The position numbers were made by a program, and so were the translations under genes. Under the pieces are notes generated by a model. The model did no database searches and was not told the origin of the DNA. It was given only the letters and a program-made list of their open reading frames with translations. Below, in pieces: positions 1 to 64,000 of a DNA stretch of 64,000 nt. This stretch comes from Pseudoscleropodium purum (lineage: Eukaryota; Streptophyta; Bryopsida; Hypnales; Brachytheciaceae). The first letter of the stretch is position 1. Each line of letters begins with the position of its first letter. The stretch covers positions 3,348,001-3,412,000 of the forward strand of contig OZ017795.1 of assembly GCA_963969395.1 (NCBI GenBank). Direction: 5' to 3'.

Positions 1-2100
1 CATTTTCATGACATTTTTCATTGTCTTTTTTTGTGCATATTTTTTGGTGAATATTTTTCCTAGGTGTAAATTCTAAATGACATGCTATTTTATATGTTTT
101 ACAAATTATCCATATTTTATTTTATTTAAAAAAAATCTTTTCCAAAAGTTAGTTCTCACAAAAATAGGCCATTTTGAACCCAAAACAGCATGTATTTCTT
201 GTAATGACCTCACAGCGTAGATTAGGTGTGATTACCGTACCTTAATAATTGTATAAACGTCAGTATCAACATATGCTTAATTGTTTGGTAGTGAAAATAG
301 AAACTCATTTTGAAATAGAATGCAATCGGAGTCAAAATTGTCATATTTATTATTATGATGAAATTTCGAGAAGTCGGCACTTCTGTAGTAGCTTGTCAGG
401 AATTTTGGATCAATCCATAGCCCATCAATCCATCAGGTATCAAAAAATAGTTTTGTATTTGAGTGGGCACTTTAATATGACAATTTTGGCACTTTGAAAC
501 GTGTCATTCAGTAAATATGACGACTGTCAAGATTATTTTGAGATGTTTGACACCGTTTATTACTTGTGGATGCACTCGCATGATATTATAAGCTTTTATT
601 CGCTAATTTGGGGGTCACTTCATTTTAATTAAATTGAATTTTAAATAGTCACGGTACAACATCCCACTAACATTGATCATCCGTAGCAATTAAGGCAAAT
701 TAGGGCCTAAGAAATTCAGTTCTGATTATGTTTGATAACATCCATCAAATGCCAAGTTCCAAGTTACTCTACGAGTGTGGCCGAACCGATTACGTACACT
801 ACATCTCTCCACATGACTACTATTCACTCAGCAACGCCATAACAGAACATGTGCCAGATATTTACATACGTTTCACCATCACATGATGATAGCAAATATA
901 ATTCTGAATAGAAATCCTGAAAATTAATGGCCTCAAATCCAATAAAAGGAATACATAAGCAGCTACACAATTAATCTGTGAACCATGAATGCGTCGTCAG
1001 TCCAGCTTCAGAAACATATTGCCTGGTAGTTCCTGGGAAATCTTGGAACGCGTAGTTGACAACACCATCTCGCAAATGATGGTGAACAGTGCTGTACGAC
1101 GTTCACAGCTCCGTAAAGACCTTGGGGAGGTTCGAGAATCAAGTTAGATATCCTCATCTCTCTCCGTCAAAAGGGAGCACACGATTACAAGCAGAGGAAT
1201 TGAAAGGCTGCCCAAACTAAAACAGAAGATCGACTTCGGAAGCTAATGGCTAATTATTTCAACTTTCAGTACATATTTCTATTGTTTGAAAATGTAGGCT
1301 ACGATTTCTCCCATCTCTTGGTACATTTTGTTACCTTCCTTTTACGTTTCTTAAATGATATGTTTCAAACTCAATAGATATGGAAGCGGTCATCATTGGC
1401 CATTGAGTGTTAACTTACATGTTTAGAGGCAAAGTGCTACATGTCCATATTGGTCGAGTCGAGGTCTGGGCGCTTGTCCCGTTAATCCAAGCCTCCAAGG
1501 AAATCTGGAAAAAGAAGCTACTGCCATCGGTAGAGATCGTTTGTGACAAATGTTGAATACGCTTTCTCAACAATTCTGAGCAACCTCCGCGCCTAAGCTG
1601 TAATCTCCTCTTGATCTGATTAGGTGACATCAAATGAGATTACGCTCCTGAGATGAAGGCTTGACATTGAGCATCTCGCTCTGGAGGTCGCTAGGTGCAA
1701 AACATGAAGAAACACGAATCATAGGAATGTTCCTCGTCACTCCACCGAAGAACAATGACTCAACTTCGTTGTCTTTGCTGAATTCCGGTCGGAGCAAGAT
1801 GAGGTGTGCTTGTCTCAGCAAACATGGCACAGATCCTAAATGTTTGCTACTGTAGACGGCCAAAATCCTTCGAACCAAAAGCTCAAAAAGTCAAGTTGAA
1901 TCAGTTCCTGTCAAAGTCAAACTTCATATCGTCAGGGCACTCTTAAACTGTCAATTGCATTCTTCCACATAAACAGTTTGAGGTACCGTATGCGGCTGAA
2001 CTTCAAAAATACATAGTATTCTCAGACTCGATAATCTGTACATAATATTTTGTAAAGTCATGATTTTGGTTTGCTAATAGATCAAAGAAAGTCCCCGCGT
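1..2100. other. spacer and possible 3' UTR, no gene recognised
   Basis: The first 700 bases are AT-rich with only short, unconvincing frames. From about 780 to 2100 base composition is more balanced. Short open frames lie on both strands between 1415 and 1878, but none resembles a family I know. Part of this stretch may be 3' UTR of the minus-strand gene ending at 2256: a good donor-like sequence (CAG followed by GTATGT) lies just past that stop near 2228, suggesting a spliced 3' UTR. Confidence 0.4.
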
Positions 2101-2255
2101 GTCAATTCCAAGAATGCTGCGAGGTATGCGTTAAAGTGATGGAAATACGTCTGTCCACCTTAAAGAACAGCGATAATGATAATGATCCCGGCTCGCCATT
2201 TTTCAGATACCTGGAGACTGAACATACCTGAAGGAAAAACTCATGCAAAGACTCG

Positions 2256-2618
2256 TCAAGACCTCCTCGACTTCCTGCTCTTCTCCAGGCAGTTTCGCAA
2301 ATCCTCCTCCAAAACCTCACATCCTCCATTGCCATTGACAATGCATTCCCACAGAGGTCCATAGTCGCAGTCATCGGCGTCCTCTACCTCACGGTCGTCG
2401 AAGTTAGAGTCAGGAATAACGGGAAGCTTGGAAGATAGTGGCAAGTCGGGCGGAGGAGAGAAATGTCGAGGACCCGGTGGAGGGAGCGACATTGCCTGAG
2501 GCGGTGGATGAGGCGCGGGCTCAGGGGCTCTCGTGAAGTAGACATAAGCAAGAGAGGCTCCAGTCATCGCCATTGCAGTCGTGACTGCCACCATCCCTGA
2601 CGCTCGTAGCCTGGCCAT
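2256..2618 (-). CDS. small membrane-anchored protein of unknown function, 120 aa
   Basis: I do not recognise this protein. The ATG at 2618 is chosen because it opens a basic start (MARLRASG) followed by one hydrophobic segment at about residues 9-28, a natural membrane anchor or signal-anchor. A proline-rich linker follows at about residues 31-60 (PAPHPPPQ, LPPPGP), then an acidic patch (DDREVEDADDCD). The C-terminal 35 residues hold four regularly spaced cysteines, two CX7C steps and one CX9C step, around the words YGPLWEC and LRNCLEK. That spacing recalls small disulfide-bonded helical-hairpin proteins but is not the classic twin CX9C pattern, so no function is assigned. The tail is basic (KSRKSRRS). 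The frame is open further upstream to 2738 but without the look of conserved sequence. Balanced composition against AT-rich surroundings supports a real gene. Confidence 0.6.
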   Translation of the reverse strand: MARLRASGMVAVTTAMAMTGASLAYVYFTRAPEPAPHPPPQAMSLPPPGPRHFSPPPDLPLSSKLPVIPDSNFDDREVEDADDCDYGPLWECIVNGNGGCEVLEEDLRNCLEKSRKSRRS

Positions 2619-3252
2619 TTCCTTCTTCAAGAACAGCCAAAGTCCAACAAGAAAACAGAGTATTCTCCACAAAATTGGATCCGAAGATAAAAAAAGGGAA
2701 GAGACCACGATTAAGAGCCTGAATGACGAAAAAATCACAAGAATCTTTCGACAAAGATGATCACCTCAACAGCATCCACACGCGAAGATCAAGGACGAGG
2801 CACACAAGAAAACCGCAAGCAGTGCATAATATCCCTCAACTGGAAAAAGCAATCACAGTCTCAAGAATCACATTGATTTCTCCAAAATCAATCACTCGAA
2901 CCAAGCCGACCGAAATGAAACTTCCTCACAAAAACCCACACCGACCAAAGATCGAGGGTTTCTCGGAAGATCAATCAAAGAAGCTGAAATGTCACACCTA
3001 CAAAGCACAATGCACAAACTCTTCAATCAGAATACAAACAGAGCACGAGGCGCGAATGAGAGTAGCAAGCTGCGAAATCCAATTCAATGTCAGCTCGGAT
3101 ATGGACCGAATTCCTGAAACCCATTCGTGACAACAGCCATGGAAGATTTTTTCAATGCAACGCAGCAAGCCCCTGCAATGGGATGAAGCCATCAAGGGAG
3201 TGTCGATATGGTATTGCCGGTATGCTCGGGGATATGCGCGGGAAGGGCGGGT

Positions 3253-3289
3253 ACACGTGTCTCCGAATTTGCTCAGCTAGCACCACGTG
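3253..3289. promoter_or_regulatory. pair of G-box elements
   Basis: Two palindromic ACGT-core elements lie 640-670 bases upstream of the ATG at 2618: ACACGTGT at 3253-3260 and CACGTG at 3284-3289. Such elements bind plant bZIP or bHLH factors. A short duplication (GTAAGTAC ... CTGTACGAGACG, twice) follows at 3303-3350. Assignment to the gene at 2256-2618 is inferred from position only. Confidence 0.4.
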
Positions 3290-3502
3290 GACGGGTCCGG
3301 TAGTAAGTACTGTACGAGACGGTGGTAAGTACGGCACTGTACGAGACGTACACATTGGGGAGGGGACCATTTTTACAACAAATGTCTCTCCTCTATTTTT
3401 AATGCAAATGAGGCCCTGCCTCCTTTTTGACAAAAAATTAAAAAAATTAAAGATTTGTATGTCGCATATTGATTTACTCAAAGTAAATTTTTTCATAGAG
3501 TT

Positions 3503-3604
3503 CAACGATTATCCGAATACTGAAGGTTCTCCTTTTGACTTATTTAAACGAATTCACTTCAAAGAGCCCAACCATCATCTGAATAGTGAGGGTTCCCTCT
3601 TTCG
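3503..3604. repeat. 66-bp direct repeat, two copies
   Basis: Two diverged copies begin at 3503 (CAACGATTATCCGAATACTG) and 3569 (CAACCATCATCTGAATAGTG). They sit inside a 197-codon plus-strand open frame (3087-3680) which I do not accept as a gene: it overlaps the presumed promoter and shows no recognisable domain. Confidence 0.5.
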
Positions 3605-3680
3605 ATTAGAGGACAACAACAATGGTGACAATGCTTCAATCGAGGTAAGCTTAAGTATCATTCCTAATAATAGAATATGA

Positions 3681-4609
3681 ATGTACTAAATTCACATAAT
3701 TCGATGCGGTAAAAGTGAAACTTGCGATCATTTAAATTATAATATATTGCAAACCATCAATGAAACCAAAATAATCAATGAAAACGACCTCCCCTCCTAA
3801 ACCATGTCTGTAACATCCTAACCATCAACTCAATTAAAAGTCCACCAGATGCTGAATTTCTAAACTAAGATAACTCTTTCATTCAGATGATTGATGATAC
3901 AAAGCTAAACACGCTTTCTACATTGACGTTCACATTTGCACAATCCATCAATGTACAAATCCAAGACTAAGAAATATCACCACTCTCGAATTGAAGTTGC
4001 CACCGGGAATGCGAATTCCTTTGTTAGTAGCACCAGTATGTTAAGAATGATGAGAAAGAAAATAAAGAGCTTAATATTCAAGTTCATATGCAAATCCCAA
4101 CTGTTAAAATCTCCTCTAGTCTAAATTTTAAGAACTGTGAACGAGACATAAGCAGGCTTTAGTAGAACCAGACATGATAATCATGTGAGCATGGTCACCC
4201 AATCTCCACAATGAGGCGGCACATGGCCTTTGCAACTGGCATCTTTGGGATGGAATGCAGTGAGAGGATACATCTGCGTCATAGAATCATTTAATCCCCG
4301 ACCACCAGCACAAAAGCCAAAGTTAAGCCAAAACGATTGCGAGTTCAGTAATCACATAAGAATTCTATTCTACCTTTGTTCCATATCTAGCAACTGAATT
4401 ATCTGAGCTCATTCTCTCATGTCGATCTATTTCAAAGATGACCCTGTGACAACTTTTACAGATTAATTTCCACCTGCATATTGTCAGCTGATGACTACAA
4501 TGGATATTAACTCAATGTAGATCGGCTTTTGTTTGTTCTAAGCTGAACTATCAATGTATTTAGATGTAGTAATTTCCTATTAGGAAGATTGCAAACTGGT
4601 GGCAATAAT
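3681..4609. other. spacer, nothing recognised
   Basis: Mostly AT-rich sequence lying 3' of the minus-strand NAIP-like gene. Its first few hundred bases next to 4610 are presumably 3' UTR of that gene. No repeat or RNA gene seen. Confidence 0.4.
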
Positions 4610-7600
4610 CTAAGCAGAGCAAGGCGTAAGACCCGGTGGCTGATCTCCAGGAAGATTAGAAGAAGGGGGAGGAGGTAGCGGAGGAGTAATGTATTGACTC
4701 AGAAGAGCTGAAAATTTCTCAGTAAGGTCAAAGTTGTCAGGCCCAAACATCACACTCGACTTCTGCTTTGTTTCCTGCGTTGTGCCCACTCCTTTGTGAC
4801 GCCTCTGATCATGTGCATTCCCCAGGGCTATGATTCTATTGGAACTGGCTCAACTAATTTCATATCCAGTTTGGTTTCCAAGCTATAAATGATAAAAGAT
4901 TGTAGGTACTATACTAGGCTTGCTGACATGAGGTTGAAGGGCGATACTGCTCAAGATGATAGAACAAGAAACAAGCAAGAACTTACCAATCCCAACTGAT
5001 AAAAGATAAAATGAAAGAGCTCACCTCCCGAGTTTGCGGCGATGCGCATTCAGTTCCTTCATGTTGGTCAGAAATTTCACTGAACTGTTCATAAGACAAC
5101 CGGTTCCTGCATTGCGTAAATTTGAGTAACAGACACCAACAGATCATGGTTTTACAATACTAAGCACAGAACAACAACAGATCATGGCGTTCAAATAGTA
5201 TAGGTACTATGCATGGCGTCTAAACTCGTTGAGATTTAAAACGAACTACGCATTCATTCAGAAAATTTAAAAAGGTATATGATGGCAATCGAGAAGATTC
5301 ATCTGCTGTTAACGGTATTGCCGTGGTTTCTTACCGTACCTTGCTTGCTGGAAAAATTCTTTGCCGTCAACCCGAGGTGATCTTGCTGCAACCAACCACC
5401 AATTTAAACGATCAGTCATATAAGCCCATAAATTCGTTCTTACAATATAGGAAGTACATGGATATGAACTCTTTCATGGTACACGGGTTTATTAACAGTC
5501 TCCTTAATCCTGATCTCGAAACTAGCATGTCTCGCATGATAATTTACTGTTCCAATTGCACTACCTGCTGTTCCAAAACTGTCTGATGGTATGCGAGGGG
5601 TCAGTGGACCCAATGGACTTATGCTTAGATGCCAGGGACTCCACTTAGACGATGCGCCTGCAGATGAATAGTGCCATAATGATACAATCATAGATAGATT
5701 ATTTATATACCTTCAGTTATCCACATGCACTTTCAAGCTTTGCTCGACAATAAAAATCATCTCCCTGCAGTGCTGACAATCATCCTAATTAGAAAGAACA
5801 TCACTTAGCTTACTCAAATTGTGTACCTAGTTTTCCTCGTTACTAAAATTTTCACATACTACCATAATCTATGAACAATAAAATTAGCAGATGTTCGTTA
5901 TTGCGCTATTTAACCCCAAAGTGCCCAAATGGCCAAAACTGGCCGCTCTACATCTACAGGATTTGGAGTCAACTATTAAGGAAGCTTAAACGGAACGCAA
6001 CAAAATGATAGAAGGAAGAAATCACACCCTACTTGTAAAAGATAGAAATATCTATTGAAAGTTAAATAAAATTGACTATTAGCTTCCAAACTGAGTTTTA
6101 AAATTTATATCTTGAGCACTTGTGGGTTAAATTTTGACCTTGCAAAGAAGTAATACTTTAGAGTAAATGATAGTAACGACGCAAAATTTTGGGATCGGCA
6201 GCATCTGTGCAAAACAAATGATGTAAAGATTAGTTGTATTAATGGGACTCGATTTGGGTTTACTGATTAAGTGTCAACATGCTCTGATCCGGATCAGTGC
6301 CTACAGACTTGGCAGACTCGGCAGAAGGAGACTCCGGGCACTCCGGGCAGTCCGATTTCCTGCACGAAAATGGTCCTTCAACTGAAATCAGAGGGCACCA
6401 GCATAGTAGTTAAACCAATGTTAATGAATTTAGCTTATGCCAGACATATAGCATAAAAATTTGAAATACAAGCGGGGACAAAAAACAAGAATAAAAGATG
6501 CCTCTTTCCGAGAGTTCATCCGTTGTCATTTGGGTCGAAAGCACTTGCTCAAGGAAGTGGAATATGATTTAACTATTTCCCTCGAATTCATAATCTCAGA
6601 TATGAAAGTTTTACTTGCTAATTTCAGGTGAGGAATCTGTTTACTCTAAACGAAGAAATTAAGCTATAATTTATAGTACAGAAACGTATAAACATGAGAA
6701 GAAGAAATCTTACTTTCTGTTTTTGAAAAAGGAGGAGAGGCACTCTTTGGCTCAGTGGCCAGCGACGTGCCACAGGGTGATGCTGGTGGGGAAGGCTTTT
6801 TTCCGTCGTCAGCCTGGCATCAACATCGACCAAGTTAGTGGGGATAATAGCTGTTCTAAGCTGATACAACACTTCAAAAGAAGAGCTCTACAATCAACTA
6901 ATCTAAGACCAAATATTTGTGAAGTGCAGAATGACTTTCAGGGAATAATGCAACAGAACCGTAGGCACACTGGGAACTCTAGGAACTAGTGTCCTTGGAA
7001 GTATAAATCAAGCAGTCGAACCATAATGGCTGGATGGGGATAACCCAACATTCCAGAGACAAATTTCAATGAAGTGAAATCGAGCCATGAAAGCAAGTTG
7101 ACCAGATTCGAACCAGAAAAATCAGAAACGACAAAGGCTCAAGGCTGAAAAAAACTCGATGATGGCTCTTACCGAGTCGCCACCGCATTCTGGCCTTGCC
7201 TCCAGTGATTTCATCAGAGCTTTCTATAAGTCATCCAACTGATACATACGTTTACCAGAGCAAAATTAACCAAATTCTTGAAGCCAAGTACTTGTTTCCT
7301 CAAAAGCTGCCGCTCTTAGCCGCTTAAAATTTTTTGACGAAAGGACTAAAAGAAGAAAATCAACGATTGGAGGCCTACAATAACGACCCTGTAATAAAAT
7401 TAAATAAAGACTGATTCAAAGAAGAATGTCTAGCAGTTTGAATGCAATGCTTTCTCTTAATAGTTCATAACCTTTGCATGTAAAGGATGAACATCTAATT
7501 GCATGTACTGGATGCCAAACTTTCATCTAACTGTTATGAATTGCTATACTTAATGCATTGGCCTACCTTTGAAACTTGGCACATCAGCTTCTTCACTTGA

Positions 7601-8166
7601 CCTGAGAGCACATCGTTGTCTTTGACCAATTTTGCCTGCAGAAACACAAGGTTGCACGACAATTCATGAGAACGTATTTTTTAGAGTCCTCGCCTTCAGG
7701 TGAGACGTTCAGAGAATCAAGACGGGTTTGGACACATTTCTCCTCTAGGAGGACAATAGGAGGAAAGAATTTAAACGTTGTTATGAATTGAAAACGTCGA
7801 TGACCCCAAACACTTACACGTAAATCAATCCTAAACTCTAAAGGGTCGGAAATTCTATCACTAAGAAAAAGCAGGGCAGTAGAAGCAATTAGTGTCTGAG
7901 TACCCCTCCATAGCGAGAGTCAGCTTGACCGTAGTTTCTGCCAAAGTAGTTTCAGCCCCAATGACCCGTATCTGCAGGCTTCCAATGACAACATCTTTTT
8001 CAGCAATCTTGGCCCTCAAACTTGACGTCTCGGCTTCAAGCTTTGCAACACGGTCAGAAACAGCATATTGGACGACCTGCTGCGCGACTTGCAATTGCTG
8101 ATCAGGATCCCTTGGCGAGGCAGCAACAACCGCGCTCGAAAGGTTATAGTCGCTCCCCTTCCCCAT
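4610..8166 (-). CDS. NAIP: NAI2-interacting protein (NAIP)-like coiled-coil protein
   Basis: Plant NAIPs (Arabidopsis At4g15545 family) are coiled-coil proteins of ER bodies and related ER structures; the role here is inferred from family. Exons read on the minus strand: 8166-7904 (N-terminus with LSSAVVAA, then SDRVAKLEAE and a coiled coil), 7635-7567 (VKDNDVLSGQVKKL), a probable 15-nt microexon 7306-7292, 7223-7173 (KALMKSLEA), 6813-6714 (Ser/Pro-rich), an uncertain piece near 6387-6280, 5657-5565 (Ser/Pro-rich), 5385-5340 (RVDGKEFFQQA), 5106-5025 (NRLSYEQFS ... QTRE) and 4774-4610 (ETKQKSS, FGPDN, a PPLPPPP run, TAG stop). Phases match from 5657 to the stop, and VDGKEFF-RLSYEQF is the family signature. 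Odd points: canonical sites put intron 1 in the wrong phase, so a tiny exon is missed or the gene is damaged, and the LSYEQF exon carries two compensating indels. Start ATG 8166 is chosen because the conserved N-terminus follows it. Family call sure, model incomplete. Confidence 0.75.
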
Positions 8167-11100
8167 CTCTGCCTGTGCTTCCTTCTTTGTGAATGGCAGG
8201 CCAAACGCAGGACTTCCCGGGTCTCGCTGAATTGGCACGATAGAGCTCCTCTGAAAATTTGGGTGACCAAGGATGCCCAGGCTTCATGGAGGCCCAAGCC
8301 CTCATGGGATCTCACAGACAAGGCATAGGTTTAGTGAAGGATAACTTCATGAGACACCATTCAGAATACCCGATCAGAAAACGCTTACTTTCCAGTGAAA
8401 CCAACTCTCCGAATTCCCATGTCAGAGGTTGATGCGTTTCGGTTACAAACCCCCTCAGGTTCAGCTGACTGTTCCATAAACCAATCTCTGATTCATTTTC
8501 CCAGAAGCACTGTTAAACTACTCTATAAAACATAAGAGAATCTTTGAAATCTTTGAAATCCTCATTTTCTATGGTTAGAAAGCGATGAGTGATCTAGCTG
8601 ACTCTGCTCATGATTTGAAGGAGTAAAAATTCATAGTCTAACCTGTAGTGTCCTTACACGATGCCATCGCTTGGACATCCTTCCCTTACTTGCTCTGAGA
8701 GTCAAGTCGAACACCTGACGAGACTTCGATCAAGCTATTTCTGCTGTAGATAATCCACCCTCATTCATCAGAGTAGAAAGCCAATCCAGGATCAAATCAG
8801 GAGTGCTGATGATCTTGATGTACAAAACCCTACTGAAGTAAGCACTAAGGGTTCTTCTACAAGCAGCAACCTGTCAGACACACTAAAGCTATATATGATA
8901 TGCGAGGTCAAATCAAAATAGAATTGTCACTCAGGAGGTAGTGCTGCTGGATACAACACTGTAGGTAGCAAGCGAAAGTCGACCCAAATGACTCTTCAAG
9001 TATAAGACAAACAATATTCTGAACGAAAATACTTACCACATGGGACCAAATGCTCAAACCACTTCACCAACTTAAGTCTTTGGTCCGTCAGCCGTCCCTT
9101 CTCAAGTGGAGTTCTAAGGGTGTGTTCGCACTTGAGAATGGTGTAGGTTAAGGTGGGATAAATCTTAGTACACATCGACTAGTCTCAAAAATTTTGATGA
9201 TGGTGTTCAACAATGTAATGGTGTAATAGTGTAAAATCGAGGCACTAGCTTGGTGCCCATTTGGACTCTTTGACTATTGATTTCAACTTCTTGAGTTTCG
9301 GCAGTGCAACCCAATAATGAAAGTTCTCTGATTTGGCATCCAGAGAATATCCTCTCAAAAGAGGCATATTCATATGATTTTTTACATCATCATATTAAGC
9401 CATTGATCATTCAAGCAGGGGCAATTAACCCCAGACTGAACCACTACCAAATCTGAGTAAGTTCCTCCTCATTGAATAGAATCAAATCACGGATTCACAT
9501 GAACGGCCGCGGATGCCGCAGCAGATAATTATACACGCCGCGGCCTATTTCCATTATTTACCACAAATCCAAAACAAGCTGAACAGGTTCAGAAAAAAGG
9601 AAACCCAAATCCTCGTTAGGGTGAAGCACGATGACCAATCTCAAAGCCGGTCTGCGAGAACTCTCCGTCATTCAATCTCAAACCTCAAGAGACTCCAAGC
9701 GGCTAACTTACATCAGTGCATTTCATGCCGCTAATTGAAGGTACCAGCATGAAAGGCCTCGGCCCGCAAGGCTCCAGGAAGACGTAATCGTTCACCAGTA
9801 AGACTAAAACTTGGAAATTAACCCCTCCTCTGGCATAGTCTACAGTACTTCAAATTTAACTAACATGCATGCCCTGAACTTTATTTTTCAGCCTAATCAT
9901 GATTACTCTGAGCAACTTGAGCTAAAAGGAACTGGACATTGGCAGGTGCAAACCAAACTTCTCAGACTTCACTGCCAGGCATGTCTGATGTATCCACTGC
10001 ACCGTTTTAAGAAATCTGAAAATCAGTTGTACTAATTCACCAAGGGTGGCCCAAATGATTTTGTGATAATTCTACTGTATTAGCTTTAACACCGATTCAC
10101 TACAAAATTATTCCAGCCCAATGGTGGATTTGGAATAATGAATGCCGCCTATTAAAAAAAACAGCAGCACAAGCAACCAAAGCAGGGACCACAATCGACT
10201 GTAGGGCCATCAAACCTGATAGCCAATCCACTAACATTCGGAGTTCCCGACAACCAATAAAGGGAACCCAAATGAAGAATCATAAACCCTTATCTAGACG
10301 TTGACTGACAGCTTGGTCGTACACATTCAACAAAGACCACCACAAGCAGAAATAAATGCAGCAAGCACATGCTTCAACCACAACCACTGAAAGGGACAGA
10401 CGATATTCAAATAAGTTCAAATCGAATAGCCATATAATTATACCCTGCACAGAGTCAACCTCACCACCACATAGTAACAAGGCCAAAATTCCGACGAAAA
10501 TTAAAAGATATACAAAGTGCACAAGAGTCAAATACTAGACAAAACGAAATTTACATTGCAAGTCCATAGTCCATGCCGAAAGTAATTTCATTCAGAGGCT
10601 CACAACTTAAAATGAACGTTGTGGCAGCCCAACTCTTGCTGTAAGAGTACACAATACTTGCCCCGATCCGAAGCGAAATTGAAATCGCCCGATTCACCCG
10701 AAGGTGAACTCCGCTTCCATCAAACACATTCACCTCTACTTGTCATCGAATGGTTGCTTTCAAGTTGGAGGTTTCATATCGCCTCCTTCCAAATCTCATC
10801 TGGAAACTAAGAAGCTTCAAGACTAGTTTTCAAAGCCCAAGATACGGTTTAATTGAATGTTTTACTGTAGTTTTGGCAAAACTTTGAGCACTTGAATGTC
10901 TCCTTATTTTCTAGCGCTATGAAATCCATCACTTCAACAAATATGACACCATCGTATTGGCTACTGTTTCATGACCAGCAGCATCCGACGGAGCCAGCGT
11001 TCATGGAGGCAAAGAACACGCTCCAAATCAAAGCACTAAACAAAAGTACTGCAAGTTGACTCGTGCAATAAGATTTGCTGGAGATCATCCACCACCCTCA

Positions 11101-11389
11101 ATCATCAGATCCCTCGCTGCAGCGTTGCAGCTCTAGGCTATGGCTCCTCCGAAAATTTCCACTCCTATTGAGGATATGAGTCTTAGTATGGCGAGAGTGT
11201 AACCTCGAAGAAATCAGCCATAGTTGAAGTATAGATCGAGACGTAGCCTAGGAGTGTAAGAGTGTTCCATGCCAGTTACTGGCTCCCACCGTAACCGTTT
11301 CCACCAGAGGCCAGCTTAGTGCTAAGCTGCTGAGAATTAATTGAAGAACATATGAACTTCCAGGGCTAGCCAGCTGCAGGATTTGACTC
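8167..11389. other. NAIP-like gene upstream region and spacer
   Basis: Mixed-composition sequence with many short frames, none recognised except the one listed at 10551-10790. The first kilobase is the presumed promoter and 5' UTR of the NAIP-like gene. A GC-richer island with the word CGCGG lies near 9505-9545. Confidence 0.4.
10551..10790 (-). pseudogene. unrecognised coding-like exon with one in-frame TGA
   Basis: Reading from about 10790, just after an acceptor-like TTTCCAG, a frame runs MRFGRRRYETSN, meets one TGA, then stays open for 60 codons (VNVFDGSGVHL, SYSKSWAATTF, CEPLNEITFGMDYG) to a TAA at 10551. The residue mix looks protein-like, but I recognise no family. It could be the last exon of a decayed gene, or the segment after the TGA could be an exon by itself. 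No partner exons were found. Confidence 0.25.
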
Positions 11390-12259
11390 ATGGAGGGAAC
11401 TAGAAGCCCGATTTCTGCCGGCTCCGAAGTTGTTCCTGACCAAGCACGCGAACAAGATGTGTTCCAGTGCAACATTTGCAAGGAACATTCGATCCGAGAA
11501 ATTCAGTCCTGACCATATTGTTCTGCTGGCCATGCCTGCACGGGTGGTTCAAAGACCAAGAGATGCCGTGCCCGGTGTGGAAACTCATGTTAACAAATTA
11601 AAGGGCATCATCATTCCCATTTATGGAGCTCAGAAAAGAAATTCCGAAGTGAACGGATCTCTCCCACCCCGCCCTCTTGCCCCTGTCAAGAAGCCAAAGT
11701 ACTGGCGCCAGAAGTGGCGATACGATTCGATCAAGCAGTTGGACTAATACCCGACGACGCAACGGGCGACGCAGCCGACATCGTCTCCATCGAAGAGTTG
11801 TACATTACCCCAATTGCAGTTCCACGACTGGAGACCATATTGTTAGACGACAGCGTTCTCCATGAATTGCTGCGAGATCGACACTTGGAGTCTTTGAATT
11901 CACGAGCGCTCACTGATTCTCAATCGATTTGTCAGTTGCATCCGCCATGGAGCCATGACCTTGAGCATCTTCTGATGATTTTGGTCTTAATTTTTGGAAC
12001 TATAGTATCCATTGTGTTCTACACTTCTACCTTGTATATTTTCTATTTAAATTCCTCCGCCCCCTTCAAAAGCTCACGATCAATTCCTAGTTCTACCTTG
12101 AAAAATCTGAAATGCATCAAAATGAGTCTATGTTTCTTGCTACTGCCCTATCGCCACCGTCAATTCCATTCTACAGACAAAAAGATTCACTATGTTGGAA
12201 CTTTCCAAGTTGTCTATAATCATATATGTAACTATACACCATATGCTAAATACTTTTAA
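11390..12259 (+). pseudogene. decayed RMA-like RING E3 ligase, copy A
   Basis: RMA proteins are ER-anchored RING ubiquitin ligases. An ATG at 11390 opens MEGTRSPISAG and the first zinc pair (FQCNICKEH), but meets TGA at 11510. One base out of frame the core continues as LFCWPCLHGWFKDQEMPCPV (11518-11577). There the last zinc cysteine is replaced by tryptophan (TGG at 11578), and a TAA follows at 11599. A further frame gives IIIPIYG, the motif found just after the RING in this family. After another shift an open frame carries a hydrophobic stretch (MILVLIFGTIVSIVFY, about 11975-12025), in the place of the RMA tail anchor. With at least three frame changes, two stops and a lost zinc ligand, this is a pseudogene. 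It lies tail to tail with copy B. Confidence 0.75.
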
Positions 12260-12397
12260 TAGCATCGTGCAATGGAATGTCTCAGTCAGTTTTCACACTC
12301 TTCAGAAACCATGCACACCACATATACATCGATCGATTACCCCAGTCGGTGCATCATGTCAACCTAGTTAGAAAGTTGCCTCAAACCTGCCATTGCC

Positions 12398-13082
12398 TCA
12401 AATTATTGCGTCGGTGTGAATGTGCCGCATCCTGTCAATCTCTTCCGCATATTGTCGATGTATCGCCGCAATCTCTCGAGCATGACGTCTGTTCATTAAA
12501 TCAATCAATTGAACGTTCCGGTCATTCTCCTGCCGCAACATCAAGCCCCATTGAACCAAATCCTCCACAGTTTGTCCCAGTGAATCCACTCGTTCTCATG
12601 AGATTTCAAAATTATCTGTGAGGTCATCTACAATCTCCTCCAAATGTCTCGGGGTCAGATCGTCCACTGTATTTGTAACCACTCCCGCCCGCGATGGTAC
12701 TAACAGAATGGGACCTCGTATTCGATCAGGTGATGGTGGAGGTGGCCGTCGTGGAATCATGGCTGCATTGACCGTGTTGGACTGAGGCTCCCCTGGTGGA
12801 GATTCATCGACATCGGCGCCGGTGGAGGTGAAGATGGGAATGATGTTGACGCCTTGGATCAAATTGGTTCTGCACGCTGGGCAAGGGCGAGGGTGGCGTC
12901 GCAGCCATGCGAACAAGCATTCCCAACAAAATAAGGTGGAGGCGACTGGGTGCATGGGTCGCAGTTTGGAGGCAAATGGAGCACGCATAGATGGTCTCCT
13001 GGTGTTGTTGGATCGCTTGGTCTGGAATGTGAGTATCAGTTTCGAAGCGGCTTGTTGAATCCTCACTTGCTGCTCCATCCAT
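12398..13082 (-). pseudogene. decayed RMA-like RING E3 ligase, copy B
   Basis: The ATG at 13082 opens MDGAASEDSTSRF and reaches the first zinc pair (YACSICLQTATH). The reading frame then shifts by one, and the other frame supplies FCWECLFAWLRRHPRPCPAC followed by VNIIPIFTSTG, the post-RING motif. The central Cys-x-His pair expected before FCW is not encoded in either frame. After a proline-rich linker (RRPPPPSPDRIRG) and LTPRHLEEIVDDL, a single in-frame TGA at 12596-12598 interrupts the protein. The same frame then continues for 65 codons as a charged helical region (ENDRNVQLIDLMNRRHARE). The frameshift, missing ligands and stop make it a pseudogene. Unlike copy A it has no membrane segment, so it resembles copy C more. 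Confidence 0.75.
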
Positions 13083-13099
13083 GATTCTCTGGTTGTTGA

Positions 13100-13560
13100 C
13101 ACTTTGCAATTGATTAAAACCTACATATCGATCAATGAGGGAAAACAAAATCATAAGTACAATATGTATACTAAAAAGCAAGAATGTTTACATCATGATC
13201 TCTCTTTAGTAACCAAAAGTATAAATTTTAAAGGCATTTAAATTTCGAATTCATCCATCAGCCGTATGCTAGTATTCTTCAGTCCTAGTTACAGAAATAG
13301 CGATTCACGGCAAACATAGTCTTTTCTTATCGAATTCTCTGTACGTACACAAAAAGGAAGGGCTTACAAACACATTCTCAAATATCAAAAATGAAAACTA
13401 GTGACAAAACATTTGTAGCATGATTTGGCATCGGCAATGTTAGATTACCGATGAAATGTGGACTACCGAGATACAACAATCAACAACAGCTTGTGACGTA
13501 CAGTAAGGGAAGTTGTAGACTGAGCAAACAATATATAGCCTCAACCTCAACCAACTTACG
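13100..13560. other. copy B upstream sequence
   Basis: AT-rich DNA upstream of RING copy B. No further exon or repeat recognised. Confidence 0.4.
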
Positions 13561-13579
13561 AGACTTGTTCCTTTCACTG

Positions 13580-13722
13580 TTTGAAAACATAACTTTCTTG
13601 GTTTAGAGAACATTATTCTCGGTAGTTTGAAAACACAACTTTTTTGGTTCGGAGAACATTATTCTCGGTAGAGCGTTGAAAACATAACTTTCTTGGTTTA
13701 GAGAGAATTATTCTCCGTAGTG
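13580..13722. repeat. tandem repeat, three copies of 46-49 bp
   Basis: Three diverged copies of TTGAAAACATAACTTTCTTG plus GTTTAGAGAACATTATTCTC start at about 13581, 13627 and 13676. Confidence 0.7.
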
Positions 13723-13729
13723 AAGACAA

Positions 13730-16700
13730 TACACTCCTTGATTTTGAATTCCACCTTGTTACTAAATCCAACAACATCAATTTAATTAAATGGTTGATAT
13801 TCCACAAGCCAAAATATTGTGACAAATTAAATGATTGATTTAATTTTAGGCCACAAATTAGAAATGGTATAGATTTCAGTTTAAAGCCATACAACATGAA
13901 CCACACCAAATTAATGAAATATCTCGAACTTAACGGTAATATTGATGTTGAAACCATCTAAAATTTTAAGAGTTTACAACTATTTAGATACACTTTTAAT
14001 CAATACTTTGAAAATTTATAGTTTATTTTTGTAACTTTTTAATTCATATCATGTTAAACATTAATTCTCCATACTAAGAAAATCTAGATTACAAGCCTTA
14101 TCAAAGTCCTAAAAGACTCCGTAATTCTAAGACTTTGAACCTTTATGAATTAATCTTGAATTCATCAAAACTATAAGTCTTTTCTAATTAATCAATTCAA
14201 TCCTTAATTCTGCAATATTCTATTTCATCACAAATTCAAAAGCCATCCTAACTTGAAACAAAATATGTTTATTCACTATATTAGCACAATTAAAGATGTG
14301 CAAAAATTTGCAAACCTAAGTATAGGAAAAGCGTAGGAAAATTCTCTAAGTAAGAGAACTATAAAAGTGTAATATCTCATAAAAATTTATAAAAAATAAG
14401 GGAATTTTTTTTCAAAAAAACTAAAACTTGGAAATTTGGGAAGACTTCATGGTGAAGAGATTTCACAAAAAGAATCATCTTGAAACCATTTTCCATGTTC
14501 AAAAACTATGTGCACAAGGAAACCCTATTTACATGAAAGTAGAAGACAAAAAATAATGTTTTTTAAAATTTGTATTAGTGGGCACATGCCTCTCTAGTGT
14601 AGAAATATCCCATATAAATTTTAGATCTAAATTATTAATTTTGGTTAGTCCTAGTATTAAAAAATCCTAAATTGTGAAGTATGACAAATTAGCTAAATTT
14701 AAATTTAAATAAAAAATGATTGTATGGTTATTGATCTTCAAAAAAAATTCAAGTATATCATCTTCAATGTGCAAAAGTTAGGGCCCATGACAATTCAAAA
14801 ACTTCAAGTGTAATACAAAAAAAGACCACTCTTTCTTGCATTTACCCTAAATAGAACACAATTTGATGCATGATCCATAATAGATATGCCTATTTTAATA
14901 TGGTAGCTCTAGTCTCAATGGTTGTGATGAGGAGGATTACAATTAATAATGCCCTTCACCTTGATTACTTTTACAACCTAATATGCAACTATTGCTTAAA
15001 ATATGGGCAACCAAGAAGATTTAAGTGCTCAAACTGACCTTGAAGATGGTCAAAAAGCAATGTTGAATCTAAAGTTTGAAACTTGATTGGTTAAAAATTT
15101 GTTGGTTGGTTGGACAAACATAAATAACTTGACACTACAAACAAGGAGTAGGTTCAATAGAAAATAATTCCCAAAAGGGAAGTCTATTTTTTTGGAATGT
15201 AATGATCACAATAGCCAAAATCAACTCAAAATTTGATAATTTGAGTCTAACCTAAAATGTACTATCCATCATCAATTATCAAGGTAATTTTGAATAGTAA
15301 AATGAAGAAAGTATCCCAAGATAATATGTGAGGAGGGATAGAGAGGTCTTTATATTGAAGTTTAAATGTTGTTCTTTATTGATTATCAAAAGACATGGGA
15401 TAGATTGAAGCAAGGTGGGGAGCTTGCAATGACTATTCAAAGAAAGAACATAGTAATTGTATTCATAGCATAATTTCAAACATCATTTTAAGTGTAGTGA
15501 ACTACATCTTTTCAAACTTTGTTTACAAAGAAAATTTATTTGTGATTTGGAGCCTACAATCAAAAGTTATAGATAGAGTTGAAAAAAGATACTTAGGGAA
15601 GAACATTGTCATACCTTGTCTTTAACCCTTTACGTACTAAGAAGCCCAAATTGGATCTCACATTTTTTTAACAATTTTGAAGAGTTTATATAGGAATTTT
15701 TATTTATATTTAATAATTCTTTTTTTGAAACCAATGCATGCAATGTTCTTCACTCAAGCTAATGATATAATAAAGTTTTCCATTTAGATTATCCTTTCAA
15801 CAATAATCAATCAAAGTTAGCAACTTAAATTATGAATTTTTAGTACGTAAAGGATTAAACTCTAAACTCTAAATTCTACTCCTATTAAAACCCTTGCCTT
15901 TTCTCTACATTGCAAACACTCAAATGTGTTTGAATAAGGTTTTGAGCATAGTTCTTGTATTTGAATCATAATAGCTTTTATTGGGTCTTATTGGAAATTA
16001 AAGAGAATTTTGAATTTTTTTCTCATGCATTTTTTAGACCTCATATGAATAAATTATAAAATTTCAAAGTGCTAAGAATTGGTAAATCTAAAATCATCCC
16101 TAGGCTCTCATATATAGACATTATACATTTTAGGTGAAGATGTAGGTGGGTGAATTTTGTAAACAAGTCACATTTGAATGACGTGTTAACTTAAGTGTCT
16201 TGACTAGTGAAGTTATATGAAATACGCACGGACACAACTTGCTGAATTCATTATAAATTAATTTGAGTTAAAAAATGTTGAATCTTTCATAAATTGAAAT
16301 TTGGATGTCAAACCTATTTTTTTGGAGGTAATTAATTATTTGTCGAGGGACTTTCAAACCTACTCTTTGGCTATAATGTTTAAGATCTTATAGGAAAAAT
16401 TTGCTAATTAGATATTGACAACAACATTTACAAGGATCCAATTTGATTGCAAAATCTTTTAGGTAGAAATTTTTTCATTAGATGTTAACAATGATATTTT
16501 TATGGATTCATTTTTTATTGTAAGATCGTATAGGTAAATTTTTCTCATTAGATGATGACTAGGTTATATACAAAAATCCAATTTTGATTGTACATAAACT
16601 AACAATGCCAATTTGAGTGACATAATTTTTGACTTACTCATGCTTTTCCATAGTCTAGTATTTATTGCCTTAATGGTAATCATTTTTAATCCTTAAATAT

Positions 16701-17180
16701 ATAAATCTGATTATTGGCTAATACCTTTGTTACAATTACATTATTCATCTAATATTTATAATATTAGTCATAAAAGAAGGTTGCTTTTGAAAGATTCAAA
16801 CATTACTTGAGAAGAATGAGAAATAAATGAGAAAATTGAACAAAACATGCACTTCCCTAAAACAATTTGTTCATCATTTAAAGAAGATGGACTTCAAAGT
16901 ACAGTACTTCCAGGATAAAATAGAGTCTAAATATTTTAAAATAATTTTAAATGAAATTAAAAAGAGCACTTGAAAAGATAAATTATCCTAAAAAAGAACC
17001 TATAGGAATATCATCTAGAAGTACAAGTTATTGAGCGATAGAACAATTGAATCAAGTTTGCCCTATAGTGATTGATTCCTCCAAGCAATATCATTAGGCA
17101 GAAATTATAATCCAATATTATTTTACAAACAGTAGTGGGTGGCAAAATTGTCTTGGATATCTCAGAGAACATGTAGATGT
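13730..17180. other. AT-rich spacer, nothing recognised
   Basis: Low-complexity AT-rich sequence without convincing coding frames. No intact element ends were found. Confidence 0.45.
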
Positions 17181-17199
17181 TAGTGGGAAAACAACGTTA

Positions 17200-18060
17200 T
17201 GTTAGGAAAAAGAAGTATGTTAAGTGAGACATCCAATAAAATGTCAACATGTGTTTTGTGATGTCTACAATAGCGTGACAATGCCACATTAAGAAGGGTA
17301 TTTTTTGAAATAAATAAATAACTAATGGCCCTTGACATGGCATCCAATGAAGATGACGTCAATACATTTTGACACTATTTTAAAATTTTAAAACTATTGT
17401 TTTAGACATCAACTAAGACATCAACTGAGATGTCAAGATGTTTTTTGAAATATTAATCAAGACATCAACTAAGACATCAAAATGTTTTTCACTTTTTTGA
17501 GATATTAATCAAGACATCAACTAAAACGTCAAAATGTTTTCTTAGACATCAATCAAGACATCATTGTATTTATGAGGATGTTCATATCTAAAATTATATT
17601 TTTCATACAATTCCAAGATTTTACATATCCCATATGATTTGTCTTCCCTCCTACTTCTCCATTTAGATAAATAGCTTGTTTTCTCATGTCAATATATTCA
17701 CAATAGGCATTTTTTCAAGCTAAATATGATGTATTGTATATGACATACATATTGTGTATGGCTTATTGTATAATGTATGTCTAAGTTGATGTTGCAAAAT
17801 ATTTGAACTTCCAAATTGATGTTTTAAAAAACAACTAGATGTCTAAATTGACATCTCAAAAAATTGAAACATGCTCATCAAGTGTCATTTGTGATGTTTT
17901 CTTGTTTTTGTAGACATGCTATAACATATTGTAGATGCTATTAGACGTTCAAAAAAAATAATCTCATGTCACTATTGACATCTAAAAAAATATGTGTGCA
18001 TTACAATAGACATCCAAATTCACAAGATCTATGAATCAATGTACTAATGATATCAAGTGA
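17200..18060. repeat. GACATC-rich repeat region
   Basis: The words GACATC and GATGTC recur densely in both orientations. The clearest tandem part has AGACATCAACT at 17404, 17460 and 17512, units of 52-56 bp that end in TCAAAATGTTTT. Confidence 0.6.
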
Positions 18061-18069
18061 CTAGATGAA

Positions 18070-20640
18070 AAAAGTTGATAATATGTCACTACCCGTTAAT
18101 GTGGACACTATGTAGTAGCCACATAGCAACTTTCATGGCCTTTGAAGACCATGTTTTTTGTGACATCCTCCAAAATTTTCCTTCAAATACTACGTTTTTT
18201 GTGATTTTTCATATTATTTGTGATTTTCTATGTTTTGGTGCATGTCCAACTTGACTCATTTTTATAAACATCCTTCTTAACATGGCTAACATTCAAATAA
18301 ATGTACTTACTATGTTTTTTATGCTTTTTACAAAAAACGCAAGCTTCTTCTGTTGAACAAACAAGCATTCCAACAATTGATGTTAGTAGCAACAAGAGTA
18401 TAGTTCAAGAAAGAATCTCATAGCTCAAGGTGTCTTTAAATGCAACTTTGAATGTAGTGCCAAAATGTAGCTGCTGTTTTGAGGCAAACTTTACTCCAAC
18501 TCTTTTTTTATTCTATCATGAGAAAGTGCCAAGATGGCAATCACATAAAATTTAGTGAAGCATTGTATTTTGACATTCATCCATCTTTTGAACCAAAAAA
18601 TACTTTTCAATCGTATTCATACACTTTTTCATTTGAATTTGGCAACTTCATTCAAATATTTAATAGAACTAGAAAATTTTTACTTGAAAAAGATTTCTTT
18701 TTGTTGGCAAAAAGTAGACATTTATTTCGAAATGGTGCAATTTGGCCCTATAGTGCCCCTTCAAAAGGGATAACTTCATATATAAGGCCCATAGTCCAAT
18801 GACATATAATCTATAAACTTCATAGTCAAATTGTTTGAATTTTTTTTGCAAAATTTTGGAGTAGTTTCAAGCAATAATATATAGTTAAAAAAAACTTAAA
18901 CTATGTTTTTCAATTCTCAATCATTGCATAAAAAATGGCAATTCTTAAGCAATTTCTAAAGCACTAAATTGAATTCCAAGGACATCAAGATGAAGGCCAA
19001 TGACCTCGAGGGGTTGTTTCTTGAGGTGCACAATATTATTAATATGGCAAAACATGTAGATCTTAAGAGCGTTGTGCAGGCACAGAATGGCAACAATATG
19101 ACTCTATTGGAAGTGTTGTTGAAGAGAAAGCTTGAAGGTAGCATCATAACTCCAAAGTAAAGAGATTGGTGAAGAGGGGACTAGGGATGGAAAAGTGGCG
19201 GTAGAAGAGGGTGCCATTGTTGTTGAATGAAGTGCCACTGTTGTTGAATGAAGTGCCAAGTGTCCCAAGATAATGTCATGGTGTAGGAAGTGCGGCAAGT
19301 GTATCTTATGATAAAGTGATAAAGTAAGGCTATTGTGACAAGTGAAGGCAGCATGGCTATGACTAATTCCTGTTTCTATTGTTGATGAATAATGATTGAA
19401 ATAGACGATTTATAACTAAGGTTTTCTAGATAGGCTAATGCTAGTGGTACTTGTTTTGTATGTATGTCTCTTATGACATTGGTAACTGAACTAAAGACTT
19501 TAAATTAATGAGATTTGTTTTAGACAATTATTTCTTATTCAATTTAGAAGAAGAAATATTTGTTTTTGATATTGGAATTGTGATTTTTTGAAAAATAGTT
19601 TTTCAATTTGTTTTGAAATCTTACTAGCATAATTGCCATTTTTGAATACTCTCTCAATTGTAAGATAATTTTGGATATATGTTAGACATCCATTATCTTT
19701 GAAAATTGGCATATAAGTAGATAACAAATCTACTTATGCACTAGTCTAAATTTACAAAGTTGAATATACTATAGCAAAGTTGAATCAAACTATTTTGACC
19801 CTCATCAAAAACTTTAAGGCATGTAAATATGTGGCATTGAAAGACTATCAACAGTATGAAGACAATTTGGTGCCAATTTCTATGCCAACTCATTATTAGG
19901 GTGATTGAAAAAATGACATTTGATTAGACTTTGATACCATTGAGGTATGAAAATAATCTAACCTGACTTTCTAATGTTATTGGGCAAGATCCAAAATTTC
20001 TTTTTTCTAATTTCAAACGTTAGAATCTTCCAATGTATATGGTCAAATGATTTGAAAAGTTCTCTACACATTTATGTAATTGTGCTAACAAACTCTCAAA
20101 AATCTTTTTCAATTTATTCTATTTGGCTTAATGCATTTGAAAGTGGTAGTTCCATAGTTTGGAATTCTCTTAATGAAAAATTTCCAAAAACAATTTGGTG
20201 TTGTCTAAGGTTAGCTATCTCACTGTATAATATGAATTTTTGGATTGATACAAAATACAAATGTGTGTATATTAGTTTTTTTAAAGCAAAAAAATAAAAT
20301 AAAATTTAAGCAATATGACTTTTTTTGGATGAGAATATTGAACAATAGATTTTTCTTTTTCGAATAGATAAAATCATTGAATTGCAACAAGATTGAGATG
20401 CTATATTTCTTTTTTAGATGAATGTATATAATTTTAATAAGTATTTGCTCATAATGCTGGTGAATTGAGAATAGACTATCTTCAATACACTTCTAGTTTC
20501 TTGTCATTGTTTCAACATGTCCACTAGATTCTTGGCTTCATATAAGTTCATCAATATATCCTCCACTTTTTTTTCTTAAACTCTACCATCCATGGTTAAA
20601 GCTTGTCCACAAATTTCATTCAAGAAGTATGTTTTGAAAT
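18070..20640. other. AT-rich spacer, nothing recognised
   Basis: Short frames only. The 107-codon plus-strand frames at 18479 and 19974 are Phe/Lys/Asn-rich, as random AT-rich sequence is, and match no family I know. Confidence 0.4.
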
Positions 20641-20641
20641 T

Positions 20642-21195
20642 AACCATGTCAGGGTTGATGAATTGGATCGTCCGGAGCAAATTAACGTCTAAAATCCAAA
20701 CATTGGTCCGCAACGTCCACAATGTCCTTCAGCGTCCATAGGTGGACAACAAAATAATTTTTTTTCCTACTTGTCCATCTTCCAATGGCACCGTCCGCCC
20801 TATCTGCCTGATAGATCTAGGTCATCAAATCTTGCGGACGGCATGGTGAATGGTAAATTTTTTTTTGCTACCATCCACCTTCTGACGGCACTATCTGCCC
20901 CGTCCACCAAACATATCTAGGTTGTCAGATCTTGCGGATGGCATGGTGGATGGAGCTAGTGGATGGATGGGGCGGATGGCAAAATTTCTTTTTTGTTACT
21001 GTCCACCTTCTAACGGTGTTGTCTGTTCTATCCACCAGACAAATTTAGGCTGTCAGATCTTGTAGATGGCATGGTGGGCGGAGTTGGTGGATGGTCGTAG
21101 TGGATGGCAAATTTATTTATTTATTTTCCAAATGTCAACAGACGCTATGGATCCAGATGTTCGAGGACGGACATCTTGTCAATCTTGAACCATGT
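20642..21195. mobile_element. hAT-type non-autonomous transposon (MITE), 538 bp, with TSD
   Basis: An exact 8-bp direct repeat AACCATGT (20642-20649 and 21188-21195) brackets an element beginning CAGGGTTGATGAATTGG and ending TTGTCAATCTTG, so the ends are imperfect terminal inverted repeats. An 8-bp duplication with a CAGGG-type terminus is characteristic of hAT transposons. The interior holds three diverged tandem copies of a roughly 120-bp unit with the words CCACCTTCTGACGG, GTCAGATCTTGCGGA and GGCATGGTGGA. No coding capacity. Related copies lie at 38399 and 42039. Confidence 0.8.
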
Positions 21196-23640
21196 TAGTA
21201 GTGAAGAGGCTATCTTTCTTGGACTTTCTTGAAGTCTTGTGGATATTAATATGGTTTGCAATTAATGATGGAATGCATCAAATACTATCTAATAACCATG
21301 GGCTACACTCTTTAGAGATCAATATGCAAATTGAGCTTTATGAATTTTATACACACGTTTGAAATAGACTGACAAATTTCACTAGAAGAAATTAAATTGT
21401 ATTGCAATCAACATAGGCTAGCTGACATTTTTGTAAAGTGCATTGACTATGACATAGTTTATAAAAAATATCAACTAGCTTGTATTGATGGCAACTCAAT
21501 TTTCTTCTAGTGAAAATTTTTAATTTTATTTGTATTTTGTGCAACGGGATCCATTCTAAAGTGTCATTTCAATGGAATATGATTGATTTAAAGTGTCATA
21601 ACTACTAATAATGTCACAGTAGGGCAAAATAATCACTAATAGGGCAATTCAAAGTGCAATACAAATGTACCAATCATGTCTCTAGTGTACTAAAATGGGT
21701 ACATGTCTAAAATCACTATCATCAATTTATGTACATCTCCAAAATCAACATGTACATATATCAAAAAATTAATTAAAAAGAACTTTGACCCTTTCTAACT
21801 TTTACATAAGGCATTGGCTAATTGTTGTCTTCTTTGATACATTGGAGGGTGAAAGTATGCTAGACCTTCTAAACTTGAAAAAAATTTCTTGAATACTATG
21901 ACTATTAATAAATTCTTGTTTGTATTCAATTTGGGCTTAGGATTTCTATTTTTCACTATAGTAACACTTAGTTGTATAATTTGTTACCTTTAATTTACTT
22001 GAAAGGTTGGTGGTTAGCACTTATAGCTAAAAGAATATTAATTGGAAAGTATAGTGGTTGTTTGACATTAATTTAATCAATTTAAATGGCATGGTTCAAG
22101 TCCAATTTGGATGCACCATTTATGCCCTACTTGTATTGTTGCAAAATTTGAAATCTAAAACCACTTACTTCTTGCCCATGCCAAGTTGGAAAATTCATGC
22201 CGTGGCCCAAAAAAAGAACTTCCTATTTAACGAGTTGATACATTAAAGTTTTTTAATTAATTTTTCTCATTGTCATCTAAAGCTTGGATGTAGTGTGCTT
22301 GACAAATTTATATTCCTTTGGACAACTTTATGAATATAAAATTATGATTAAAGTTAGTAAGCTACTAAGCTATCATTTCCACAAAATTTATAATATTATT
22401 AATTTACTTCAAATATTAGAGTTCGTTTCAAAAAAATTTAGAAATTTATGTAACATTTATTAATAGAAAAATTTAATAATATTAGGTATATACATTGAAT
22501 TTATTTATACTATTATATATTATTTAAAAATTTGAATGGCATAAAAAATTACAAATCAAATGAAAGTATATTCTATAATAATCTAGAAATATTCAAACTA
22601 GTATTGGAATCCATCCAAAGGTGCATTTAGTATTACCTAATTCCAGTTTGAAGAGAAAAAAGAACTTTGGCCTAAGGAGCAAACACAATTTTATTTTGAA
22701 TAATTAAGGACAAATTATTGTTATTTTTAATGATTATTTTATTGGAAAAATTCTTTTGTATTTGAACAAGGTCCTATCTATTTTGAACCTTTTGTTTATC
22801 ATATTTGGATGACCTTTATGACATAAAATTTGAAAAATAATTATTAGTAAAGCCTCTCAAATTGCCATGCCCACAATATATGGCAATTCTGTGATTTAAG
22901 CATAGTACCTTTTTTAGATTGTTTTTCTTTTCACTATAAAGATTGTGTTTTTGGTGACAAGCCCTAATTTTTTTGGTGATGAGCTCTGAAGACAGGTTTG
23001 GCTTCATGAATACGCAATGAATATGTTAAATCACGTGGTTATTGTGGTAGATGTATAGTGTTTTCTAGGAATAGATTGATATGAAATTTCCATGAGTATG
23101 TTTGTGCAAGTCCGATGATCCACATTATACTCGATTGTGTTCATGTTGCAAATATAGAGTGCTTACATTTGAAATGTCAAATTTGCTAAAGTAGTGTGGT
23201 TCTGATACCAAAAATTGTGACAAGGGTCTAACATCTAGGACAAATGTTTTGAAAGGTGACTAAGTAAATAAGTAATGGAATACTGTCAACTTAATAAAAT
23301 TGATGTTTTGACCGTAACATGAATATTCTAGATGTGGCAAAATTTCAAGAAATTGACACTTTCCAAGGCCCTTATTTAACAAATTTGACCATCATTGGAA
23401 AATCTAATTGTAGTTGTAGTGAAAAAGCTACTGTATGCAATTTGGGACCATGAAAATCAGCATAAGATTAGTTTTCTATCCCAACTAAACCTACAACAAA
23501 ATTGTCTTTTCAACATCTAAAAGAAAAACATGAGCTAAGTTTCGAATTGCAATCATTTTTTAAGAACTTCTATTCTATTACATATTGGCATAAACAATTG
23601 ATTGCGACAACCAAGTTAGAGCAATAAGTAATCATCAAGA
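21196..23640. other. AT-rich spacer, nothing recognised
   Basis: AT-rich DNA with short frames. The paragraph around 22980-23420 is slightly less AT-rich but shows no recognisable protein. Confidence 0.4.
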
Positions 23641-23649
23641 TTGATCGTA

Positions 23650-23820
23650 CCCAGATGATTCCTCCTGAGATAATATCCCTGCCAGGGGTGGGAGTTTTAG
23701 ATTTCTCCCATCAAGCTAGGTGACTGAACCTACGATTTGAATTCCGGCAGGAATTGAACCACAATCCTCAAATCTCAACCCACACAACCATCATTGGTTA
23801 GCCAGTCAGCCTTGGGATAC
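23650..23820 (-). mobile_element. probable tRNA-derived SINE
   Basis: On the minus strand the sequence has an A-box-like TGGCTAACCAATGATGG followed about 30 bases later by GGTTCAATTCC, a good match to the RNA polymerase III B box. A GC-richer body follows (AGGTTCAGTCACCTAGC, CTCCCACCCCTGGCAGGG). This is the plan of a tRNA-related SINE. It is not a tRNA gene: no acceptor stem or cloverleaf could be drawn. The element ends are uncertain. Confidence 0.45.
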
Positions 23821-23856
23821 TTCAAGGACATTTTCCATTTTTCAAGATCCAGTTTC

Positions 23857-24009
23857 CATGGTTGTCATACTGGACAAGTTACTATTCATTTCATGTCCTG
23901 TAGGACGAGTTATTATTCATCAAATGTACCTCTTAGGTACATTTGATGAATAATAACTCGTCCTACAGGACATGAAATGAATAGTAACTTGTCCAGTATG
24001 ACAACCATG
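23857..24009. repeat. perfect 75-bp inverted repeat with 3-base loop
   Basis: Bases 23857-23931 are the exact reverse complement of 23935-24009, with CTT as the only spacer, and pairing stops at both outer ends. Each arm also contains two diverged copies of a 30-bp unit, GGACAAGTTACTATTCAT and GGACGAGTTATTATTCAT. Because the arms are identical while the units within an arm differ, the inversion is younger than the tandem duplication. A transcript would form a 75-bp perfect hairpin. Confidence 0.95.
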
Positions 24010-24268
24010 CCAATTTCAGTATAAATTCTTTTTCGTTTTTTTTCTGACTGAAGTGAACAAGCTATATTCACAGCAGATGAAAAACTCCTACTTCAGGTTT
24101 GAGCCATAACTTCAACAACCTCCAATTTTAGTTGGGGGACACGAAACTACTCCATTTCCTCATATATCCAGCCTTTGCTGTGCAAGTCAATATTGTTAAA
24201 TTCGGCCATTGTAACAATTATATAGAGGGTCTAGATACTTATTGTAAACAATTAACCGCCAGTTGAAT

Positions 24269-25289
24269 TCACAATCCTTTACTCCACCCAGGTGACAATT
24301 CCTGATTCACTCGATCCAACTGCTTTTGCAGCCTTCCAATATGTTCCTCCATTTGGATTCCCCTCTCGATGGTCTGCCGCTCTCTCGCCTGACTCGCTCC
24401 AGCCTCTCGAACCAAGAAGAAGTTCCTTCGCTCCAATTCGTTCACACAGCTGTCATTCTGCATCTTCTGTTTTCTCACTAGGAAGAGCTGCCAGTGTCTC
24501 TCCTCAAGCTCTCGTCTCAAGATAGCGTTTGCTTGTACCAAATTGCTCTCCCTACCTAGCAAATTAATTCGCTCTATCTCCAAGTCGTGCGATCGGGCTC
24601 TTTCGACGCTAAGTGCATGAGATGATTCGCTTATTGACCTCTCGTATGCAAGGACCAAGGACCTCGGAGTGACCACATTGCTTACCGAGTAGAAATTCTC
24701 AACGCCTGTAGCGTCGTCCGTGCTTGCAGTAGCCATGACCAAGAGTGGATTGCGCGGGTGTGGTGGGATGAAGCTGTGTGAAGCTGCAATCTCACCAGGA
24801 CGGCCGTTACCGTTGCCTGGCTCTTCACGAGCTCCTCCAATGCCATAAATAGGAATGATGTCGAGGTCTCTTCGTAAGGTGTATCTGCAAACTGGGCATG
24901 GCTTAGGCCGCTTCTGAAGCCACTGGTACATGCATGGCCTGTTAGATATACTGAAAATATACAGTATAGAGTAGTATACTGATTAATTAGAAGGCTGCGA
25001 CTCTTAGCAGAGAGTTGTGACTCTACAGAAGAGAGTCTTCCTGTATAAGAGTGTATATAAAACACTCTTTCATATATTATAAATATATAATACAATTGAT
25101 GTTAGAATCTCTCTTGCTCTCACAAGTCTAACGTGGCCAACAGAAGATGTGATCGCACGAGGTTGAAATTGGATCAGTTGGGGGCTCCAGGCAGATGAAG
25201 CACTCCAGCACATTTGGACGCATAGGTAAGTCAGCATCAACAGTGCTGACGGTGGTGGATGACTGAGTCAATTGCAAATTTCCTTCCAT
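24269..25289 (-). pseudogene. RMA-like RING E3 ligase, copy C, split by a 194-bp insertion
   Basis: The 5' part (25289-25134, 52 codons) begins MEGNLQLTQSS and carries zinc ligands Cys30, Cys33, Cys45, His47 and Cys50 in the words ECFICLE and TSCDHIFCWP. The 3' part (24934-24269, 221 codons) begins CMYQWLQKRPKPCPVC, supplying Cys53, Cys65 and Cys68, then LDIIPIYG, a proline/glycine linker and a long charged helical C-terminus (RRELEERHWQLF, GRLQKQLDRVNQEL). Together they make a complete C3HC4 RING and a 273-residue protein with no other defect. Between them sit 194 bp plus a duplicated TGGCC. On the gene strand the insertion gives a stop two codons past Pro52, leaving a 53-residue peptide. 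No membrane anchor is present, unlike canonical RMA proteins. The ATG at 24931 could still start a 220-residue product lacking most of the RING. Confidence 0.85.
24935..25138 (+). mobile_element. solo-LTR/TRIM-like insertion with 5-bp TSD
   Basis: The element runs 24940-25133 (194 bp), begins TGTTAGATA and ends TCTAACG, and is flanked on both sides by TGGCC (24935-24939 and 25134-25138). The ends TGTTAGA/TCTAACG are inverted repeats, as in LTRs, except that the usual final CA reads CG. A TATA-like TATATAAA lies at 25054-25061, a typical LTR position, followed by AT-rich sequence that could carry a polyadenylation signal. No internal region or second LTR is present, so it is either a solo LTR left by recombination or a very small element. 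A 5-bp-TSD DNA MITE is the alternative. Confidence 0.75.
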
Positions 25290-25299
25290 ATCGATCGAT

Positions 25300-26620
25300 C
25301 AATACTCTTGGGTGTGATCAATGCTCATCAGTCTTGATACTTTTCACCAGTTAGGTACTTCTTCACTTTTCTAGATGTATGCACTTGTACAGATTACGCA
25401 CACATGGCGAGTTCAAATGCACAGTAACCCCAAACGATTTGTATACCTTTATATATCTAGAGCTAGCAAGGAAACTGATATAACGTGGAGGACTGCTCAA
25501 GCTCTCAGATCGCTCTAACAGAATTTCTACTTAATCAGGAGATAGTAGAATATGGTTATTGCAACAAGGCGTTGTCTCTTTGAATTTATGAAGGTCTGAG
25601 TGGTTTAGGCCTCGGAAGTGAGATTCGACGTCAGTCGTTCTTGTCCAGTCGGGACTGGGGTCTCCCGAAATTTGTTCTGGAGCATTCGAATCAAGTTTCG
25701 GTTGTACATGAGTCTCGAATGGATCGTTCAAGCTGGTTGTTAAGAATTCAATTAACCGTCAGTTGAGGTCGAATTCAAATGGTAGTATTCATCAAAATGG
25801 CACTATGACAAATGAATATATTTGGTAAACCATGTGCAATTTGACATTTACATTAGTTTATTGTGCGCATAGATGTGCATTTCATCCACAACTTGTAGTT
25901 AGGGGCTATGAAACACAATATTTGAACAAAGTATGTATATCGTGGTTTCAAACGCCCTATTGCAGACGGGTATCTGAAACCGCTCTGGTTCCTAAAACTC
26001 AATGCAATTAGAACGTCAAAGCTCCAAATTTTAGAACAACTTAATCATGAATAGGTCTGAAATTTAAGATGAGCGTCTCAAAAATCTCCAGATCCATACA
26101 GGCATTTCAAAGTGTCTGGTTCGGTGGTTCCTAGCTAGTTGAAATCCAACTGCTCCAATTTTTCCAACTTATCAAATAGGATTTCCACTATTATACTGAT
26201 GATGGCAGTCTGTGGCTTACTATCCCTACTAATATACAATTGCCACTGTCCGCTCGGCTCCTTAGAGCTGTATTTCATCACCAACCGAGGCTTCATCGAC
26301 GAACACAGGTGACCTAGAGTACACATGGCTTGTGTAGATGAAATGAGGCCGAATCTGACTACCGAGGCTTAATCAATTCTGGGTCTGATATAAAGCCCAG
26401 GCCCTCCTGCCATCGACACTTTGATGTATTCCGTTGCTTGGCGATTGCATTTTCCGTGACTAGAGCTAAAGTCGAAGTGGCATTAATCTAGTGAGGCTGC
26501 TCTGCAGAAGGACTCGATCGCACTCACAGAGAGACTTAGTTTCAAATTACTCGACTTCCTCTTGTACGGTTTGATACCATTAATGGATTCCATTCTAGTT
26601 CGTTTTGAGAGCAGGGATAG
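25300..26620. other. RING copy C promoter and spacer
   Basis: The 5' flank of copy C, then mixed-composition spacer with short frames only. No family recognised. Confidence 0.4.
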
Positions 26621-26624
26621 GCAG

Positions 26625-27053
26625 ATGGCGAGAGAATCGAGCAATACCTCGAAAAGCAAGACCAGAGAGGTATTCGATGTCAGAGATCGTCAACGAGACT
26701 GATCACTGGGTTGCGGAATCACACAGCGCATGGCCCAATGCCCACGGAACTGGAAGCTCAAGAGATACTTGAAATCGCGAGTGCGAGGGTGCGAAGGCGA
26801 TCGACTCATCGATTTGACCACGCCGCAGTGCATCACCTGGCGCGAGGGATCAGAAACCATGAACATCGCCAAAGGGTACAAGGGACGGTTCAAAGGCCGG
26901 TCCCCTTTCATCAACGAGCGCACCAACATCGCCCATTACTCTCCACGGACCAACAGGATCATCACCAACCTGGAGAAAATGTTGTGCATGAACAAATTGC
27001 GAGGTTGCAGGGGGACCAGGACCATCGCCAGGAGAGAGTCAACGATATTGTGA
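26625..27053 (+). pseudogene. unrecognised open frame interrupted by one TGA
   Basis: From the ATG at 26625 the frame reads MARESSNTSKSK, meets a TGA at 26700-26702, then continues in the same frame for 117 codons (from SLGCGITQR to RRESTIL). Composition is clearly GC-richer than the surroundings. An overlapping frame (26711-27145) ends with a coiled-coil-like, repeated EQIARLQG / EQTARLEG pattern, so the true coding frame is unclear and may shift. I recognise no family. A decayed gene is the most likely reading. Confidence 0.25.
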
Positions 27054-27339
27054 ATGAGCAAACCGCGAGGTTGGAGGGGTTGCAGCTGCAAGATACAGTC
27101 GGCTTCACCCCGTGCTTCCAGCAGTACTGTCCTGGCACATGGTGATCCTTTTCTTTCATTTGAAGTACTTAATTAGTACAATTAAATGTGCAAATCTCGA
27201 AACTCCACTGCTCCTCGTTATCAGAGCGAATGACATACATTCTTGATAGCCGATGGAAAACCACCGATTTAATGGAAACTCATATTAATTAATTGTGTTT
27301 AACGTGCAGCATGCCGGAATCGAGTAATATTTGCAATAA

Positions 27340-27465
27340 ATGGACAGGACTACTATGACAAAGGATGTCAAGGTGGCTGATGCTTTGCCCGGGTTCACCT
27401 ACATCGAGACCCCTGTGGCTTCAAGAGCTGGAGGAGATTTGCAGTACAGCAATTGCATGGCTTGA
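27340..27465 (+). CDS. possible 41-codon small ORF
   Basis: The ATG at 27340 opens MDRTTMTKDVKVADALPG and the frame ends at TGA 27463-27465 after a GC-rich run including ETPVASRAGGDLQYSNC. The residue mix looks protein-like, but no family is recognised. It may be an exon of the same decayed gene as 26625-27053 rather than a separate gene. Confidence 0.2.
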   Translation: MDRTTMTKDVKVADALPGFTYIETPVASRAGGDLQYSNCMA

Positions 27466-27469
27466 ACTT

Positions 27470-28534
27470 TACTTTCATAGGAGGGACACATATCACTGCT
27501 TGATCAGGCCGGGGCATGCACAGCTAGGAGGTTGCTAGCAGGGATAATAGGAATAAAGAGTCTCTTCCACTAGATAACATAGAATTACACAAAAGAAATT
27601 TTTTATAACCTTTATACCATGATTGGAGAGGCCCTTCTAATGGCACTGGGTGTCCTAAAATGGACAATAGTTAGCTTTATTGTTGATTGAAAAAGATTCG
27701 ATTTGCTTACACTTGATTATGAACAAGTTCTAAAGGTAGCTGTTTTAGGTGAAACTATGAGACAAAAATGGATTTAGATGAAAAGACTCCTACATTTATA
27801 TAAATTGAAAAAAATATTCATTCTTGAGGAACAAAATTTCCTTTTTTGCATTCTTCCTCATCCTTACTATCACACATTGAGCTCAATTTCTCAAAGAATT
27901 CCTCATATCCTGTAGGTTGAAATGCTTAAATTATCCGTTTATGGTATTCCTACCTTAGTTGAGTTGAAAAAGAATGCATGAGAAGCAGCTCAGCTGCTGT
28001 GCACACAGCTCACCAGCTTGCCGAGATTTGGTTTCTCTGAAGTCATTTCACCCAAGATAAAACTCTGAAAAGGATCAAATTCTGCAACTTGCAGATACTA
28101 AAGTTTTGCTTGTACTGTATTGTAAATGTGTTTAGAATTTGACATTGTCCAAACAAGCATGTATACAGCAAGAGAGATCCAATTGCAAAAAGTGGCATTG
28201 GAGAGGGTTGGGTGTATTCATTGAAACGTAGTACATTGTCGCTATAAGGAATCCTGTGTAGGAACTGAAAGTCTTGAGGGCCAAATGACTTACGTTGAAT
28301 GGGTAGAATAAACTTCGTCTGCCCAGGCTTTTTTTTCCAGGTCCAACTGCGTTGGCATCGCCCTTCAAAAGCTCACAAACTTGTGCTACGAGGATTTAGC
28401 CAGTGTCACTGAGCTTCTACCAATCCTGAAGGACTCTCTCGGCAATTTACAGATGTCTAGGCAGGATACCACCTGAACTAGACATGAAACGCAAGTTAAG
28501 TAAAGAGTGTCATAGAGATTTGTGCAAGAAACGA
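27470..28534. other. MEX1 3' flank, nothing recognised
   Basis: AT-rich to 28000, then the likely 3' UTR of the minus-strand MEX1 gene adjoining its stop at 28535. Several AATAAA-like words exist, but none can be picked as the poly(A) signal. Confidence 0.4.
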
Positions 28535-31500
28535 CTACCTGGACCGACTTCCAGTGACTAATTCAACCAATGGAGCGATGGGGGATCCCAGCGAGTAAGC
28601 TTTCGCATCGTTATAAAACATCCAGCCTGCATAGGTAGAGATCACAAAGTCAGCTCTGTATCCTTCATATCCTGGATATAAGTTAGTCTTTGCTTAATTA
28701 TTTTATAACATTTTCATCCGATTTGACTTGCTCAGACGAAGAGAAGGCTTTAACTAGCAAGCAACGGGACTTGTCTGACTCACATTGAAATAAATAGCCA
28801 AAAAGAGGCAAGGACGCGTGCAGCAGGACAGGAAGAGGGGCATTACCTAGCCAAAGCGCAAGGAAAGCACTGATTCCGTAGAACGGAACACCACTGATGG
28901 CATTGAAGCTGCAAGAACAGACGAGCAAAAAAATTATCATCTCATAGAGCTCACAATAAATCTCAAGGAGCTCCAGTTTTTCAATTGATGACGTTCTTGT
29001 TATCTGACTATAAACTGGCACGAAGCCGTACAAAATCCAGAAGGAACTCAAAGAACGAGAGCAGAAAATCTCCAATAACCAATCCTAATTTATCATACCC
29101 CCTTAATTATTTGTATCCTGACACTTTGTGGCAAGAGAAAGTAGTGGTGGCACCACCACGATAAATCTCCTCGTGAAGATTCTTTGAGGTGGAGGCATCA
29201 CTACTTTCTTTTCCTTACAGATATCATTGTTCAAATGCTCATCCAATCCTCCAATCTTAAAGAATAAAGTAAAATCTACAGTGGCACACCCTGTTCTGTC
29301 CAGGAATTGGTGACTCAGACCTCAATGTAGAACGGTCGGACAACAACAGACTAGTCACAGTTTGGAGCGTACATTCTGAATGCAAACATGTGATAGCAAA
29401 ATGCTTACATAAACATGGTAACGAGGATTCCCCAACCCTGTAACAAAGCCCCCCAAGACGATCCTGTAAACCTGCCCTGACACCAGATACCACGTAAGTA
29501 CCTCGATTAGTTCCGTATATCATATATAACTATCGCGATGCTCCTCTCCTCGAAAGAAATTTACATGCAATCCATTTTCCTCCCATAGTCTGCTATAGTG
29601 TCTGGCTCTCAAAGCACTATGGAAAAGAAAATACAAACGCAGGTGGGATTATAAACACTGAAATACAACCAAATTGAAGTTATTTTCAAGAGAATTTACC
29701 ACATGAGATCGCGGGTGAACAGAGCTCGCGGAAGGAGCAGACCATTTCCAGTCATGGCGAGCAAGATGGTGAAGACTGACAAGCCCTTGATGTTGGAAGG
29801 ATTCAAGTAATTCGACCACTGTGAAACAATGTGAATTGTAAGGACGTGAACTCCACAAATTCAGCTCACTAACAGGAAAAGTAAGAAGGATCCAGAACGA
29901 AAGTGAAGAGGCTTGAGAACATACCGCCTGTGCCACAGGACCCCACATGAAGAGAAGCGTCGCAGTCCATGCGGACAGCCCAGTATATAACTTCAAAGCT
30001 GATAGGGGCAATTTATTGAGTCGATTCTGTCATACCATTGCAACTGTTAATGACGGGAAGACTTGCAACAGTATTTCATCTCACAATATCAGGAAGGGGT
30101 GGTAAAAATCAGATTATGTACCAGAACAACCAGAATCAAAGCAATAGCGCCGAAAATGGTGCCGGGGAGAGTAGAGGCCGGAATGTAGGGTACAAATGTT
30201 GACCACATGACCTGAAGGACAACCACGTACTCTATGAGATGGATTTCACACATATGAAAATTAAAGGTGAAATCACAAACTACTACAACAGTGGTTGCTT
30301 TTGATCATGCAGTAGTAAAATCTTTTTTTTACCTTTGCTTTTGATCATGCAGCTCACAAAGTTACTAATGCTTAATCTAATAAAGAATTAGATCAATCAA
30401 AAGACAATGTTAAATTAATGTCAAGTTCATGTTAGCTTACAAGTTGCCAATGTAATATGAAATTAATGCCAATGACACTAGCATCAACCTAACACCATTG
30501 TATTACACAAGCACTAACTTAACATGAAGACATGAATCTGACCTATTAACATAAAGAACTTCTCAATCTAGTAGTGGCTTTTGTGATGTAAAATGCACAA
30601 GACCCTCCGCTTCTTTTCATACACAAAAACGAACAATGGCATTGTTCAATGATCAAAAGCAACCATGCTGACATACGGAGTCATTCGTGGATCCAACTTG
30701 GGTGCATGCAAATTCCTAGCATAGATATACAAACGAAAGTGTGATGTCACTAACTAAAACCAAAGACTACAGCAAAGTAAAAAATAGAACTGTGAACCAC
30801 ACCTGAGGAAGCACAGTAAGGCCACCAACAGTGACAGAATCGAGCCATAGGTGCCAGAGGGTAGGACTCAGCTTATCAAAGTAGCTGAGCCAATTGAAAA
30901 GAAGGCCCGCCACAACCACGGCCGCCGTGCTCACGTAAATTGGGAACGGCATGGCTTCTCCCAACGCTAACTGCGACAGTACCACCCCCGTGGAAATCAC
31001 ACCTACCGCTTGCACTACCGTAGCGCCTCGTTCCCTCTTCTCAGCGAAGTAGGACAACAACGACAAGTTGCCCAGGAGCCCTGTCAACTGACCCTGCAAA
31101 TGCAGTTTCCAAATTCCACATGTCAGGTGAAGTAGAGGCTCCATTAACAACACAACACATTAAATTCTCCATTCATCATACAGTGAACTTTGACTTGTGG
31201 GAAGTGTGCAAACACTTAATCTCTCGACGTTTAACTTTTTGCAATTGATTTTTAGCTAAACACAGACTACATGTGAAAAATTTTAGATGAAACGGTTATC
31301 TAGGTGGTTGTAGGGAAGACTTAAAGTTCACCTGTGTGGTGACTGGAACCTCGCCCTTGCTGTATGGTGAATGGAGACTTTACATGAGAGGATACTAAAA
31401 CCTCATCACATCTCTTATTGACTGACCCCTGTTACCCACAGCAACTCCTCTCTTCCAATCAACCCTCGGCCTTTAATAGTACGTTGGGTGTAAGCATGAT

Positions 31501-32596
31501 TTGTCTAATCATGTCTACAGCCACTAATCTTTGTATGGATAATGGGGTTGTCTACCATCCCTAATGTATTGTCTACAACTAGCCACTTTGAACGATTGCA
31601 TAAGAAATCATCCACTACGTTAACGGAGTGAAATTTCACATGGCTCCTGTACCAGCAGTGATCTCTACAGTGAGCTCTACTGAGTGATCTCCCAATGAAA
31701 GCACACATTGGTTGAAATGCTACAAAATGAGATCCTCTACCTTAGGTATAAAACTCAAATTCCACGTTCGGTGGCATTCATATCAAAAGCTTGTCAACAT
31801 AAAACAGGGGAATGTATGAACTCTTCGTACCATCCATGGAATGGCAGTGAGAGCCACTTTATTCCCGGACATGAGATTCTGCGTGTTGAGTACAATTTGC
31901 GGGAGTTGCAGCAACAGAAAAGCCACGGTGGCGGATTCGGCGATTCGAGCCGTTGATGCGTCCCATTGCTTGTACTGGCTGGGAGGTGCCTCCTCCGCGT
32001 CTCCTAACTACATCACAAACTAACTCGGTCAATTGATCGTCCCTGACCAAAACGTAACACTTGCAATAGACAAGAACAGGGAGATCATGTTGCATAGCCT
32101 AGAACAGACCCTTAAAAATCCAGCAGAACAGCCAACTCAATTGATCATAATATGAAAATACCGATGGGACCACTAAGTCCAAAGATGTAAACCAGAAATT
32201 CGAGAAAAGAGCGTCGCTTCATACCACCTACTCAAAAATTGCCCAACCAAAAACACACGAGCCCCAATTCGGTACTCAATCTGGGGATAAGCATTCCAAT
32301 TGGAAGGCAAGCAAAGTAAATTGATCCACAACCTGGGAGAATTCGGGAATGGGAGCAGGAGCATCCTCACTCAATGCGAGTACGGGCACTACAATCGTCT
32401 TCCTGCAGTGAAGTAGCAAACCCAAACCCGGGCGTCTCCTCCGAGGCGCGGAATTTGAACTTAGGAGAAACTCTTTGCGGGACCTCACGACGACGCGAGC
32501 CAAATGTTTACTCTGGCGAGGAGAGACGGAACCCAAAGCAGCGTGCATCCGCGAGGCTAAGACGCCCGAGGGCAAGGATTGCGCCGTGACAGCCAT
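28535..32596 (-). CDS. MEX1: chloroplast maltose exporter MEX1 (408 aa, nine exons)
   Basis: MEX1 (maltose excess 1, root cap 1) is the inner-envelope transporter that releases maltose from the chloroplast during night-time starch breakdown. Exons on the minus strand: 32596-32333, 31974-31831, 31093-30803, 30211-30122, 30026-29925, 29818-29700, 29471-29409, 28908-28847 and 28626-28535. All introns are GT-AG, phases agree throughout, and the stop is TAG. The sum is 409 codons, close to the 415 residues of the Arabidopsis protein. Residues 1-50 are Ser/Arg-rich without acidic residues until late, as expected of a transit peptide. Family words follow in order: FLLLQLPQIVLNTQNL, GQLTGLLGNLSLLSYF, ALGEAMPFP, VMWSTFVPYIP, LSAWTATLLFMWGPV, NPSNIKGLSVF, GNGLLLPRALF and SPIAPLVELV. 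Several hydrophobic helices span residues 105-380. ATG 32596 is used because the in-frame upstream codon at 32620 is not ATG. No defect seen. Confidence 0.93.
29134..29215 (-). ncRNA. intronic miRNA-like hairpin (candidate)
   Basis: Inside the MEX1 intron between exons 7 and 8, GAAAGTAGTGGTGGCACCACC pairs with the reverse complement of GGTGGAGGCATCACTACTTTC at the other side of a loop of about 40 bases. The 21-base stem has three mismatches, and pairing continues partly inward through ATCTCC/GAAGAT. Size and mismatch pattern fit a plant miRNA precursor, but an inverted-repeat transposon relic would look similar. No target was sought. Confidence 0.35.
30292..30665. repeat. 17-bp terminal inverted repeats in a MEX1 intron
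   Basis: TGGTTGCTTTTGATCAT at 30292-30308 is repeated as its exact reverse complement at 30649-30665, enclosing 340 AT-rich bases in the intron between exons 3 and 4. A third copy of the core GCTTTTGATCATGCAG lies at 30341. No convincing target duplication is visible, so this may be an old MITE. Confidence 0.55.
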
Positions 32597-35152
32597 GAGA
32601 GTGGGCTGCGATGCTTGCAATTCAGAATCACGGCGCTAACTCTGAATCTGTATGTTTGTTTGTTTTTTAATCCTCGCTCATTCACTCGCTCACTCAATTT
32701 TGGGTATCGCATCCGCGAGCTTCAACTAGGAATTTCAAGTGGAAAATTCAACCACGTCGAAGGAAATCTCAGCTGGGAGATGAGAAGAATTTGCTGCAAG
32801 ATTGTAAGATCATCGCTTGCCCTGTCGCGGGTCCGGGAATCTACTGTGCTTGACCACTCACCCTGACCTCCAGTTTAGTCTGACTCTGGTCACCGAACTA
32901 CTCCTCGCCCCCCTCAACTATTTTTTGGAACAGGGAGCTTTTCACATGTGTCCTAAAGTATACCTTTCTCAAAGTACAAGGGTCACTTTGAAAAAATTCT
33001 ATCACTTGCTACCAAGCTACAAATAACTTTTCTGTAAAAGTATATTCCTGACAACCTGCTCCTGTAGGGCCAGGGAGGATTGACCCCTCTATTGCCCCGT
33101 GGTTTACCCTTGTAGAAAACACTGAAATTTTTTATTTGCCACATATGATAAAATTTGCAAATTCTGAGTTAGAGAGGAGAGGGACACTGGATCTATTGTT
33201 TGTGATTGAAATCGAGAGGTTGTTATTACTTTACCGGATAGTCTGCTTGCAGCTTCACTTGGTGGTAAAGCTTTAGTATCTTTCTTTCGACTCGATCATG
33301 AAAGTTTGGGGCGTTGTCTGGTCTCTCAAGGAGCTGGCATCCCAAATTTCAGCTGAACGCCCCCATGGACCTTCAGATTCAGTGAATTAGATGTCATTTG
33401 AATGTCCACGAGGATGGAGTAGAGTGCATAATTCTATCCTAAGCTTTGAAATTCCGTAGTTGCACTCTGGAATTAAATGGGTCTATGAATTCTTCGGATT
33501 TCTTTGGTTGTTAGCGAGGGTGAGTTATTTCTACGCTTCATTCATCATGCCAATATGGTACACCTTCCATGATGATTGCTTCAAAGCAATGCGTAAAACT
33601 GAAAAGGGTGAAGTTGAGGAAAATTGGTTGGAGCTAAAACTCAACTTACTTTCAACTCATCTTCAATTGTGATTTAAGATTGTCAATTTTGTTAATTGAT
33701 TGACGTCATTTGGGGTGCCAAAAATTGTGCCGTTTATCTGCGCAATGCTGTAAAAAACTAGGACAAGTACAAATTTCAGGCCGAAAGCTGATGAAACACT
33801 TGTGGAATTTCACCAATGTTCTGAAACTGACGATCCAGGAAGGTTTTATGATCAACAACTGAAGAGAGAAATGGTTCACCAGCTCTTACCACATGGGGAG
33901 ACTCAAAAACTGGTTGTATTCACAAAGGTCTAATTTCCGTCAGGCACGGACTCTGTTTCAGGCCGCTCGTACTGAAACGTGCCAAAGTATTCAGACTCAC
34001 TCAGAAATTTCAACGCCATACATAACATACTACAGCCCATCGGACACTGGAAGTGCTTCTGATTAATTTGGTCCCATTCTTATTCTCCAATATCCTCTTC
34101 TCCCAATCCTATCACCCTTGCTCTCCTTCACCTTAAGAAGATTCAAGCTTCCTTTGAACAAATCGATCTTGGAAAAAAATTCTTACTTTCAGCCAGGCTC
34201 TTACCTCACCATCTAAAGTGAAATTGAAAAACAAGCTCCAAAACCAGACCAGGCAGCTGATCAAGCACAAAATGCTTACCTGGAATGATCGATGCTTTGT
34301 CAATTTGCTCGTCATGATAAAGATGTGAATCGAAGTCCTCCTCAAAAAAAGAACTTCATCAGAGCATAACGTATATATTGTCCCGAATGTTGTTTTATGT
34401 TGTATCTGTCTCTACCAAACACGAATCCCTGCTCGATCTCAAGAATGGCTTCATCAATAGTCCTCAAGTCATAGATTTGTATCGATAGAATTCACTCTGT
34501 TGCAATTGGATCATGAAAGAGGAACTTGAACTTGCACTAATCGAAGATGGAAATCTGGGAGAGAGAAAAAGGAAGCAGAGAAGAGATGGATTCGTTTGCA
34601 TTTGTTTTGGGAGAGAGAAAGAGAGGGAGGGGCAAGAAGCTCAGAGCTGGAAGAGCATGCAAGGCCATGTCCATGTGAAGGAAGGCTGAGGACTTGAGGG
34701 TCTTCCCGTCTTTAAGACTTCCCGTCACTTTCTTACCAACTGGGTTCTTCACGAGGTGTATCACCCCAATTGGGTGTACCCAAGCCCGTGCATGTTTCTT
34801 CACCCCAAACCCGTTTCCCAAAGTTATGTATACTGAATGAATTGTGTGAATCGTCCGCTTGGGATATAAGGTAATTACGCACTATTGATTATATGACACT
34901 TAATTTATTTGTTGATTTTTGATCCGATCGTAGCTGGAATTTGATGAGAAATGAAATAGTTCCTTTTATTTTATTTCCTACAGAGATTTTGAAACCGTTT
35001 TGTTTTTCAAGCATTTCTGTGAACTCAAGTTGTTTGAACATTATGGAAGTTTTGATTTCAATGCTGGACATTGAGGTTCCCGTTAGGAGATGACCAATAT
35101 CAACTAAATCAAGGTAGTACTCATTTACAAAATTGACGAATGTTGAGTACAC
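32597..35152. other. MEX1 upstream region and spacer
   Basis: The first few hundred bases form the MEX1 promoter and 5' UTR. Between 33200 and 34100 composition is moderate, with short protein-like runs on the plus strand (for example YDQQLKREMVHQLLPHGE near 33850) that I cannot assign. A minus-strand frame at 34537-34821 is also unassigned. Confidence 0.35.
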
Positions 35153-36334
35153 TTAAGTACTCACTCTATCAAGACAAAGAGGTGATTTCTGAATCGCCCT
35201 TGCAACGACCCCTTTCTGCTCTTGCGTATGGAGCTCGCCAAATCCTGTTGCAGGGGACGCAGCAGCAGGTCTTCCTGCATATTTGATATCTTCAAGTTTT
35301 CCCTGAATTACATTTTTCATGCTCGTCCCCAAACGTGGAAAAACGTAGAGAAATGCACCCATGTTCATTGGTTCCTCTCGACACCACTCAACCTCAGCCT
35401 CTGGTAGAACACCAGTTCAACTTGGTTAGCATCATATTTGCTGTGAATGAAGTATAATAACAAAAAAAATGAACCACAAGCTACAAACATCTCCTTCAGA
35501 TATTAAGAGAACTACTTCATACAGTAGATCCAGATTGAAAAGAAGAATAGGCATGATGGTTGATTCAACCCATGCAGTGGCTAATTGCAAGTGTCTCTAC
35601 TCCAAGTAGAAGTGTAGGATTTTCATGTCTCTTTCCAAATAATCGTTAGTACAATCCTCAATGTAATCCTCATATTTTTCATCAACCCTATTTGATAATC
35701 TTAGAATGCCGCTATTCCTCGAAATACATGTCACAATTCTATGAAGAACTCATTCTTTGTGACAATGAGTCCAAACAAAGTTCTATTTCTTCTTACATGT
35801 CTCATTTTCATTGAATACTAGAATTTCCTACATTTCCTAACCACTGCTTGGGCTCTTCCCTTCAGGTAGAGACAACAAAGGGAACGCAAAAGGACTTACC
35901 AATAAATTTAATATGCTCATCAGCACAAGTTGATTGCAGTCCTGGACTATGGCATTCCCCTGATACAGGATCTCGAAAATACCTTAGTTAAAGCAAATTG
36001 GTTGTGTTTCGAAAAAAGAGAGGCTTCAACACGTGATTGCGTGTAAGTGTAAGTTAACTGGTACCGAGTAAAAATTGTGCCATCGACTCATGAACATTGG
36101 GACTATTTATCATTTGAGAAATATTCGAGACAAACTTCCAAGTTGAATATACGCATCAGTTAATTCAGGGACGAAAATGCACACCTTTCCAGTACAGAAA
36201 ACAATACGACGTATGCTATCTTCCTTGTCTTTGTGGTTGTCGACGTCTTTTATCAAACGTTGGAAGCCGTTTTCACCTGTGCCTTCAAACTCTGATATGT
36301 TGGAACGAAATGACGTCTTGGATGAGGTGAGGTA
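35153..36334 (-). pseudogene. OGDH: 3' exons of 2-oxoglutarate dehydrogenase E1, probable fragment
   Basis: 2-oxoglutarate dehydrogenase E1 is the thiamine-diphosphate decarboxylase of the mitochondrial TCA-cycle complex. Exon 36334-36185 (50 codons, AG acceptor, GT donor) encodes RSNISEF and FQRLIKDVDN followed by SIRRIVFCTGK. Exon 35400-35153 (248 nt, TAA stop) encodes AEVEWCREEPMNMGAF, YVFPRLGTSMK, LEDIKYAGRP and ATGFGELHTQEQKG, which is the family C-terminus. The roughly 40 codons that should join them are not clean: a candidate at about 35900-35960 shows CNQL in one frame and CADEHIKFI in the next, as if one base were lost. No exon for the E1 catalytic body is visible upstream of 36334, though the true gene is about 1000 residues. 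I infer a truncated, decaying copy; a gene with very long upstream introns is less likely. Confidence 0.6.
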
Positions 36335-37348
36335 CTAATTTCTTCATCTCCCATGAATTATCGAAGTTAACCTTTTAAAAACACATAGCCAAACTACAAG
36401 AGTGATTCAGAGTGTCAAGCATAGGGTTTTTTTTCAAGGATCAAATAAAAAATCTTGTAAATCATGCTTAGAGGTTTCAAAAAACGTATTAAACTTAGAA
36501 ATCAAAGTTAATTTGAGAAAGATATTAGAGGATGAAGTTTTAGACTAAGTTCGGATAAAATCTTAGTAAAAGTATCCAATTAAGACTAAACTTCAAATTT
36601 ACATAAAAACAAACATTTTGAACACACCTTCAAAGTTTCAAGGTTTTTTGAATTGAGGAACTATCTTAAATTTGTGAATGAAGTTTGAAGTATCGATTAG
36701 CGGTCAAACTTCATCCACTTATAACTTTTCCTAAGAAGGTTGGATCAAAACAAGCTTTATAGTTTTAGAAAGGGCAACAAATTTTCTATTATTTGGTGTC
36801 CTTAGTTTTGGTCTGACTACACTTGTGCAAAGAAACCATCATAGCCTAATTCCTTGCTCCGTTACCAACGGTGCTAAATTGTGAGCCTGCAATCACAAGC
36901 CTACAAGCGGTGAATGGGGATTATGTGAGTGTTGAGATCTAAAATTTAAAAAATCTTTTGAAAAGTAAAAAATCTTTTTAAAAATAGACAATATCTTACA
37001 AATTTTACAAATTTTTCTATTTTTAGTAAATGGAGCACCTATTATCGTGGAACAATGAATGAAAACCCATCATCACAGAAACTAGGATTGTGGATCTATA
37101 ACTGTACTTATGTACAGTTTGTGTAGGATTTTGATTTTGCATTAGTTTTTAAAATGTCAAGAGAATATATAATAGAAACAAATAATTGAAGCACAATAAA
37201 TTCAAATGGAAATTGAAAGTAGGCTATATTTAAATCAGCTAATACAATATTCATCCAAATAAAAATAGATACTTCTTTAGCTAATAATTTAATTTCAGTC
37301 TAAAATCTTCCACTCTCAAATGTCAATCAGTCAAAAACACTAGCTCTT
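36335..37348. other. AT-rich spacer upstream of the E1 fragment
   Basis: Searched by eye for the missing E1 exons, without success. AT-rich and short frames only. Confidence 0.4.
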
Positions 37349-37684
37349 TTAGGCATGTTCAAGATTCTCAGTTGAAGTCTTGATGATACCAACTCTAACA
37401 AAAAGGAGCTTCATTTCATTGAAGCTAAAGCTTGGAGAATGTATAAACTTATCATCTATCGGATTCATTTTGCAAAAATAACGAAAGAAATAATAAAGAT
37501 GCTTACAATTTACATATTGATGGCGTCCTCCAATCGCTAAAACAACCATGTCTACAAAATTGGGACAAATACACTTGGAATACATACCAAGTGTGATTTT
37601 GTAAACCTTTTGCATGGGCTCCATTCCAAATTGAAGGGAGATTAAGGCTCCAAGTCTGGGGAAGGGGAGCATAGTTACCCCCAA
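37349..37684 (-). pseudogene. SWIM zinc-finger fragment, transposase relic
   Basis: A 111-codon frame contains SKCICPNFVDMVVLAIGG followed by YVNCKHLYYFF, that is CxC, a spacer, and CxH in the arrangement of a SWIM zinc finger. In plant genomes such fingers are common in MULE/FAR1-like transposases. Nothing else of a transposase is recognisable nearby, and the frame at 38787-39029 (minus) cannot be assigned. Read as a decayed element. Confidence 0.35.
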
Positions 37685-38398
37685 GATTATTCCTTTGACA
37701 TTACCAGCACTCTCCCATTTATTGCAATGCTCTATAGTGGGAGCATTTGCAATACTTCAAATTGCCTTAATCCTTCGAGTTGATGGATATGTATCCGCAT
37801 GCAAAAGGCTAGGTTGATTGTAAAGGATCGCATTGAAAACATTTGACATTGTGAACAAACATTGAGGTGACATAGGAAGTTACTCTTGGAGATGAAAGTC
37901 GACTTCTTGCAACAGTAGTGTTTCTTGGTGGGTCAAACTGGTGTCAGTTAATACAAGCTAGATGTTTAGTACTTGGGGCCAATAATTACCTAGGCATGCT
38001 TAGACTCTTAGAGTCTCATATACATTGTTCAATATTGTTAGGACAAAACTAGAAGTTGGTCATGATCTCCTTGTTTCCGCCATATTGTTTTTTGCGACCA
38101 CGATACGTTGGGGCTAGAGTGCCTTTAGATCCTTTTGCAATTTTAGCAACACAATAGATGTTTGTCTCTCTTTATTGGGCATGATATTTGCAACTAGATT
38201 TATGGGACAATCTTGCAATATGCCATTGCAAAGTGCCACAACCACTTTCCATTGCAATCGTGACATGTGATACATGTGTAGAGTTAATCAACACATCTAC
38301 TTCATTAGAGGGCACAACAAGTGTATGAGTAGATCGTTTTTGCACTTGTGGCTGAGAGAAATTGATCTTGTTTAGACGATGAGAATCACCATCTAAAC

Positions 38399-38749
38399 TA
38401 GGGTTGACGAATTGGAATGTTTAGGGAAAATTAACGTCCAAAATTCGGATATTTGTCCACAGCATTCGAAGTACCTTCGGAAGATGGACGACCAAAAAAA
38501 AATTTCTTTTTTGTCGTATACCTTCTGACAACATTGTCCGCCTCATTTGTTGAACAGATTAAGGCCATCATATCTAGCAGACAACAAATGCAAACAAATC
38601 TGAGCCATTAGATTTTGCGAACGGCATGGCGGACAGAGTTTGTGTACAATGCTAGCGAATGGCAATTTTTTTTCCAAATGTCATAGGATGTTGTAGACCC
38701 AGCATCCACATCTAACATCCACAAATGTCCAAATGCCTTGTCAACCTTG
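38399..38749. mobile_element. decayed copy of the hAT-type MITE, 351 bp
   Basis: Begins TAGGGTTGACGAATTGG and ends CTTGTCAACCTTG, the same ends as the element at 20650, with matching interior words (CCTTCTGAC, GCGAACGGCATGG, CCAAATGTCA). The flanks ATCTAAAC and ATTAAAAA agree at only five of eight positions, so the target duplication has decayed. Few CG dinucleotides remain. Confidence 0.7.
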
Positions 38750-39029
38750 ATTAAAAACAGTAGGGACGTCAAGCTTGCATTTACTACTACCAAAGTACCA
38801 ACACTTCTTCACTTTCCAAATGTGGAATACATGTTCCAACGTTACTAAGGCCAAGAAGATCGTTCAACGCTTCTACAATCTTCTTTGGATCCCCACTATG
38901 TCTAACGCCTCTTAACTTCAACTCATCTTTTGATGGTCTGGACCTTAATGTTGTTCCATTTAAGAATGCTCGATAATTTGTCATTTGCATGAAGGCTCGA
39001 ATGCAGTCATCACAAGTGGCATCAAACAA

Positions 39030-42000
39030 ATTATTCCCTCGATTACCTAATTGCTACAACCATCTATTATGAACTATTTCAGATAAGTTGCATGATGGTA
39101 TGTCTTCCATCTCTTTGAGATTCAAGCCCTAGGAAGAAAGAAATGTGTAGTTAAACTCAAAATGCAATCATCCAAAAAAAATGAAGAAACACTTTCGATA
39201 GAAGCATACCATAATACCATCATAAAATTGATCTATCCAGTAGAAGACTACACTAATCAAATTCCATCTTCCCTAGTTGGGTCTTTCAGCTAGGAAAAAA
39301 ATACAAATTCATCTCTATAAAAGGCATTATGAAATGCAAGTGCATCTCCACGAAAGATATAATAGAAAAAATAAGGATTGATTAAAGTACCATTTGCATG
39401 AAGCCACCCCGCTAGAGCTATCGGAAGTGCCAAAATGCAAGTCACAACTCCAATTCATGCAAAGCATCTTCTAAGGTTGTTTTAGATGAAAGCCACCAAG
39501 AACAAATTGCCAAGTACCATGTCTTAGCTTCCTCTATAGTCTTCAAATCTTTATATTGCTTACAAAGACAAGTATACTAGTGTTGCAAATTCGGTTTAAT
39601 GAGTTTTTGTGTATGGCGAAGCAATGAAGTATTCTAGTGCAAGAAATAAGTTTGCTCACAGTTCACCATCTCTATTTTAAAATCCCACGAACCATACACG
39701 ATGTGAATAGTGCTCTAATTTTTTTGTGCACTATCAACCATGAAGCTTTTGAAGTTTGGATTTTGTACACCATTGCGTCTCATGACATCATTCAATAAAC
39801 TCCACATAATGCTTTGAATCTTGGTGTCTTTAGATTGCATGTCACAAACAACAATTTCTTACACTCTCTCTAAAATTCGTTGCAAACAAAAAACTTGTTC
39901 GTCTTTTATAGTCGATCGAAATCTCTGCTCTTTTATAGAAAAGGTAACAAACCTCCCTCCACTCAAACTAGCGCAATTTTTTATTTACAACTTCAAATTA
40001 AACAAGTGACATCAATTTGAAAACTTTACAAGATACACAATTCTTCCAAATTTCATTTTCAAAATCTCAAAATACAACACTATGGCCTCTCAAATTTTTG
40101 AATTTTATCAACAACGAGAGAAACAATCCAAAAGTGTTCCATTTTCTCCCCATCTTATCTTCTACCTAAACCACACAAATTAAGTGAAAGTTCAACCCAC
40201 CTTTAACCATGTAACTTTTCTAACATTCATTGGTCATGAAAATTGACCTTAAGATTAATTTCATACTTCTATAGAAAAGATAAATCATCCAATGTTACTA
40301 AAAGGCAAACTACTTGAATATTTCCCTTGTACTACTTTACAAACATAAAAACACTCCAAATATGAATAACTAAAAACTAACATATAACTAATAGCGGTAA
40401 AAAATAGAGTTTCAATCGGAATATCACTCTATCACGGTCCAATTGAGATTCTTCATCTTGAGATTAAAAAGAAACCCTTTAGTTTGATATAGTTTATAAA
40501 TATTGAAACTCATCTAAAAGATATAAATATACATATTTTTACATAATGTTTGCATTTGCAGTAGAACAATGTGTTATTTTTTGGTATGAATTTTATTGCA
40601 TTTAATCATTTATTTTGATTTTTGTGAATTGGATTATATTTTGGTTGATATTTCATTCTTTTGATTGACGTTTTTTGAATCTACAAATATTTCAAATACA
40701 AGTTGTTAGCAAAAGGGGCCATTGTAAAACAAGATTTTTTCCTTTTTAATCAATGTGGTTGGATGTCTCTTCCAAGCATTGCATGTTCTCTCTATTGCAA
40801 TTACAATGGTAGACTAGTTTGCACCTTAAGTCAAGTGTTTGATAATTTGATTGTCCATTAGAATTCACGCCATTGTTTGAGGAATAAATCAAGGTCTCTC
40901 ACAATTCTCTTGATGTTGTTTCAAACATTGATGAATTTGTTGGTCTTGACGAAGATGCCAAAATAAAAGCTATGAAAAAAAAAGGAGGAGGCTGATAAGA
41001 AAATAGCAGTGAAAAATCCCTAAACAGTGAAGAAGGCTAAGGAGAAATTGATGAAGAACACCTTGAAATTGGTAGAAATTCAAAGGCAATAGCAACTAAA
41101 AAGAAAAAGAAAAAAGATCAAATTATAATTTTGTCAACTAAAGACGAGGTCTCTCAATATTAAGGTTCATTTTTTCATGGCACTAAATATAATGTTGATT
41201 TTGCTTCACTTAGCGAAGAAGGCATGCTGCATGGTACATCAGCTATAGAATTCCCAAATGACTTAAACATTTCCATGGATGAATTTATCCTTAATCATTC
41301 TCTTGTAAGTGTGTTGGTTGATCCTTTACTCCAAGTGCACCATGACATTCTCAAGTTTATAGACAAAGTAAGTGGTTTTACTTGCCTTGATCAATACATT
41401 CTATTTATATTTAATTCATTTCATTTGTTTGTTGTACTTACCATCTCAATTTTGTTGTAGCACAAAGGGGACAAAAAAAACCTATTTAAAAGAGTCTAGA
41501 GTGATAAACCATGTATAAATCTTATTATTAGAGAGATGCTAGAGGGTGTACTAGTCCTTGATTTGTCAATGCCTCCAACTAGCATTTTTAAGTGGAATGC
41601 GGAGGATTTAAATTCGCTATAGTTGTTTTTTGAATTCAATGATGGTTATGTACATGACGATAGAGCTTTTATCATTATATATCTTTTGAAGGCCATTACA
41701 AAGGCTATTGTTGTGCAATATGGTATTACTTATTTTTTTGAGCAAATGATTGATTGGTGGGGAATGAATGCATTACATTTGGTCTCACTTATTACTCTAG
41801 AAAAAATTGTATATTCCTTTGTTGTTTAAATTTTCGATGTTCTTAATTTTTTACAAACGTTTTATTGTCAAATTAAGTATTTGCATAGTTTAATAATCCA
41901 TTTTCAATTTTAATGCCATGTTTGTTTATATAATTTTTATTATATACCTTGAATCTCTTATACTTCTTTGATTTTAACTTAAGCTTCTATATCTTCATTT

Positions 42001-42030
42001 TTACAGACACAATAGTTTGGAATTATGTTA
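39030..42030. other. AT-rich spacer with decayed coding traces
   Basis: Short plus-strand runs such as HGTSAIEFPNDLNISMDEF (41230-41290) and GYVHDDRAFIIIYLLKA (41645-41695) suggest a decayed ORF-bearing element, but I cannot name it. Confidence 0.35.
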
Positions 42031-42300
42031 CTCGTCAACAGGGTTGACAGGACGGTCGGACGTCCGGAACGTCCGGACGTGGACGCTGTGTCCGCGGCGT
42101 CCGCTGACATTTGCGGACGCCGTCTGCCCCGCCCTGCCCTATCCGCCCCGTCCTGTCCACCCCGCCCTGTCCGCCCCCGTCCGCCCCGTTCATTCGCCTT
42201 CCGACGGCGGGAGGGACGCTGCGTCCGCTGGCATTCGAACGTCCGAGTTACGGACGCTATTTTGGGGCGGACGTAGAGATTCGTCAACCCTGCTCGTCAA
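42031..42300. mobile_element. GC-rich hAT-type MITE, 254 bp, with perfect TSD
   Basis: The exact 8-bp repeat CTCGTCAA (42031-42038 and 42293-42300) flanks an element with perfect 10-bp terminal inverted repeats, CAGGGTTGAC and GTCAACCCTG. The interior is strongly GC-rich, dominated by CGTCCG, GTCCGCCCC and its reverse complement, in very AT-rich surroundings. It is the best-preserved of the three family members here and has no coding capacity. The open frames seen in it are by-products of its composition. Confidence 0.9.
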
Positions 42301-43130
42301 GAAGTTGCCTCGTGTTGATCCTTCTAAGTTTCAATTCTAGCTGTGTCCACCAAGTTTAGCAAAATTAAATTTGGATGTTGTGGCTAATGATGCACTTCAT
42401 AATTTTAGAAATCTAGAGACTATGACCATAGATAGCAATTCCAAACTTTAGAGAAGGACGCTAGAAAAAGATCCTAGATTACTCCAAATGTTGATACAAC
42501 GGTATCGCATTATGTTTGCTTTCATTATATAAAAATATAAAAATATATGTCAAATCAGAGGGTTTTTTTAAAGTATCAAGAAGTAGTTGAAATGACATTC
42601 CTCTTGATACTCTATTTTTTTACCTCTGTTAGAACATTCATTTGATTATAATTTTTTTATTTCATATAGAAAGGTATTTTGAAACTTACTTCATATGTTA
42701 AAAATTATTGAAATAAAAGGTAAAGTTTGTTTTACCTTTCTTTTAGATTTTAATTGATTTTAATTCCACTTAAGGATGTGGATAGTGTTGTGAAGAGGAA
42801 AAGAAGTAGCCAATGCATGAAATGTGGTTCATGTGGTTTGTTTGGAGAAATTTACTAGCTTAGGTGGAGAAGATGAAGGATGAGGTAGAAGATGAAGGAT
42901 GAGGTGGAAGATGAAGTAAAAGAGTCTTCTTCTTCCTCCTCCTCATAGTTTGCTTAAGAGAGCTGTGAGTTTGGAGAGGCATAGTATGTTGAGTTTTATA
43001 AATTTTATAATGAAAAATTGAGAAAATGTTCTTCTTTTTCTTATGATTCCAAAATCCCATCACTTGATTTATTTGGAGTTTCTATGTGAAAGTTATGCTT
43101 GAAGGAGTAAAAAGGGTTTATTTGTTATAG
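42301..43130. other. AT-rich spacer, nothing recognised
   Basis: Contains a purine-rich GAAGATGAAGGATGAGGT duplication at 42870-42920. Otherwise unremarkable. Confidence 0.45.
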
Positions 43131-43139
43131 AGTTTGAGG

Positions 43140-43830
43140 GCAAAATCTTTGAGAGCCTATAAGTTATGAAAAATAATTTTGTTTTAATTGAGTTTTTAAA
43201 AAAATTGTAGATTCTTATATTAGCTTTGTAAAAAGCTATCACACACTTGATTTTGAGTTGCAAAGTGATAGTTATGCACTTAGAAGCAAAGTATTGACAA
43301 ATTGCTTTAAAATTGAAGAGAGAGAACTTTGACTGCCTAAAAGATATGAATAATACCTTTGTTTTAGTTGATTTTTGAAATTTTTTAGATAATTGTGTTA
43401 GCTTTTCAAAAAGATATCACACACTTAATTTAAAATTTTATAGTAGAAGATTTGGTATTAAATGTCTGAGAGTATAGAGTTGTGACCAAAATTGAGAGTA
43501 TCAACTTTAGCACACCATAAAACATCTGCAATACCTTATTTTAAATTGAAATTTGTAGAAATTATAAACATTGGTGTTAGCTTTCTAAAAAATTATCACA
43601 CTCTTATTTTAGAGTTATATAGTGAAAGATATGGATTTAGAAGTGGAGTAGTATCAAGTTGCCTTTGATTTGAGAAAAAAAACTTTGAACGGCTATAAAA
43701 ATTGGATAGTATTTTCTTTTGACTTGAATTTTAGAGAGGTTGTAGATATTTGTATTATCTTTTTTTAAAAGCTATCATACTCTTCCTTTAAAGTTTTGGA
43801 ATGATCATGACACTCACTTGAATGCAGAAT
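43140..43830. repeat. four diverged tandem units, period 178-180 bp
   Basis: The phrase GAGAGCCTATAAGTTATGAA and its variants recur at 43151, 43331, 43509 and 43688. A second phrase, TAGCTTTGTAAAAAGCTATC, recurs at 43221, 43399, 43578 and 43756. Both anchors give the same spacing, so the period is real although copies differ widely. No coding frame. Confidence 0.75.
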
Positions 43831-43954
43831 ACTTCTTTGAAGCATTTCACAAGTTTTATTTTCAACTCATTCAACTTTTTTACAAGTTTTGGTAGCATAT
43901 TTGAATTATATTATCTTCTATGGAGCATTAATGATATCTATATAACTTGAAGTA

Positions 43955-44130
43955 TTATACAAGCATTATACAAGTATTTATATGAGTATTTATATAAATA
44001 TTTATACAATTATTCATACAAGTACTTATACAAGTACTTATACAAATATTTATACAAATATTTATATAACTTAGAGAATTCTATGGATATTTATATGACT
44101 TTAAATACTATATAAGTATATATACCAATA
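43955..44130. repeat. AT-rich minisatellite, about 12-bp unit
   Basis: Repeated TATACAAGTATT / TATACAAATATT units, roughly ten copies with drift. Confidence 0.75.
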
Positions 44131-44139
44131 CATATATGG

Positions 44140-47100
44140 TTCACATGTATTGTATTTGTGTAGAAATGCCATATTTCACATATATTGTTTGAATCTCATT
44201 TCTATTTGATTATGAGATCCTTTATATCTTGAACCAATTCCAGTTGCACCTAGAAACTCTACATTTTCCTAAACCAAATTCTTTTTTTTTTATTGATATT
44301 TTACATTGAGTATACATAGGCATTTATAAAAGAGTTCATTATTTAAAAAGCTGAATGGACAATGTTTAAACACCTGTTAAGAAATCAAAATCAAAATGAG
44401 AAAAAACAAACACGTTGTAAAAACTAATTATCATGGGTAGGTAATAGAACGCTTATACAGTTCTTGAAAGCCTTGTGAGGTGGTGCCAAAAAAAAAAAAA
44501 AATTCTTATTTTGTTTCATTTTGTGAGAGATTTAATCTTGTGATTAACATTTGCATTTTAGATTTCTTAAGCTTGATTTCTAGGAGAGCTTTTCATGCAT
44601 ATAATGGTAAGAGAAATTAATAAGTATTTCCTCTCTTATTTCAAAAAAATTGTCAATTTTATGGTCTTGAAGGTTGAATTTGATTAATACTTGTCTATAT
44701 AGCTTTTCCCTTAAAGTCCCTTTGCAATAGACCAATTGAGTTTCGATTAGAACAAAATTATTTATTTCACAAATTTTCTCTTGATTTTGAGTGCATATAA
44801 ACTGGAGAGGGCAAACAAATTCCTACAAATACACTGAGTAAAATCCGCAAAGTTGTTATACTATCAAATTGTTACATGAAGTAACATCGAGGCCATTCTA
44901 CATCGGATTGTAATGTTAGATGGACACTTATAAGAGTTTTTTTTAGTCTTGGATGGATTTCATCCAAATGTTAAAGTTCATCCATTTTAGGATTTGAGTG
45001 TTTAGATGGAGAGAGCTTTTTGATTTGACATTGTTGTCAAGTCAAGTTTTGTGAGCATTTTTAGAGAGTTGTATGTTGTGCTTTGTTTGAAGATGATGGA
45101 TTATCAATTAGTAAAAGCTTCACTTCTTCTCTTACATTTACACTCTTTGATTTTTCCTTTGTGGAGTGAGAGCCGCTTGACTTTGTGTGTGTAGATTTCA
45201 TAGTTTCTCACTTGACAACAATTTCCTTCTTTCTTTCTTGTAAGACTTATTTTAGTGGATAGACAAAATTTCAACTCCTAGATTGTTTCTAGTACTTGTA
45301 GTAATAGTAGAAGAGTTTCATATGATTCTAATGCTTCGAAAAACACAAGATTTGAGTGATTTTTAAAGAAGATATGGGGTTTTGAATATTGTGGAAGCTT
45401 TTGCAATGAGTCCCTAGTGGAGCGGCGGATTGTGACATCTACAAATTTTGAAGATTTTTAAAAATTTAGGTATTTTGAAGAATTTTCTAAAATCTAGGAT
45501 TTTAGAAGATTTTCTATTAGAATCTAGAAAATTTGAAGATTCTGAAATCTAGGATTTTAGAAGATATCTCAAATGTCCCAAAAGAGTACATTTTGCAAAA
45601 TACAGAATCTTTCATATTTGTAGATTTAGAATTCTTTTTAAAAAAAATAAAAAGGAGTAGGAAGCAAACTTTGAAATTCATTTCTAAGGGTATATTTGTT
45701 CGGATTTGAGTAAAATTTGTGTCTATTCTATGTGAAATTTGCCAAGGAATACAATGGTGTAATTGGTTTGACATTTGTACTTGTTATTCAGCCTAAATTA
45801 GTGCTTTTCTTGGACTGAATGGTGTTTTTGAACATCAATTTTCTAAAATTTCCAAGAATTTTAGGTTTTGGAGCCTAGTTAGACACATTCTAGTGTCTAC
45901 CTTTTGTTATTGATATAGGATTGGTGACTCGTGATCATCCATCGCAAGCGTTTGCCGGTGGCTCTGATTTTCTTGTGTTTTTGCAATTCGTTGTTTGGGG
46001 AAGAGGATTCAATTTGGATTTCTTGCATTTTGTTTTGGTACCTTCCCTCGTAGTGGACATTATTGCTGGTGGTTTCCGATTTTGTCCCATTTTTTGTTTG
46101 TGAACAGACTTTCATTTTCATAGATGTATTGTGGTGGTGAGGTCAGGTTAGTCACCGATGAGACCATTTTCTGTGCACCAAGTGGATGGTGCTTGTCTAA
46201 ATTGTGGTACTCAAGAAGTAATGACCCGTAAACTACAAGTTTGGTGGTGATACAAGAGTTTGAGAAAAATCAGTGTAGTTGTTTGAACAATCAACTAATG
46301 ATATTAGAATTGCAAGTTCATATGGTTAAGAGTCTAAGCGGTGCTACAACCAAAGCTTGGATTGAAGATTGACTACCAAGTGAGCCATCTGAAAGTTTGC
46401 ATGTGGTATGGAAAGACTGCCTCGAGCATCACTTTCGTTGCAAAAGTTTGAATAGAAGCAATCAAAACTTGGTGCGACAGAAAAATATTGGAGTCGATCA
46501 AGTTCATGTTATGGTTTGATTTTGAATAAGGAAGCCAAGTTTGAATGAAGCAAGTATTTGGAGTGATTAAGATTTTGGAGCAATTTATGAATGATTGACC
46601 TTGGTTTTGGTCACCACTAGCATTGTTTTGATTAGCCTATTTGTTGTTGAAGTATCAAGTTAGAGCTTATTGACTACCTCAAGAAACTGCTTCAAGTATT
46701 ATTATATCTATTTTAAGTATTTGGTTAGTTATTACAATGAGCTCAATTTTGAATGGTTAATTATGTACAAGTTATTTAAGTTCAACATGCAAAAACTATG
46801 CTTTCAACACTATGCTTTGATTTTGTGTGCACACAGAAGGCGGATTGTTTGTTGCTATTTGATAAGAAATTCAATAAAGATTCTTTTTCATTCCTTGTAA
46901 AGACTATTTCTGAAATTGCCGTAAAGAAGCTAAATTGCAACCTTGAGACTATTGAAAAAGATATATCTATATATGTACATAGTAATTAAATTTGATGAAA
47001 AAAAGTCTTTTTTGAAACATCTCCTTTCAAGTAAAGAGCATCAATCTGCACTTCTCTTATCTCATATGTTACTAAATCTTATAGTATTTTTTCCAAAGAA

Positions 47101-49510
47101 CTCAACTATATCATATCTAAAATTTCCATGTAAGCAAATACCTCTTATAATAATACATCAATGTGTATAAAATAAGCTCATTTTGGAAAGATAAGATAGC
47201 AACTCTAAAATCAAATGCTAAAAATAGCAAAATATCACTTTCTTTGTAACAATAATTAACCATAAGTCTTAAGAGACTATGTCCAATCTATTCATTGAAA
47301 AGAATATACTAAGAAGGCATAAAGATATTTTAAGTCATCCAACATCTATTGCTTAAAGCCATTCAACATTCAACATCCAACTTCCATTGATGTCCAAGCA
47401 CTTGGTAGTGACACTACCTTCTACAAATACTAACCACCCTTTCATAGGACCCAATTCTCCATTGGAACTAACTAATCTTATTTTGGGACTCGTTTTAGAA
47501 CTCACTAATTATGACTAATACAATGGCCTACTATAGTGCGGAATACCAATCAATTGATACCAAAGAGTATACAAGTACTCTTGGGTTACACAAAAAAATA
47601 GTAAGGCCTCAAGATTAATTGCACCACTAGTAACCTCTATAGTTCACCATGCCATCATTTAGGAAGGAGGAAGGTGTGAGTGCTTATTACCCACCCTTGA
47701 TAAATGAACAAATACAACTAGGTTTTTGATTTGTTTTCTATCCTATGGGTGTTCTAATGTTGGTCCATTGTGCCTTCCAAGAAATGAATATTTCTAAATT
47801 TCCTACTCCTATAATTTTAGAAAGTCTCTTATTCCCTAACTCTTTACTATAGATGCCCAAGTACTTATCTTAGAGTTTCTAATTGGATTTCTTTTAGCTT
47901 CTAGGGTTTTAAGCGTCCTCTAGATGAATTATTATTTTTAGATAATTGAATATGATTTCTTGTAGAGTCTAGTTCACCCTATCTATATTGATAAAGAACT
48001 TTAAATTTGAATTTTCCGAGTGAAAGTTATGAAGGGATGAAGTTTGATCGCTAATCGGTATTTCAAATTTCATCCATGGTTTTCTATCAACCTACAATTC
48101 AAAATTAATTTTTTCTTTGACTTTTGACTTTTAGATTTTTCACCCTATCTGAGATTCCATTGTTGTTCATATTTAATGAATTTGACTAATTTTCATCCAA
48201 TATGACTCCTAACTTCGTCTACTAATATTTTTCTTTATTTAACTTGAAATTTTAAGTGTAATGTAGTTTTGGAAACCTCTAAACAATACCTACAAATTGA
48301 TCTAATTGAATTTTGATGAAAAACTAATTTTCAAGCCCCTAATTTGCTCTTGAAAATTTGGTTATATATCAAAAATATCTAACTTGGAAAATTCAAAAGG
48401 GGAGGAAGAAATTAGTAGCTTACCTTGGGATTGAAGTCATTATTGAGGTAGTTGTACAATCCCTTGTATTATTCATCATCCTCTATCTTTCTTACTCCTT
48501 TGGTAATTTTGCCCATGGCTTAAAATAGAATAAAAATTACAAGTTCAAAGCTTTCAAAATGTTACTTCATCTTTCCATTCTTTTTTCCTCTCTTTCCTTT
48601 AAACACTATTTAAACTCCATTATTATATTCCAAAAGTTGACTTGGGATTTGTATACAAGAATGGTTGAACAATAATTGACCCTTTGACTTCTATTTTCTA
48701 TTTCAACTATTATTCTATCCCTTCAAAAGTTTAGTGGTTCCAATTGAACTTCAAAGATTTCCTCCTAATCTCTTCAAATCTACAGTGTGTTTTCAAATCC
48801 TAATTCATACTCCAAACTTTGAGTCCTATCCCAATTGCTAATTGTTTTTTTTTCTCTTGCTTATTTCTTCTACTCTTAGTTTGCAACACTACTTGGCTAT
48901 AAAGATGTTTTCCCTTCTCTCCCTATTTTAATTGTATCCTTTAAACTACCACTTTTTTATTTTTTATTTTTACGATTTTTGTTTGCCATCTATTCTTTTC
49001 TACCTATTTTTTGTGCTTTTTATAAACTTTTTCTACTCTATATTTTTATATTTATCTTTCCAAACATCTATTTTCAAAAGTCAGAAATGGTTGGTTTTTC
49101 TTAAACTAAATTCGGTAGTTCAAGAGACCCTAGAATCGGCAACCCCAGGAGACTCCACTATCTACAATGTACAAAATTTCTTCCCCTAATCGCCTACCAC
49201 ATGGCATCCTGCGATTTGTTAGACCCCTGATCGGCTGCCCACATGGCGTAGTGATGTGGCAGCCTATGATTTTCTGGCCCCCCTGTTGGACTACTTGCAT
49301 GGCACAATGACATGGCAACCTATGATTTGTCATCCCCCCTCTGTAGACTCCCATCCTTGCCTTATTGGTTTGAATTTAGGTCAATTTCTCTTCAATTTTC
49401 TAGCTTTTTGGATCTAATTTTTGGACAATTTAAGACATAAAAAAGGAAATGTTTGTACTACCTTTCAACCTTTTAACAAAGGCACTATTTTGACAAAAAT
49501 ATCAAAGACT
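44140..49510. other. AT-rich spacer, nothing recognised
   Basis: Short frames only. A small internal repeat around AATCTAGGATTTTAGAAGAT lies at 45490-45565. Between 46130 and 46640 the words look slightly more complex, perhaps retrotransposon remnant, but no domain could be read. Confidence 0.4.
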
Positions 49511-49522
49511 TTTGATAAATTT

Positions 49523-49690
49523 ACAACTTAAAGCCAAAGCTTTGTCATAAGGTGGGAAACTTTGTGACTTCCTACCAAACTCTACAACTTAAAGCCAAAG
49601 CTTTATTGTACAGTGGAAAACTTTGTAAATTTCTACCAAACTCTAAAACTTAAAGCCAAAGCTTCACTATAAGATGGAAAACCATGAAAT
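49523..49690. repeat. 61-bp tandem repeat, nearly three copies
   Basis: ACAACTTAAAGCCAAAGCTT starts at 49523, 49584 and (as AAAACTT...) 49645, giving an exact 61-bp period. Confidence 0.85.
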
Positions 49691-49699
49691 TATACAACA

Positions 49700-51200
49700 T
49701 CAAGGCAAATCAATTCCAACACATAAACAAGATTTCAAACACATTCACAAGCATTAGAGGTCTCCCTAAGCAGATTGTCAAGGTACGGAGGGAGAATTCT
49801 CTAGGATTAGTAGCAAAGATTCTAAAAAACTTAACAATAAAATCAACAAGAAGATTTCAAAAACCAAATGAAATCAAGGCAAACTTAAAAGGGACCCCAA
49901 TGTCCTTCAATCAAGCTTAAAAAGTAGCATCAACAAAGCTAAATGCTTCAAAAAACACAAATTTGGTAACATTGACACGCAATGGCCAATTGTCCAACTA
50001 AATGGACCTAAATTGTCTAAAGCGGTGCAAAAATGAACCTAAGGGGTGATTTGGGAGACAAATGAGATCCCTTAAATACTTTTCTAAGGTCCTCACTCCC
50101 CCCTCCAATTCCTACAAGGTAATCTTATCATTTACAATTTTCATCCTAATCCTAAAAATTTTAATTTTTGAAGTTGGTCCTATATTTTAACTTTTAGAGA
50201 AATGCTCCAAATTACAAATGGATTGTGCCAATGGCTTCTGAAGCCCTTTTAGTATAGAAAGGGTCCTATATCCCTATTCCTACCTCAAAAAACTAAAAAA
50301 TCCTAGCGACAACTAGAAACTCAAAATGGGGTAAAAATCCAAGTTTGGGAGTTTACTTTTTCAGTCAAAAGTAACTAGCTTAAGCTTCTAAGTAGGTTTG
50401 AGAGAGTAAAACAAACCTTAATTTTGTTTTATTCTGACATTGTGTGCTTTCGATACGCCAATCAATTTCACAAATGCTCTTCAATTTTGTTAGTTTAGAA
50501 AGATGTTTGCCAATTTTGGCACTTCACACTATCAAAATGTTGTGAAACTTGTCGAGACGCATTATAAACATCAATATCTAGGGGAACCTCTAATTAGTTT
50601 AAAATGAGCCAATTGAAATTGTAAGTTGACTTGATTGAAATTGAAAGCATTTGACAATAAAGCTGAATGCAATCAAAACAAGGCAGAAATTGACTGGATA
50701 ATAAAATTTTAAGTAGGAAATTTACCTCTTTTACTTCACAATGAACTAAAAATTAGCTATTTGGATTTAAAGAGAAATGGATATGAGAAGGTATCCTGAT
50801 TGTATGGCCGGTTTGTAATTGAAGGATCCAAAGATGGCCAGTTTAGGGTAGTAGGATCAGTTCAAAGTTTGAAATGTTGGTTTTAGAGTTTGTTGCCACC
50901 AACAACTTTCTGCCTCCTCTACCACCCTGCCTCTTCCCCTCCTTGCCTTCCAGCCTTTCTACTAGCTTGCTCCTTGCCTTCTTGCATTCTAGTTGAATTC
51001 TTATAAAACTAGATTTTGAGTGTTTATACTTGCTTGTGAAGAATTTATTGACTCTAGAACCTCCTTCATTTGATTATTGTGAGAAATTTGTTGAAATTGT
51101 AAACATTAACTTTAGGTGGGTGCTTTTTTATTGATTATGCGGTGTTGTCTTAGGTGCTTCACTTCCACCCAAGATATCAAGATCTCACATCACCTAAAGA
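49700..51200. other. AT-rich spacer, nothing recognised
   Basis: No coding, RNA or element-end signal found. A cytosine-rich stretch (CTGCCTCCTCTACCACCCTG) lies near 50910. Confidence 0.4.
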
Positions 51201-51760
51201 AGCAACAGTATCCTCACAAAGTTTGTAAGTCCAACTTAAAACGTTGTAACTTTCGCATCTAATGTCTGATTTCAATAAAACTTGTTGAAAAATTTGTGTT
51301 TTCTTTTTTAGTTTATGCGGTAAAATTTTCAAATCAACACAAGACGTAATGACCTTGTGGAAGCCATTCGAAATTCATAGGTTCAATTTGAGTTCACCAA
51401 ACTATATTTTGGTGGCTGCAACTTTGGGTGGCTATATCTCCTTCATCCAATGCTTGTTTTCAATAAAATTTGTTGGATTATGTTTTTCTTAAAGTCTAGT
51501 TGTTGTGTTAAAATTTTCATATCAATCCAAGTTGTTTTGAATGTTTGGGAGCAATTTAAAGTTCAAAATTTGAACATTTTTCGATTACAGTGAACTTTGG
51601 TGGCTTGTTTCTTCTTCATTTAATGTCTTTTTTCAATCATTTAAAAAAAAAAAGTTGTGCATATTAGTTTAGTTTGTGTGGTTAAAACTTCATATCTTTA
51701 TGGATGTAGGAGCTTTGGATGACTCCAACTGAAAAGGGTTTTGTCTTTGCAGGTTGTGTT
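51200..51760. repeat. three diverged tandem units, period about 180 bp
   Basis: The phrase TTCAATAAAACTTGTTG and variants occur at 51271, 51459 and 51632, preceded each time by an AATGTCTG-like word and followed by a GTTTATGCGGTAAAATTTTC-like word. Spacings are 188 and 173 bp. Confidence 0.6.
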
Positions 51761-52049
51761 TGCATCTGACATATTTTTAGAGGTGTAGCAAGTTTGAATG
51801 CCTCAAGTTGAAAAGGGTTTGATTTTGTTTACCAATTCAGATTATGGCTAAGTGTGAAAGGACCATTAAAAACATGTTGCAATTCAATAAATAAAATAAT
51901 AATATGGCCTTAATTGAAGCATTATAATCTACTTCATCTAATAACATTAAAACCTTGAATCCTATTGAATTAGCATTAAAAGTATGGAAGGATGTATGGT
52001 ACACACAATTTGATTGAATTGAACTCTTCACTTGGTAAAGTTTTTTGTA

Positions 52050-53815
52050 AGACATGTAAAGAAAAGGGTGGTAGGTCTATTTTTGCAATATAAGGCTCAA
52101 TAAATATAAAAGTTTCAACCTTCCAAGATCATGCTAGGTTAGATGAGCATAGGAAGTTGACATGGGCAATCCAATTTGGTCAAAAAGTTATGGAGAAGAT
52201 CATCTTAGAGTTCAATAGGATATGTGATGAAGCAATTCTTGCCCTTTTTACGGCAGTTTACTTTATAGATAAGGAAATAGTCTTTTGTAAATTTTCTAAT
52301 TTGTGTAAACTACTTGTGTCTTTAAATGCATGTATCATTAAAGAGTTATACCATGATGAAAAATCATGTTGAGATCTAATCTTTTGAATATCAAGTGTGA
52401 TTCAAAAAATAATAATTGATAGAAGTAAAGACTCTAAATACTTTGGAGTTATGATGGATGAGTCTACTGATATTTTTGTTACAAAGCATATGGTTGTCTT
52501 TGCAACTTTTATTGAAGAAGGAATGCCTACATGTTTGTTTCTAGGGCTGATAGAATATGTACGTGGAAAAAAAGATGCTACTTTCACATATGATACTCTA
52601 ATATTCACTTTGAAGAATTAGGGATTGGATTTCAACAAATACCTAGGTTTGGAGTCAAATGGAGCATTTGTGATGGTGTGATCTAGAGTTGAAGTTTCAA
52701 CATAGTTGAAAAATAAAGTAAATCCTCGTTTGATTGTTGTACATTACATTGCCCATAGGACAAATTTGGCTTCTTTAGAAGAAGCTAAAGAAAGTGGATG
52801 TTCTTTATGATTTAATGAAATAGATAACCTCATGAATAAATTCAGTGGCTGCTCATTTTAAAAAGTCTACAAAAAAAAATCTTCTTTGCAAACTTTGCAA
52901 AAAGAATTATTTGGCTCTCAAAAAACTTTTAAAAGGTTTCATTAAATTTGGTGGTTGTCTAGGTGGCAAGCAATTATAGCCCTATGTGATAGTTTGGAGA
53001 GTGTTTTGATTTACTTCCGTGACACACCAACATCAAAGGATGATGGCACTAGCTCCATTTTGTTCAATAAATTATGATCTTTCAAAGTGATTTATATTTT
53101 ACACTTTTTGGCTGATATTTTGCATAGTTTGTCTCTCCTTTGTAGAGTTTTTCAACATAAATTTGTTGATGTCTCTTGTATTGAGTTTCTTATTAAGATT
53201 GAAATTGCACAAATTCAAATGTTATTTGTTCATGATTCTACTAATTTGAATGCTACTTCCTTTAATGAGAGTACTAATTATCACATTCTTCTTGACTTTG
53301 GACCACTTGGAGGTTATATGAAGAGATTACAATCTGAAATTCATGAATCTATGTATCATGATGTAAAAAGAAGCAGAGATAGGACAAGGGCAAATTTAGG
53401 ATTTGTCCTTGCCTTTCAAAAATCTTATGCTCAAAATATTTGTATTGCTTTAGAAATTCATTTTGTTGATTATGAAATTATAGGAGCTTTTAAAATTTTG
53501 AATCCTTCACACTAGCTAAAGTATTCTAACCTTCTTATTTTTACTAAAATTGCTAAAATTCAATGTATTAGCACTACTACATATAAGAGGGCTTTTATAA
53601 TACAAAATGCTATCAAATCTAAGGTTAGGAATAATTTGAAAACAAAACATCTTGAAAGTGTCATGCATATTGCTTTAAAAGGTCCAAATAGTAGTAGTGC
53701 TAATTCAATTTTATTTGAGACCATTGTTTTGTGGAAAAATTCACAAAAATTTAAGCACTTATATTCAAGACCAGAATTGTATCTTGTTGGTGTAAGTGAA
53801 GGTGAGACCCCATAA
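52050..53815 (+). pseudogene. decayed hAT transposase (DUF4371/ZNF862-like type)
   Basis: Family features appear in order across several frames. An N-terminal DUF4371-like part (52157-52372) has ICDEAILALFTAVYFIDKE. Next come FGVMMDESTDIFVTKHMVVF (52440-52500), a GLESNGAF-like run and VVHYIAHRTNLAS (about 52740). RWLSRWQAIIALCDSLESV (52960-53000) follows, then a 142-codon frame 53087-53515, and a C-terminal dimerisation-like region with TTTYKRAFIIQNAIKSK and NLKTKHLESVMHIALKGP (53570-53690). Stops and frameshifts occur throughout. Transposases of this type cut and paste hAT elements. No terminal repeats were located. Confidence 0.8.
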
Positions 53816-53819
53816 GGTA

Positions 53820-55240
53820 ATATTGATATTGGTGATTTTTAATTTTGATAATTATGATGCATGTAGTAGATAGGAGCCCTTCAAAAATACAAAGCCCTAT
53901 TTTTTTTAAAAATGTGAGCTTTGTATTTTAGTATAGCTAAGTCTTTGGTCCTTGACTAGTTGAAGAATTTCCAAATTCAACTCCTGCCAAAGACATTTTA
54001 TTTTTGATAGGTTTTTATATGTACTTGTATAAATTTTTTTAGAAATAAAATTTGGCTCTTGGTTGGTTCTAATCAATTGTAAAAGGAAATTCAACTAATT
54101 TATATGCCACACAAGAGGAAAAAAAACCAATTCATATATAAAATGAAGGAAAAATTAGTCGATTCAAATTCACTATAAAAAAAAATGACCACTTTTATGA
54201 GATGAAAAAAGGCAAGAATAAAAAAAAATCAAGGTTTGGCCAAACATACTCTTAACCACCCAACTTCTGGCTTAAATTTTTCAATTATTTTCCAAACACT
54301 GATGAACATGAAAGAAGCTATACTAATTTTTAGTAAGATTTTTCCGCACCCAGGGTAATTTTCATGAATTTATCTTACTAAATTTTGGTAGTTGATGGTT
54401 TGAAAAAAGATCTTTCAATGATCAGAAAAAATTGGGACTTTTGAAGGAACCTCTCATGAAAATACTCAAGGAATGTGCAAGTTTATATTCTTACCTTACT
54501 TAAGGAATGTCAAAAAGGAGTAGAAATCTTATTATCTCCTTTAACTTTTGGTAAACAAAGAATCTTTCACAAAAAAAAACTCTTTGCAAAGCGATTGCAC
54601 TGTTAGACTCATGGAGTGACTTCCACTTTAAATCACAGTACTTATATTATAGATGCCCTTTGTTGCTCTATTTTGAGTTTTTCCACTTGTAGGCTAGCAA
54701 TTGGGATTTCTACTATTTCATCGATGGAATGAAGAAACTAAAACCTATCATGAAAAATCTACTATAGGATTCTTACAAGATTTTTTTAGACCAATTTAGC
54801 CAATTTGTGTCTCATTTTACAAATAGGTGTAGATAATCAGGTAGTTTCTATTAACACACTTACTATTTACAATATGTAAGTTTCTACCCTATTTATATGC
54901 GGGTTTGGGGTGTATTTAGGGAAAATTAGGTATAATGTCAATAGGGAATGTATTGATATGTGCAACATTGAATTTAATCTAACACACTCTTTAGGTCTTT
55001 AAACACCTAAAACTACACTCAAAACATATAAGAAATCCAAAAAACAAATCTTGAATCCCGGGTGACAAAACTAGGATTCACAAAGGGATAACACTAGTCT
55101 TCATGGGTTTTTTTGTGGTATTCAACAAACCCTTCCATCCTAGGAGTCTTTAGGACATTCAAGACACACACACATCTTAGATAACCATTTGATTCCATGT
55201 CCTTTTTTCAAAACCTAGACCCAAAGACTCTCTGATCTTT
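53820..55240. other. AT-rich spacer, nothing recognised
   Basis: May include the 3' end of the hAT element, but no CAGGG-type terminus was found. Confidence 0.4.
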
Positions 55241-55870
55241 TTATTGGAGTAACTTTTAGCTTTGGACTCCAAATCAAAAGTGCAAGCTCATTTTATAATT
55301 TAATCTTCTTTTAGATCATTGCAAACTATTCATTTATCTAAATTCAATAAGTATTGAAGAAGTTACAACCCTCTAAATATCCGAATCCTCCATGAGGAAT
55401 AATTCTCCAAAACTACCCTCTTTAAATGCCCATATCTTTTAGCTCATAACTTAACTTCTTGTGAGCCTTAATATTCTAAAATTTTTGTCTCATTAGACTT
55501 TCAAAAATATTTGGCATGCCCTATTTGAACTAAAGAATCCTCCAAGAACCCATACTCCTAGATCCTACACTTCAAGTCCAAGGCCTAGACAATTGTTAAC
55601 TTTAAAGAGCCATAACTTTTGACTCTCAACTTGGATCTTAGTGTTCTTTAGATCCATGGACAAGTTTTCTTTACTAACTTTTCAAGCATGTATAGCATGT
55701 TATCTAATTTGTCTTGACCAAAGTACTACAATACTATGTTTCTTTGAGAACCCACATCTCTCTCACCTCATGTCTTGCAAAGCTTGAGGAGTCATACCTA
55801 ATGTCCCCCTTCCTCATCAAGATGGCATAGGCACACCTTAGAGTGAGGTTTGTGACACCTACATCATAGA
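55240..55870. repeat. four diverged tandem units, period 180-183 bp
   Basis: TAACTTTTAGC and its variants occur at 55250, 55433, 55613 and 55795. A second anchor, GACTTTCAAAAATATTTGGC and variant, occurs at about 55496 and 55677. The sequence differs from the 43-kb and 51-kb arrays, but the period is nearly the same. Confidence 0.65.
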
Positions 55871-55879
55871 TGCTCTAAA

Positions 55880-57070
55880 TGTTATATCATCCATATGTAC
55901 CATGACTATACAATACTTCTACATTATTGTTGAAAGTAACGAGTCTTCAAATACCATGCTAAATTACATTAGCATGGAGATTAGGGCTTTTTTTCATTTT
56001 TTTAAGGGTTGCCAAAGTGGCAATAGAAAATTTTACAGTGGTGTTCCAAATTTCAACATTTGTCCACATATTAGATAGAAAATATTACATTAGTACATAC
56101 CACATGTTCTTAATTCTATTTTCATCCACAATTTGGCGATTTCATCCAAGATTTTTTTTCATTTGAAGTTTTTTGGCAAAAAACCTCACATTTTGTTGCC
56201 ATTTCTAGCCAAATTATTTTTTCTAGTGCAATCTAGCACTAAAAAGCGAACAAAAAGCCCTAATGGAGATAATCCAACTTACTTTTTGAAAAATTTGAAA
56301 ACTTAAATAACTAAAACAATAGATCAACTATTTTGCCAATGGATGAGAATTGATGGAGCTATTATTTGTACATGGTTATGAAATATGTTTAGAAAGTTTC
56401 ATCAACAAGCTTGAGCTAATTTGTTCAAAGTCATATGTCAAAGTCATAAACTTTATGAAATAAGAAAAAGGACTCAAAGCCCACTTTGTACAAGATGTCT
56501 ATTTGGATAGTCCTATTGATTACATCTCACAGACCTAAATAGCCAAATCTATTCTTCATAACATTGGTAATAAATTTTATGAAAACTAGAACTTATTAAT
56601 AACCAAATAGAAAACAAAGAAAAAAGAAAAAAGAACATCCTACTATTACTATTACAAAAAAAGGCCAAGATCTTGTTAGTTTTTTATTCTTTTATAAAAT
56701 ACATTCATGGCCTCTCAAGTATAGTGTTGGTCTCTATTTCTAACCGACACAAATTTCCTTCAAGATTATGTTGCCATGTAGAGTTTGCTACCATGCAAGC
56801 AATTTGAAGGGCAATGACCTTTGGACTCTTTCTTCTCATAAGAAGGGTCAAGAGGCCAAATTCTTAGTTTCTTAAAATTTAATTGGTGGAAATCTACAAC
56901 TTCTTAACCTTGGTGATATTGTGTTCAAGTTCCCAAGATACTAATTTTAGTTTTTTAAATTTCTACACCATTTTGTGCCCATGTTAACAAAAAATAATGA
57001 TCATTACAGGCTTAAAATTTAAGCAAGAACAACCGAATGAGTTGATTTGCACGTGTGTTGATTATTTGCA
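55880..57070. other. AT-rich spacer, nothing recognised
   Basis: Short frames only and no repeat ends seen. Confidence 0.45.
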
Positions 57071-57071
57071 A

Positions 57072-57403
57072 TTAAGGTAATAGGTTCAGAAATCGCCCAC
57101 CTAAGAGCTGAAACTAAACTTTGGAGAGGTGAAACGTCTTGAAATATTTTTAAGTAAATTTTCCTTGAAAGACGAGGAATTGGCATCTAACCCAAGTTGT
57201 TTCATATTTTTTGGAGCTTTTTGTAATTAGTTATGAAATTTTGAAGTTGAAGTGGCATAGGGCTCTAAAATCGCCCACCCCCTAAAATGTACACTGTTTG
57301 TACATTACTGAAGGCTATGAAATAGTTACATGTAAAAGCTGCGTACATTTGAATAGGGTGGGCGATTTTAGAGCCTGTGCAATTTCAGAACCTGTTACCT
57401 TAA
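57072..57403. mobile_element. TTAA-flanked inverted-repeat element, 324 bp
   Basis: The left end GGTAATAGGTTCAGAAAT (57076 on) is mirrored by the right end ATTTCAGAACCTGTTACC (to 57399), with TTAA outside each (57072-57075 and 57400-57403). Inside, a second inverted pair of 19 bases, GGCTCTAAAATCGCCCACC at 57261-57279 and its exact complement at 57357-57375, forms a smaller hairpin. The word AATCGCCCACC also occurs near the left end. TTAA duplication suggests a piggyBac-like or TA-targeting MITE; class uncertain because TTAA is itself palindromic. Confidence 0.6.
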
Positions 57404-60146
57404 TGGATCCAGTTGCAACCTCATGAGGTTACATCTCGTAGTATGCTTGCCTGTGTGGACAAAAGGAACAACAATTAGATAACTGATGTGGTCCAAATCT
57501 ATGTTCAAGTTGCAAAGCTCGAGGGAAGAATGGCATTAATGTGCAACCCATTTCTAAATGGCAACAGGTAAGTCAAAATAGATTCAATAGCAGAAGCATC
57601 AATAATTCAATGGGCATAGTTCAAAAGTAGATATGTGAAAGTTGTAGTATGTGATATATATTAACACGTTAATATGGAAGTTTGAAGAAAAAATTAGTTG
57701 TGATTCAAATGAAAATTAATTTCAAAATTAGTCATGTTTAAAACTCAGATTTATGCACCATAGTTTGAAATCTTTTTATATTTTGTCAATTTTTTCTCAG
57801 AACTCCAAGAAAAACTTTGTGTGTTGACATATTAGTATACATCGCTCTAGATTGCTATGCACAAAAATTGAAAGAAGTTGACATTTATAGAATTTAAAAT
57901 ATTTATATTTTCACAAATATGCAAATGATGTTGTTTCTCACAACATTTGAATATTTTTAGAATTGAGAACATGGAATTGCCGATTAGCCATTGCAAAGAG
58001 TATAGGTAGCAATATGATCCATTGTTACATTTTAATGTCCTTGCATTTGAAATATTTGTTGAATAGAACAATGCCTTCCATTTATATTTTGGAGCCGTAT
58101 GATGCGTTTCTAGGTTCAGATTTTTTTACAAAGACTAGAGCTCGTGACGCACAAAAATTGATTCAACCAATCCAAATAGAAAATTAAACTTTTATTTTCA
58201 ATATCATCGTAAAGTGTAGAATAGCTAGAAATTGTACTAACTTTCATAAAATTGATAGTTTATAATGTTATCAAAATCGACAAAAACAAATGGTTTGATT
58301 GGTTGAATCAATAATGTACATAAAATCTAGTCATTGTACAAAAATTTGAATAAAAAAATGCATTATATGGCTCTAATATATAAATTGAATGTACTCCTAT
58401 CCAATAAATATTTCAAATGCAATGACATTAAGATGTAACAATGGTTCATGTTCAACTTGTACTCTCTCTACAATAACTAGTGCAATTCCATGTTCTCAAT
58501 TCAAAAAAATTCAAATATCTTGAGAACCAATATCATTTGCATATTTGTCAAATTGTGAGTATTTTAAATTCTATACTTGTCAATTTTACTTATTTTCTTA
58601 AACAAATGGAAATCCATTATAGAAAAAAGGTACAAGATAGCCAAGTTGTGAGACTAGGCAAATGAAGAGGTAGGAACAAATAATAGAACAAACCAACCTA
58701 TGTGAATAAACAAGGGGGCCCCCCTGTTCTATGAAACAATATTGCCTTGTTTGCTAGCAAGGATGTCAGATTAAGCCAAATTTGGTCAAATTTCAACCTA
58801 ATGTTGCTTGTCAACTTCTTTCAATTTTTGTGTACAACAATCTTAAATGATGTATTTCAACATGCCAAAGCACACAAAGTTTTTTTGTAATTCTATAAAA
58901 AAAAGTTAAAAAATATAAACTAATTCCAAATTATGGCCCACAAAACCGAATTTTAAACATGACTAATCTTAACCTTGTAAGGACACCGTGGACACTAAGT
59001 GTCCAATGGATGATGGAGAATTCCTCTATACACGACAAAAGTGCAACTATTCATCCTTCATGTTTTGTTGTGAAAAAGGAACTTTTTCTACAATAGTTTG
59101 ACTTCCAATGAATACTTTTCCATTTTTTTAAGTGATTGATTCCCATGGTATTAGAAAATGATGATTTCAATGGAAACCGGCCCATCCTTACATGGTTAAA
59201 ATTCATTTAAAAAAAAATTAGAACTCATTTTTTCTTCAAACTTCCATTTGAATGTGTTATATGTTGCATACTAGAACTTTTATATGTCTACATTTGGATT
59301 TTGCCATTGATACTTATGGTCAGATTATTTCAATAAAAAAGTTTCAAATCCATTCTTACTTTTGGTTGTCAATGCTAGTTAGAAAATCTTCTCAAAGAAA
59401 ATTTTAATCATGTAAGTTATCAAGATGCTCAGAGGAGAAGCTTGCCAGATATGGAAGATACATACTCATATGTGTATTGTGATATGTTTTGTATGAGGTT
59501 GATTGCAGAGGGGATTAAATTTAGCAAAATCTTTGATGAATAGGTTGAGTGACATGGTGATGTATCAAAGTTGATGGATTAGATGGGATTCGAAATAGTT
59601 TTGAATTGGTACATTATATCAGAAGAAGAAAAGTATGAAAATGTGTCTGTATTTGCAAATTGGTACTAAGAGTTGTGTAGATAAACCAGTAACTCAAATA
59701 GAATTGTTGAGTACAAAATGCCAATTTACGTAATCAATGGTCAGGAATATCATCAACAAACAAGCATACAAGTTCAATCATCAGAGATAAAACAGCATCT
59801 TTTTCTCAGAGCTTAAGTCATGCTATCCAACTCAGAAGTGAATGATCAATCTATACCACAACCATTATCTCAGAGGTCAACATATACCGCACAAACGGTC
59901 ATTTCATTTATAAGACAATGGAATCATCCTCTGACTCAGATTTCTCAACCTCAAAGGGCAAATTACATCCATGCCGAATTTCAACAGAATCACAAATTTG
60001 TTGGAAATTTCAAAATTGACCCCTACTATTTGACCAGATATGGGTGCATACCCTACCTAAATTACACAAATAGAGAATACCTCTACAAATTTATGTACAA
60101 AGACTACGCTACACCAAATGTCATACCACTATAAAACCAAGCCAAA
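57404..60146. other. AT-rich spacer and SRC2-like 3' UTR
   Basis: Nothing recognised from 57404 to about 59700. The 104-codon plus-strand frame 59820-60134 abuts the minus-strand SRC2-like stop and is more likely that gene's 3' UTR read backwards than a gene. Confidence 0.4.
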
Positions 60147-61002
60147 TTAACCGCCGCATCCTCCACCGCAACCACCACCACCGCCGTCCATACCGCCGTC
60201 CATACCGCCATCCATTGCTCCACCAAGCAGCATTCCACCCAACAAACCAGCGCCCAAGCCTAAGCCTGGCCCTCCAAAACCGCCACGCCTTGGCCGCGTT
60301 TGCTGGTATACATACTGTTGCTGTGGATACTGCTGGTACTGTTGTGGGTACTGTTGTTGTGGGTACTGCTGCGCATACTGTTGCTGTGAGTATTGACCAC
60401 CCGCACCTCCCATAGCCGGGAACGCCATAACTGGAGGCGCACTCTTCGCCACTTCCTCTTCGGACAATGTCCGTCCCTGCTTCACCGCCACGGAAATCGT
60501 CCCTTGATTCTTCCCTGATTTCTTCCGAACCTGCAGAGTGTCATCACATGTGTCAGGCAACAATCAAGTTCAAATCCTGTAGAGTATCATCACAAGCAAA
60601 CAATCAAGTTCCAAATAAAAAATTACATAGATTCAGCTTCCATGCTGTGATGAAGAAAGAGCGAGTTCTGACCTGGTAAGAGGATCCTCTCGACTGCACC
60701 TTTAGGTCAGACAGGGGCACCAACGCCGACCCGATGAATTTGTTCGAGAATTTGCCGTGATTGTAAATCTCCACGGTCACGTTCGCGTTTCCTTGCTCAA
60801 TCAGACTCTCCTCGACGGGGAGCTTGATGACAGAGTTCCAAGTAGGGTTCACACCTCCACCGTTGTTAGCTGCACCAGCCACTTTGTGGTGAGGGTAAAC
60901 CCACGCGACGCAGTAAGGGCTCATCGTCCCGCCCGTGAGCTTCACGTTCTTCAAGTCCTGCGCTGAGAGCACCGTGACCTCCAGCTCTCGCTGCGGCCCC
61001 AT
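60147..61002 (-). CDS. SRC2: SRC2-like C2-domain protein (237 aa, two exons)
   Basis: SRC2 (soybean gene regulated by cold 2) proteins are plant stress-associated, membrane-recruited C2 proteins. Exon 1 (61002-60673, 110 codons) starts at the first ATG after the promoter and encodes the C2 domain: RELEVTVLSAQDLKNV, SPYCVAWVYPHHK, NPTWNSVIKLPVEE and GSALVPLSDL. The intron is 60672-60531 (GT-AG, phase 0). Exon 2 (60530-60147) starts VRKKSGKNQGTISVAVK, the end of the C2 domain. It continues into a QQYPQQ-rich repeat tract, a GPGLGLGAGLLGG stretch and a glycine tail with MDGG repeats ending GGGCGGGCGG. A C2 core with a low-complexity Gln/Pro/Tyr/Gly tail is the SRC2 layout. Some C2 aspartates that bind calcium are absent, as is common in this family. 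Confidence 0.9.
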
Positions 61003-61364
61003 GGCTACAACTAAAACTCTACGAAACCCTTCCTCTCTTCCAATCTAAGTTAAAGCACCTCACACTCTACTCTGTTTTTCTTCCTGTAAGCTTGGTGTTG
61101 AGAAACAATTCTTGCGACAACCGTTCCTCACGTCCAATCTAAAGAAATTCACGCTCTGCTTCCCTTCCTGTGATCTTGATTTCGGTTCGCAAAAAATTGG
61201 TAAGAGCCTGAAGGCAATTAAATTATGAGATGACATTGAGGGGCGTGGAGATTAAGTAGCGAACGAGAAACAGACGGGATGCGCGGGAGGTGGCTCCGTG
61301 TCGGAGAGGGGGTTCAACACCGCTCACCTTGGGGTTGGTCCTCGAAGCTGCCAACTGGAATGTG

Positions 61365-61402
61365 GACGTGTCGGGCGGATGGGTGCCACGTGGTTGTGAC
61401 GT
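61365..61402. promoter_or_regulatory. G-box/ABRE-like cluster upstream of SRC2
   Basis: Within 365-400 bases upstream of the SRC2-like ATG lie GACGTG at 61365-61370, the G-box CACGTG at 61387-61392 and TGACGTG around 61396-61402. ACGT-core clusters mediate ABA and cold responses in plants, which suits an SRC2-type gene. Function is inferred. Confidence 0.5.
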
Positions 61403-64000
61403 GTGTGTGGCGCGGCCACGTTGCGCGGCTGGAAATATCAAGAAGCATCTTTTTGCTTCTTTGGACGTTTGGACGCCGTGTGAAAGGGGAAGGATCTCGG
61501 AACAGTACTGGATGCGCGTACGGCGTACCTACCGTGCTTGTTGACGAAGAAGAACCGACTTAACTTAACCCTTGAAGGACGTCGCAAGGACGTCGCAGAG
61601 ACCAAAGTGTCGGATACATAGAAAAGATCGCTTATTCATCCAATATTTTTTTCAACCCTCCTCATCGTTTCTTTCTATTCATGTGTAGAAGTATTCTTTT
61701 TTCTAAATTTACTAGAAGAATAGTTTTTGAATATTCAAAATCAGCAATAATGAAATTTCTCAAATTTTCAGAAATATTTGTAAAATTTTTCATATCTTAG
61801 ATATGTTCCAATTTTCCGTAAACTAACCTACATGTAGAATTGTATTGCAAATTCTTTCACCATGGTAATATTGACTTTTTTAAAGAAAAAGATGCTTAAT
61901 CCATGGAGCACTTTTGTAGTGTTTTGGGACCATTTCTTGTTAATTTCTCATAGTGTAAATTTCAGCTGTAAAAATGATGTTTTATAAATTTGAGTTCAAC
62001 TAATGAAATGAAGCTTACCAAGTGGTGTTTTTACTCCAATTGAAAATTTTGAAAAATTTATAAATCTCAATATATTATAGCAATATAAACATTTGACCTA
62101 TATTAACCATGGTTTGTTTGATTTTCTAATTTTTGAGTGATATGATAACTTTCGTTCGTATGACAATGATGTTATACACTATAATGTACATCTATGGTGA
62201 AAATTGTAGATTTCGTGAGTATATTTTGTATTTGTTATGAATTTTTTTTCATTTTTTTCCTATAAAAATTCACAATAATTTCAAATTTCTCAAAAAAAAA
62301 CTTGTAGTAGATATATATGATTTCATCTTTTAAAAAAACCATATAATTTTCTATTCATATTTAGTTGCAAAATAGAAACAAATAGATTGATAGATTAGTG
62401 GCCATAGGCTCACCCTACTAGAGTTAATATAACTACTCCAAAATTGACAAAATAAGCAAATTTAGTATGGTTCCCATCATTATATTGAAATAGTTTTCAT
62501 AGAGTCTTCTTGATAGTGAAAAGGGAATTATAGATTTTCTTAGAATGCATTTTGTGGATACTATATAAAAAAACATAACTTTTCAAAGTGCTAAAAATAG
62601 CTTTTAGGGCCAAATTGAAGGCTAGTTGGAATTCTCCAAGCTTGAACCAATAGGATCACTCAATTTCTCCAAATCTAGCCCAAGGCATTTATACTTGGAT
62701 CCAAATGGAACTACAATTCATCCTATGTGTCACCTTAGGTGATATGGTTTTGGCACCAAACCTTCTTGTGCCAAGGGAGCAATTCGGATGAAGTTTTAGG
62801 TGGCCTGAATTCCTATCTAGGGCCAGATTGAGCTCCTTTGTTGAATCATGAATATCTCTACCATCAATCAACGAATGCTATTTTTTTAGCTTTGACCCTT
62901 TACTACTTTTGCATACTATATCCAAATGCCATGTGCTCATGTTCTTTGGTGCATTGGAACTTCCTTTTATTTTGCCAACAAGAAATTTGAAAGTTTGACT
63001 AGTCAAAAATATTAACTTAACTAGGCACATTAGCTACTTTGCCTTGTGTAAAGAGCAAACTGAATTATACTAAGGGAGTCGACCCATTTCCAATGAGGCA
63101 CACATTTTTGCTATATAGATTGTTTTCTTTCCACTTAGCAAGAGACAAACAATCATTAATTAATAGTGCGGTTCTCGACGCAAATGTGGCACATTGTGAT
63201 TGGCTACAAGACTCTCAATATTGCAACCAACCCTTGGTGGATTTGCAACTAGTCCTTGGTCAGAAATAGTGAGGTCTATATAATGAGTACAGGTCAAATA
63301 GAATCTTCAGTGAAAAAATTCATAGCAATTGAATGTGTTATGAGAAATGAAAATCTGGAGAATTATGGGAACCTTCCGAACTCAATTTTTACACATGGGA
63401 AAATTCCTCCCTTGAAGAACCCCACCCTGCAGATATGTGTAATTGCTTATTTGATCGGAACTGGGTCGGCTCCCTTATACAAACTTTGTCTTATGTTGTG
63501 ATGAACAATCAAGTCAGCCCATACTTGAGCCTTTTCAGTGTCCATTGCAAGAGAAATCTCTTCAGTTACAATTGCATGAATTCACTCTCAATATTGATTA
63601 AATATTTTTTCAAAAAATGGCTGAAATGGCTCAGGACTGTATGCTGGACTCATGATTATGCCCAGCCCATGTGCTCATGGCTTCTTGTAAGAAACCAGGT
63701 CATGTCAATGGCAAGTTCAGGCATACATTTAAAACCAATAGGAACTCATTACCTTTTTTTCCTCATTAAAAGTGCAATATGTTGCTTCTGTGCTTAAGTT
63801 TTGAGTTTCAAAATTCATATCATATGGTGTCCAAAAATTTATTCAAAGAAAATCTATAGACCCCTTCCTTATTCCACAATGCTTCTAGTAAAATATAAAT
63901 ATATTTCAATCACATTAATAAATATCCCAAAAAATCCTTTTAATAGTATTCAAAATTTTATGTATATTTTTCATATTTTTGGAATTGAGCATTAGTAGGC
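61403..64000. other. SRC2 upstream flank and AT-rich spacer
   Basis: GC-rich up to about 61600, with a tandem GGACGTCGCA pair near 61580, then AT-rich to the window end. No gene recognised. The 120-codon frame at 63435-63797 has no family resemblance I can see. Confidence 0.4.

Follow-up and report, generated by a model that had tools for sequence, protein, structure and literature searches.

Organization of the locus

The window analyzed here, that is, the whole stretch of 64,000 nucleotides of Pseudoscleropodium purum DNA, carries on its minus strand a RING gene which is divided within its zinc-binding core by a segment of 194 bp. The termini of this insert, read directly, are TGTTAGA...TCTAACG (24940-25133), and a perfect 5-bp target site duplication, TGGCC, lies at each side. 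The features of the locus are the following:

24269..24934, minus strand: 3' part of the RING gene, 221 codons beginning with Cys53 and then the stop; it includes zinc ligands 6-8 and, towards the C-terminus, a long polar region
24935..24939, plus strand: target site duplication TGGCC, copy 1, occurring only once at the empty site in sister loci L064 and L065
24940..25133, sense on the plus strand: solo long terminal repeat (LTR) of 194 bp from a low-copy Ty1/copia element, antisense to the RING gene
25054..25061, plus strand: motif of the LTR, TATATAAA, which we take to be TATA-box-like
25134..25138, plus strand: target site duplication TGGCC, copy 2, overlapping the last codons before the insert
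25134..25289, minus strand: 5' part of the RING gene, from Met1 to Pro52, with zinc ligands 1-5

Just 3' of the RING gene there is also a near-perfect palindrome of 153 bp (23857-24009; 150 of the 153 positions self-complementary), bordered by CCAGTTTC and CCAATTTC, which are alike at 7 of 8 positions. It is absent from the sister loci L064-L066 and is regarded as a second, MITE-like insertion.

The RING frame

The RING frame begins with the ATG at 25289, reads to Cys50-Trp51-Pro52, resumes with Cys53 past the insert and terminates at the stop at 24269. Reading into the insert after Pro52 adds one Arg, followed by a stop (CWPR-stop), and three of the eight zinc ligands are lost to this stop one codon inside the LTR. 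Removal of the element and of one TGGCC gives 822 nt, equivalent to 273 codons plus stop. This agrees with the initial annotation, made from the sequence alone, which had described a RING gene with a disrupted core, clean up to Cys50-Trp51-Pro52, resumed at Cys53 and restored to 273 codons without the element and one TGGCC. The 273-residue protein joined in silico spans the whole of two RING profiles, PF13639 (38.3 vs. a cut-off of 27.3 bits) and PF00097 (37.5 vs. 21 bits), while each half alone covers just its part of them: the N-terminal half passes only PF00097, and narrowly (21.5 vs. 21 bits, over positions 1-22 of the 40 in the profile), and the C-terminal half is above no RING profile cut-off. 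By curated cut-off and full profile, the joined frame is a C3HC4 RING and the separate halves are partial ones.

We take the RMA1/RNF5-type RING proteins to be the nearest named likeness of this protein, with which it shares the RING pattern C-x2-C ... C-x-H-x2-C-W-P-C ... C-P-V-C followed by an IIP-YG stretch. Members of the RMA1/RNF5 subfamily have a C-terminal membrane anchor. No membrane anchor was found in the window protein, the best 19-residue Kyte-Doolittle means of its two halves being 0.64 and 0.71, and membership of that subfamily was rejected for want of a suitable hydrophobic stretch.

Identity of the insert

The search of the same genome (313 Mb in 52 contigs) with the insert gave 15 places, which must be read, like all genome counts of LTR matches given here, as lower bounds: the window copy itself, seven copies at 94-98% identity, one at 72% and six partial matches at 76-79%. 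Six of the seven close copies are pairs that bound three elements with total lengths of 6257, 6270, and 6180 bp; the seventh adjoins a copia interior, with no second LTR within the stretches examined. The 5-bp flanks of the three full-length elements (TGCAC/TGCGC, GGTAG/AGTAG, and CCTCA/CCTCA) agree at four, four, and all five positions, respectively, and these duplications are unrelated. Directly 3' of the 5' LTR the full-length elements carry TGGTATCAGAGCA, which is presumably a primer site of the tRNA-Met type, and a purine tract, AGTGGGA(A/G), precedes their 3' LTR. A Pfam scan was made of the interiors of L026 and L028, L024 and L025 being placed by DNA identity instead. In L026, stop-free frames on the sense strand match, in this order, Retrotran_gag_2, gag_pre-integrs/rve/SH3_retrovirus and RVT_2; in L028 one frame matches from gag to SH3, i.e., from gag to integrase. 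The interior DNA of L025 is 95-97% identical to the interiors of L024, L026, and L028. The copia interior of L026 had no match within the 64-kb window.

Given its 94-98% identity to the paired LTRs, the copia domains of the parental elements and the lack of an interior in the window, the insert is identified as a solo LTR from a Ty1/copia family of low copy number, with its sense on the plus strand. The LTR-like nature proposed in the initial annotation is thereby borne out, and the further copies and parental element for which it had suggested a genome search exist as the seven close copies and the three full-length elements. The insert resembles plant Ty1/copia solo LTRs in its single LTR, its 5-bp target site duplication, its absent interior and its parents of gag-INT-RT type. 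It differs from them in ending in CG for CA and in lying within a coding frame, and is the same in kind.

The terminal bases must be considered in this regard. The window LTR starts with TG (TGTTAGA), as expected of an LTR, and one of the seven close copies starts with TA. Its end is TCTAACG and not CA; all seven close copies end in CA, six of them as TCTAACA, from which the window end is one substitution away. This last base speaks against a Ty1/copia solo LTR, but a CA end was not treated as defining descent, because descent rests on identity. A non-autonomous TRIM-type element or a DNA transposon would agree with an insert so short and with imperfect inverted ends; the identity of 94-98% with LTRs of copia elements of about 6.2 kb that contain coding domains makes it very unlikely, and it was rejected.

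Sister loci and empty sites

Three close sisters of the RING gene are found on the window's own contig (C1:4652055, C1:3585692, and C1:3571818), 0.2-1.3 Mb away, with main matches of 85, 71, and 60%, respectively. All three are without the 194-bp segment and align with the window on both its sides, as well as in several flanking blocks. At L064 and L065 the alignments at the breakpoint overlap by exactly the five bases of the duplication, and TGGCC is single. The segment is likewise absent from L066, whose target site has undergone local change and departs from TGGCC plus A, a point that counts against the explanation proposed here.

In addition, paralogous loci were gathered genome-wide with the C-terminal half of the protein as query, and the N-terminal half was then compared locally at those loci. 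In 27 of the 30 RING loci thus obtained, corresponding to 24 distinct places (L040, L042, and L044 repeat L036, L035, and L037, and L058 is a partial match of the N-terminal half), both halves adjoin with no extra bases at the insertion point. The remaining three are the window gene (L034), with 199 extra bases, and L053 and L062, without a match of the N-terminal half. A conserved family intron, which the initial annotation had named as the alternative to be checked, was rejected within this genome, none of the 24 other places with both halves aligned having extra bases there. Together with the empty site in the close sisters, this indicates that the segment is an insertion and not an intron of the family, as the initial annotation had held.

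Age of the insertion

Compared with the seven close copies, the solo LTR has two private changes in 194 positions, one of them the last base (1.0%, Poisson 95% interval 0.1-3.7%). The two LTRs of the full-length copies are separated by 5, 4, and 8 differences in 194 positions, and half of that divergence (1.0-2.1%) is of a comparable order. At 1.3 × 10−8 substitutions per site and year, a rate applied to plants in PMC7251063, the solo LTR would be 0.8 (0.1-2.9) My old and the full-length copies 1.0, 0.8, and 1.6 My, the rate being borrowed and only the ratio of these ages being meaningful. In the flanks, the branch of the window since the split from its nearest sister has accumulated 58 substitutions in 1974 positions (2.9%); unresolved cases, comprising 10 substitutions and 2 indels, were left out of this count, and neither the LTR nor the palindrome was counted as an indel. 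Set against the 1.0% of the LTR, this suggests that the insertion probably postdates the gene duplication, in agreement with the absence of the insert from the three close sisters, although the ranges overlap.

A "very recent" insertion was rejected as a demonstrated fact, given two private changes in 194 bp and the width of their Poisson interval. The choice put forward in the initial annotation, between a very recent insertion and a functional allele elsewhere, is not supported in that form, for the LTR has changed by 1.0% (0.1-3.7%) and a clean frame also fits neutral drift.

State of the gene before the insertion

The coding changes that could be polarized on the window branch were 13 replacements and 8 synonymous changes, with no stop (3 unpolarized changes were left out). 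This proportion is not significantly below the neutral one (binomial p = 0.17 with kappa 2 and 0.26 with kappa 4). Coding substitutions amounted to 20 of 779 positions (2.6%), a rate like that of the flanks. Between zinc ligands 3 and 4 the window gene has Asp, where five other aligned copies have Gly, and all three close sisters are damaged by frameshifts and lost ligand cysteines. These observations favor a copy that was already drifting as a pseudogene when the LTR arrived and whose clean frame was due to luck, a course that is compatible with the LTR insertion and to which we give somewhat less than an even chance. Against it, 2.2-2.9 frame-breaking changes would be expected in the coding part from the indels of the flanks and none was seen (p of about 0.06-0.11), a value which is generous because the window copy is the best preserved of four. 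It is possible that the gene was functional up to the insertion. Its clean frame does not prove recent function, because the coding rate is about that of the flanks, the replacement to synonymous proportion is compatible with neutrality (p = 0.17), and a neutral copy would keep a clean frame with a chance of about 6-11%.

Present product of the interrupted gene

Judged from its reading frame, the window copy is most likely a null allele or pseudogene that would yield at most a peptide of 53 residues with ligands 1-5 of the eight. Two findings weigh against this and were considered, namely a splice form that is possible on paper and a database protein that starts just after the insertion point.

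With regard to the first, GT/GC-AG splice pairs with a donor at or beyond nt 61 of the frame were listed; 45 of them keep 230 or more residues open, and a single one, a GC-AG pair of 199 nt, restores the protein of the empty site exactly. If the insert worked as such an intron, the 273-residue protein would be recovered and the LTR remnant would be silent at protein level; the putative acceptor, AACA|G, would consist of the LTR end and the first G of the duplicated target, and the putative GC donor would be supplied by the upstream duplicate. Donor strength was scored on the consensus of nine positions for splice donors, of which the donor TTG|GCCACG matches three; an equal or better match occurs at 584 of the 1013 positions in this stretch. 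A duplication starting with G-G-T/C would be expected by chance about once in 32 (a hand estimate), and the unrelated duplications of the three full-length copies also stand against such an intron. In PMC9860276, Introners are reported with splice sites supplied by the target site duplication and with GC donors. The window insert is like those Introners in lying in a coding frame with a duplication able to supply splice nucleotides, and unlike them in being one insertion, with a very weak donor and of LTR rather than DNA-transposon origin. All things considered, a working intron is very improbable here.

As for the second, the only match among 532 candidates in the protein database was P0001, a protein of 220 residues, 71% identical, predicted from the very Met that follows Cys53. 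In the window, too, the frame from the ATG at 24931 is open for 220 codons, and the 3' half might be made as a separate RING-less protein starting at Met54, perhaps in some species. However, the promoter of the LTR itself, with its sense on the plus strand, would point away from the 3' half, and the start assigned to P0001 comes only from gene prediction, on a metagenome contig of 1744 bp. A search of the protein database with the N-terminal half, among proteins of about 29-92 residues, gave no candidate. The distances from P0001 to three of the four copies of the subgroup are roughly equal, so that P0001 probably belongs to this RING subgroup and comes from a related species. Its start may be an artefact of prediction, or its upstream part may be interrupted there too. 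Production of the 3' half from Met54 is improbable, if a little less so than the exact splicing, and the null copy stays the preferred reading.

Proposed course of events

Taken together, the data make it very probable that a Ty1/copia insertion in a RING gene was reduced to a solo LTR, leaving a copy that is most likely null. A Ty1/copia retrotransposon would have entered codons 51-52 of a RING copy without an intron there, with duplication of the 5-bp target TGGCC, and later recombination between its LTRs, a step read from the anatomy of the locus, would have removed the interior of about 6 kb and left one LTR of 194 bp. Translation would now end one codon into this LTR, presumably with no functional product. 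The loss was probably tolerated, since RING genes are numerous in this genome and several related copies may have been redundant with this one.

This is an ordinary gene disruption, in which a solo LTR interrupts one member of a large RING family. Its interest lies in being a clear example, with the empty sister sites and the parental elements in one genome, of how a retrotransposon remnant interrupts a gene copy, and the locus shows one route to the loss of members from a RING subgroup in decay. The general picture is unchanged by it, and the insertion would carry more weight only if the exact splicing were true.

Other RING copies in the window and the genome

RING genes are many in this genome, with at least 140 matches to PF13639. 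At least 24 of at least 35 genome matches to the C-terminal half lie on contig C1, some genes giving two matches, and a regional expansion of the family on this contig is possible.

RING remnants with interrupted frames occur in the window at 11491-11604 (plus strand) and at about 12473-13067 (minus strand); they are more distant relatives, and the alignments of both run into stops or breaks. The sole in-window match to the window gene is a remnant at 12919-12815 (46% over 35 residues), and that at 11491-11604 was found only with paralogue queries. Such distant matches led us to reject the in-window copies as close sisters. The two decayed in-window sisters of the initial annotation are thus real and interrupted, but distant, the close ones lying outside the window and being damaged as well. 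A piece of the remnant at about 12473-13067 shares 96% identity with a copy in L030 across 23 residues.

The suggestion that the window gene was the last good local copy goes too far: it is the best preserved of its four-copy subgroup, but more distant relatives with open frames, L038 and L039, exist on the same contig. These two RING copies (L038:1306-2187, at C1:2146841, and L039, at C1:2128740) are 98.3% identical, lie about 17 kb apart in opposite orientation and have Asp at the position of the RING histidine (CGDVFCWPC).
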